This document shows positions 1 to 40,439 of a DNA stretch of 40,439 nucleotides, one piece after another. This DNA comes from Actinomycetota bacterium (GTDB taxonomy: Bacteria > Actinomycetota > Acidimicrobiia > Acidimicrobiales > Ilumatobacteraceae). Within the stretch, counting starts at the first letter, position 1. The number at the start of each line of letters is the position of its first letter. Below the pieces are notes generated by a model. It had not been told where the DNA came from. It saw only the letters and a program-made list of their open reading frames with translations, and did not search any database. The position numbers were made by a program, and so were the translations under genes. The stretch is taken from the NCBI GenBank assembly GCA_005790505.1, contig SXUP01000027.1:1-40439 (forward strand), in the 5' to 3' direction.

Positions 1-1557
1 GGTGATGTCTCAGCAGTTATTGCACTCTATCGACCTGGTCCGATGAAGGCCAATATGCACAACGACTATGCCGACTATAAAAATGGGCGTAAGCCGGTTG
101 AATACTTTCATCCTGATGCCAAGGCGCTGTTGAACGACACGTTCGGATTGATGGTGTACCAAGAGAGCATGATGCGAGTCGCACAAAAATTTGCTGGCTA
201 TACCTTGGCTCAAGCCGACAACCTGCGCGCCGCATGCTCCAAAAAAGTTCGTGAGAAGATGCTCGAAGAACGGGTCAGGTTTGTCGAGGGATGCGAGAGT
301 ACGGGATACGGCAAAGTTCTCGGCGAACAACTCTTCAAAATAATCGAAGGGTTTGCTGATTATGCGTTTAACAAAAGCCATGCCTACGGTTACGGATTAT
401 TGTCCTATCAAACAGCCTTCCTAAAGGCCAACTATCCGGTGCAATACATGGCAGCATTGCTCTCGTCTGTCAAGGGAAACTACGAAAAAGCGGCAATTTA
501 TCTAGCTGATGCCCGAGCATCGAATGTCTCGGTTCTCACCCCCGACATCAACCGCTCGCGATCAAACTTTGTTGCCGGCTCTGCGGATCAGGGCAGAACG
601 GTCGCATTTGCGTTGTCGGCGATCAGAAATGTTGGTGAAGGTCTCGTGGAGATGATTGTGGCTGAGCGGGAACTTGGTGGTGAATTCATTTCTTTTTATG
701 ATTTCGTTCAAAGGGTTCCAGAACAGGCACTCAATAAACGGGCAGTTGAGTCACTCATCAAGGCTGGTGCCTTTGACCTGCTGAAGCACGAACGGCGCGG
801 ACTATTGCTCGTGTCTGATCAGGTTGTGGATGAGGTCCTAGTCAAGCGTCGAGAGCATGACAAAGGTGTCTACAGCCTGTTTGATTCGGTCACAGATGGC
901 AGTATCGACTGGTCGTCCCTCACTCCGATACCAGACCTGAAGTTTGTTAAAGCAGATCAACTGCGTCATGAAAAAGAAATGCTGGGCTTGTATATTTCAG
1001 ATCATCCCCTGATGGGTCTGCAGAGTATTTTGCAACAACGAGTTGATTGCAGCATCGCCTTTTTGGCAGAACGCGAAAACGGTCCCGTGGCGATTGGAGG
1101 TGTCATAACAGGCATGACTCGTCGTTTCACGAAAAAAGGTGACCAAATGGCGACGCTGGTCCTAGAGGACATGGAGTCCTCGGTTGAGATAGTGGTTTAC
1201 TCAAAGGTTCTTACCGAATATGGACATCTCCTCAATGACGACGCCGTGGTTTGCATTTCTGGAATGTTGCAAAACGATGACCGGCAAAAGCGTTTTGTCG
1301 CGAATCGCGTCGCAATGATTGATGGGCTCGGCAATGGCCCAACCGAACTTCACCTGCAGTTATCGGCACAATTATTATCAGAAGTGCGTGTTGACATTTT
1401 GAAGGGCATCTTGGCCAATCATCCCGGTACTTGCTCAGTTATTTTACATTTGGGTGACGATATTCAACTCTCCTTGGGCGGGCACTTCATGGTGGACGTT
1501 GACAAGGTGATTGGGCCCCTTCGAATTGAATTTGGGTCATCAGTCGTGTCTTTTTAG
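1..1557 (+). CDS. dnaE: DNA polymerase III subunit alpha, C-terminal part (partial)
   Basis: This is the catalytic subunit of the replicative DNA polymerase; only the last 518 residues are present because the 5' end lies outside the window. The frame is open from base 1, and the window begins inside the polymerase core with the DnaE signature ALYRPGPM. It continues through the fingers region (LMVYQESMM, then AFNKSHAYGYG and the YQTAFLKANYP segment), which belong to the nucleotide-binding part of bacterial DnaE. A helix-hairpin-helix-like region follows (ALNKRAVESLIKAGAFD), then an OB-fold near the C-terminus (GGVITGMTRRFTKKG, ATLVLEDMESSVEIVVY). The end has the usual short C-terminal domain. 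The stop is TAG at 1555-1557. Family assignment is secure. Whether it is the main DnaE1 or an error-prone DnaE2 cannot be settled from this part alone, but the complete OB and C-terminal regions favour DnaE1. Confidence 0.97.
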   Translation, partial: GDVSAVIALYRPGPMKANMHNDYADYKNGRKPVEYFHPDAKALLNDTFGLMVYQESMMRVAQKFAGYTLAQADNLRAACSKKVREKMLEERVRFVEGCESTGYGKVLGEQLFKIIEGFADYAFNKSHAYGYGLLSYQTAFLKANYPVQYMAALLSSVKGNYEKAAIYLADARASNVSVLTPDINRSRSNFVAGSADQGRTVAFALSAIRNVGEGLVEMIVAERELGGEFISFYDFVQRVPEQALNKRAVESLIKAGAFDLLKHERRGLLLVSDQVVDEVLVKRREHDKGVYSLFDSVTDGSIDWSSLTPIPDLKFVKADQLRHEKEMLGLYISDHPLMGLQSILQQRVDCSIAFLAERENGPVAIGGVITGMTRRFTKKGDQMATLVLEDMESSVEIVVYSKVLTEYGHLLNDDAVVCISGMLQNDDRQKRFVANRVAMIDGLGNGPTELHLQLSAQLLSEVRVDILKGILANHPGTCSVILHLGDDIQLSLGGHFMVDVDKVIGPLRIEFGSSVVSF

Positions 1558-1593
1558 GGGCTCAGCCCAATGATTTTCCCTGAAAACCATTTT

Positions 1594-1621
1594 TTGCTGG
1601 CAGAATAGAGGGCAGTATTAG
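1594..1621 (+). promoter_or_regulatory. possible promoter before the 219-residue protein gene
   Basis: In the 107-base gap after dnaE, TTGCTG (1594-1599) and TATTAG (1616-1621) are separated by 16 bases, a weak match to a -35/-10 pair. A short hairpin (GGTCC, 1626-1630; GGACC, 1636-1640) lies between it and the ATG at 1665. Read by eye only; weak. Confidence 0.25.
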
Positions 1622-1664
1622 CCCGGTCCAACATGGACCCCCATGCACTCGGAGCATCGTCTCA

Positions 1665-2324
1665 ATGTCACTCGTGGTTCACACTCAAGACAGCAGCGCA
1701 CTTGCCGACGGAGATCTCGACGAGATGGCCTCAATGGGCGGTTTTTTTGATATTGGCAGCTTGTCAAAGGCCAAAGAAGACTGGGTCTTGTGCACGACGG
1801 CACGCGAGGGCACAAAAATGCAAGGTTTCGTTTTCACCACGCTGGAGCGCATTGGTGGAACTCCGTGTGTTTTGCTCGGAGTAATGAGTATCAAAAAAAC
1901 TGGGAAGCGTGAATCGGTCCTCAAGGGATTGATGGCCGAAACTTACCACCGAGCCTTGATGGCTTTCCCTGATGAAGACGTTGTCGTCGGGTCTCGCTTT
2001 TCCCAAGTCGGAGGCATGGATGCGTTCAAGTCCCTAACCGAAATGATTCCGCGTCCAGGACACCGAGCTGTTGGCGAAGAACGAGCATGGGGTCGTCGGT
2101 TGGCGCGTCGATTTGGGGTTGATGCCAACTACGACGAACAAAGTTTTATTGTCAAATCCAATGGTCAATCAGGTTTTATTGATTATGACTCGATGAAGCC
2201 GGAAAAAATCAAGCCAGAAATTGCCGAGCAGTTCAATGAAGTCAACTGTAAAAAAGGTGGAGTCTTGATTGTTCATGGCTGGACGATGACAGAAAGTCTC
2301 GTCAAGTTGGGTGCTCGCGCCTAG
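1665..2324 (+). CDS. conserved-looking protein of unknown function (219 aa)
   Basis: I do not recognise this protein. It is soluble: there is no signal peptide or membrane span. It has an alternating hydrophobic pattern in the first 90 residues (for example PCVLLGVMSIKKTGKRESVL) that suggests a mixed alpha/beta fold. A basic, Arg-rich stretch lies in the middle (RAWGRRLARRFGV, near residue 145) and the C-terminus is hydrophobic (GGVLIVHGWTMTESLVKLG). The ATG at 1665 is the first in frame after the gap and has no clear Shine-Dalgarno sequence. Codon use resembles the neighbours, so it is probably a real gene. The next gene starts 10 bases after the stop, so the two may be co-transcribed. No function is assigned. 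Confidence 0.75.
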   Translation: MSLVVHTQDSSALADGDLDEMASMGGFFDIGSLSKAKEDWVLCTTAREGTKMQGFVFTTLERIGGTPCVLLGVMSIKKTGKRESVLKGLMAETYHRALMAFPDEDVVVGSRFSQVGGMDAFKSLTEMIPRPGHRAVGEERAWGRRLARRFGVDANYDEQSFIVKSNGQSGFIDYDSMKPEKIKPEIAEQFNEVNCKKGGVLIVHGWTMTESLVKLGARA

Positions 2325-2334
2325 CGAGTCGGGG

Positions 2335-2931
2335 ATGGAATTTAGTGAGGTGGTTCGCACACGGCGAATGACACGCTCGTTTGCCAAGACACCAGTTCCA
2401 CGGGAGATTCTGCGTAATTGTGTTGACTTGGCATCTCGTGCACCAAGTGCTGGCAAGACGCAAGGCTGGAGTTTGCTAGTGCTTGAGGGCGACAAGACGC
2501 AGCAGTTCTGGGACGCAACGCTTCCCGTTAAGCGACGAGCAACATTTGCGTGGCCACATTTATTGGACGCACCCGTTATCGCATTGCCCTTTGCCGACCC
2601 CGATGCGTATGCCACAAGGTACAGCCAACCAGATAAGGCGAAAAGTGATCTTGGGGAGATTGGCAAATGGCCTACTCCGTATTGGACAATAGATACTTCA
2701 TTTGCGATCATGACATTTTTGCATGCCACGCATGATGCAGGATTAGCAGCTTTGTTTTTTGCGGTCTTTGGTGGTGCTGACGAACTACGACTAGCGCTTG
2801 GGGTTCCCCAAAGCATGCAACTACTTGGCGCAATAGCAACGGGTTACGCTGGCCCGCCTTCAAAAAAAGGTGTTAGTGCCACTCAACCAAGGCGCAAGCC
2901 CGACGAAATAATCAAATGGAATCAGTGGTAA
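2335..2931 (+). CDS. nitroreductase-family FMN oxidoreductase
   Basis: A 198-residue member of the nitroreductase superfamily, homodimeric FMN enzymes that use NAD(P)H to reduce nitro compounds, quinones or related substrates. The N-terminus carries the usual signature (EVVRTRRMTRSFAKTPVPREIL), in which the two arginines contact FMN phosphate. It is followed by ASRAPSAGKTQGWSLLVLEG, the conserved strand-helix after the first helix. The C-terminal part has LGVPQSMQLLGAIATGY, matching the family's second FMN-contact region. The ATG at 2335 is preferred. A GTG at 2311 would add eight residues and overlap the preceding gene. The 3' end overlaps the convergent DUF255 gene by 20 bases. The substrate cannot be inferred; some relatives in F420-using actinobacteria act on unusual substrates. 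Confidence 0.85.
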   Translation: MEFSEVVRTRRMTRSFAKTPVPREILRNCVDLASRAPSAGKTQGWSLLVLEGDKTQQFWDATLPVKRRATFAWPHLLDAPVIALPFADPDAYATRYSQPDKAKSDLGEIGKWPTPYWTIDTSFAIMTFLHATHDAGLAALFFAVFGGADELRLALGVPQSMQLLGAIATGYAGPPSKKGVSATQPRRKPDEIIKWNQW

Positions 2932-4903
2932 CTAGTGCTGCGCGCAAGTCGGCAACCGTGATTGACGGAACATTACAGGTGTAGTCGCGGCAGACATAGG
3001 CAAGATCGGGTTTGCGATGTTGCCACAGGGGGGATTGGTATGTTTGTCCCCACGCAAGAACAACTGATGGTCGCCATGAAGACCGAACATGGGCGAGCAG
3101 ATCGGGTCGGTCACCCGTAATGACAATCTGGGTGATACCACGATGATGTGTATGCAAGGAAAGTAGATAATTACAAAAAGCAGAGGGTGCACTCGGCGCA
3201 ACGCGAGCGAGCAGTGCAAAAATTTCTCGAGCATGATTCTCATAGGTGCTATTGCCTGTCAACGCGGCGAGGCGCATCAGCGCAAGCGCCCCGCTCGAGT
3301 TTGCCGACGGAGTGGCGTTATCCATAAGGTCTTTTTGACGCACCACAAGCTGCTCTCCGTCATTTGGAGATGTGAAAAATCCGCCATTGACAGGATCCCA
3401 AAAATATTCGATCAGAGAATCTGCCGTTGAAATTGCCGCCGTGATCCATTGTGATTGCCCTGTTGCCTCGGCAAGTCTGGTCATTGCGTCAACGACTTGA
3501 ACATAGTCATGGGCGAGTCCAAGATGTCGAGCGGGTGGTGTGCCATCGGCGTTCCAGCTGCGCAGCCATCGCTGACCATCAAACAAGTTATTCAACAAAA
3601 ATGAACCATTGCGCTTTGCAGCAGTTAACCAATCAGAGCGATCAAATGCAGTGGCTGCCTCGCATAATGACGCCAGCATCATGGCATTCCACTCTGTCAG
3701 AATTTTGTTATCGAGACCCGGGTATGTCCGTGCCGTGCGCGCCTCAAAGAGCCGAACACGCAAGGCCTCGATGTCGCTTGGGCGTAGTAATTCTGTTCGG
3801 CTGGCGATGCGGTTGGGTATTGAGACGCCTTCAAAGTTTCCGGATTCAGAAATATCCCACCACCTGAATGCTTTGTCAGAGTCGGCGCCTAACACCTCAG
3901 ATACTTGCTGTGGGGTCCAGGTATAAAATGCTCCCTCATGGGAGTGCCCTTGCGCATCGAGTGAATCGGCGTCTTGGGCACTGTAGAAACCACCATCGGA
4001 ATGTGTTAGATCGCGAAGCAAATATGTGAGAGTTTCGTCGACTACTTGGGCGTAACGGTCTTCACCAAAGATTTGCCACGCATGTGTATAGACCCGCACA
4101 AGAAGTGCCTGGTCGTACAGCATTTTCTCAAAATGAGGAGCCAGCCATTGGGAGTCAACGCTGTATCGCGCAAAGCCGCCACCAATATGGTCGTAGATTC
4201 CGCCGGCAGCCATTGCATCAAGGGATGTCTGGGCCGCCACGCGCAAGTTTTCATCTTTACGTTCGGCATAGGCACGCAGTAAGAGATCAATCGCAAAAGT
4301 TGAGGGAAACTTCGGGGCGGCGCCAAAGCCTCCCCATTGGGGATCAAAATTTGAAGTCACGGAATCGATCCCCGAATTAAATAAAGCGGCAGCGTCGTAG
4401 GATTTTGCCGGGCTGATAAGAGCAGTACGACCGAGGGACTCCATTAGCGCCGTGACATTTTGTGCGACGTCATCTTGTTTGTCTCTCCAGACTTCTGTAA
4501 TGCCTCCCATCAATTGCATAAAAGATGGTTTGGGAAAATATGTTCCGCCGTAGAACGGTTCTCCAGTTGGCGTGAGAAACACAGTCATTGGCCATCCACC
4601 GCGCCCCGTCATTGCTTGGACAGCATCCATGTAAATCGCGTCGATGTCTGGGCGTTCTTCCCGATCAACTTTGACATTGACAAATAACGAATTCATCATG
4701 TCGGCAACCTCGTTGTCTTCAAAGCATTCATGGGCCATTACATGGCACCAATGGCAGGCTGAATATCCGACGGACAAAAGTATTGGAACGTTTCGTTGGG
4801 CGGCTTGGGAAAATGCATCAGCACCCCACTCTTGCCAATGAACAGGGTTATTTTGATGTTGGCGTAAATACGGAGAAGTCGATGCGGCGAGAAGATTAGG
4901 CAT
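2912..4903 (-). CDS. DUF255 / YyaL-type thioredoxin-like protein
   Basis: This 663-residue protein belongs to the YyaL (spermatogenesis-associated protein 20-like) family. It has an N-terminal thioredoxin-fold DUF255 domain followed by an (alpha/alpha)6-barrel like that of N-acylglucosamine 2-epimerases. The thioredoxin domain is clear: the family start (LAASTSPYLRQHQNNPVHW), a CxxC active site at C50-H-W-C53, and VKVDREERPDID followed by the GGWPMTVFLTP segment. The barrel shows GGIYDHIGGGFARYSVD and HFEKMLYDQALL. The length is normal for the family. The biochemical role is not established; a thioredoxin-like redox or sugar-related function is only implied. It starts 9 bases after the fabI stop on the same strand, with no Shine-Dalgarno sequence but a TAACTT hexamer 6 bases upstream. 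Confidence 0.9.
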   Translation of the reverse strand: MPNLLAASTSPYLRQHQNNPVHWQEWGADAFSQAAQRNVPILLSVGYSACHWCHVMAHECFEDNEVADMMNSLFVNVKVDREERPDIDAIYMDAVQAMTGRGGWPMTVFLTPTGEPFYGGTYFPKPSFMQLMGGITEVWRDKQDDVAQNVTALMESLGRTALISPAKSYDAAALFNSGIDSVTSNFDPQWGGFGAAPKFPSTFAIDLLLRAYAERKDENLRVAAQTSLDAMAAGGIYDHIGGGFARYSVDSQWLAPHFEKMLYDQALLVRVYTHAWQIFGEDRYAQVVDETLTYLLRDLTHSDGGFYSAQDADSLDAQGHSHEGAFYTWTPQQVSEVLGADSDKAFRWWDISESGNFEGVSIPNRIASRTELLRPSDIEALRVRLFEARTARTYPGLDNKILTEWNAMMLASLCEAATAFDRSDWLTAAKRNGSFLLNNLFDGQRWLRSWNADGTPPARHLGLAHDYVQVVDAMTRLAEATGQSQWITAAISTADSLIEYFWDPVNGGFFTSPNDGEQLVVRQKDLMDNATPSANSSGALALMRLAALTGNSTYENHAREIFALLARVAPSAPSAFCNYLLSLHTHHRGITQIVITGDRPDLLAHVRSSWRPSVVLAWGQTYQSPLWQHRKPDLAYVCRDYTCNVPSITVADLRAALVTTDSI

Positions 4904-4909
4904 TGAAAA

Positions 4910-4915
4910 AAGTTA
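4910..4915 (-). promoter_or_regulatory. -10-like hexamer for a leaderless yyaL transcript
   Basis: On the minus strand TAACTT lies six bases (TTTTCA) before the ATG of the DUF255 gene. The first three bases are the TAA stop codon of fabI. There is no ribosome-binding site. Spacing fits a transcript starting at or next to the A of ATG. The TA comes free with the stop codon, so evidence is modest. Confidence 0.35.
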
Positions 4916-5680
4916 TGCGCCAACGGCGTGATAACCACCATCAACATGGATTATTTCGCCAGTGGTTGCAGGAAACCAATCCGAAAGCAGCGCCACACAG
5001 GCCCTTGATACGGGTGCAGTGTTCTTGACGTCCCATCCAAGCGGCGCGCGCTGGGTCCATGAGTCTTCAAATGTTTGAAAACCTGGAATCGATTTGGCAG
5101 CCATTGTTTTTATCGGACCAGCCGCGATCAGGTTGCAACGAATGCCACGTGGGCCGAGTTCTTTGGCCAAATAACGACTTGTTGACTCGAGAGCAGATTT
5201 GGCCACGCCCATCCAGTTATATGCGGGCCATGCGACCGTATTGTCAAAGTCCATGCCAACAATAGAAGCGCCAGACTGCATCAAGGGCAAAAAAGCATCA
5301 ACCAAAGTTTTTAGCGAGTAGGCCGAAATCTGCATTGCAATGGCGACATCTGCCCATTGCGCTGCAAGAAAATCGTCACCCAAACAAACCTCTGGTGCAA
5401 AACCGATTGAGTGCACCACCCCGTCAACGCCTCGTAGCGCTGATGCGACACTATTGCGCACTGACTCGGTGTGTTCGGGCACTGTTACATCAAATTCAAA
5501 GACCTCAACTGGAGTGTCAAGTCGACGAGCCGTTCGCTCGGTCAAGGACAACGCTCGGCCAGCGCCAGTTAGCACCACCGTTGCTCCCTCACGCTGTGCC
5601 AACTGAGCAACCCCAAAAGCGAGCGAGGCATCTGTAAGTACCCCTGTTACGACGATTTTCTTTCCATCAAGAATTCCCAT
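4913..5680 (-). CDS. fabI: enoyl-[acyl-carrier-protein] reductase (NADH), InhA type
   Basis: Reduces trans-2-enoyl-ACP to acyl-ACP with NADH, the last step of each fatty-acid elongation cycle. It is a short-chain dehydrogenase-fold protein of 255 residues. It resembles mycobacterial InhA closely: LLDGK-like start (MGILDGKKIVVTG), VVHSIGFAP, GGSIVGMDFD-like segment (GASIVGMDFD), then PAYNWMGVAKSALES with catalytic Tyr154 and Lys161 in Y-x6-K spacing. LIAAGPIKTMA and LLSDWFPATTGEIIHVDGG follow at the C-terminus. The ATG at 5680 matches the InhA N-terminus; an ATG at 5710 would add ten unlikely residues (MAPRRTTVQD). The gene is divergent from the F420 reductase gene and lies upstream of the DUF255 gene. 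It could be named inhA, but no mycolate genes are visible, so general fatty-acid synthesis is the safe reading. Confidence 0.95.
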   Translation of the reverse strand: MGILDGKKIVVTGVLTDASLAFGVAQLAQREGATVVLTGAGRALSLTERTARRLDTPVEVFEFDVTVPEHTESVRNSVASALRGVDGVVHSIGFAPEVCLGDDFLAAQWADVAIAMQISAYSLKTLVDAFLPLMQSGASIVGMDFDNTVAWPAYNWMGVAKSALESTSRYLAKELGPRGIRCNLIAAGPIKTMAAKSIPGFQTFEDSWTQRAPLGWDVKNTAPVSRACVALLSDWFPATTGEIIHVDGGYHAVGA

Positions 5681-5687
5681 GTCTTGG

Positions 5688-5693
5688 ACGGTA
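5688..5693 (-). promoter_or_regulatory. -10-like hexamer for leaderless fabI
   Basis: On the minus strand TACCGT lies seven bases (CCAAGAC) before the preferred ATG at 5680. No Shine-Dalgarno sequence is present. This spacing is typical of leaderless actinobacterial genes and supports the 5680 start over 5710. No good -35 is seen. Confidence 0.4.
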
Positions 5694-5726
5694 GTGCGGC
5701 GGGGTGCCATGTGTAAGGCTCTCTTA

Positions 5727-6401
5727 ATGCGAATTGGTTTAATAGGCGGAACAGGACCTGCCGGGAGTGCCCTCGGGGCCCGTTTGGCGTCTGTTGGATA
5801 CGAGGTAGTGATCGGATCTAGAACCCTCGAGCGGGCTCAAGAGGTGTGTGCCCAAGTGCTGGCAAAATGGCCGGATCACTCCTTGACCATTTCTGCGGGG
5901 GACAATTCAGCGGCCGCAAAATGTGATGTGGTCGTGCTGGCAACCCCTTGGGATTCAGCTGCCTCAATGGCCAAAGAATTTGCTGTCGAGTTGCAAGGAA
6001 AGGTTCTCATCAGCATGGCCAATGCCCTGATCAGAGTTGGTCATGAATTTCAGCCCTTGTTGCCTCCGCGTGGAAGCATTGCTGCCCACGTGCAGGCGTC
6101 GGCTCCGTCGAGTCGTGTTGTTGTTGCGTTTCATCACTTGCCAGCCAAGGAACTTGGTCAACTATTTGAGCCCATTGACAGTGATGTGCTGATTTGTTCT
6201 GATGACATTGACGCCACCAAAGTTGTCGCCGAAATCGTAGACAAGATTCCTGGATGTAGATCACTTGATGCTGGTGAGTTGTCAAATGCCCTCGCGATTG
6301 AAGCGTTCACCACGGTGTTGCTGCAACTTAATGTTCGATATAAAACTCGAGTCGCTCTGCGCTTGACTGGGATCAAGGGCGACCCAAGAGCCTCTGCATG
6401 A
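5727..6401 (+). CDS. npdG: NADPH-dependent F420 reductase (F420:NADP oxidoreductase family)
   Basis: This 224-residue protein transfers hydride between NADP(H) and coenzyme F420, linking the F420 pool to NADPH. The N-terminus is a Rossmann nucleotide-binding site (MRIGLIGGTGPAGSALGARL), followed by GYEVVIGSRTLERA, where the SR pair fits NADP 2'-phosphate recognition. Further family features are CDVVVLATPWDSA, GKVLISMANAL and the C-terminal segment with LDAGELSNALAIEAFTTVLL. The start is placed at the ATG at 5727 because the Rossmann strand begins there; an upstream in-frame start at 5679 would overlap fabI. It is divergent from fabI, with 46 bases between the two chosen starts. Together with the luciferase-like gene at 12594 it suggests F420 use, although no F420 biosynthesis gene is in the window. 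Confidence 0.88.
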   Translation: MRIGLIGGTGPAGSALGARLASVGYEVVIGSRTLERAQEVCAQVLAKWPDHSLTISAGDNSAAAKCDVVVLATPWDSAASMAKEFAVELQGKVLISMANALIRVGHEFQPLLPPRGSIAAHVQASAPSSRVVVAFHHLPAKELGQLFEPIDSDVLICSDDIDATKVVAEIVDKIPGCRSLDAGELSNALAIEAFTTVLLQLNVRYKTRVALRLTGIKGDPRASA

Positions 6402-6421
6402 GGGACAACTAAATCGTGGCG

Positions 6422-7540
6422 ATGAATTTATTTGACACTGCACGCCAGCAGGTCGTTCCATTTACTCCGGGGCCTACTGTTTTGATGTACACGTGCGGTA
6501 TAACTCCCTATGACGCCACACATCTTGGTCATGCATCCACGTTTTTGTTCTATGACATCTTGCAACGTCGCCTAATTGATATGGGTCATGAAGTGAAGTG
6601 TGTTCGGAATGTAACTGATGTCGATGACCCACTTTTTGCCAAGGCACGGGCACTTGGTGTGCACTATCTAGACCTTGCTGCCGGCGAAGAGACGCGTTTC
6701 AATCAAGATATGGAAGCCCTAAATGCACTTCCTGTTTACAGTACGCCGCGAGCATCGTCGGCGATTTCTGATATTCGGGGCTTTATCGGGATGGTTCTGG
6801 ATAGGGGTTTTGCGTACACGGCGGGCGGATCAGTTTATTTTGATGTATCTAAATTTGAGTCCTTTGGTTCTATTTCTCATTACTCGCACGACGAAATGAT
6901 TGAACTGGCAAAGCAGCGTGGCGGCAATGTCCAAGATCCCAATAAGCGTCATCCCCTTGACTTCGTGTTGTGGCATCCGTCGGCATCGGATGAACCAAGT
7001 TGGGACACGATGTGGGGTCCGGGACGGCCAGGCTGGCACATTGAATGTTCGGCATTGGCGCTGCGCGAACTCGGAACAACAATCGATTTGCATGGTGGTG
7101 GTTCTGATCTTATTTTCCCGCATCACGAATGTGAACGAGCGCAATCCGAGGCAGCAACAGGTGAACCTTTTGTGAAACATTGGATGCATATCGCAATGGT
7201 TTTTATGGACGGACAAAAAATGTCAAAAAGTCTCGGTAACTTAGTTTTTGTAGACGCCTTGCGAAAGATTTGGGACCCGCGAGTGATTCGTCTCGGAGTA
7301 ATAGAACACAATTATCGCACCGAATGGGAATGGGATGAAACGATCATGCCCCGCAATAAAACTCGACTTGAGGCATGGATCAGCAGTGTTGGCGGATCAT
7401 CCGGAGATCTTTTGACAGCGGTGCGAAAATGCCTTGATGACGATCTTGATACTGTTGGGGCAGTGGCCCTCATTGATGCGGCTGTCCGAGACGGCCAAGA
7501 CGTGACAGCCTCAGCCTCGTTGCTTGGCGTTCCGCTCTAG
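6422..7540 (+). CDS. mshC: mycothiol ligase MshC (cysteine:GlcN-inositol ligase)
   Basis: ATP-dependent ligation of cysteine to 1-O-glucosaminyl-myo-inositol, the third enzymatic step of mycothiol synthesis. The protein is a paralogue of cysteinyl-tRNA synthetase. At 372 residues it lacks the anticodon-binding part of CysS. The diagnostic MshC sequence CGITPYDATHLGHAS (zinc Cys25, HIGH-like H34-LGH37) replaces the CGPTVY form of CysS. It is followed by VRNVTDVDDPLF, GRPGWHIECSALAL (second zinc Cys), GGGSDLIFPHHECE and the KMSKS loop K266-S270. The C-terminus (DDDLDTVGAVALID, then LLGVPL) also matches MshC. The start is the ATG at 6422; a GTG at 6416 adds only two residues. It follows npdG by 20 bases and precedes thrS. 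An unusually short cysS is the alternative but is much less likely. Confidence 0.87.
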   Translation: MNLFDTARQQVVPFTPGPTVLMYTCGITPYDATHLGHASTFLFYDILQRRLIDMGHEVKCVRNVTDVDDPLFAKARALGVHYLDLAAGEETRFNQDMEALNALPVYSTPRASSAISDIRGFIGMVLDRGFAYTAGGSVYFDVSKFESFGSISHYSHDEMIELAKQRGGNVQDPNKRHPLDFVLWHPSASDEPSWDTMWGPGRPGWHIECSALALRELGTTIDLHGGGSDLIFPHHECERAQSEAATGEPFVKHWMHIAMVFMDGQKMSKSLGNLVFVDALRKIWDPRVIRLGVIEHNYRTEWEWDETIMPRNKTRLEAWISSVGGSSGDLLTAVRKCLDDDLDTVGAVALIDAAVRDGQDVTASASLLGVPL

Positions 7541-7581
7541 TGCCCTTGACAAAAGGCAAGTCGGCCCTGAGTGCCGTTCCC

Positions 7582-7587
7582 TAGACT
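7582..7587 (+). promoter_or_regulatory. -10-like hexamer for leaderless thrS
   Basis: TAGACT is followed by six bases (GAACAA) and then the thrS ATG at 7594. There is no Shine-Dalgarno sequence. A TTGACA at 7546-7551 is too far upstream (30 bases) to pair with it as a normal -35. Confidence 0.5.
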
Positions 7588-7593
7588 GAACAA

Positions 7594-9570
7594 ATGGCAG
7601 ACATCTCGGTAACGCTTCCTGATGGCTCGACGCGCCAGATTGCAGATGGCTCAACAGTGCTTGATGTGGCGGCTTCAATCGGGTCACGCCTCGCTCAAGC
7701 TGCCATTGCCGGAACGGTCAACGGAACAGACGTGGATGTCTCTACCGTTGTAAACAATGGAGACACGGTCGCCATCGTGACTTCCAACTCCGACCAGGGG
7801 CGTTATATTCTGCGACACTCAACAGCGCACGTGTTGGCCCAAGCAGTGGTGCAACTATTTCCTGGAGCGCATTACTCAATTGGTCCAGCCATTGAGGATG
7901 GCTTCTACTACGACTTTGCATTGCCCGATGCTCAGACTTTTAGTGATGACGACTTGGGCATGATTGACAAGCGGATGCGCCAGATAGTTGCCGATGGTCA
8001 GCAATTCGTGCGTTCAGAACTTACGGCCGACGAGGCGCTACAGGTTTTTGCAGATCAGCCATACAAATGCGAAATCATCGAGCGAGTGCGAAGTGGTGTG
8101 GCAGATGGGTCAGACACCGCAGAAGTTGGCGCCGCCGGAACCGTCAGCGTATATCGCAACACCGATTCTTTTCTGGATCTTTGTCTTGGACCCCACGTCA
8201 GAACAACTTCCCAACTCGGACATTTCGCCCTCATGAAAGTGGCCGGGGCTTATTGGCGTGGCAATGAAAAGGGACCGATGCTACAACGCATTTATGGAAC
8301 CGCATGGGAGACAGCCGCGGCTTTGAAAGAACATCTCGTCCGACTCGAGGAAGCAGCAAAGCGTGACCACCGGCGACTAGCTGTTGAACTCGATCTCTTA
8401 TCCTTCCCCCAAGAACTTGGCGGCGGTTTGGCCGTTTGGCATCCGCGTGGCGCCATTGTGCGCAAACTGATGGAGGATTACAGCCGTCAGCGCCACTTGG
8501 ATGGTGACTATCAATTCGTCTACACGCCACATCTTGCTAATGCTCACCTTTTTGAGACATCTGGACATCTTGATTTTTATGCCGATGGAATGTACCCGCC
8601 AATGGAGATGGACAACGGGGTGTATTACCCCAAGCCGATGAATTGTCCGATGCATTGTTTAATTTTTGATGGCCGTCAGCGCAGTTATCGGGAACTTCCG
8701 ATGCGGTTGTTTGAACTTGGCACCGTGTATCGCTACGAACGTGCGGGCACTCTGCACGGGTTGTTACGCATCCGTGGATTCACCCAAGATGACAGTCACA
8801 TCTTTTGTACTGAAGACCAGATGGCAGATGAAATCACTTCACTCCTGGATTTCGTGATGTCCGTGCTGCGACGCTTTGGGTTCTACGATTTTGAATTCAA
8901 TTTATCCACTCGTGACCCTCTCAAATCTGTCGGCGGTGACGACATCTGGCAAAGGGCAACCGCTGCTTTGGCAGAAGCACTTCATCGTCACGGTGTTGAA
9001 TACAAAGTAAAGGAGGGCGATGCAGCCTTCTACGGTCCTAAAATTGATATTGACGTTCGAGACGCAATTGGTCGTAAGTGGCAATTGAGCACAATTCAGT
9101 GTGACTTTAACCTTCCAGAGCGCTTTGACTTGGAATATGTCGGATCTGATAGCGCGCGCCATCGACCAATCATGTTGCACCGCGCCTTGTTTGGCTCGAT
9201 AGAAAGATTCTTTGGAGTGTTGCTGGAGCACTATGCAGGTGCATTTCCGGCATGGTTGTCACCGGTGCAAGCTCGGGTCTTGCCGGTCGCGTCCGCCCAC
9301 GAGGACTACGCCCAAAATGTTTTGAACAGACTAAAACGGAATGGTTTTAGAGTGGACTCAGTAGCGGCTGATGAACAACTCGGGAAACGCATTCGTAATT
9401 CAAAACTTGAAAAAATTCCGTATGTTTTGGTTGTCGGGGATGATGATGTCGCCAATGACACGGTCGGAGTAAATCCGCGGGGCGGAGAAGTTGAGCGGGA
9501 TGTCTCGGTGGCGACTTTTGTTCAACGATTGGGTGCAGAAGTTCTCGATGGTCAAAGTGGTGACGAATGA
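7594..9570 (+). CDS. thrS: threonine--tRNA ligase
   Basis: Charges tRNA-Thr; class II synthetase of 658 residues, full length. The order is an N-terminal TGS domain (about residues 1-62, DGSTRQIADGSTVLDVAASI), the editing domain with HSTAHVLAQAV (near residue 72), the catalytic core, and a C-terminal anticodon-binding domain (LPVASAHEDYAQNVLNRL). The zinc ligands for threonine recognition are present: Cys351 in MNCPMHC, His402 in DDSHIF and His529 in MLHRALFG. Motif 2 (YRYERAGTLHGLLRIRGF) and motif 3 (LHRALFGSIERFFG) are intact. The start at 7594 is set by the TGS domain. It is the first gene of the thrS-HIT-pgsA-patA-pimA order typical of actinobacteria, and its last four bases overlap the HIT gene (ATGA). 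Confidence 0.98.
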   Translation: MADISVTLPDGSTRQIADGSTVLDVAASIGSRLAQAAIAGTVNGTDVDVSTVVNNGDTVAIVTSNSDQGRYILRHSTAHVLAQAVVQLFPGAHYSIGPAIEDGFYYDFALPDAQTFSDDDLGMIDKRMRQIVADGQQFVRSELTADEALQVFADQPYKCEIIERVRSGVADGSDTAEVGAAGTVSVYRNTDSFLDLCLGPHVRTTSQLGHFALMKVAGAYWRGNEKGPMLQRIYGTAWETAAALKEHLVRLEEAAKRDHRRLAVELDLLSFPQELGGGLAVWHPRGAIVRKLMEDYSRQRHLDGDYQFVYTPHLANAHLFETSGHLDFYADGMYPPMEMDNGVYYPKPMNCPMHCLIFDGRQRSYRELPMRLFELGTVYRYERAGTLHGLLRIRGFTQDDSHIFCTEDQMADEITSLLDFVMSVLRRFGFYDFEFNLSTRDPLKSVGGDDIWQRATAALAEALHRHGVEYKVKEGDAAFYGPKIDIDVRDAIGRKWQLSTIQCDFNLPERFDLEYVGSDSARHRPIMLHRALFGSIERFFGVLLEHYAGAFPAWLSPVQARVLPVASAHEDYAQNVLNRLKRNGFRVDSVAADEQLGKRIRNSKLEKIPYVLVVGDDDVANDTVGVNPRGGEVERDVSVATFVQRLGAEVLDGQSGDE

Positions 9571-10070
9571 CATTTGATCAGTTATGGAATGGTTGGCGTG
9601 CTCAGTACATAGAGTCCGCACAATCAGGTGGTTCATCGGGGAGTGAATCTGTCTTTACAAAAATTCTTGGCTCAGGGTCATCTGACATTGAATCCAATAT
9701 CGTTCATCGTGGTCAAGCAGTATTTGCCATCTTGAACGCATTTCCATACAGCACGGGGCATATCTTAATTTTGCCTTATCGTGAAATCTCTGAATTGGAA
9801 GATCTTGCTGCAGCAGAATCCGCAGAATTGTGGGCGACGGTCACACAGGCAGTTCAAGCTCTCAAGGTTTCCCATCAACCGCATGCGATTAATGTAGGAA
9901 TTAATTTAGGGGCCGCAGCTGGTGGTTCAATTTCTGAGCACTTGCATGTCCATGTCGTTCCACGCTGGAACGGTGACTCTAATTTCATGACTTCTGTTGC
10001 TAACGCTCGTACATTGCCTGAGCCGCTCTCAGATACTGCGCACAAGATTCGTATGGCATGGCCTTCTTGA
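9567..10070 (+). CDS. HIT-family hydrolase/phosphorylase (Ap4A phosphorylase-like)
   Basis: A 167-residue histidine-triad nucleotide-binding protein. The triad is HLHVHVVP, with His125, His127 and His129; the central reaction of the family is hydrolysis or phosphorolysis at the alpha phosphate of a bound nucleotide. The preceding FAILNAFPYSTGHILILPYR is the usual HIT core strand pair, and NVGINLGAAAGGSISEHLH is the loop leading into the triad. The gene between thrS and pgsA in mycobacteria encodes an Ap4A phosphorylase, so the same activity is a reasonable inference here and fits a role in clearing Ap4A made by synthetases. Start ATG overlaps the thrS stop by four bases, so translation is probably coupled. 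Confidence 0.9.
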   Translation: MTFDQLWNGWRAQYIESAQSGGSSGSESVFTKILGSGSSDIESNIVHRGQAVFAILNAFPYSTGHILILPYREISELEDLAAAESAELWATVTQAVQALKVSHQPHAINVGINLGAAAGGSISEHLHVHVVPRWNGDSNFMTSVANARTLPEPLSDTAHKIRMAWPS

Positions 10071-10086
10071 GCAAGGATGAGAGACG

Positions 10087-10572
10087 ATGAGTGATGAAAT
10101 TCGCGATCAACTCCCTGCCGATCTCAATATGGTTGATTATGTCGGCGCCTACATGTTTCCCGACAACAGTCGTAGGCGTATCCCTGGCGTGATTTATTGT
10201 GTGTCTTCTGTTGCCTTGTTGGCCATCTGGTTGGCGACAAGAGATTCCTCGGTGTTGCTCAACGACGGATTATTGATCGGCGCTGGTGTATTGGCCGTCG
10301 TTGGTGTTTGGAGTCTCACGAGTGGCTGGCGTATGACGATCGACGAAAAGCAAGCATTGGTTCTGGCAACTGCATCCGTTGGATTTGCCGTCGGACACGC
10401 TTCGGCGCAGCAGGTATGGCGCGGTGTCCGCAGTCGGCCGACTTGGAGAATATTTTGTTATGACGCTCAAGATCCACCCCTTCAGCGGGGTCTGGTGCTT
10501 GTAGACGCCATAGACGGTCGGGTAGTTGAAAGCCTGATTCAAGATAACCCCGAAGTACCACTTGGTCTCTAG
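10087..10572 (+). CDS. small membrane protein of unknown function (161 aa)
   Basis: I do not recognise a family. Two hydrophobic spans are visible, roughly residues 36-55 (IPGVIYCVSSVALLAIWLA) and 60-82 (LLIGAGVLAVVGVWSLTSGW), followed by a C-terminal soluble part of about 75 residues containing AVGHASAQQVWRGVRSRPTW. The fold of the tail suggests a cytoplasmic domain, but this is only a guess. An AAGGA-like ribosome-binding site lies about ten bases before the ATG. It sits 16 bases after the HIT gene and 25 before pgsA, so it is likely co-transcribed with phosphoinositide-lipid genes. A role in the membrane-lipid pathway is possible but rests on position alone. Confidence 0.8.
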   Translation: MSDEIRDQLPADLNMVDYVGAYMFPDNSRRRIPGVIYCVSSVALLAIWLATRDSSVLLNDGLLIGAGVLAVVGVWSLTSGWRMTIDEKQALVLATASVGFAVGHASAQQVWRGVRSRPTWRIFCYDAQDPPLQRGLVLVDAIDGRVVESLIQDNPEVPLGL

Positions 10573-10597
10573 GGTGCTGGGCTAGCGTTCTCGGGAG

Positions 10598-11272
10598 ATG
10601 TTTGACGGCCGTTATCGAGAACCTATTGAGAAAATTGTCAAACCAATCGGCATTTTGTTGCGTAAAACCGGGATGTCGGCCGACCAACTAACAATTCTTG
10701 GTTTAATCATTGCTGCATTTGCCGCAGTCGCTATAGCTTCTGGTCGTTTGTTGCTGGGCTTTTTTCTGGTCATTCTTGCTGCGTTGCCAGACTTATTGGA
10801 CGGTGCCTTGGCCAAAGCATCAAACTCGGCGAGTCAACGCGGTGCCTTTTTTGACTCTGTTATTGATCGCGTGACCGACTCGTTGCTTTTGGGAGGATTG
10901 ACATGGTACATCGGTGATGAATATGGAACCAATGCTGCAGTCGTGCCTTTTGCGATTATGGCGGTTTCGTCACTGATTTCCTATGAGCGAGCCAAAGCAG
11001 AGTCGCTGGGTCTTTCGGCAAAAGGGGGCTTGATGGAGAGAGCAGAACGAATCGTTGTTCTGTGCTTCGGATTGCTATTCAATGCCATATTGATGCCCGT
11101 GCTGTGGGTGATGTTGGTTTTGACTTCAATGACTGCGTTACAACGTTTTATCAAAGTCTGGAAACAGGCTGGCGTTTCGTCGCGAACTCAAGATCGGCGA
11201 GACCTTCGTCGCAACAAACAATCCGAGCGACAAAATGGTGAAGACGGCCACCATCGGACGACCTCAAACTAG
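10598..11272 (+). CDS. pgsA: CDP-alcohol phosphatidyltransferase, likely phosphatidylinositol phosphate synthase
   Basis: An integral membrane enzyme of 224 residues that joins CDP-diacylglycerol to an alcohol; by position, probably L-myo-inositol 1-phosphate, giving the lipid on which PI-mannosides are built. The CDP-alcohol phosphotransferase signature is at residues 65-90: D65-xx-D68-G69-xx-A72-K73, then G82-xxx-D86-xxx-D90. All four aspartates are present, but the usual Arg after Ala is Lys (K73). Several membrane spans are visible (for example LTILGLIIAAFAAVAIASG and LLLGFFLVILAAL, and the VLCFGLLFNAILMPVLWVM region). The C-terminal tail is very basic. The following genes patA and pimA support the PI pathway over phosphatidylglycerol-phosphate synthesis, which remains the alternative. 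Confidence 0.88.
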   Translation: MFDGRYREPIEKIVKPIGILLRKTGMSADQLTILGLIIAAFAAVAIASGRLLLGFFLVILAALPDLLDGALAKASNSASQRGAFFDSVIDRVTDSLLLGGLTWYIGDEYGTNAAVVPFAIMAVSSLISYERAKAESLGLSAKGGLMERAERIVVLCFGLLFNAILMPVLWVMLVLTSMTALQRFIKVWKQAGVSSRTQDRRDLRRNKQSERQNGEDGHHRTTSN

Positions 11273-11283
11273 GTAGTGGCGAT

Positions 11284-12204
11284 ATGCCAAAGGTTTCAGA
11301 GAACATGAGTGGCTGGCTAACAGTGAGCGTTTACCGCCTCGGGTCACTGATCGCTAGGTTGATTCCAGCATCCATTGCGCAACGCACGGTCTCCCTTGCA
11401 GCGCCTATTTTTGCTTTTGTGCTCCATTATCGACGGGGCGTTATTCAACGACATCTTCAGCGGGTAGATCCTGGTTTGTGCGGCCAAGACTTGCGAAAAA
11501 CTTCACAAAAATCATTTGAAAGCTACATGCGTTATTACGTTGAAAGTTTCCAGTTGCCAAGGCTCTCTCGCGATGAAGTCGAAAAAAATTTCACGATGGA
11601 GGGGCTTGAACACATCATGCAGGCTCTTGAGCGCGGTAAAGGTGCCATCATGGTAATTCCTCACCTTGGTGGATGGGAGTGGGCAGGACGATGGATGTCT
11701 GAAAATGGACACAATATGACCGTCGTTGTGGAAGCACTTGAGCCCCCCAAGCTTTTCGAGTGGTTTGCAAATTTGCGATCAAGCCTTGGCATGAATGTGC
11801 TCGCACTCGGACCTGATGTTGTTCCTCGAGTTCTTGGGGCATTAAAGGCCAATCAAGTGGTGTGCTTGTTGTCTGATCGAGATATCGGGCGCAACGGTGT
11901 TGCCGTTGATTTCTTTGGAGAACGGACCACTCTGCCGGCAGGACCAGCAACACTTGCTTTTCGTGCTGACTCCGTCGTCATCCCATCGGCGGTGTATTTC
12001 ACTCCAACCGTGCACGGGCACCACACGGTGATACGCCCACCATTGTTATTAGAAAGGCGCGGTAGTTTGCGTCAAGATGTGGGACGAGTGACTCAGGACA
12101 TTGCCCATGAGATGGAGGTTTTGATTCGTCTTGCTCCAGAACAGTGGCACATGTTTCAACCAAATTGGCCGAGTGATCCAGGCTATGAAATTCTCGATAG
12201 ATAA
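11284..12204 (+). CDS. patA: phosphatidylinositol mannoside acyltransferase (HtrB/LpxL-like)
   Basis: A 306-residue member of the bacterial lipid A acyltransferase (LpxL/HtrB) superfamily; the actinobacterial version, PatA, transfers palmitoyl from acyl-CoA to the mannose of phosphatidylinositol mannosides at the inner membrane face. The catalytic H-x4-E motif is His127-LGGW-Glu132 within VIPHLGGWEWAG. Other family features are the N-terminal hydrophobic segment (residues 12-46), LLSDRDIGRNGVAVDFFGE, and RTTLPAGPATLAFR, which bind the acyl and glycan substrates. The C-terminus has APEQWHMFQPNW, a strong PatA/HtrB hallmark. It starts 11 bases after pgsA. Its 3' end is overlapped antisense by the interrupted tail of the ArsR gene. 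The position between pgsA and pimA matches mycobacteria. Confidence 0.92.
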   Translation: MPKVSENMSGWLTVSVYRLGSLIARLIPASIAQRTVSLAAPIFAFVLHYRRGVIQRHLQRVDPGLCGQDLRKTSQKSFESYMRYYVESFQLPRLSRDEVEKNFTMEGLEHIMQALERGKGAIMVIPHLGGWEWAGRWMSENGHNMTVVVEALEPPKLFEWFANLRSSLGMNVLALGPDVVPRVLGALKANQVVCLLSDRDIGRNGVAVDFFGERTTLPAGPATLAFRADSVVIPSAVYFTPTVHGHHTVIRPPLLLERRGSLRQDVGRVTQDIAHEMEVLIRLAPEQWHMFQPNWPSDPGYEILDR

Positions 12205-12242
12205 TCTTTGACACGATAAAACGCCTTTGGTGAGATCGTGTA

Positions 12243-12452
12243 CTAGAGCCATGTACCCTCGCGTCGCGCCGAAACGACGCCAGCCTGCCGCAGAACCTCG
12301 AGATGATGACTAATAGTTGGCTCAGAACGTTGCAGGGGAGCGACGAGATTACATTTGCAGATGCCATTTGGGCCCGTACGTGAAACAAGGTCGAGCAGAC
12401 TAATTCGCACCGGATCACCAAGTGCCGAGCACACGGTTGAAACTATCGACAA
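12243..12452 (-). CDS. ArsR-family metalloregulator, truncated by an in-frame TAG
   Basis: A 69-residue winged-helix DNA-binding protein of the ArsR/SmtB family. It has the N-terminal helix ALGDPVRISLLDLV, then GICKCNL with Cys32 and Cys34, matching the alpha-3 arsenite-binding CxC (ELCVCDL) of E. coli ArsR, then the recognition helix SEPTISHHLEVLRQAGVV. The frame ends at TAG (plus-strand bases 12243-12245) in the middle of the wing. Beyond the stop the same frame continues for 20 codons with a typical ArsR ending (YTISPKAFYRVKDYLSRIS) to a second TAG at 12183-12185. The full protein would be about 90 residues, normal for the family. The start is a TTG at 12452. No arsenic-resistance gene is nearby. 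It could be a fresh pseudogene, a sequence error or a still functional short form. Confidence 0.75.
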   Translation of the reverse strand: MSIVSTVCSALGDPVRISLLDLVSRTGPNGICKCNLVAPLQRSEPTISHHLEVLRQAGVVSARREGTWL

Positions 12453-12486
12453 TGTCTTTTGAGCACAGCGGAGGACAAGATTTGGA

Positions 12487-12498
12487 AAGACATATCTT
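12487..12498. promoter_or_regulatory. possible operator upstream of the ArsR gene
   Basis: AAGACATATCTT is an imperfect palindrome (one mismatch) about 35 bases upstream of the ArsR start. ArsR/SmtB proteins bind imperfect dyads and often repress themselves. Short and common by chance, so weak. Confidence 0.2.
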
Positions 12499-12593
12499 GA
12501 TTGACCCCTTGACGATCCGTCAGGTCAACCTCTACATGCGGTTCGCCCAATTCGAGATGAAATCAAGCGAAATGTAAAGCAACTTTTAGCTGA

Positions 12594-13508
12594 CTACTCG
12601 TAGAGAGAAAACAATTCGCCAATTGCTTTTGCCTGACCTCCGGTCGTGGAAGACATCACGGCGATCGGCGTGACACCGGTATTCGCCCAAGCCAAAAGCC
12701 CCTCCCGAACTTGATGAGCGGAGCCGCTCAGAGTGCAGTCGTGCAGCCAATCATCTGTCATCAATTGAGGTAGCGCATCTCTATCGCCGGCATCAATCGC
12801 TGTTTCAATGGCATCCATTTCTTCGTGATACCCAGCTGCCCGCCAGTAATTCCTGTAGTTCGGCAGAGACACATATCCAGTCAAGGTTCGTCGATGAATG
12901 GCATCGGCGGCCTTGCGGTCTTTGTCAATAACCGTTGGAATCATGTTGGCAAAAAATAATGACTCGCGCTGCTCCGCTGAAAGAGTTGATAATTGCGAAG
13001 ACATGTGGCTAAGAGATGCGTTGGCCCAAATTGCACCCTCAGAAATGTCGGCTGCTAATTTGAGCATCTTGTCTCGTAGTGTTGCTAAGTAAATCGGCGG
13101 AAGTGCGCCACCAAAGCGCTCGTTCTCACGCATTGCCGCCACGTATGACGAGATATCTGAAAGTGGCTTGCCCGTCGTGACGCCGAGCCGCTGCACAACT
13201 GGTCCATGACTGACTCCAAGACCCAAACGAAATCGCCCATTGGAGACCTCGTGGATGTGTGCGGCGACATTGGCGGTCTCTACGGGATGGCTGTAGTAAA
13301 TCGGTTGAATTGATGTCCAATACGAAATCGTTTGAGTCGTGTGCGCAAGAGACACACACAAGCCCAGTGTTCCGCCCAGACTCGGACATGCCAGTCCGGA
13401 GAATCCGCGTTGCTCGGCTTGAACAGCAAGTTCTAAAATCGCACTCCGCTTTTTGGGGCTAGCCACGATTGAGAGCGCCGGGCGGAAGGTTGTTTCATTA
13501 ATGTTCAT
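12594..13508 (-). CDS. LLM-class (luciferase-like) F420-dependent oxidoreductase
   Basis: A 304-residue TIM-barrel protein of the bacterial luciferase-like superfamily; actinobacterial members of this type mostly use reduced F420 or FMN. Visible family features are the first strand (RPALSIVASPKKRS), the SYWTSIQPIYYSHPVETANVAAHIHEVSNGR region, in which the helix ends in SNGRFRLGLGVSHG (the diagnostic S-x-G-R-x-x-L-G-x-G), and the C-terminal DWLHDCTLSGSAHQVREGL. An upstream in-frame start would add 35 residues including LLLI-rich sequence; the ATG at 13508 is preferred because the barrel starts there and a TACGGT hexamer lies 7 bases upstream. It is divergent from pimA. The substrate is unknown. 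Confidence 0.88.
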   Translation of the reverse strand: MNINETTFRPALSIVASPKKRSAILELAVQAEQRGFSGLACPSLGGTLGLCVSLAHTTQTISYWTSIQPIYYSHPVETANVAAHIHEVSNGRFRLGLGVSHGPVVQRLGVTTGKPLSDISSYVAAMRENERFGGALPPIYLATLRDKMLKLAADISEGAIWANASLSHMSSQLSTLSAEQRESLFFANMIPTVIDKDRKAADAIHRRTLTGYVSLPNYRNYWRAAGYHEEMDAIETAIDAGDRDALPQLMTDDWLHDCTLSGSAHQVREGLLAWANTGVTPIAVMSSTTGGQAKAIGELFSLYE

Positions 13509-13515
13509 GGAACCA

Positions 13516-13521
13516 ACCGTA
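13516..13521 (-). promoter_or_regulatory. -10-like hexamer for the LLM oxidoreductase gene
   Basis: On the minus strand TACGGT is followed by seven bases (TGGTTCC) and the ATG at 13508, with no Shine-Dalgarno sequence. The nearby palindrome at 13531-13552 would sit upstream of this hexamer, so a bound protein could control it. Confidence 0.4.
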
Positions 13522-13530
13522 GTAGGCAAG

Positions 13531-13552
13531 TCTCTACCGCCTACGGTAGAGA
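13531..13552. promoter_or_regulatory. perfect palindrome between divergent LLM gene and pimA (candidate operator)
   Basis: The arms TCTCTACCG (13531-13539) and CGGTAGAGA (13544-13552) are exact reverse complements around a four-base centre, CCTA. The palindrome lies in the 103-base gap between the divergent starts. A second overlapping pairing exists: GTAGGC (13522-13527) with GCCTAC (13539-13544). The right arm contains part of TACGGT (13542-13547), a -10-like hexamer 7 bases before an in-frame ATG of pimA at 13555. This is typical of a dimeric repressor site such as TetR or GntR type, but the regulator is not identified. Confidence 0.5.
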
Positions 13553-13611
13553 TGATGAGCAACAACGGGGGCAAGAACAACACGCGCCTAGATTCGGTTG
13601 CAGGTGTCAGC

Positions 13612-14775
13612 ATGTTGCGGGTTGGAATGATTTGTCCCTACAGCCTCACTATTCCTGGTGGTGTGCAACACCAAGTACTCGGATTGGCTCGCAGCCTGAG
13701 AGCCAAAGGTCATGAAGTTCGTGTTCTGGGACCCTGCGATGGGCCACCACCTGAATCATTTGTGACACCACTTGGCAATAGTTTTTTAAATGCAACGAAT
13801 GGTTCGGTTGCACCGCTTGCACCAGACCCATCCGCCACCTTGCGCACTATTCGCGCGCTCAATGACGAGGCTTTTGATGTTCTTCATATTCATGAGCCAC
13901 TTGCGCCTGGTCCACCAATGACCTCGTTGATGCTCAAACTTGCACCAATTGTCGGAACATTTCATAGTGCGGGTGAGTCGGCTGGTTACCGGACGCTCCA
14001 GCGTCAGTTGAACTGGATGATAAAGCGTTGTGATGTTCGCACAGCCGTCTCAAAGGATGCGCTTGAATTGGCGCAACGTTATTTTCCGGGCGAGTACGAG
14101 GTCCTATATAACGGAATCGAACTTGACAGTTATCGCTCATCAGAAGTGGTGCCGCGTGAGAATGCAATATTTTTTGTTGGTCGACATGAGCCCCGAAAAG
14201 GACTCGAGATCCTCATCAAGGCAGTAATGCAGATGCCTGATGATGTGGTTTTGTGGATTGCATCAGATGGTCCCGAGACCGCGGACTTAATGCATCGGTA
14301 TAGCCACCTAACAAAAGTGCAGTGGCTCGGGCGCATAAGTGATGCCGAAAAATATCTTCGACTTCGTCGTTGCTCAGTCTTTTGTGCTCCGTCACTACAT
14401 GGTGAGTCATTTGGAGTGGTGCTTCTTGAGGCGATGGCGGCGGGGGCTCCTGTCGTAGCAAGTGCACTAGACGGATATAAAAATGTTGCGACTCATGACG
14501 TGGACTCCTTGTTAGTAGAACCCGGAAATACGGTGCAGTTGGCAGCCGCTCTGGCGCGAGTAATCGTCGATCCACGAATCTCTGCCCGCTTGGTCAAGGC
14601 GGGCAATTTGCAAGCAGACAGACATTCAATGGTGTCGTTGGCAACAAGATTTGAAGATCTTTACCATCAAGCATTGGCTAAAGAGGCTGCTGATGGATCG
14701 GTTCACCGAACACCACGTATGCTCAAGATATTCGAAAGTCGTCTTCTTGGGCGCTCGCGTTCGGGCATAAAATAG
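13612..14775 (+). CDS. pimA: phosphatidylinositol alpha-mannosyltransferase
   Basis: A GT4 retaining glycosyltransferase of 387 residues that adds the first mannose from GDP-mannose to phosphatidylinositol at the cytoplasmic membrane face. The N-terminus MLRVGMICPYSLTIPGGVQ is nearly the PimA hallmark, with the PGG loop, followed by LARSLRAKGHEVRVLGP. Later features are GTFHSAGES, the GT4 donor-site regions FFVGRHEPRKGLEILIKA, and the E-x7-E motif HGESFGVVLLEAMAAGAPVV, whose glutamates are GESFGVVLLE. The start at 13612 fits the family and has AGGTG six bases before. In-frame ATGs at 13552/13555 would give 19 or 20 extra residues and would suit a leaderless transcript from TACGGT at 13542. 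Gene order with pgsA and patA supports the assignment. Confidence 0.9.
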   Translation: MLRVGMICPYSLTIPGGVQHQVLGLARSLRAKGHEVRVLGPCDGPPPESFVTPLGNSFLNATNGSVAPLAPDPSATLRTIRALNDEAFDVLHIHEPLAPGPPMTSLMLKLAPIVGTFHSAGESAGYRTLQRQLNWMIKRCDVRTAVSKDALELAQRYFPGEYEVLYNGIELDSYRSSEVVPRENAIFFVGRHEPRKGLEILIKAVMQMPDDVVLWIASDGPETADLMHRYSHLTKVQWLGRISDAEKYLRLRRCSVFCAPSLHGESFGVVLLEAMAAGAPVVASALDGYKNVATHDVDSLLVEPGNTVQLAAALARVIVDPRISARLVKAGNLQADRHSMVSLATRFEDLYHQALAKEAADGSVHRTPRMLKIFESRLLGRSRSGIK

Positions 14776-14803
14776 AACAAGAATTATTTAGAAAAGGATT
14801 CAT

Positions 14804-15349
14804 ATGTATTATGTAATCGGCGCTCTCGCGCTCATTGTGTTGGTGTTTATTTTCATCTACAACTCGCTTGTAAGTCGGCGCAACGGAGTCGACAATGCAT
14901 GGTCACAGGTTGATGTGCAATTAAAAAGACGCCTTGATCTGATTCCCAATCTTGTAGAAACCGTGAAGGGTTATGCGGTGCAAGAAAAATCAACCTTTGA
15001 GGCGGTAATTGCAGCGAGACAGTCGGCAATGTCGGCTGGCCCGTCACCAGCGGAGCAGTCAGCTCCGAACAATCAAATCTCGGGAGCACTTCGCCAGTTG
15101 TTTGCGTTGAGCGAGGCATATCCAGACCTCAAGTCAAATCAAAACTTTTTGGCCTTGCAAGAAGAGTTAAGTGCCACTGAGGGTCGCGTGGCTTATGCGA
15201 GGCAATTTTATAACGACGAAGTCCTGAGACTAAATGAAGGCATACAAAAATTTCCGGCAATTTTCATCGCTCGCATGTTCGGGTTCGCTGCTCGTGAGTA
15301 TTTTGAGGCCGAGCCCGAGGCGCAGACGCCCCCCAAGGTTCAATTTTGA
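14804..15349 (+). CDS. lemA: LemA family protein
   Basis: A 181-residue membrane-anchored protein of the LemA family. Residues 2-23 (YVIGALALIVLVFIFIYNSL) form a single N-terminal membrane span. The family signature follows directly: NSLVSRRNGVDNAWSQVDVQ, LKRRLDLIPNLVETVKGY, and then a long helical region with FNDEVLRLNEG-like sequence (YNDEVLRLNEGIQKFPAIF). The C-terminus has the usual YFEAEPEAQTPPKVQF. A clear ribosome-binding site (AAAAGGA) lies about seven bases before the ATG. It precedes htpX by 28 bases; lemA-htpX is a common pair in bacteria, suggesting a shared membrane-protein quality-control role, though the function of LemA itself is not well known. Confidence 0.95.
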   Translation: MYYVIGALALIVLVFIFIYNSLVSRRNGVDNAWSQVDVQLKRRLDLIPNLVETVKGYAVQEKSTFEAVIAARQSAMSAGPSPAEQSAPNNQISGALRQLFALSEAYPDLKSNQNFLALQEELSATEGRVAYARQFYNDEVLRLNEGIQKFPAIFIARMFGFAAREYFEAEPEAQTPPKVQF

Positions 15350-15377
15350 GGGATTTTCTCCCTAGGATTTGGGACTC

Positions 15378-16283
15378 ATGCGCGATCTGATTGCCTCCAA
15401 CAAACGACGATCAATCTATTTGATCGTTACTTTTGCGCTCTTGTTGGGGCTTGTTGGTTTAGCCGTAGGAGTTCTGCTCGGCAACGGACTATTCGGAACG
15501 ATTATCGCCCTCGTTTTCTCTGGAACGACGGCGTTTGTGTCTTATTGGAAAGCAGATGTCATTGCCCTGCGCGTAAGCAGAGCAGTACCTGCCGATCCCC
15601 AAGAATACGAACGCCTGCACAACCTGGTCGAAGGTCTGTGTATTGCTAGCGGTTTACCAAAGCCGGGAATATACGTTGTGCACGATGCTGCACCTAATGC
15701 TTTTGCAACTGGTCGAAACCCGAGTCACGCCGCGATTGCGGTGACTACTGGTTTATTGGAGAAAATGAATCGGGTTGAACTTGAAGGCATTCTTGCCCAT
15801 GAACTATCCCACATTCGTAATTACGACATTTTGGTGTCCACATTGGCTGTCACCTTGGTGGGTGCTATTGCACTGATTGCCGACATGTCAATTCGAATGA
15901 TGTGGTGGAACGGTGGACGTGTCTCGCGTGGCAATGACCGCGACAATGGCTCTAACCCGCTGGCAATAATCGGTTTTGTTCTGCTTATTTTTGCGCCAAT
16001 TGCGGCGCGTTTAATGCAGGCGTCCATCAGTCGCCGACGCGAGACCCTTGCCGATGTCTCGGCATGTCAAATGACCCGATACCCGCCAGGTCTGATCTCG
16101 GCGCTTGAAAAACTCAAAGAAGACACAACCGTTACGCATGCAGCAACTACTGCCACGGCTCACTTGTGGATTGAACAACCCCTATCTGGTGTTGGTGACG
16201 CTGGGAAGTTGTCAAGAATGCATAGTCTTTTCAATACACACCCTCCGCTCGAAGAGCGGATTGCATTGCTAAGGGAGATTTAA
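15378..16283 (+). CDS. htpX: HtpX-type membrane zinc metalloprotease (M48)
   Basis: An integral membrane protease of family M48 (301 residues) that degrades misfolded membrane proteins. The catalytic zinc motif is H141-E142-LS-H145 in AHELSHIRNYD. Two membrane spans precede it (YLIVTFALLLGLVGLAVGVLL and GTIIALVFSGTTAFV) and two follow (LVSTLAVTLVGAIALIADM and LAIIGFVLLIFAPIAARL). The third zinc ligand lies in RRETLADVSACQM. The C-terminus (FNTHPPLEERIALL) is a typical HtpX end. The ATG at 15378 fits the family start; TTG at 15369 would add three residues. TAGGAT at 15363-15368 could serve as a -10 for a near-leaderless transcript. It follows lemA and overlaps nothing downstream (next start two bases after). 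Confidence 0.95.
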   Translation: MRDLIASNKRRSIYLIVTFALLLGLVGLAVGVLLGNGLFGTIIALVFSGTTAFVSYWKADVIALRVSRAVPADPQEYERLHNLVEGLCIASGLPKPGIYVVHDAAPNAFATGRNPSHAAIAVTTGLLEKMNRVELEGILAHELSHIRNYDILVSTLAVTLVGAIALIADMSIRMMWWNGGRVSRGNDRDNGSNPLAIIGFVLLIFAPIAARLMQASISRRRETLADVSACQMTRYPPGLISALEKLKEDTTVTHAATTATAHLWIEQPLSGVGDAGKLSRMHSLFNTHPPLEERIALLREI

Positions 16284-16284
16284 A

Positions 16285-17388
16285 ATGATGAAGAAATCCG
16301 TAAGTTGCAGTCCTGTTATTGCCGTGATTGCGGTGGCATTAGTTCTAGGTGCTTGTGGCGGTGGTGGGAATAGTTCTGACTCAACTTCTAGTGGAGCAAA
16401 TTCAACAGGGACAATTTCTCCGACGGCGACAATCCCGATCAATGAGAAAGTTTATCCACTCACTGGTTTGCCCCGACCAGACATTGATGTAAGTGTGCTC
16501 AAACGACCAGCGTTGGTTGCAAAAATTGACAATCATCCGCTTGGGCGTCCTCAAACAGGTCTTAATAAGGCAGACATCGTGTTTGAAGAAAATGTTGAGG
16601 GGATGACGCGTTTGGCCGCCATCTTTCATTCCCAGGGAAGTGATCCAGTTGGACCATTGCGAAGTGGACGAACCCAGGACATTGATATTTTAGGTGCCTA
16701 TAACAAGCCGCTGTTCGTTTGGAGTGGTGGCAATAGCGGCGTTACTCAAGCGGTCAACAAATCTGATTTAATCAACGCCGGATTTTTGACAGCGATCGGC
16801 CAAGGTAAGTATTTTCGGGATAAGGCCTACAAGGCTCCGCATAACTTGTTTTCTCGAACAACTGATATTTGGAAACTTGCCTCCAAAACTTCGGCTGCGC
16901 CCCCACAACAGTTTCTCTATCGCACCACTAGTGATGCCACACCTGCGACGTCTCTTCCTGCTGCCGGTGTGAAAGTTAAAATGGATGGCGTAAAAGCATT
17001 TTGGCAGTGGGATTCGACCACTGGCACTTATTTACGCAGTTCTGAAAACTCAAAGCGTCTTTTAGTGCAAGAAAAAGAAAGCGATGGCGATGTCATCAGT
17101 ACTGCCAACGTCGTTATCTTGGTGGTGAAGTATGTGCGTAGCAAAGCAGACTCTCGCAGTCCAGAAGCACTAACAACCGGCACCGGAAACGCCATGGTGC
17201 TCACCAACGGCGGAGCGATTGGCGCTACTTGGGCCCGCAGTGATCGCACTAGGTCTTTTGTATTGACCGACAAAACAGGCGCGGTGATTAAATTGTCGCC
17301 AGGGCGGACTTGGGTTGAGTTGGCACGCCCAAAAACAATCTCTGTGGTGCCACTTGGCACAGATCCTGCCACGGTATTGTGGCGATAA
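16285..17388 (+). CDS. DUF3048 domain lipoprotein (YerB-like)
   Basis: A secreted lipoprotein of 367 residues. The signal peptide has a hydrophobic core ([14 protein letters not shown]) and lipobox LGAC with Cys24, followed by a Gly/Ser/Thr linker. The DUF3048 domain begins near residue 55 with the family features [52 protein letters not shown] and [18 protein letters not shown]. The C-terminal part has [22 protein letters not shown] and ends [11 protein letters not shown]-like. The domain occurs in Firmicutes YerB and many actinobacteria; its function is unknown, perhaps cell-envelope related. A good ribosome-binding site (AGGGAG) lies before the double ATG. It is tightly downstream of htpX and upstream of pdxS. 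Confidence 0.9.
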
Positions 17389-17417
17389 GGAGTCGTCACG
17401 AGGTGGAGTTAACTCGG

Positions 17418-17423
17418 TACGAT
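17418..17423 (+). promoter_or_regulatory. -10-like hexamer for leaderless pdxS
   Basis: TACGAT is followed by six bases (GTAGGT) and the ATG at 17430. No Shine-Dalgarno is present at the normal distance. Confidence 0.45.
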
Positions 17424-17429
17424 GTAGGT

Positions 17430-18338
17430 ATGAGTCAAAATCAAAAAGAACCTCGATCAGAGCAAGGGACAATGCGTGTTAAGCGTGGTCTTGCAGAGAT
17501 GATGAAGGGCGGCGTGATCATGGATGTCGTCACTGCCGAGCAGGCCCGTATTGCTGAAGATTCAGGTGCCTGTGCAGTAATGGCTCTAGAGCGTGTTCCA
17601 GCTGACATTCGGCGAGATGGTGGAGTGGCTCGTATGAGCGATCCTGAGATGATTGAGTCAATTCAGGCCGCGGTTCGAATTCCGGTCATGGCAAAGGCTC
17701 GAATCGGTCACTTCGTTGAAGCACAGATTCTGGAAGCGCTTGGCGTTGATTTTGTGGACGAGTCAGAGGTGCTGACACCTGCAGATGAGGCTCATCACAT
17801 CGACAAGTTTGCATTCACGGTTCCGTTTGTATGCGGTGCAACTAATTTAGGGGAGGCACTGCGGCGCATTTCAGAGGGGGCTTGTTTGATTCGATCAAAA
17901 GGGGAAGCAGGAACTGGCAACATCGTCGAGGCAGTGCGCCATCTGCGCTCCATCCTGGGCGATATTCGAAGAATTTCTCAGGCCGATGCTGCGGAGCAGT
18001 TTGACTGGGCGAAAAAACTTCAAGCGCCGCTTCCTCTTGTGCAAGAAATTGCGCGAACTGGACGCTTGCAGGTTCCATTATTTTGTGCCGGCGGAATAGC
18101 GACTCCGGCTGATGCTGCGCTAGCAATGCAACTAGGTGCCGAAGCGGTATTCGTTGGCTCGGGAATTTTCAAGAGTGATGACCCTGCTCCACGCGCCAAA
18201 GCAATCGTGGAAGCCACGACTCATTTTCGAGATGCACATATTTTGGCTAAGGTCAGTCGCTCACTCGGGGCGCCAATGACCGGAATCGGGATGGACGAAA
18301 TCAATGAAAGTCAAAGATTCGCCTCTCGCGGTTGGTGA
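17430..18338 (+). CDS. pdxS: pyridoxal 5'-phosphate synthase subunit PdxS
   Basis: The synthase subunit of the PLP synthase complex, making PLP from ribose 5-phosphate, glyceraldehyde 3-phosphate and ammonia delivered by PdxT. It is a 302-residue TIM barrel. The N-terminus has [20 protein letters not shown], followed by [34 protein letters not shown] (whose Lys carries the first imine), and [19 protein letters not shown] (the second lysine). C-terminal [20 protein letters not shown] forms the phosphate site. The start at 17430 (MSQNQKEP) matches the family; an upstream in-frame ATG at 17379 would overlap the DUF3048 gene. It precedes pdxT by 33 bases. Confidence 0.97.
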
Positions 18339-18371
18339 AAAATGTGGTGGCGATGAACGCAGAGCCTCCAG

Positions 18372-18956
18372 GTGATCACGCAAATTGGTGTTCTTGCTCT
18401 ACAGGGAGCGTTCGCGTCTCACGCCGCCTGCATTGCTGAACTGGGCCATTCCCCAGTAGAGGTACGCAATACCGCAGATTTAAATAATCTTGATGCCCTC
18501 ATCATGCCGGGCGGGGAGTCCAGCACGATGTCTCAGTTGCTGGCATCGAGTGTTTTATTTGAACCAATCAAGGACGTGATTGCCGATGGCTTGCCGATCT
18601 TTGGAACGTGTGCTGGGATGATTTTGTTGTCTCATGAAATTGTGGATGGAAAGTTGGACCAATGTTGCTTCGATGCGATTGACATCACCGTCCGACGCAA
18701 CGCGTTCGGGCGCCAAGTGGATAGTTTTGAAGCAAATGTTGACACTGTCATAGGTGATTTTCATGGAGTCTTCATTCGCGCCCCGCGGATTGAGGCAGTG
18801 GGTGAAAAAGTACAAGTTTTGGGGACCTATGGTGGGGAGCCAGTGCTTGTTTGTCAAGCGAATGTTCTAGCGGCGTCGTTTCATCCCGAACTCGCTGGGG
18901 ATGTGCGACTGCACGAGTATTTTATAAATAGTTTCGTCACGACAAAGGAGAAGTGA
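18372..18956 (+). CDS. pdxT: pyridoxal 5'-phosphate synthase glutaminase subunit PdxT
   Basis: The class I glutamine amidotransferase that releases ammonia for PdxS, 194 residues. The catalytic triad is Cys80 in FGTCAGM, His171 and Glu173 in SFHPELAGD. The GVLALQGAFASHAACIAELG start and LIMPGGESSTMS nucleophile-loop partner are typical. The GTG at 18372 is the most likely start; there is no strong ribosome-binding site. It precedes yebC by only three bases and follows pdxS by 33, the same neighbourhood as in mycobacteria. Confidence 0.97.
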   Translation: MITQIGVLALQGAFASHAACIAELGHSPVEVRNTADLNNLDALIMPGGESSTMSQLLASSVLFEPIKDVIADGLPIFGTCAGMILLSHEIVDGKLDQCCFDAIDITVRRNAFGRQVDSFEANVDTVIGDFHGVFIRAPRIEAVGEKVQVLGTYGGEPVLVCQANVLAASFHPELAGDVRLHEYFINSFVTTKEK

Positions 18957-18959
18957 GCG

Positions 18960-19706
18960 ATGTCTGGTCACTCAAAATGGGCAACGATTAAACATAAAAA
19001 GGGGGCAATTGATAAGGCGCGTGGCAAGTTGTTTGCCAAGTTGGCGCGACAGATCGAGGTTGCCGTGCGAGCAGGTGGCGGAGACATTGACACCAATGCA
19101 ACTTTGCGCACGATGGTTCTGAAAGCCAAGGCTGGACAGATGACAAAAGATGCAATCGAGCGTGCAATCAAGCGAGGCATGGGAGAAAACAATGGTGCGC
19201 ACTATGAATCAGTTACTTACGAAGGATACGCCCCTGGCGGAGTTGCCCTTTTGGTTGATGTGTTGACAGATAACCGCAATCGAACCGCGTCAGATGTTCG
19301 TATGGCATTTAGTAAGCACGGCGGAGCGATGGCTGAGCCGGGTGCTGTTGGTTGGCAGTTTTCTCGCTGTGGCGTAATTTTGCTAAATGGCTCTACCGAT
19401 GAAGATACGGTCATGACCGTGGCACTTGAAGCAGGTGCCGATGATGTCGGTCGTGATGGCGATTCATGGCGCATCACCACAAGTCCACATGCGGTTTATG
19501 AGGTCAAAGATGCGATCGAGGCGGCTGGCCTCATCGTGCTGTCGGCTGAAACTACGATGGTGTCATCCACGACCATTGAAGTCTTTGATGCTGATGATGC
19601 GAAGTCGATTTTGCGGATTATGGACGCCCTTGAGGACAACGATGATGTGCAAGACGTCTACGCCAATTTTGACATCGACGATGCCTTGATGGAGAGCCTC
19701 GACTGA
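18960..19706 (+). CDS. yebC: YebC/PmpR-family transcriptional regulator or ribosome-linked protein
   Basis: A 248-residue YebC/TACO1 family protein. The N-terminus SGHSKWATIKHKKGAIDKARG and the conserved LFAKLARQIEVAVRAGG are hallmarks, as are GGVALLVDVLTDNRNRTA and the C-terminal NFDIDDALMESL. Members were first described as DNA-binding regulators; other studies connect the family to translation of difficult proline-rich stretches. A strong ribosome-binding site (AAGGAG) lies 10 bases before the ATG. It follows pdxT directly and is followed by a repeat and hairpin region before ruvC. Confidence 0.97.
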   Translation: MSGHSKWATIKHKKGAIDKARGKLFAKLARQIEVAVRAGGGDIDTNATLRTMVLKAKAGQMTKDAIERAIKRGMGENNGAHYESVTYEGYAPGGVALLVDVLTDNRNRTASDVRMAFSKHGGAMAEPGAVGWQFSRCGVILLNGSTDEDTVMTVALEAGADDVGRDGDSWRITTSPHAVYEVKDAIEAAGLIVLSAETTMVSSTTIEVFDADDAKSILRIMDALEDNDDVQDVYANFDIDDALMESLD

Positions 19707-19712
19707 CCTGGT

Positions 19713-19732
19713 CAAGCCAAGCCAAGCCAAGC
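19713..19732 (+). repeat. tandem pentamer repeat (CAAGC)x4 after yebC
   Basis: Four exact head-to-tail copies of CAAGC lie seven bases after the yebC stop, followed by a degenerate copy. ACCTGG (19706-19711) and CCAGGT (19737-19742) flank the run as inverted repeats, so the repeat would sit in the loop of a six-base-pair stem. Confidence 0.8.
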
Positions 19733-19765
19733 CCAGCCAGGTTGGCGACCCTGTCAAGAGGTCTG

Positions 19766-19800
19766 CCCAAAAAGGCGGCAAATGCCCGCCTTGGGTGATT
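19766..19800 (+). terminator. hairpin between yebC and ruvC, possible terminator
   Basis: AAGGCGG (19772-19778) pairs with CCGCCTT (19786-19792) around a seven-base loop. The pairing can be extended with CCCAA on the left and GGG on the right, with an A bulge. The sequence after it (TGATTT) is only weakly T-rich, so intrinsic termination is uncertain. Confidence 0.4.
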
Positions 19801-19808
19801 TGGATAGG

Positions 19809-19814
19809 TACAAT
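19809..19814 (+). promoter_or_regulatory. -10-like hexamer for ruvC
   Basis: TACAAT, close to the TATAAT consensus, ends seven bases before an in-frame ATG at 19822 (spacer GGAACAT). It lies directly after the yebC-ruvC hairpin. This suggests a fresh start of transcription for ruvCAB. Confidence 0.5.
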
Positions 19815-19821
19815 GGAACAT

Positions 19822-20376
19822 ATGTTCGCTTCGCATCGGGGTCATTTAGGTGGTCTGGTGGTTTTGGGTATTGACCCTGGCCTCACTCGTTGCGGGTACG
19901 CCGTTTTACAGGCCCGATCAGCCACCAAGATTTCGGCGCTATCGCTTGGAGTTTTGCGCACATCACCAAAATGTTCACTCCCTGATCGGCTGGCTGAATT
20001 GCATGATGAGTTGTCCGCGCTTTTGCATGAGTTCACTCCAGATGCAGTAGCAGTTGAACAAGTTTTCTTCCAGACCAATGTACGAACGGCGATGGGTGTT
20101 GGTCAAGCAAGTGGAATCGCTTTGGCCTTGGCAGCGCGCGATGGTGCAGAAGTTGCACAATACACACCGAGTCAAATAAAAAACGCTGTTGCCGGTTGGG
20201 GCGGAGCCAACAAAGATCAAATTCAGCGGATGGTGCAATCGAGACTCGGTTTAGCAGAACTTCCGCAGCCACCTGATGCTGCGGACGCGGCTGCGATTGC
20301 GCTGTGTCACATTGCCTGTGCGCCATTCATGGCACTGCAAAACGCAGCGTTGCTTGAAAGGCAATCATCAACATGA
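19822..20376 (+). CDS. ruvC: crossover junction endodeoxyribonuclease RuvC
   Basis: Resolves Holliday junctions by paired nicking, working with RuvAB. The acidic catalytic residues are visible: Asp in VLGIDPGLTRCGYAV, Glu in VAVEQVFFQTNV, and the Asp pair in PPDAADAAAIALCH. The QTNVRTAMGVGQASGIAL segment is also typical. Two starts compete. ATG 19822 (184 residues) fits a leaderless transcript from TACAAT at 19809. GTG 19858 (172 residues) fits the family N-terminus M-V-L-G-I-D-P-G and has AGGTGG upstream. Further in-frame starts exist at 19795 and 19813. The end overlaps ruvA by four bases. Confidence 0.95.
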   Translation: MFASHRGHLGGLVVLGIDPGLTRCGYAVLQARSATKISALSLGVLRTSPKCSLPDRLAELHDELSALLHEFTPDAVAVEQVFFQTNVRTAMGVGQASGIALALAARDGAEVAQYTPSQIKNAVAGWGGANKDQIQRMVQSRLGLAELPQPPDAADAAAIALCHIACAPFMALQNAALLERQSST

Positions 20377-20966
20377 TTGGATCACTGCGTGGAATCGTTT
20401 TAGAACGGAGTATGACTGGAACGGTTTTAATTGAAGTTGCCGGTGTTGGGTATGTTTGTGCAGTCACGCCCTCAACGTTGGCCGAACTTGAGCCGACAGT
20501 GCAGACATACTTGTATATCCATCATCATGTTCGGGAAGACGCTCAGACTCTGTACGGATTTGCAACGCGTGACGAACGAGACATTTTCGAAACACTGATT
20601 GCGACACACGGCATCGGACCCTCAATGGCCTTGGCGATATTGTCTGTTCATAGTCCAAGAGCGCTGGTCGACATTGTTGCCACATCTGATGCGGCATCTC
20701 TGACGTTGGTTTCTGGGGTTGGTAAAAAGACTGCCGAACGTATTTTGATTGAACTAAAGGGCAAACTTTTGCTGAGTGATTTGTCGGCACCGATGTTAAA
20801 TGGAGAACAAATGTCAAGCAGCGTTGGCAATGTACGCGAAGCACTTGTCGGACTTGGCTACGCCCAGGACGAAATTCGCGATGTATTGCGCAACCTTGAT
20901 GCATCTCTCTCGCCTGAACAGTTATTACGAGAATCACTTGCGGTACTAGGAGTTTCTCGTGCGTGA
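20373..20966 (+). CDS. ruvA: Holliday junction branch migration protein RuvA
   Basis: Binds four-way junctions as a tetramer and loads RuvB; 197 residues. Domain I is an OB-fold ([31 protein letters not shown]), with [29 protein letters not shown] next. Domain II has helix-hairpin-helix motifs: [13 protein letters not shown] and [21 protein letters not shown]. The C-terminal domain III ([20 protein letters not shown]) contacts RuvB. The ATG overlaps the ruvC stop (ATGA), and the gene's own 3' end overlaps ruvB by eight bases, so translation of ruvC, ruvA and ruvB is probably coupled. Confidence 0.97.
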
Positions 20967-21951
20967 AGAATTCCTGGACCCAAATATCGCCCAAGAGCAC
21001 GAAGTCAGTGAAGAAACCGGTCTTCGTCCCCGACGCTTAGACGACTTCGTCGGTCAACGCGAACTAAAAGAACATCTAGACATCATGCTCGGTGCTGCTC
21101 GGCAAAGGGGCCAAGCCGCTGACCATATATTGCTAGCCGGACCACCAGGACTCGGAAAAACTACGATGGCAGGGATTGTTGCGGCAGAAATGGCCGTCAC
21201 GATGCATGTGACATCAGGCCCGGCGCTTGAGCGTGCTGGCGATCTTGCGGCGATATTGGCCAAACTGGGCGAACACGATGTTTTGTTTATTGACGAGATT
21301 CACAGGCTCTCGCGTGCAGTAGAGGAAATCCTGTATCCCGCGATGGAAGATTTTCAAATCGATATTGTTGTGGGTAAGGGTCCAGCAGCATCCTCTATCC
21401 GCTTGACGCTCGCACCATTTACCCTGATTGGCGCAACAACCCGTACAGGGATGATTACTGGTCCACTCAGAGATCGCTTTGGATTGGTGGCGCGACTCGA
21501 TTATTACGAGGTTGATGAATTGGAATCCATCGTCAAACGAGCATCTGGAATCCTGAACGTGCCATTGCATACTGATGCTGCCCATGAAATCGCCAGGCGT
21601 AGTCGTGGAACACCGCGCATCGGCAACAGACTCTTGCGTCGGGTTCGCGACTTTGCCGAGGTGCGTGCCGACGGCAACATCACCCATGCAATCGCTAATC
21701 AGGCGTTGCTGGTGTTCGGAGTCGATGAAAAGGGTCTAGACAAGGTGGACAGAGCGATTTTGTCGGCACTCTGTGAGCAGTTCAAAGGTGGTCCAGTGGG
21801 CCTTTCGACATTGGCTATCGCGGTAGGGGAACAGCCAGAGACCATTGAGGATGTTTATGAGCCATTCCTAATCCAGCAGGGAATGCTGGCACGTACTCCG
21901 CGTGGGCGCGTGGCCACGGACGCTGCGTGGGCACACATCTCTAGCTCGTAG
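20959..21951 (+). CDS. ruvB: Holliday junction branch migration ATPase RuvB
   Basis: The AAA+ motor of branch migration, 330 residues. The family N-terminus is [18 protein letters not shown]. Walker A is GPPGLGKTT, Walker B is [15 protein letters not shown], and sensor 1 is in [19 protein letters not shown]. The arginine finger and sensor 2 are in the [20 protein letters not shown] region. A C-terminal winged helix contains [27 protein letters not shown] split across the DNA-binding turn. The GTG start lies eight bases inside ruvA. Confidence 0.98.
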
Positions 21952-21954
21952 CCT
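21949..21954 (+). promoter_or_regulatory. -10-like hexamer for leaderless queA, overlapping the ruvB stop
   Basis: TAGCCT begins with the TAG stop of ruvB and is followed by six bases (GCCAAC) and the GTG start of queA at 21961. The same hexamer and spacing occur before rel. No Shine-Dalgarno sequence is present. Confidence 0.4.
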
Positions 21955-21960
21955 GCCAAC

Positions 21961-22968
21961 GTGCAACTTAGCGATATCGATTACGAACTTCCAGAATCAC
22001 GCATTGCTCAGTTACCCATTGAGCCCCGTGATGCGGCAAAACTTCTGGTTGATTGTGGTTCGGCATCTCCTCTGCACGGCAAGATGTCGCAGTTAATTGA
22101 TCTTGTCGAGCCAGGAGATCTATTGGTTATAAACGACACAAAAGTCCTGCCTGCTCGTCTGCGCCTGCAGCGTCGCACTGGTGGTTCAGCCGAAGTGTTG
22201 CTGCTAGAGCCACTCAATGAAAGCCAAACGCGTTGGGAGGCAATGGTGCGGCCGGCACGAAAACTAAAACCAAGTGAAGTTTTAGAATACTTCGGTAAGC
22301 CAATGGTGCGCCTCGGAAAGCGCACTGATGCAGGCGATACTTTTGAGGTTGAGATTTTGGATGAGTCTCCACTTGAGCGGATTACGAAAATAGGAACAAT
22401 GCCTTTACCCCCCTATATCCGTGCCGACCTCGCTGATCACAATCGCTATCAGACCGTTTACGCCAATCGAGCGGCTTCAGCTGCCGCGCCTACTGCAGGC
22501 CTGCACTTTACGCCCAACTTGATTGATGCCCTTGTAAAAAAAGGTGTGTGCCTTGAGCGCGTTGAATTAGTTGTCGGTCTTGCAACTTTCAAACCGGTCA
22601 CGGTTCTTGATCCCACCGAACATGCAATCCATACCGAAAGATATTCCGTGCCAGTGGATTTATTGCAGAAATGTGCGGAGGCACGAAGGGTGATCGCAGT
22701 TGGTACCACATCTGCACGGGCACTTGAGTCTGCAGCCACGACTGGGATACTTTCTGGAAGAACGGGTTTATTCATCACTCGTGGCTACGAATGGAAGGCA
22801 GTAGATCTCTTGCTCACGAATTTCCATATGCCACGCACATCACTACTTCTCATGATTGATGCACTTATCGGTCCTAGGTGGCGCACACTTTATGAGGAGG
22901 CACTGAGAAGTGATTATAGATTTTTGTCATTCGGGGATGCGATGTTGCTGAACAGACATCTTTCGTGA
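21961..22968 (+). CDS. queA: S-adenosylmethionine:tRNA ribosyltransferase-isomerase
   Basis: Transfers and rearranges the ribosyl part of SAM onto preQ1 in tRNA to give epoxyqueuosine; 335 residues, normal length. Hallmarks are the start QLSDIDYELPESRIAQLPIEPRD, split as DYELPESRIAQ and PRDAAKLL, then GDLLVINDTKVLPARL, PLPPYI with RADLADHNRYQTVYA, and the catalytic-region GSAAAPTAGLHFT-like AASAAAPTAGLHFTPNL. It ends with LLTNFHMPRTSLLLMIDALIG. The start is GTG at 21961. It precedes tgt by 25 bases; both belong to queuosine synthesis. No queD/E/C/F gene is seen here, so the cell may salvage a precursor or carry them elsewhere. Confidence 0.97.
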   Translation: MQLSDIDYELPESRIAQLPIEPRDAAKLLVDCGSASPLHGKMSQLIDLVEPGDLLVINDTKVLPARLRLQRRTGGSAEVLLLEPLNESQTRWEAMVRPARKLKPSEVLEYFGKPMVRLGKRTDAGDTFEVEILDESPLERITKIGTMPLPPYIRADLADHNRYQTVYANRAASAAAPTAGLHFTPNLIDALVKKGVCLERVELVVGLATFKPVTVLDPTEHAIHTERYSVPVDLLQKCAEARRVIAVGTTSARALESAATTGILSGRTGLFITRGYEWKAVDLLLTNFHMPRTSLLLMIDALIGPRWRTLYEEALRSDYRFLSFGDAMLLNRHLS

Positions 22969-22993
22969 GTGATTCAAGGGAATAGGAAGACAC

Positions 22994-24091
22994 GTGTACA
23001 AGGTCCATTTAGAAATTGATGCACGCCATGAAACAGCTCGTACCGGAGTTGCTCACACGCATCGTGGCGACTATGAAACTCCGTGCTTCATGCCAGTCGG
23101 AACTCGTGGTGCTGTGAAGTATTTGAGTGCTGCCGACTATGCAGCTTTGGGTGCGCGCATCGTGTTGGGTAATACATATCATCTGATGCTTCGTCCTGGG
23201 GCAGATGTTGTCGCCCACTTCGGAGGGCTGGGAAAGTTCACCGGTTGGGAAGGCTTGACCTTGACAGACTCGGGTGGCTTTCAAGTGTTTTCTCTTGATC
23301 CAAAAGTAGATGACGATGGCGTCACCTTTCGCTCCACATATGACGGGTCATCCCACCGATTCACGCCTGAAGTTGCCGTCGTCACCCAAGAGTTGATCGG
23401 CGCAGACATTCAGATGGTGCTCGATGTATGTGCATCGCTGCCATCTCCACCTGACATCATTAGACAAGCACTCGAGCGCACAACGGAGTGGGCCGTGCGT
23501 GCAAAAAATACGCACACGCGCGTTGATCAGAGCCTCTTTGGCATTGTGCAGGGTGGCGTGGATGAGTCAATGCGTCGGGAGAGCGCACAGCGCACCCATG
23601 AAATCGGATTTGACGGATACGGAATCGGTGGTTTGTCGGTGGGTGAGACCCGCTCTGAGATGTTGCCCGCGTTGGCTGCGGCTATCCAAGAACTTCCCTC
23701 AGATCAGCCGCGTTATCTAATGGGAGTGGGGGATCCGGCATCGCTCGTCGAGGCCGTTGCGTTGGGTGTGGATCAATTTGATTGTGTTCTGCAGACTCGG
23801 CTGGGTCGTCACGGAACTGCTTTGACCTCTCAAGGTCGTGCAAATATTAAAAATGCTGTCCATCGACTGGCTGATGAACCTCTCGATTCCTCCTGTTCCT
23901 GTTGGGTGTGTGCCCAGCACTCACGGGGTTACATTCGCCATTTATTTCAGGTCACCGAGCCCACGGCGTCGCGATTGGTCTCGATACACAACATCTCTTG
24001 GACTTTGCAACTCATGGAGGCCATCCGTAATGCCATTCGGGATGGCTCGTTTGGCAGTTTGCGGGCACAAATCCTGAATGTTTGGGGCTAG
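22994..24091 (+). CDS. tgt: tRNA-guanine transglycosylase (queuine/preQ1 insertion)
   Basis: Exchanges guanine-34 of GUN-anticodon tRNAs for preQ1; 365-residue TIM barrel. Features: GETPCFMPVGTRGAVKYL-like (YETPCFMPVGTRGAVKYL), LGNTYHLMLRPG, LTDSGGFQVFSL with the substrate-binding Asp, FGIVQGGVDESMRRESA, GGLSVGETRSEML, and RYLMGVGDPASLVEAVALGVDQFDCVL broken into the catalytic Asp region (VDQFDCVLQTR). The zinc site is CSCWVC followed by a His in SIHNISW. The GTG start is inferred from the family N-terminus. It is expected to work with QueA upstream. Confidence 0.97.
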   Translation: MYKVHLEIDARHETARTGVAHTHRGDYETPCFMPVGTRGAVKYLSAADYAALGARIVLGNTYHLMLRPGADVVAHFGGLGKFTGWEGLTLTDSGGFQVFSLDPKVDDDGVTFRSTYDGSSHRFTPEVAVVTQELIGADIQMVLDVCASLPSPPDIIRQALERTTEWAVRAKNTHTRVDQSLFGIVQGGVDESMRRESAQRTHEIGFDGYGIGGLSVGETRSEMLPALAAAIQELPSDQPRYLMGVGDPASLVEAVALGVDQFDCVLQTRLGRHGTALTSQGRANIKNAVHRLADEPLDSSCSCWVCAQHSRGYIRHLFQVTEPTASRLVSIHNISWTLQLMEAIRNAIRDGSFGSLRAQILNVWG

Positions 24092-24094
24092 GAT
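24089..24094 (+). promoter_or_regulatory. -10-like hexamer before yajC, overlapping the tgt stop
   Basis: TAGGAT starts with the TAG stop of tgt and ends eight bases before the GTG at 24103. It suggests a separate start of transcription for yajC-secD-secF. The TA is given by the stop codon, so the match is only partly informative. Confidence 0.35.
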
Positions 24095-24102
24095 TCTTCT
24101 CC

Positions 24103-24456
24103 GTGCTTAACCTTGTACTTGCCGCCGCGAAAGACTCCAACAATGGCGGAAGCGTCGCCTTCCAGTTGGTCTTTTTTGGGGCCATTTTTGCCGCAATGTA
24201 TTTCTTGCTCCTTCGCCCCCAACGTCGTCGAGTCAAAGACGCTCAATCCCTCCAAAAAAGCATAAATGAAAATGATGAGGTTGTGTTGAATTCAGGTGTG
24301 CTTGGATTTGTATCTGCTATTGACGGTGACATCGTGTGGCTTGATATTGCAGATGGCGTCGAAATTCGAGTCTTGCGTAGTGCCATTGCACGCAAGATTG
24401 ATCCGTCAAAAGAAGCAGCGGGCGGGCAACCTCTTGGCGATACAGACGACAAATAG
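24103..24456 (+). CDS. yajC: preprotein translocase subunit YajC
   Basis: A small accessory subunit of the Sec translocon, one N-terminal membrane span and a cytoplasmic tail. The span is AFQLVFFGAIFAAMYFLLL, followed by RPQRRRVKDAQSLQKSI and the family core DEVVLNSGVLGFVSAIDGD. The GTG at 24103 gives 117 residues; the TTG at 24082 would add seven and overlap tgt. It lies six bases upstream of secD and in the same order as in other actinobacteria. Confidence 0.93.
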   Translation: MLNLVLAAAKDSNNGGSVAFQLVFFGAIFAAMYFLLLRPQRRRVKDAQSLQKSINENDEVVLNSGVLGFVSAIDGDIVWLDIADGVEIRVLRSAIARKIDPSKEAAGGQPLGDTDDK

Positions 24457-24461
24457 AAATC

Positions 24462-26012
24462 ATGCGTCGGCGTTTATGGTGGTCTCTTGTCGGAGTGCTT
24501 GTCGTGGGACTTGGTGGATTTGGTGGCAATCTTGCCGCTGGCAATCATCCGTCACTGGGTCTTGACCTGCAGGGTGGCGCTTCGGTCACGCTAGAACCTA
24601 TCGGCACCTTTGATCCTGCGGCTCTAGATGTTGCTGTTGACATTATTCGCAAACGCGTCGACTCGATTGGTGTTTCTGAGCCAGAAATTATTCGCCAAGG
24701 CAATACTGTCGTGATTAATCTTCCCGGGGTCAAAGACCAAAAGGCTGCCCTCGAACTAGTCGGTAGTTCTGGTGAGGTTTTGTTGCGTCCCGTCAAGCAG
24801 ATGGGCTCAACTCAAACGACAACAACCTTGCCATCAGGCGTGACAACGACAACACTCGCCTCTACAGCCGTGACAACAACAACAACAATCGCGGCGACAT
24901 CAGGTGGTCCGGGAAGTGTTCGGCTTGCAGCCAACACAACAATTCCAGCGGCAACCGATTCAACCCAGGCATCCACAACAGCAACGACGATTGGTGGTGT
25001 TAGCGATACTGTGCTACCTCCCCAAGATGATCGGGACCGCGACGCGGTGTTGCCTGGAGAAAAAGATGACTTTGTTTATCTTGTCGGACCAAGTGGGGGT
25101 ACTGGCGAAATTTTTAATAACAACGCCTCTGCAGAAATTAATAACGGTGCATGGGTAGTTAATGTGAGTTTGCGGGACGGCGCCCAAGGATCTGATCAGT
25201 GGAATGCTTTGGCAACGGCATGCTTCAACGGCACCGAGGTTTGTCCAACAAAGCAACTAGCAATCGTTCTGGACGGCAAAGTGATTTCTGCGCCAACAGT
25301 ACAAGAGCCTGTTTTCACGGGGGGCAACGTGCAAATCAGCGGGTCTTTCACCGAAAAAGAAGCCAAGCAGTTGGCAAAGTACCTTCAATTTGGCGCAGTT
25401 CCTGTTCGCTTCAGTGCACCGACTGTGCAGACTGTTTCGGCTTCACTTGGAAAAGACTCATTAAAAGCAGCAATCGTGAGTGGACTCATTGGCATCTTGC
25501 TGGTGTTGTTGTTCCTCTTGTTTTATTATCGCATGATGGCCCTCGTGGTGGTCGGTGGGCTTGCTGTATCTGGCTTGCTTTTGTGGAGCGTCATCTCGTG
25601 GCTGTCCAAGACAAATGGTCTGGCTCTTACCTTGTCTGGTGCTGCTGGCATTATCGTGTCGATCGGGGTCACAGTCGATTCCTATGTAGTTTTCTTTGAG
25701 CGACTAAAAGACGATGTCAAAAGTGGGCGAACGCTCAAGAATTCAGCGCAAAGGGGCTTTGAGAGCGCTTGGCGAACAATTCTTGCAGCAGACACTGTTT
25801 CACTCATAGGCGCCCTTGTGCTGTGGTGGTTGACGGTTGGCTCTGTGCGGGGATTCGCATTTTTCTTAGGACTCTCCACCTTGACTGACATCGTCGTGTC
25901 GTATTTCTTCACGAGACCGACAGTGTTGTTGTTGTCTAGAACCAGATTTTTAACGAGTGGCCGCGTTCTCGGGGTCAGACGTACGCCAGTCGGATCTCTA
26001 GGAGACGCATGA
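24462..26012 (+). CDS. secD: protein translocase subunit SecD
   Basis: A polytopic membrane protein (516 residues) that drives late steps of export with SecF using the proton motive force. The N-terminal membrane span (WWSLVGVLVVGLGGFGG) is followed by the signature LGLDLQGGASVTLEP, a periplasmic P1 domain, and five further spans in the C-terminal half (from LKAAIVSGLIGILLVLLFLLFYY on, with GIIVSIGVTVDSYVVFFERLKDD, the conserved D/E/R region). Residues about 110-185 form an unusual Thr/Ala/Ser-rich insert with runs of TTTT. That low-complexity linker separates P1 from the rest of the periplasmic part. The stop overlaps secF by four bases. Confidence 0.96.
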   Translation: MRRRLWWSLVGVLVVGLGGFGGNLAAGNHPSLGLDLQGGASVTLEPIGTFDPAALDVAVDIIRKRVDSIGVSEPEIIRQGNTVVINLPGVKDQKAALELVGSSGEVLLRPVKQMGSTQTTTTLPSGVTTTTLASTAVTTTTTIAATSGGPGSVRLAANTTIPAATDSTQASTTATTIGGVSDTVLPPQDDRDRDAVLPGEKDDFVYLVGPSGGTGEIFNNNASAEINNGAWVVNVSLRDGAQGSDQWNALATACFNGTEVCPTKQLAIVLDGKVISAPTVQEPVFTGGNVQISGSFTEKEAKQLAKYLQFGAVPVRFSAPTVQTVSASLGKDSLKAAIVSGLIGILLVLLFLLFYYRMMALVVVGGLAVSGLLLWSVISWLSKTNGLALTLSGAAGIIVSIGVTVDSYVVFFERLKDDVKSGRTLKNSAQRGFESAWRTILAADTVSLIGALVLWWLTVGSVRGFAFFLGLSTLTDIVVSYFFTRPTVLLLSRTRFLTSGRVLGVRRTPVGSLGDA

Positions 26013-27151
26013 TGGCTGGCAGATTTTCTCGTCTATATCGTGGTGAAACAACGGTTGATTTTTATGGCCGACGTAAAATTGGCTTCGCACTTTCCCTTTT
26101 TGTCGGGGTCATAACAATCGTGTCTCTCCTGTCACAAGGTCTCAATCTAGGCATCGACTTTAAAGGGGGTGTGGCTTGGGAAGTTCCATCGACGCAATCT
26201 TTTGGGCTTGATGATGCAAAGGACGTCCTGACAACCAATGAAATTGATCCCAAAGATGCCAAGATCCAAACCTTGACCTCTGGTTCAGACAAACGAGTTC
26301 GTATTCAAGTCGGTGATCAAGCTCCTGAAAAAATTACCACCTTGAAAGAAGCCTTCGCAGCAAAGGCCGATGTCGATGCCGATCAAATTAGCGTGGCAGC
26401 AGTTAGTTCGACATGGGGACGCAGCATTACGGAAAAAGCAATTCGCGCGCTTGTGGTGTTTTTTGCATTGGTGTCTCTGTTCATCGCATTTCGCTTCGAA
26501 TGGAAGATGGCGATTGCCGCGATTGTGGCGATGGTCCACGACGTACTCGTCAGCGTAGGCGTCTATTCACTTCTTGGTTTAGAGGTAACACCCGCGACGG
26601 TGGTGGCTTTCCTGACTATCTTGGGATTCAGTTTGTACGACACCATCGTTGTTTTTGACAAGGTACAAGAAAACGACGAACGTTTTAAAACAACCCGCGC
26701 TTCATATGGTGACATTATAAATGTGTCAATGAATCAAGTTTTGATGCGCTCGTTGAATACGAGCATTGCAGCTATTTTGCCTGTACTGAGTTTGCTCCTA
26801 CTTGGTTCTTTGGTGATGGGTGCCATTGCTCTTCAAGAGTTTGCCGTGGCCTTGCTCGTCGGTCTCACTACGGGTGCATATTCTTCTATTTACATTGCGA
26901 CACCTTTGTTCGGGTTACTCAAAGAGCGGGAGGCAAGGTTTGTTGGTCTGCGCGGTCAACGAGCCCTTGGTGAAGAAATGACGCGTTTGATTGTTACTGG
27001 TGCCGCATCTGGTCGTCGGGCGACGCTTCAGCGGTCAGAAGCCACTCGGGATAGCGAGGCGGTTTCACGAACTTCGTCGGACCAGGATTCAATGACCGTT
27101 GCCACAGTGTTGAGTCATCCTCCACGCCCTCGTAAAAAGGGACGCCGCTAG
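26009..27151 (+). CDS. secF: protein translocase subunit SecF
   Basis: Partner of SecD in protein export, 380 residues. The first span (GFALSLFVGVITIVSLLSQG) is followed by LGIDFKGGVAWEV, the SecF signature. The C-terminal membrane half has FRFEWKMAIAAIVAMVHDVLVSVGVYSLL and LTILGFSLYDTIVVFDKVQEN, with the conserved D and K residues. NTSIAAILPVLSLLLLG follows. A basic C-terminal tail ends in RPRKKGRR. Two adjacent ATGs (26009, 26012) are equally possible; the first overlaps the secD stop. Confidence 0.96.
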   Translation: MMAGRFSRLYRGETTVDFYGRRKIGFALSLFVGVITIVSLLSQGLNLGIDFKGGVAWEVPSTQSFGLDDAKDVLTTNEIDPKDAKIQTLTSGSDKRVRIQVGDQAPEKITTLKEAFAAKADVDADQISVAAVSSTWGRSITEKAIRALVVFFALVSLFIAFRFEWKMAIAAIVAMVHDVLVSVGVYSLLGLEVTPATVVAFLTILGFSLYDTIVVFDKVQENDERFKTTRASYGDIINVSMNQVLMRSLNTSIAAILPVLSLLLLGSLVMGAIALQEFAVALLVGLTTGAYSSIYIATPLFGLLKEREARFVGLRGQRALGEEMTRLIVTGAASGRRATLQRSEATRDSEAVSRTSSDQDSMTVATVLSHPPRPRKKGRR

Positions 27152-27168
27152 CGCAAGGTGCTATTCGG

Positions 27169-27174
27169 TAGCCT
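27169..27174 (+). promoter_or_regulatory. -10-like hexamer for leaderless rel
   Basis: TAGCCT is followed by six bases (TGCATC) and the ATG at 27181. It does not overlap a stop codon, so the match is not helped by upstream coding. There is no Shine-Dalgarno sequence. Confidence 0.5.
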
Positions 27175-27180
27175 TGCATC

Positions 27181-29400
27181 ATGGGTACCGTAGACAGAGT
27201 TCTTCCATGGAGAAGACACCACAGCGCTCCGGTTAATGAACTTGGCTCGCTGTTGTTGAGTTATCGCCAACGCCATCCCAAGGCCTCTGTTTCAACAATT
27301 AATAAGGCGTATGAAATGGCGCGTGAAGCCCACCACAATCAGATGCGCTCAAGCGGTGAGTCCTATATCAATCACCCCATTGCTGTCGCTCGTATCGTGG
27401 CCGATATCGGGCTTGATGAGATCTCGCTAGTAGCAGCACTTTTGCATGATGCGGTTGAGGACACAGAGATTACGCTTGCAGATGTTGAACGTGACTTCGG
27501 CAGAGAAGTTGCCACGATTGTTGACGGCGTAACCAAACTTGAGCGGTTGCATTTTGATTCTCATGAAGAACAGCAAGCAGCGACAATGCGTAAAATGCTT
27601 GTATCAATGGCCAAGGATCTTCGTGTTCTGGTTATAAAGCTTGCTGATCGGCTACACAACATGCGCACGCTCGCCGGGGTGCCTCCCGACAAGCAGCAAA
27701 GAGTCGCCCAGGAAACTCTCGATATCTATGCACCTCTGGCGCATCGGCTCGGAATGCAAGAGATGAGGCAAGAACTCGAAGACCTTGCTTTCGCCGCAAT
27801 TTATCCGAAGCGCTATGCAGAATTAGACCAACTAGTACAGACGCGCTCACCTGAGCGTGACATCTTCTTGGCTCGGTCAGTCGCCGAAGTGCTTGCTCGT
27901 TTGTCAGATGTACAAATTAAGGCTGAGGTCACGGGTCGAGGAAAACATCTCTGGAGTATTTACGAAAAGATGGTGCAAAAAGAGCGTGACTTTGATGACA
28001 TCTTTGACCTTGCTGCAATTCGCATCATCGTGGACAATGTTCGAGATTGTTATGCCGCTCTTGGTTGCATTCATGGAAAATTCAAACCAGTGGTTGGTCG
28101 TTTTAAAGACTACATCGCAATGCCTAAATTCAATCTTTATCAGTCGCTGCATACGACGGTCATTGGACCGGGTGGCAAACCCCTCGAGATCCAAATTCGC
28201 ACGAGCGAGATGCATGACCGAGCGGAGCGCGGGGTCGCTGCACACTGGGCTTATAAGGACAATTCTGCTAGATCAGACATTGATTGGCTGAGCACCATCA
28301 TCGATTGGCAATCTGAAATCAATGATCCATCACAATTTATGGAGAGCCTCAAGACAGACCTGGAGCAGGATGAAATATTTGTATTCACACCCAAAGGTCG
28401 CGTCATCACCTTGCCGCTCAAAGCAACCCCTGTTGATTTTGCGTATGCCGTGCATACAGAGGTCGGGCATGCTTGTATCGGGGCGCGAGTCAATGGGCGG
28501 CTGGTATCGCTAAATTCAGAACTTCGTTCTGGGGATACATGTGAGATATTCACTTCGCAAGTAGAGGACTCAGCCCCATCTCACGACTGGTTGGGCTTCG
28601 TCGAATCACCCCGTGCAAAAAACAAGATTCGCCAATGGTTTTCCCGTGAACGTCGCGAAGACATGATTGAGGTAGGCCGTGATGAATTGACGGCAGAGTT
28701 GCGACGCGAGGGACTTCCGGTTCAAAGAATATGGACGTCGGAAGCATTCCTTCATGAACTTGACGCCCTAAGTTATGTTGACATTGATACTTTGTTCGCT
28801 GCAATCGGAGAGCACCATGTATCTGCTCGCGGGTTTGCCCAACGAATTGCGCGGATTGTGCGGGGTGATACAACCGACGAGCAGATGTCAGTCTCAAGTC
28901 GCATAGATCAACCCGAAACACATCACCGCACATCGCCTGGCATTCATGTTGACGGCATTGATGACATTTTAGTGCGGCTATCTAGATGCTGTACGCCAGT
29001 TCCCGGAGATGACATCATTGGTTTTGTGACCAAGGGTCGGGGCGTGAGCGTCCACCGGTCTGATTGTGCCAACGCAATCTCGTTGATGAACGAACAAGCA
29101 GCTCGATTGATTGATGTGGAGTGGTCCGGCTCAGGTGAGGGTTCGGTCTTTAGGGCTGGTGTCGAGGTCGTAGCACTCGATCGAAGTCGGTTATTACGAG
29201 ACGTCGCCAATGCACTTTCAGAACAGCATGTCAATATCGTGTCGTGCAGCACAAACACCGGAGCCGACCGTGTTGCAAAAATGCGATTCGAATTTGAACT
29301 CGCCGATCCGAACCACCTTGACTCTGTTCTTCGCACCATCAAGTCAATTGAGGCCGTATACGACGCATATCGCATTGTTCCTGGTGCGAGTGCAGACTAA
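27181..29400 (+). CDS. relA: bifunctional (p)ppGpp synthetase/hydrolase (Rel/SpoT family)
   Basis: Controls the stringent-response alarmone; 739 residues, normal for long actinobacterial Rel. Domains in order: HD hydrolase with H89-D90 and E93-D94 in LLHDAVEDTE; synthetase with the G-loop GRGKHLWSIYEKM (R253) and EIQIRTSEMHDRAE; TGS with VFTPKGRVITLPLKATPVDFAY; a zinc-finger-like CCTPVPGDDIIGFVTKGRGVSVH; and a C-terminal ACT domain. Both catalytic domains look intact, so the protein probably makes and degrades (p)ppGpp. In mycobacteria apt lies upstream; here secF is directly upstream. hisS follows 11 bases later. Confidence 0.96.
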   Translation: MGTVDRVLPWRRHHSAPVNELGSLLLSYRQRHPKASVSTINKAYEMAREAHHNQMRSSGESYINHPIAVARIVADIGLDEISLVAALLHDAVEDTEITLADVERDFGREVATIVDGVTKLERLHFDSHEEQQAATMRKMLVSMAKDLRVLVIKLADRLHNMRTLAGVPPDKQQRVAQETLDIYAPLAHRLGMQEMRQELEDLAFAAIYPKRYAELDQLVQTRSPERDIFLARSVAEVLARLSDVQIKAEVTGRGKHLWSIYEKMVQKERDFDDIFDLAAIRIIVDNVRDCYAALGCIHGKFKPVVGRFKDYIAMPKFNLYQSLHTTVIGPGGKPLEIQIRTSEMHDRAERGVAAHWAYKDNSARSDIDWLSTIIDWQSEINDPSQFMESLKTDLEQDEIFVFTPKGRVITLPLKATPVDFAYAVHTEVGHACIGARVNGRLVSLNSELRSGDTCEIFTSQVEDSAPSHDWLGFVESPRAKNKIRQWFSRERREDMIEVGRDELTAELRREGLPVQRIWTSEAFLHELDALSYVDIDTLFAAIGEHHVSARGFAQRIARIVRGDTTDEQMSVSSRIDQPETHHRTSPGIHVDGIDDILVRLSRCCTPVPGDDIIGFVTKGRGVSVHRSDCANAISLMNEQAARLIDVEWSGSGEGSVFRAGVEVVALDRSRLLRDVANALSEQHVNIVSCSTNTGADRVAKMRFEFELADPNHLDSVLRTIKSIEAVYDAYRIVPGASAD

Positions 29401-29411
29401 CCTGAGGAGTC

Positions 29412-30689
29412 GTGCCTTCGTTTCAGACCAGCCCCGGAACTCGGGACATCATGCCGCCAGACGCCGCCCGTTGGCGTTCTTTCAACGCAATTTTTGCCGA
29501 TACGGTTGAGGCTGCTGGCTATGGATGCATAATCCCCCCAATCTTTGAAGACGCTGCGGTGTTCCATCGAATTGGGGAAGCGACCGATGTAGTTGCCAAG
29601 GAAATGTATGACTTTGACGATAAGGGCGGAAGGCATGTGTCATTGCGTCCTGAACAAACCGCAAGTGTGTGTCGTGCATTCGCCCAGCATCGACCGACGA
29701 CGCCATGGAAGGTGTGGTACACAGGCCCGAATTTTCGGTATGAAAAAGCCCAAGCGGGTCGATATCGACAATTTGATCAGGTAGGAATTGAGGCCCTCGG
29801 AGTCAATGACTCAGACCTTGACGTTGAAGTGATATCGCTGGCCTGGAAGTTTTATCAACGACTTGGGCTGTCAGGCGTTCAATTGGTGATCAACTCCCTG
29901 GGTGACGAAGGGGACCGAGCAAAATATGTTGACGCCCTGCGCCAATATCTGCAGTCCAATCAGGATGCGCTAACGCCAGAGGCGCGTCAAACGCTTGACC
30001 GCAATCCGCTGAGAGTTCTTGATTCCAAGCGCCACGCTGATATTGAGGTAATCGCTGGGGCGCCAACAATCAAGTCGTTCCTGAGCATTGAGGCGAATAA
30101 TCATTTTGAAAAAGTTCTTAATGGTTTGCGTATGTTGGAAATTCCGTTCCATCAAAATGAATATCTTGTTCGAGGACTTGATTATTACCGCCGTACAACT
30201 TTTGAGTTTGTTTCGACTGCGCTTGAGTCGGCACAAAACGCCATTGGCGGTGGCGGTCGATACGACGGGCTGGTGCAGACGTTGGGTGGTCCAGATACGC
30301 CTGGCATTGGGTTTGCATTAGGACTTGATCGCACATTGTTGGCCTGTGATGCCGAAGGTGTTTTTGGAGCACCCAAATCCTCAGTCGATGTTTTTGTGGT
30401 TGATGTAATTGATGGCAGACAGGCACTTGTCGTGACAAATCGCATTCAAGACGCCGGGTACAGTGCTGACCGAGCCTTTGATGCACGCAGCATGAAAGCG
30501 CAAATGAAATCTGCTGATCGAAGTGGTGCTCGTTTTGCCGTGATCATTACCTCTGAAGAGTTTGAAAGTAACAACTGCATAATTCGTGATATGGCATCTG
30601 CCCAACAACAGACCATTGCAATAAAGGATTTAGTTGACTTTCTTGCCCGCAATTTAGGCGCGAAAATCCCACGGAGGCTCACCCCATGA
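29412..30689 (+). CDS. hisS: histidine--tRNA ligase
   Basis: Class II synthetase charging tRNA-His, 425 residues. Features: SPGTRDIMPPDAARW start, RPEQTASVCRAFAQH (motif 2 region begins), GPNFRYEKAQAGRYRQFDQVGIE, the histidine-specific LVRGLDYYRRTTFEF, and motif 3 in GGGRYDGLVQTLGGP with GIGFALGLDR. A C-terminal anticodon-binding domain follows (VDVFVVDVIDGRQALVVTNRI). The GTG at 29412 has GAGGAG upstream at the right distance. Its last four bases overlap aspS (ATGA). Confidence 0.97.
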   Translation: MPSFQTSPGTRDIMPPDAARWRSFNAIFADTVEAAGYGCIIPPIFEDAAVFHRIGEATDVVAKEMYDFDDKGGRHVSLRPEQTASVCRAFAQHRPTTPWKVWYTGPNFRYEKAQAGRYRQFDQVGIEALGVNDSDLDVEVISLAWKFYQRLGLSGVQLVINSLGDEGDRAKYVDALRQYLQSNQDALTPEARQTLDRNPLRVLDSKRHADIEVIAGAPTIKSFLSIEANNHFEKVLNGLRMLEIPFHQNEYLVRGLDYYRRTTFEFVSTALESAQNAIGGGGRYDGLVQTLGGPDTPGIGFALGLDRTLLACDAEGVFGAPKSSVDVFVVDVIDGRQALVVTNRIQDAGYSADRAFDARSMKAQMKSADRSGARFAVIITSEEFESNNCIIRDMASAQQQTIAIKDLVDFLARNLGAKIPRRLTP

Positions 30690-32449
30690 GCAGTACATCA
30701 ATGCGTACACACCTTTGTGGAGAGTTGCGGAATGCTGATATCGGCAAGACTGTCACGGTTTGCGGTTGGGTGGGTCGTCGGCGTGAGCATGGCGAGCGTT
30801 TGGCATTTCTGGATATTCGCGACCACTCGGGCATCATTCAGTGTGTCGTTGACAATGACGTAGACGTGCGAAGTGAATATGTCGTGCAGATAAAGGGAAC
30901 AATCCGGGCCAGACCAGAAGGAACAGTAAATGGCACTATCCCAACTGGTGAAGTTGAGATCGGGGACTGTGTCGTGGTCGTACTCAATAATGCCGAGCCT
31001 CCTCCATTTGCAATTGACGCCCGCACCGACGATGTTGACGAATTGACTCGTCTTAAATTTCGATATTTAGATATACGCAGGGAGCGTCTGCAAAAGAATC
31101 TGCGATTGCGGGCAGAGATTAACTCTGCCATCAGAACTGCAATGGAAATCCAGGGATTTGTTGAAGTAGAGACTCCGATGTTGATGCCGTCAACACCAGA
31201 GGGGGCGAGAGAATTCTTGGTCCCCTCGCGGAAAGAACCGGGCTCATTTTATGCCCTCCCACAATCTCCTCAACTGTGGAAACAATTATTGATGCTGGCT
31301 GGCGTTGATAGGTACTACCAGATTGCGCGTTGCTTGCGTGACGAAGACTTACGCGCCGATCGGCAGTACGAGTTTATGCAACTAGATGCCGAGATGTCTT
31401 TTGTGAATCAAGATGACGTGCTAACAGCGATCGGAGCGGCAGTTACTGCGGCTGCCACGGTGGCAACTGGCTCGGCGCCACCTGAAATAGAGCGAATGAC
31501 TTGGCGAGATGCGATGGAGAATTACGGCGTCGACAAGCCTGACCTGCGATTTGAAATGAAGTTGATTGACGTTACGTCAATTTTTTCCTCGACTGAATTC
31601 AAAGCTTTTGCTGGAGCAGCCTCAATAAAGGCAATCTGTGTTGACTCAGTCACCTATCCAGATGCCGCCGCATCTGGACGAAATAAGTTGGATGCATTTA
31701 CTGATCGTGCCAAAAAAATCGGAGCCAAGGGTCTGGTTTGGATAAAAGTCGGTACTGATTCAGCACTTGACTCTCCTGTGGCAAAGTTTTTGTCAGACCA
31801 AGAAAAAGTGGAGTTGTTGCAGACAACAGGCGCGACCCAAGGTGATTTGATTTTGATCGTTGCAGATGAATGGTCAACGACATGCGAAGTTCTAGGTCAA
31901 TTACGAAACGACATCGGACGTCCACCTGTACATGTAGGCCCTTATCGGTATGTGTGGGTGGTGGATTTTCCACTATTTGTCGGGGTTGATCCCGTTACTG
32001 GAGCACCCCGACCTGGACATCATCCTTTTTGCCATCCTCACCCGGAGGACATTCACCTCATGGAGACAGATCCACTCAAGGTTCGAGCGCTGGCCTACGA
32101 TCTTGTGTTGAACGGCTGGGAACTCGGGAGTGGCTCGATTCGAATTCATGAACCAGAACTACAGCGCAGGGTTTTTAATCTGCTTGGAATATCAGACGAA
32201 GAAGCTGATAAAAAATTTGGGTTTTTTCTGCAACCATTCAAATATGGAGCTCCTCCCCATGGTGGGTTTGCTTTCGGCATTGATCGCCTCACCGCCGTGC
32301 TGGCAGGAGAAGAAAATATTCGAGAGGTGATTGCATTTCCTAAGACTCAAAGTGGCACCGACCCGATGACTAATGCGCCGACGGTGGTTGACGCCAAACA
32401 CTTAACGGAACTTGGTCTGCGCGTCCTTCCTCCTCCAGCATCGGCGTAG
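30686..32449 (+). CDS. aspS: aspartate--tRNA ligase (possibly non-discriminating Asp/Asn)
   Basis: Class II synthetase of 587 residues, bacterial type with the GAD insertion. The N-terminal OB anticodon domain has VCGWVGRRREHGERLAFLDI; the catalytic core includes FVEVETPMLMPSTPEGAREF, motif 2 RCLRDEDLRADRQYEFMQLD, and motif 3 AFGIDRLTAVLAG with VIAFPKTQSG. Two residues I recall as hallmarks of non-discriminating AspRS, which also charge tRNA-Asn, are present: His35 in RRREHG and Gly79 in RARPEG. This suggests Asn-tRNA is made through the GatCAB amidotransferase route, not shown here. A strong ribosome-binding site (GGAGG) precedes the ATG, which overlaps the hisS stop. Confidence 0.97.
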   Translation: MSSTSMRTHLCGELRNADIGKTVTVCGWVGRRREHGERLAFLDIRDHSGIIQCVVDNDVDVRSEYVVQIKGTIRARPEGTVNGTIPTGEVEIGDCVVVVLNNAEPPPFAIDARTDDVDELTRLKFRYLDIRRERLQKNLRLRAEINSAIRTAMEIQGFVEVETPMLMPSTPEGAREFLVPSRKEPGSFYALPQSPQLWKQLLMLAGVDRYYQIARCLRDEDLRADRQYEFMQLDAEMSFVNQDDVLTAIGAAVTAAATVATGSAPPEIERMTWRDAMENYGVDKPDLRFEMKLIDVTSIFSSTEFKAFAGAASIKAICVDSVTYPDAAASGRNKLDAFTDRAKKIGAKGLVWIKVGTDSALDSPVAKFLSDQEKVELLQTTGATQGDLILIVADEWSTTCEVLGQLRNDIGRPPVHVGPYRYVWVVDFPLFVGVDPVTGAPRPGHHPFCHPHPEDIHLMETDPLKVRALAYDLVLNGWELGSGSIRIHEPELQRRVFNLLGISDEEADKKFGFFLQPFKYGAPPHGGFAFGIDRLTAVLAGEENIREVIAFPKTQSGTDPMTNAPTVVDAKHLTELGLRVLPPPASA

Positions 32450-32469
32450 GTCGCAGCGCTTCTTGCGAC
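32450..32469 (+). terminator. small hairpin right after aspS
   Basis: GTCGCA (32450-32455) pairs with TGCGAC (32464-32469) around an eight-base loop, beginning at the base after the aspS stop. No T-run follows, so it is not a clear intrinsic terminator. The 150-base gap to the next gene otherwise shows only AT-rich sequence (GCAATATTTAGATTATTCGG) that could hold a promoter. Confidence 0.3.
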
Positions 32470-32600
32470 TGAGGGCATGGCATTGGGCAGGTTTCCTCCA
32501 GTGCTTCCCGGCCAAGCAACAGCAATATTTAGATTATTCGGTTGCCGATGTGAGCGATTACCGCAAGAATGACCTTGTTAAGTAATGACAGCCCCAGAAA

Positions 32601-32822
32601 GTGAAGTTTGTTGTGAAAAAGTTGTTTTGGTTTGCGCTCGGTGCTTTGTGCGGCGTGTTTGGATACGAAAGGACGAAGCGCTCCGTTGCAGAATTTACAG
32701 AACGCCTCACGCCGGCGAATATGGCAAGCAATCTGATGGAGCAGGTGCTTAAAATTGTCGGGCGACTTGGTAAAGCCCTTCGCGCCGCTACTGATGTCTT
32801 GCTAGGCGATGACACTCCCTAG
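32601..32822 (+). CDS. small membrane-anchored protein (73 aa), DUF6167-like
   Basis: A short protein with one N-terminal hydrophobic span (LFWFALGALCGVFGY, preceded by Lys residues) followed by a basic-then-amphipathic helix (ERTKRSVAEFTERLTPANMASNLMEQVLKIVGRLGKALRAA). It begins GTG at 32601; a GTG at 32613 gives MKKLFWF and is equally plausible. The position between aspS and alaS, with the start MKKLFWFALGA, resembles small membrane proteins (DUF6167/DUF948 type) that lie next to alaS in other actinobacteria. Function unknown. Codon use and the conserved-looking context support a real gene. Confidence 0.65.
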   Translation: MKFVVKKLFWFALGALCGVFGYERTKRSVAEFTERLTPANMASNLMEQVLKIVGRLGKALRAATDVLLGDDTP

Positions 32823-32856
32823 TCAACTTGGGCTCAGGCAATAGTATTTAGGTTGT

Positions 32857-35490
32857 ATGGCAGAGGCAAAAAACACCCCTTCATCTCTGCGCTCGGCCAA
32901 CGACCTGCGCTCTATTTTCACATCATTTTTTGCATCGCGAAATCACACTATTGTCCCATCGGCGAGTCTGATTCCTCATGACCCGACATTGTTGTTTACC
33001 GTCGCCGGAATGGTTCCGTTCAAGCCTTTTTTTGTGGGTGATGAAGTGGCGCCTTATCAGCGGGCTGTCAGTGTTCAAAAATGTGCTCGCGCAGGTGGCA
33101 AGCACAATGACCTCGACGAGGTGGGAAGAACTACGCGACATCTCGTTTTTTTTGAAATGCTCGGCAACTTTAGTTTCGGGGATTATTTCAAACAAGATGC
33201 AATCCCGTGGTCATGGGAATTGGCAACAGAGGTCTTCGGATTTGATGGTGATCGTCTCTGGATAACGGTTCATGAGAGCGACGATGAGGCTGAGCAAATT
33301 TGGCACGATGTTGTGGGCGTGCCGATGAATCGCATTCAACGCCTCGGCGATAAGGATAACTTTTGGCAAGCAGGGGAAACGGGTCCCTGTGGACCGTGTT
33401 CAGAAATACATATTGATCGGGGACCAGCATTCGGCCCAGAAGGTGGCCCACTCAATGATCCGGCAGGAGATAGGTTTCTTGAGTTTTGGAACCTTGTATT
33501 CATGCAGTACAACCAATCTTCTGACGGATCGCGAACTGCTCTTCCAAAACCCAGTATCGACACTGGAGCTGGTCTTGAAAGAATATTGGCGCTGACTCAA
33601 AATGTTGGTTCCGTCTGGGAAACCGACGTACTTTATCCATTGATTGAACAAGCTTCCATGGCTACAGGAGCGTCGTATCAAGTTGGCGACTATCAGGACC
33701 GTGCCAGTTTCAGTTTGCGGGTGCTTGCCGAACATGCAAGATCAGCAACGATGTTGGTAAATGATGGCGTGTTCCCGTCAAACGAAAATCGGGGGTATGT
33801 TTTGCGGCGTATTCTGCGCCGTGCCATCCGACATGCATACCTGTTGGGAACTGAAAAGCTTGTGATGCCCGGTTTGGCGCAAACCGCTATTGGCATCATG
33901 GGCAATGCATACCCTAATTTGCATCACAACGCAGATTTTATTTTGGGAGTCATCACTAAAGAAGAGGAACGTTTTCGCCACACCCTAAAAAATGGTCTGG
34001 GCATCCTTGAGTCTGATCTAGCGAGCGGTCAGAAAGTGTTATCTGGCAAATCCACTTTTTTGCTCCACGATACGTACGGATTCCCACTCGAACTAACCCA
34101 AGAAATCGCCCAAGAGCGTGGAGTGGAGCTGGACATCGCCGGTTTTGAAAAAGAAATGGCGGGCCAACGCCAACGAGCCAAAGACGCGCATAAGACGGGC
34201 AGATCTGACGTCGATCGTGTGAGTGACTACCGCGAGATAATTGAGCAAACTGGCACCACTGAGTTTGTTGGTTACACGCATGACGACGCCGAGGCGACGG
34301 TCGTTGCGGTCATCGAGGGTGATGATGGTGTGCTTGAGATCTTTCTAGATCGAACACCTTTTTATGCCGAAAGCGGTGGTCAGGTCGGTGACATTGGGCA
34401 GATCAAATCCGCCGACGCACTTGTGCGCATTGTTGACACAACGTTTGCACTTCCTGGATTACGACGACATATTGCGGTTCGGGAAAATGGGATGGTTGAA
34501 GTCGGACAATCAGTAACTGCGTCCATTGATGTTGATGCTCGCTTGGCTACTCGCCGTAATCACACTGCAACCCATATTTTACACTGGGCACTAAGAGAGG
34601 TATTGGGCGACCATGTCAAACAGGCAGGATCAATGGTCTCTCCAGACAGACTTAGATTTGACTTCAGTCACTATGACGCTCTTTCAAATGATGAGATACG
34701 CCAGATTGAGGTTTTGGCAAATCAAGAAGTGCTTTTAAATACAAGCGTAAGCGCGATTGAGACAAACAAGGAAGAAGCATTAGCTGCGGGAGCGATTGCT
34801 TTTTTTGGCGATAAATACGGCGATCTTGTGCGGGTTTTGCGGGCCGGTTCGTCAACTGAACTATGCGGTGGCACTCATGTGAGAGCAACAGGTGACATCG
34901 GCGCAATCAAGGTTGTCTCCGAGGGCTCAATCGGATCAAATCTGCGTCGCATTGAGGCAGTAACGGGACAACAGACGATCGCCTATGTGCAGCGTGCAGA
35001 CACAATGGCAGATCAAGTTGCTGAACTTGTCGGGGGGCGCCGGGAAGACATAACAGCCGGAGTTGAGCGTCGATTAGACGAGATGAAATCAATCCAGGAT
35101 GAATTGAAATCTTTGCGCTCCAAACTTAATGCGTCAAAGGCGATTGAGTTTGCAAACAAAGCCGTTGACGGTGTAGTCGTTTGCCGCGTTGACGGCATAT
35201 CGGCATCTGATTTGCGGGAACTTGGCGTTGCAATTCGGCAGCAGCCCAACGTTTTGGTGGTTGTTCTGGGCGGAATAGCAGATACCGGGGGCGTATCTCT
35301 CGTGGCAGCGATTGGAGCGGGCATAAAAATGACGGCACAAGAGATCATCAAGGATGCGGCGAAGAAAGTTGGCGGAGGTGGCGGCGGCAAGGGCGATGTT
35401 GCGACGGCAGGTGGTAAAAACATTGAAGCAATTGATCAAGCCCTCGAGATAGCACGACAAAATGCAATGTCTGCAGTCGGTGCTCGCTAA
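32857..35490 (+). CDS. alaS: alanine--tRNA ligase
   Basis: Class II synthetase with a C-terminal editing domain, 877 residues, full length. The start has LRSIFTSFFASRNHTIVPSASLIPHDPTLLFTVAGM, split here as SASLIPHDPTLLFT and AGMVPFKPFF. Catalytic-core signs are VGRTTRHLVFFEMLGNFSFGDYFK (for example HLVFFEMLGNFSFGDYF) and GGLERIL-like TGAGLERILAL. The editing zinc site is His569/His573 in HTATH and Cys670/His674 in CGGTH. The DHHA1 domain ends with the Gly-rich KKVGGGGGGKGD and GGKN. The ATG at 32857 has TAGTAT (32842-32847) nine bases upstream and no Shine-Dalgarno. It precedes ruvX by five bases, the standard actinobacterial order. Confidence 0.98.
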   Translation: MAEAKNTPSSLRSANDLRSIFTSFFASRNHTIVPSASLIPHDPTLLFTVAGMVPFKPFFVGDEVAPYQRAVSVQKCARAGGKHNDLDEVGRTTRHLVFFEMLGNFSFGDYFKQDAIPWSWELATEVFGFDGDRLWITVHESDDEAEQIWHDVVGVPMNRIQRLGDKDNFWQAGETGPCGPCSEIHIDRGPAFGPEGGPLNDPAGDRFLEFWNLVFMQYNQSSDGSRTALPKPSIDTGAGLERILALTQNVGSVWETDVLYPLIEQASMATGASYQVGDYQDRASFSLRVLAEHARSATMLVNDGVFPSNENRGYVLRRILRRAIRHAYLLGTEKLVMPGLAQTAIGIMGNAYPNLHHNADFILGVITKEEERFRHTLKNGLGILESDLASGQKVLSGKSTFLLHDTYGFPLELTQEIAQERGVELDIAGFEKEMAGQRQRAKDAHKTGRSDVDRVSDYREIIEQTGTTEFVGYTHDDAEATVVAVIEGDDGVLEIFLDRTPFYAESGGQVGDIGQIKSADALVRIVDTTFALPGLRRHIAVRENGMVEVGQSVTASIDVDARLATRRNHTATHILHWALREVLGDHVKQAGSMVSPDRLRFDFSHYDALSNDEIRQIEVLANQEVLLNTSVSAIETNKEEALAAGAIAFFGDKYGDLVRVLRAGSSTELCGGTHVRATGDIGAIKVVSEGSIGSNLRRIEAVTGQQTIAYVQRADTMADQVAELVGGRREDITAGVERRLDEMKSIQDELKSLRSKLNASKAIEFANKAVDGVVVCRVDGISASDLRELGVAIRQQPNVLVVVLGGIADTGGVSLVAAIGAGIKMTAQEIIKDAAKKVGGGGGGKGDVATAGGKNIEAIDQALEIARQNAMSAVGAR

Positions 35491-35495
35491 AGCAG

Positions 35496-35924
35496 ATGCG
35501 TGTTTTGGGTCTGGACCTAGGAACAAAGCGCATTGGGATTGCGGTGAGTGACCGCAGCGGAACGATAGCGACGCCATTTTTGGTGCTGCAACGAAAAAAA
35601 ACAAGAGACCAAGACCATGCTGAAATCCTGCGTTTAGTTTTAGAAGAAGAAGCGGAAGCGATCGTCGTTGGAATGCCCTACACGCTGCGCGGTGAAATGG
35701 GTGCAACGGCAAAATCTGCAGAGGCAGAGTGCAGTCAACTTATGAAAGTCGTTGGTGTTCCTGTCTATTTCCACGACGAACGCTTCACCACAACTACTGC
35801 AGATAATGCTTTGATGGAGGCTCGTATGAAAGCCGATGCAAGGAGACGCGTAGTTGACAAAGTTGCAGCGGCGGTGATGCTGCAGTCGTGGCTTGATGCC
35901 CGTAAAAATCGAGGGATGCCATGA
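35496..35924 (+). CDS. ruvX: Holliday junction resolvase-like nuclease RuvX (YqgF)
   Basis: A 142-residue RNase H-fold protein of the YqgF family, implicated in 16S rRNA maturation and possibly junction cleavage. The N-terminal MRVLGLDLGTKRIGIAVSD holds the first catalytic Asp. AIVVGMPYTLRGEMG and VYFHDERFTTTTADNALM carry the Glu/Arg/Thr segment, and RRRVVDKVAAAVMLQSWLD holds the last Asp. The ATG at 35496 fits the family. The end overlaps mltG by four bases. Confidence 0.95.
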   Translation: MRVLGLDLGTKRIGIAVSDRSGTIATPFLVLQRKKTRDQDHAEILRLVLEEEAEAIVVGMPYTLRGEMGATAKSAEAECSQLMKVVGVPVYFHDERFTTTTADNALMEARMKADARRRVVDKVAAAVMLQSWLDARKNRGMP

Positions 35925-37147
35925 GTGATTCAATTGGAGACCCGCTGTTAGATAGAGAAAAAAATGTTTTGGGGAGTCCCCATGACCTAGCCGCTGATTG
36001 GGAGAAGGATCCGTGGGACGAAGAACGAGTCGTTTTTGTTGAAGATGTTGAGGAATCAACCCCTGAGGTTCCCAAGAGCGTCCGATTGGTGGTGCGTACA
36101 ATTCTGTTGGTTTGTCTTGTCGTTGTTCTCGTTGTAGGTGTCGCGGGTTTGTGGTTCGTACGCCAAATTAATCCCGGAGGTGTGGTAGGTACGCCAACAA
36201 ATTTCACAATAAATGAGGGTGACACATTGACGAACGTCTCTGATCGATTGGAAAAGGATGGAATTATTGTCAATGCAACGCTATTTCGCTGGTATGTAGC
36301 GCGTAAAGGCGGAATCTCCCTGCAGCCCGGGTACTACCTCTTGCGGCCCCGCGATACAGCCGGCAACATCAGCCGTGCGCTCAACACTTCTCCCGCACAG
36401 ACGTTTATAAAAGTCACTTTTCCAGAGGGATTCACTGTGGCCCAGATGGCAGATCGCCTCGGAACAGAGGTCTCATATCTGTCAACAGAAGATTTCAAAT
36501 TGGCAATCACAGACGGCACGATTCGTTCTGAATTTCAACCCGAGGGGGTTTGGAATCTCGAGGGTTTATTGTTTCCAGACACCTATCAAGTTTCTGGTGA
36601 CGACAACGAAACACGTGTGGTTAAGAGAATGGTTCAACTAATGGAGCGAGTTGGTCGTCAAGAAAAAATAAATGAGTCCGAGGCACGTGTCGGCTACTCG
36701 GCCTACGAGGTTTTGACTGTTGCATCAATGATTGAGCGTGAAGCAAAAGTGCCACAAGATAGGGCCAAAATTGCGCGCGTGATTTATAACCGTCTCGCCC
36801 TGGGAATGCCGTTGGGGATTGATGCCACATTGCTATACGGCGCACAGCCCGAGGCAAACTTTGGGGACCTAAAAGCAAATGACGGGCCATACAACACCTA
36901 CACCCGTAAAGGTCTTCCTCCGACACCCATTGCCAACCCAGGAAGGGCCTCCATCGCAGCAGCCCTTGCCCCAGCGCCAGACCCCCCGCTCAGCGATCCA
37001 ATATGTCAGGGTGCTCCTCGGGGTTCGAAGTGTCAGTATTTGTACTATGTACTTGCTGATACTCAAGGTCGTCATGTTTTTGCCGCAACGTATGAGCAGC
37101 ATCTCATCAATGTCGAGATTGCCCGCGTTGCGGGATTGCTGAAATGA
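35921..37147 (+). CDS. mltG: endolytic peptidoglycan transglycosylase MltG (YceG)
   Basis: A membrane-bound lytic transglycosylase that cuts nascent glycan strands and sets their length. The acidic cytoplasmic N-terminus (residues 1-55) is followed by one membrane span (about 57-80, LVVRTILLVCLVVVLVVGVAGL). The periplasmic part starts with a LysM-like region (NFTINEGDTLTNVSDRL), and the catalytic domain has VASMIEREAK with catalytic Glu272, ARVIYNRLALGMPLGIDATLLYG, and YNTYTRKGLPPTPIANPG. The C-terminus DTQGRHVFAATYEQHL is the usual end. It is coupled to ruvX and aroE by four-base overlaps. The 408-residue length is normal for actinobacteria. Confidence 0.96.
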   Translation: MSDSIGDPLLDREKNVLGSPHDLAADWEKDPWDEERVVFVEDVEESTPEVPKSVRLVVRTILLVCLVVVLVVGVAGLWFVRQINPGGVVGTPTNFTINEGDTLTNVSDRLEKDGIIVNATLFRWYVARKGGISLQPGYYLLRPRDTAGNISRALNTSPAQTFIKVTFPEGFTVAQMADRLGTEVSYLSTEDFKLAITDGTIRSEFQPEGVWNLEGLLFPDTYQVSGDDNETRVVKRMVQLMERVGRQEKINESEARVGYSAYEVLTVASMIEREAKVPQDRAKIARVIYNRLALGMPLGIDATLLYGAQPEANFGDLKANDGPYNTYTRKGLPPTPIANPGRASIAAALAPAPDPPLSDPICQGAPRGSKCQYLYYVLADTQGRHVFAATYEQHLINVEIARVAGLLK

Positions 37148-37995
37148 GTGTCGCCCAAAGACCGGTTGCTGCTGTAATTGGTACGCCTATCAAACAAAGT
37201 TTGTCACCTTCAATTTTTAATGCTGCGTTTGCCAACGCTGGTCATGACTGGCTGTATTTGAGTATTGAATCTAATCTTGAATTGGCTCACCAGACGGTTG
37301 CCGACGCAATTTCCAAAGGCTTCATCGGATTATCGGTCACCATGCCCCTAAAAGAAGCAGTCATCAAAACTCTTGATGAGATAGACCATGTTGCGAGCAC
37401 ATTGCGCGCCGTCAATTCAATACGCATTGCCCATGGACGCACGTTTGGATTCAACACGGATGGGGATGGTTGCTGTGATGCGTTGGTCGCTCGTGGTGAT
37501 GCCACGATTGAGGGGGCATCAGCCGTCGTCTTGGGAGCGGGTGGAACCGCACGATCAGTTGCGCTGGCGCTGGCGCGTAGGGGTGCAACTGTAAAGATGA
37601 CCAATCGCACTCCCGCAAATGTGCAACGAGCAGTGGAACTCGTGCGATCGCATCCAGAGGCGGCAACTTTTGATGTTGGCGTTGGAGATGAGCAAGCTCT
37701 GGAGTTGGCATCCATAGTCGTGAACTGCACCTCGGTTGGAATGGCTACTACTGGTATCTCACCGATTAACTCACAAAGTATTCGAAAAGATGCAGTCGTA
37801 TTGGATGCGGTATACCAACCACTGCAAACGGAGTTATTGAGATCAGCCCAAGCACGCGGTTGCACGGTAATTGACGGATTGTGGATGTTGATTTACCAAG
37901 CAGTGCGTCAACATGAGGCATGGTGCGGAACCGCACCCGATGTGTCGGTCATGAGAACTGCTGCGGAACAAGAACTAAGTCGGAGAGAGCGGTAG
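37144..37995 (+). CDS. aroE: shikimate dehydrogenase (NADP+)
   Basis: Reduces 3-dehydroshikimate to shikimate with NADPH; 283 residues. The substrate domain has AVIGTPIKQSLSPSIFNAAF and LSVTMPLKEAV with the catalytic Lys. The Asp partner is in FNTDGDGC. The Rossmann domain starts at SAVVLGAGGTARSVALALARRG, and NRTPANVQR binds the NADP phosphate. The C-terminus has VLDAVYQPLQTELLRSAQARG and IDGLWMLIYQAVRQHEAW. The ATG overlaps the mltG stop by four bases. Its TAG stop forms part of a -10-like sequence before aroC. Confidence 0.97.
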   Translation: MSVAQRPVAAVIGTPIKQSLSPSIFNAAFANAGHDWLYLSIESNLELAHQTVADAISKGFIGLSVTMPLKEAVIKTLDEIDHVASTLRAVNSIRIAHGRTFGFNTDGDGCCDALVARGDATIEGASAVVLGAGGTARSVALALARRGATVKMTNRTPANVQRAVELVRSHPEAATFDVGVGDEQALELASIVVNCTSVGMATTGISPINSQSIRKDAVVLDAVYQPLQTELLRSAQARGCTVIDGLWMLIYQAVRQHEAWCGTAPDVSVMRTAAEQELSRRER

Positions 37996-37998
37996 CCT
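37993..37998 (+). promoter_or_regulatory. -10-like hexamer before aroC, overlapping the aroE stop
   Basis: TAGCCT starts with the aroE TAG stop. It lies four bases before the ATG at 38003 and seven before an in-frame GTG at 38006, which would give MLRFLTAGESHG, the usual chorismate synthase N-terminus. It suggests a leaderless start at the GTG. Confidence 0.35.
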
Positions 37999-38002
37999 AG
38001 GC

Positions 38003-39172
38003 ATGGTGTTGCGCTTCTTGACCGCTGGAGAATCCCATGGACGGGCCCTGACTGTAATTGTGGAGGGGTTGCCTGCTGGCATGCCAGTGTTGGCTTCTGA
38101 TATCGAGGCAGAAATGGCGCGTCGGCGCCTGGGCTACGGAAGAGGTCCTCGCCAGCGCTTTGAAGAAGATGTAATCACTTTGGTCGGCGGAATTCGCCAC
38201 GGAAGGACATTGGGTTCTCCAGTTTCGATTGAAATCCAAAATTCTGAATGGTTTCGTAGCGACAAGTGGCATACCGAGATGTCTCCAGAACCTGGTGCCA
38301 CCCAAACACCCCTCACTCAGCCGCGTCCTGGTCATGCTGATTTAACCGGGATGCAGAAATACGGCTTCACAGACGCGCGCGATGTGCTTGAACGTGCAAG
38401 TGCGCGGGAAACTGCGGCGCGGGTGGCTGCAGGTGCACTGGCAAAACTTCTGTTGTCTCATCTTGGTGTATCGGTGTTTAGTCATGTCATTCAGATTGGT
38501 GCGGTGCGGGCAACGGGGACCTCGGTTCCACGCCCCGAAGACTTGTCAGCAATAGATGCGTCTGAAGTGCGATGTTTTTATACGGATGCTGAGGCTCAAA
38601 TGATTACCCACATTGAAGATGCCGCTCGAGATGGGGACAGCCTCGGGGGCATAGTGGAAGTGTTGGCATACGGAGTCCCGATTGGTCTTGGCAGTTATGT
38701 GCATTGGGACCGCAAAATTGATGCATTATTGGCCCAGTCAGTGATGAGCATTCAAGCCGTCAAAGGCGTTGAAATCGGTGATGGCTTTGAAGTCGCTGGA
38801 CTGCGCGGAAGTCTGGCTCATGACGCCATTACATGGGACTCGACGGACCGCACCTACCACCGCCAGACAATGAAAGCAGGCGGCACAGAAGGGGGCATGA
38901 CCACAGGTGAACCTCTCGTCGTTCGCGCTGCAATGAAACCACTTGCCACTCTGAATCGACCAACTCTCAAAACAGTTGACACGATGACAAAACAGGAGAC
39001 CGTGAGTTTCAAAGAGCGCACCGATGTCACGGCGGTTCCAGCAATGGGTGTAATCGCTGAAACGATGGTGGCCCTTGTGTTGGCTTCTGAGGCACAGCGC
39101 AAGTTTGGCGGGGACTCACTTGGGGAATTCGTGCGCAATGCCCGTGCATTCTCTGACAATCTGTCGCTATGA
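38003..39172 (+). CDS. aroC: chorismate synthase
   Basis: Converts 5-enolpyruvylshikimate 3-phosphate to chorismate using reduced FMN; 389 residues. Signature regions: LRFLTAGESHGRALTVIVEGLPAG, RRRLGYGRGPRQRFEEDVI, RPGHADLTGMQKYGF, DARDVLERASARETAARVAAGALAK, and GGTEGGMTTGEPLVVRAAMKPL. The ATG at 38003 or the GTG at 38006 may be the true start. It is followed by aroK (overlap four bases) and aroB. EPSP synthase (aroA) and other shikimate genes are not in the window. Confidence 0.98.
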   Translation: MVLRFLTAGESHGRALTVIVEGLPAGMPVLASDIEAEMARRRLGYGRGPRQRFEEDVITLVGGIRHGRTLGSPVSIEIQNSEWFRSDKWHTEMSPEPGATQTPLTQPRPGHADLTGMQKYGFTDARDVLERASARETAARVAAGALAKLLLSHLGVSVFSHVIQIGAVRATGTSVPRPEDLSAIDASEVRCFYTDAEAQMITHIEDAARDGDSLGGIVEVLAYGVPIGLGSYVHWDRKIDALLAQSVMSIQAVKGVEIGDGFEVAGLRGSLAHDAITWDSTDRTYHRQTMKAGGTEGGMTTGEPLVVRAAMKPLATLNRPTLKTVDTMTKQETVSFKERTDVTAVPAMGVIAETMVALVLASEAQRKFGGDSLGEFVRNARAFSDNLSL

Positions 39173-39720
39173 ATCAGGCCCTATCAACCCATCTCGTGTT
39201 GATTGGTCTCATGGGAAGCGGAAAAACGACAATTGGTCGCCGTGTCGCTACTGAGACAAGTAGAAAGTTTTACGATACGGACGAAATGGTGGAAGAGGAT
39301 TGCGGACTCAAAGTGCGCCAAATATTTTCGCAGTGGGGCGAACCAGAATTTCGGCGTCTTGAACACGTAGCTCTACTAACAGCACTAGCCAAAAAAGAGC
39401 CGGGAGTTATCGCGGCGGCCGGGGGTGTCGTTGTGTCAGAGCTCAATCGACAGGTCCTACAGAGTGCGCGTGATGAGGGTCGAGTGCGCATCGTCTGGCT
39501 CAAAGCCGACACATCGGTGCTTCTTTGGCGGGTACAAAATGGAGTCCATCGACCCTTGCTTGACGGAGATCCCGAAGTTGCCATGAAAGCCATGCATGAC
39601 CAGCGTTCGCAGTGGTATGAGAGCCTGGCTTCAGCCGTTATTTCGACCGACAAGCAGTCGGCATTACAAGTTGTGTCTGCCGTTGTGTCTGTCATGAACG
39701 AAGGGATCTCTCATGTCTGA
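39169..39720 (+). CDS. aroK: shikimate kinase
   Basis: Phosphorylates shikimate at O3 with ATP; 183 residues. Walker A is GLMGSGKTTIGRRVA near the N-terminus. The shikimate-binding Asp is in YDTDEMVEED. Other features are FRRLEHVALL, the AAAGGVVVSELNR loop, and the lid region VQNGVHRPLLDGDP. The ATG overlaps the aroC stop by four bases and the gene's own end overlaps aroB by eight, so aroC, aroK and aroB are probably translated as a coupled set. Confidence 0.97.
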   Translation: MNQALSTHLVLIGLMGSGKTTIGRRVATETSRKFYDTDEMVEEDCGLKVRQIFSQWGEPEFRRLEHVALLTALAKKEPGVIAAAGGVVVSELNRQVLQSARDEGRVRIVWLKADTSVLLWRVQNGVHRPLLDGDPEVAMKAMHDQRSQWYESLASAVISTDKQSALQVVSAVVSVMNEGISHV

Positions 39721-40439
39721 GATAAAGACGGTTCAAGTCGACCTTGCAGACCGCTCGTATCCTGTTTTTGTCGGCAGAGGTGCTCGTCATGAGTTGGCAA
39801 GACTAATCAACCCCCAGGTCCGCCGTGTCGCACTGGTAAGTCAGCAAGATGTTCCTGCAGCGCTGATGCCAATTCTCAGTGGGCTTGAATCGCACGTATT
39901 TATGATCGGGAACGGAGAGTCTCACAAGACCCTCGATACGGTGCAGCAACTTTGCCGCTCGTTTTCTGATGCCGGAATTACTCGCTCTGATCTTGTAATC
40001 GGAGTTGGCGGGGGACTTGTAACTGATGTGGCTGGATTCACTGCTGCCGTCTACCACCGCGGTCTTGAAGTGATGCATGTCGCCACCACTTTGCTGGGAA
40101 TGATTGATGCTGCAATCGGGGGTAAAACAGGAGTGAATATTCCTGAGGGCAAAAATCTTATTGGTTCGTATTGGCAGCCCCAAGCAGTCGCTTGCGACAT
40201 GGATGCCTTGCTCACACTGGGCACTCAAGATATGCAATGCGGTTACGGCGAAATGGCCAAGTATCACTTCATTTCTCGACAGGATCTTTCTGTGTTACCA
40301 CTCGCCGAGAGAATCGCGCGCTGTGTTGAAATAAAGGCTGACATTGTTGCAAGTGATGAGCGAGAGTCAGGACAAAGGGCACTTTTGAACTATGGCCACA
40401 CGTTGGCTCATGCACTTGAAATCGCCAGTGAGCTGACCA
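39713..40439 (+). CDS. aroB: 3-dehydroquinate synthase, 5' part (partial, cut by window end)
   Basis: Cyclises DAHP to 3-dehydroquinate using NAD and a divalent metal; second step of the shikimate pathway. The frame is open from the ATG at 39713 to the last base, giving 242 residues of about 350 expected. The NAD-binding region is VIGVGGGLVTDVAGFTAAV, then ATTLLGMIDAAIGGKTGVN, KNLIGSYWQPQAV, and metal ligands in CGYGEMAKYH and NYGHTLAHALE. The ATG lies eight bases inside aroK. The 3' end is missing. Confidence 0.96.
   Translation, partial: MSEIKTVQVDLADRSYPVFVGRGARHELARLINPQVRRVALVSQQDVPAALMPILSGLESHVFMIGNGESHKTLDTVQQLCRSFSDAGITRSDLVIGVGGGLVTDVAGFTAAVYHRGLEVMHVATTLLGMIDAAIGGKTGVNIPEGKNLIGSYWQPQAVACDMDALLTLGTQDMQCGYGEMAKYHFISRQDLSVLPLAERIARCVEIKADIVASDERESGQRALLNYGHTLAHALEIASELT

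Follow-up and report, generated by a model that had tools for sequence, protein, structure and literature searches.

A palindrome between divergent LLM oxidoreductase and pimA genes of an Ilumatobacteraceae bacterium is probably incidental to two predicted back-to-back leaderless promoters

Why does a perfect palindrome lie between two divergent genes, one encoding an oxidoreductase and the other a homologue of PimA? Could a single bound dimer control both promoters, as the original prediction proposed, or does the shared DNA serve the two genes in another way? The locus belongs to a stretch of 40,439 nucleotides from an Actinomycetota bacterium (contig SXUP01000027.1), analysed as a whole and referred to here as the window. 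The gene for an LLM-class (luciferase-like) oxidoreductase occupies 12594-13508 on the minus strand, and the conserved part of the pimA homologue (GT4, phosphatidylinositol mannosyltransferase-like) occupies 13612-14775 on the plus strand. Neighbours next to LLM are genes for a CDP-alcohol phosphatidyltransferase and an acyltransferase; those next to pimA are lemA-like and M48-protease-like. A sequence check bore out the palindrome: TCTCTACCG-CCTA-CGGTAGAGA at 13531-13552 (unstranded) is an exact dyad with 9-bp arms and a 4-bp loop. The divergent gap had been taken for the likely control site of both genes, rightly in our judgement. We consider it very probable, however, that the gap consists of a back-to-back pair of -10-driven promoters, each serving a leaderless gene, and that the palindrome overlies them incidentally and in this species only.

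The two TACGGT boxes that were said to overlap or flank the dyad are both present. The candidate pimA -10 box (13542-13547, plus strand) stands 7 nt ahead of an ATG at 13555; the candidate LLM -10 box (13516-13521, minus strand; ACCGTA on the plus strand) stands 7 nt ahead of the LLM start codon, an ATG at 13506-13508 (minus strand) that is predicted to be leaderless. Across the closest clade, which comprises the window genome and its relatives G028, G022 and G021 (LLM 89-91% identical), the gap can be aligned with few gaps, and two blocks in it are invariant, CCAACCGTAGT and CTACGGTAG. Each holds a TACGGT box, in opposite orientations. Together the boxes make an unstranded 7-bp inverted repeat, with ACCGTAG at 13516-13522 as its left half, identical in the four clade genomes, and CTACGGT at 13541-13547 as its right half, 18 nt away. 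All 28 of 28 cells of this repeat are paired in the clade, which amounts to conservation and not to covariation, because the pairs never vary. With position 13548 the pimA box forms the heptamer TACGGTA, symmetric in all four clade members, and might drive leftward transcription as well.

A TANNNT located some 12 nt ahead of the start codon is described as the signature of leaderless promoters in Actinobacteria (PMC3898074, PMC3160421). A 373-kb sample of the window's own genome carries a signal of this kind. Before 1206 candidate starts of 315 long open reading frames, taken from a simple ORF caller, TANNNT occurs 46 times at a spacing of 6 nt and 22 times at 7 nt, against a mean of 6.8 over the remaining 23 spacings between 0 and 24 (highest 18, at spacing 9). 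The relative G001 gives 42 and 39 at spacings 6 and 7 against a mean of 4.6 elsewhere, where no count exceeds the 17 at spacing 8 and the 19 at spacing 9. LLM and pimA both carry TANNNT in the 6-7 nt register, each at 7 nt. The nonamer of the pimA box, CTACGGTAG, has four genomic copies, and each is followed by a gene start at a spacing of 6-9 nt when spacings of 4-11 are examined: pimA (7 nt), pup (6 nt), glpX (7 nt) and a lysyl-tRNA-synthetase-like gene starting with GTG (9 nt). The label of this last gene rests on a 70-residue piece for which designed TIM barrels score better E-values and Pfam gives nothing. The nonamer is rare overall, its reverse being far commoner (20+36 matches versus 2+2). 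The palindrome's right arm, which overlaps the pimA box, is most readily understood as part of a promoter because of this leaderless spacing signal and because all four copies of the nonamer precede starts. At pup (L191, G000:C9:10850-11350), the box lies 6 nt before the ATG, and that gene start is likewise predicted to be leaderless.

How general is this arrangement? We collected 103 family genomes with the divergent pair, of which 30 belong to the genus and the remaining 73 to 11 other genera; two of 32 genus rows were dropped (G031 for a masked gap, G019 for want of a good match to either gene). In the family sampling, 60 of 200 genomes had no LLM match at 1e-60, 38 of the 140 LLM-bearing genomes were left out, and 8 of 80 loci were excluded with no pimA in reach. 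Of the 103 genomes, 86 have TANNNT at 6-7 nt from an in-frame start for pimA, 78 for LLM and 61 for both, counts in which related genomes are not independent samples. The highest values reached by nine other spacing pairs are 22 for pimA (12-13 nt), 10 for LLM (12-13 nt) and 3 for both (8-9 nt). The two-box design is not universal in the family: the pimA box is absent at this spacing in 17 of 103 genomes, among them nine of the ten g47 rows, and the LLM box in 25 of 103, including all 16 g6, all seven g34 and both g43 rows.

The ATG at 13555 lies in frame with pimA, 57 nt before the conserved MLR start at 13612. Is it the true start? Wherever TA[CG][CG]GT is followed after 6-7 nt by ATG or GTG, no more than 110 nt upstream of MLR, this start is in frame with pimA (68 of 68), and 54 of the 68 lie at a non-zero distance from MLR, with 14 different lengths that span 6-99 nt. 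Only one third of the non-zero ones would be expected in frame by chance; the extensions therefore look coding and the upstream starts real. None of the upstream starts in the family set is followed by a stop codon before MLR. We thus favour 13555 as the true pimA start over 13612, with a proposed 19-codon N-terminal extension at 13555-13611 (plus strand) before the conserved MLRVG. The gap had been given as 13509-13611; its LLM edge stands, but its pimA edge rests on the start at 13612, and the evidence favours a true gap of 13509-13554. An N-terminal PimA extension of 16-19 residues is common to the four-genome clade, and elsewhere in the family PimA is extended by different lengths in other genera. 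Box positions, spacing, conservation and reading frame are all read directly from the sequence.

Alternatively, pimA could be transcribed from the box at 13542 and translated from 13612 by a Shine-Dalgarno start, with a 57-nt leader. MLR is the conserved N terminus and, in the compact genomes described below, the start codon itself, and by eye a weak purine-rich stretch can be seen upstream of 13612; the MLR start could still serve. The in-frame register of all 68 upstream starts, at 14 different lengths and with reading frames open as far as MLR, nevertheless makes a 57-nt leader unlikely.

If the boxes are promoters, does the palindrome add anything to them? Within the window the dyad is the only match to its own pattern at up to 3 mismatches. 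The window contains two perfect dyads whose arms reach 9 or more and whose loops do not exceed 20, compared with a mean of 3.65 in 20 windows simulated by a first-order Markov model, so that one such dyad in the window is unremarkable; the 373-kb genome sample, window included, holds 42. The other perfect 9-bp-arm dyad of the window, TCCAGATGC-CGCC-GCATCTGGA, lies at 31657-31678. For one given 103-nt gap, an arms-of-9 dyad is an event of about 1%, as estimated from the simulation mean. The original prediction had asked for further copies in the genome. Trimmed to 7-bp arms and allowed up to 2 mismatches, the dyad matches itself and one 2-mismatch site in 2.01 Mb, versus three matches for the reversed-pattern control, so no second strong copy was found there at this setting.

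Neither is the dyad conserved in orthologous gaps. Nine pairs in the window become seven in G028 (one of them G-U), three in G022 and four in G021, and only one of the 103 family gaps, that of the window, has perfect arms of at least 9 (arms of 7 in 10 gaps, of 8 in 2). G028 alone has a sequence within 5 mismatches of the dyad, at 3; in this sister the dyad is degraded, not lost. Over the four clade genomes 23 of 36 cells pair (63.9%), and of six slid controls one reaches the same value (63.9%, slide of -2), one comes close (61.8%, slide of +3) and the remaining four are lower. The left arm, which sits between the two -10 boxes, is variable in the clade. The palindrome contributes nothing visible to the conservation of these aligned gaps. 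Since it is degraded in relatives and has no strong copy elsewhere, the two points on which the original prediction had itself proposed to judge it, the dyad is probably a species-specific chance overlay on two promoter boxes.

These results bear directly on a second explanation, that a dimeric regulator of TetR, MarR or ArsR type, encoded elsewhere, uses the dyad as its species-specific operator and, once bound, would cover the pimA -10 together with the LLM -35 region and repress both genes. In its favour are the perfect 9-bp arms over a -10, the low frequency expected of a dyad of this size in this particular gap, and the sister G028, which keeps seven of the nine pairs. Against this stand the loss of pairing in G022 and G021, the lack of a 9-bp-arm dyad in any other gap of the family set, the absence of a second strong site from the genome, and the pimA -10, which already accounts for one arm. 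The one regulator-like frame examined near the dyad, an ArsR-like frame at 12186-12434 (minus strand) between the acyltransferase and LLM genes, is interrupted by an internal stop. We therefore regard an operator as decidedly improbable, and the proposal that one dimer on the dyad controls both promoters found no support in relatives, in genome copies or in the nearby frame. In G022 an unbroken ArsR-like frame, 60% identical (L036), lies some 1.2 kb past the end of LLM, where the stretch covered runs out; the other 28 genus loci gave no match to the frame at E 1e-3 in stretches reaching at most 1.5 kb from LLM. Less probable still is an RNA hairpin, acting as attenuator or stability element in a 5' leader of pimA or LLM: the region does fold (13523-13560, plus strand, -15.9 kcal/mol, z -3.86 against shuffles; 13500-13560, minus strand, -18.5 kcal/mol, z -2.43), but a good fold is expected anyway from a DNA dyad, and we rejected the RNA-level role that had been allowed for because the dyad is unconserved and, given leaderless starts, lies upstream of +1 of both genes and so outside both mRNAs.

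We return to the two back-to-back promoters. A sigma-70-type RNA polymerase would read TACGGT at 13542-13547 rightwards and produce a pimA mRNA from about the ATG at 13555, and would read TACGGT at 13521-13516 leftwards to produce an LLM mRNA from about the ATG at 13508; ribosomes would begin at the 5' end of each mRNA. From the positions of the boxes we infer the transcription starts, leaderless translation and mutual exclusion of polymerases. RNA polymerase footprints are large enough to overlap when two starts lie 47 bp apart. As the predicted starts lie at this distance, the polymerase footprints should overlap, and the two promoters of the window would probably compete with or exclude each other.

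In most of the genus the same design appears in compressed form. Start codons are only 17-19 nt apart in 24 of 30 members (17 in 5, 18 in 18, 19 in 1), as in CAT-TCCAG-TACCGTA-GTCGGC-ATG. The two hexamers overlap here by 5 bp and merge into a single symmetric heptamer, TANNNTA, which reads as TANNNT from either strand; at a spacing of 6 nt in both directions, such a heptamer would put the starts 18 bp apart. Ten of the compact genomes have TACCGTA and 14 have TAACCTA. All 24 agree in the outer T, A, T and A and in the central C, and the two other core positions differ by type; flanking positions are also near-invariant (23 of 24, one 24 of 24), being in part start-codon bases. In a tree of LLM and PimA, with one outgroup genome (other g2 loci were too short), the 24 compact genomes form one clade (support 0.90) and the six genomes with separate boxes another (0.99). 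TAACCTA occurs in two places of this tree, in G003/G024/G012/G015 (1.0) and in a group of ten that includes G006 and G002 (1.0), both of them nested among genomes with TACCGTA and both keeping the TA...TA frame (loci L007-L031, e.g. L025 and L009). Either two parallel changes or one change with reversals retained the symmetric frame.

We lean towards the view that in these compact genomes a single 7-bp TANNNTA would be the entire promoter of two divergent leaderless genes. The +1 of each would be the A of its start codon, opposite to or at most 2 nt from the T at -18 of the other promoter. Polymerase could face only one way at a time, and pimA, with its role in phosphatidylinositol mannoside synthesis, would be coupled to LLM by direct competition and without a regulator.

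Is this design used elsewhere? We scanned genomes with fixed-spacing patterns, which miss compact members of other spacings. In 32 genomes, 20 from the genus and 12 from the order, the TACCGTA pattern hit seven places, five at LLM-pimA and two elsewhere; the TAACCTA pattern, run on as many genomes, hit six, all at LLM-pimA; both reversed controls hit none. The two other TACCGTA places (L188, L189) have a long reading frame on one side only, the opposite side being an overlapping 50-codon frame in L188 and a stop after 5 codons in L189. Over 400 kb of G001, boxes at 6-7 nt stand on both sides in 7 of 59 divergent pairs and overlap at LLM-pimA only; over 373 kb of the window's own genome, they do so in 5 of 47, none overlapping. 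Other spacings gave no such pairs except 1 of 47 at 8-9 nt. For these counts the limits on ORF overlap and start window were loosened until the LLM-pimA pair of G001 was recovered, a choice made in knowledge of that pair.

The suspected operator thus gives way to a testable rule, that the boxes matter and the palindrome does not, and the probable pimA start in the clade is corrected. Should the transcript starts be confirmed, the genus would offer a natural series with two separate promoters at one end and a single shared, symmetric box at the other, the latter perhaps near the lower limit of DNA separating two expressed divergent genes. It also gives a natural case for polymerase competition at bidirectional promoters.

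Our search of titles and abstract openings, which left most subscription papers outside its reach, found no description of a symmetric -10 driving two leaderless genes. Which known systems come closest? Warman, Grainger and colleagues describe bidirectional promoters that share a symmetric -10, with divergent starts 7-25 bp apart by definition and most commonly 18 bp apart (PMC12825309, PMC10268837). As in these, the 24 compact relatives have one TA-symmetric box with a -10 on each strand. Their predicted starts, 18-20 bp apart (18 in 5, 19 in 18, 20 in 1), come close to the published 18 bp and place 24 of 30 genus members within the definition of 7-25 bp with overlapping -10 elements. The A of each start codon pairs with a T that sits at -18 of the other promoter in the five genomes of the closest set, and 1-2 nt farther off in the others. 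The compact geometry is thus, by prediction, that of published bidirectional promoters with both mRNAs leaderless, and it is the predicted leaderless transcripts that set it apart from what is described there, promoter and both start codons fitting into 23-25 bp. The window itself, with predicted starts 47 bp apart and -10 elements that do not overlap, falls outside the bidirectional definition.

The second comparison is with the leaderless TANNNT promoters of Actinobacteria, whose element likewise lies about 12 nt before the start codon; for M. tuberculosis, no -35 consensus was found (PMC3898074, PMC3160421). Unlike those described in these sources, the promoters considered here stand back to back, and in most of the genus they are merged on one heptamer. 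The nearest single example is prpD / Rv1129c of M. tuberculosis, a divergent pair in which both genes are leaderless, presented in an account that calls closely juxtaposed divergent promoters common (PMC3898074). LLM and pimA resemble it as two divergent neighbours that are both predicted to be leaderless; they differ in the shared symmetric -10 of the compact relatives, a feature that the available part of that account does not describe for prpD / Rv1129c.
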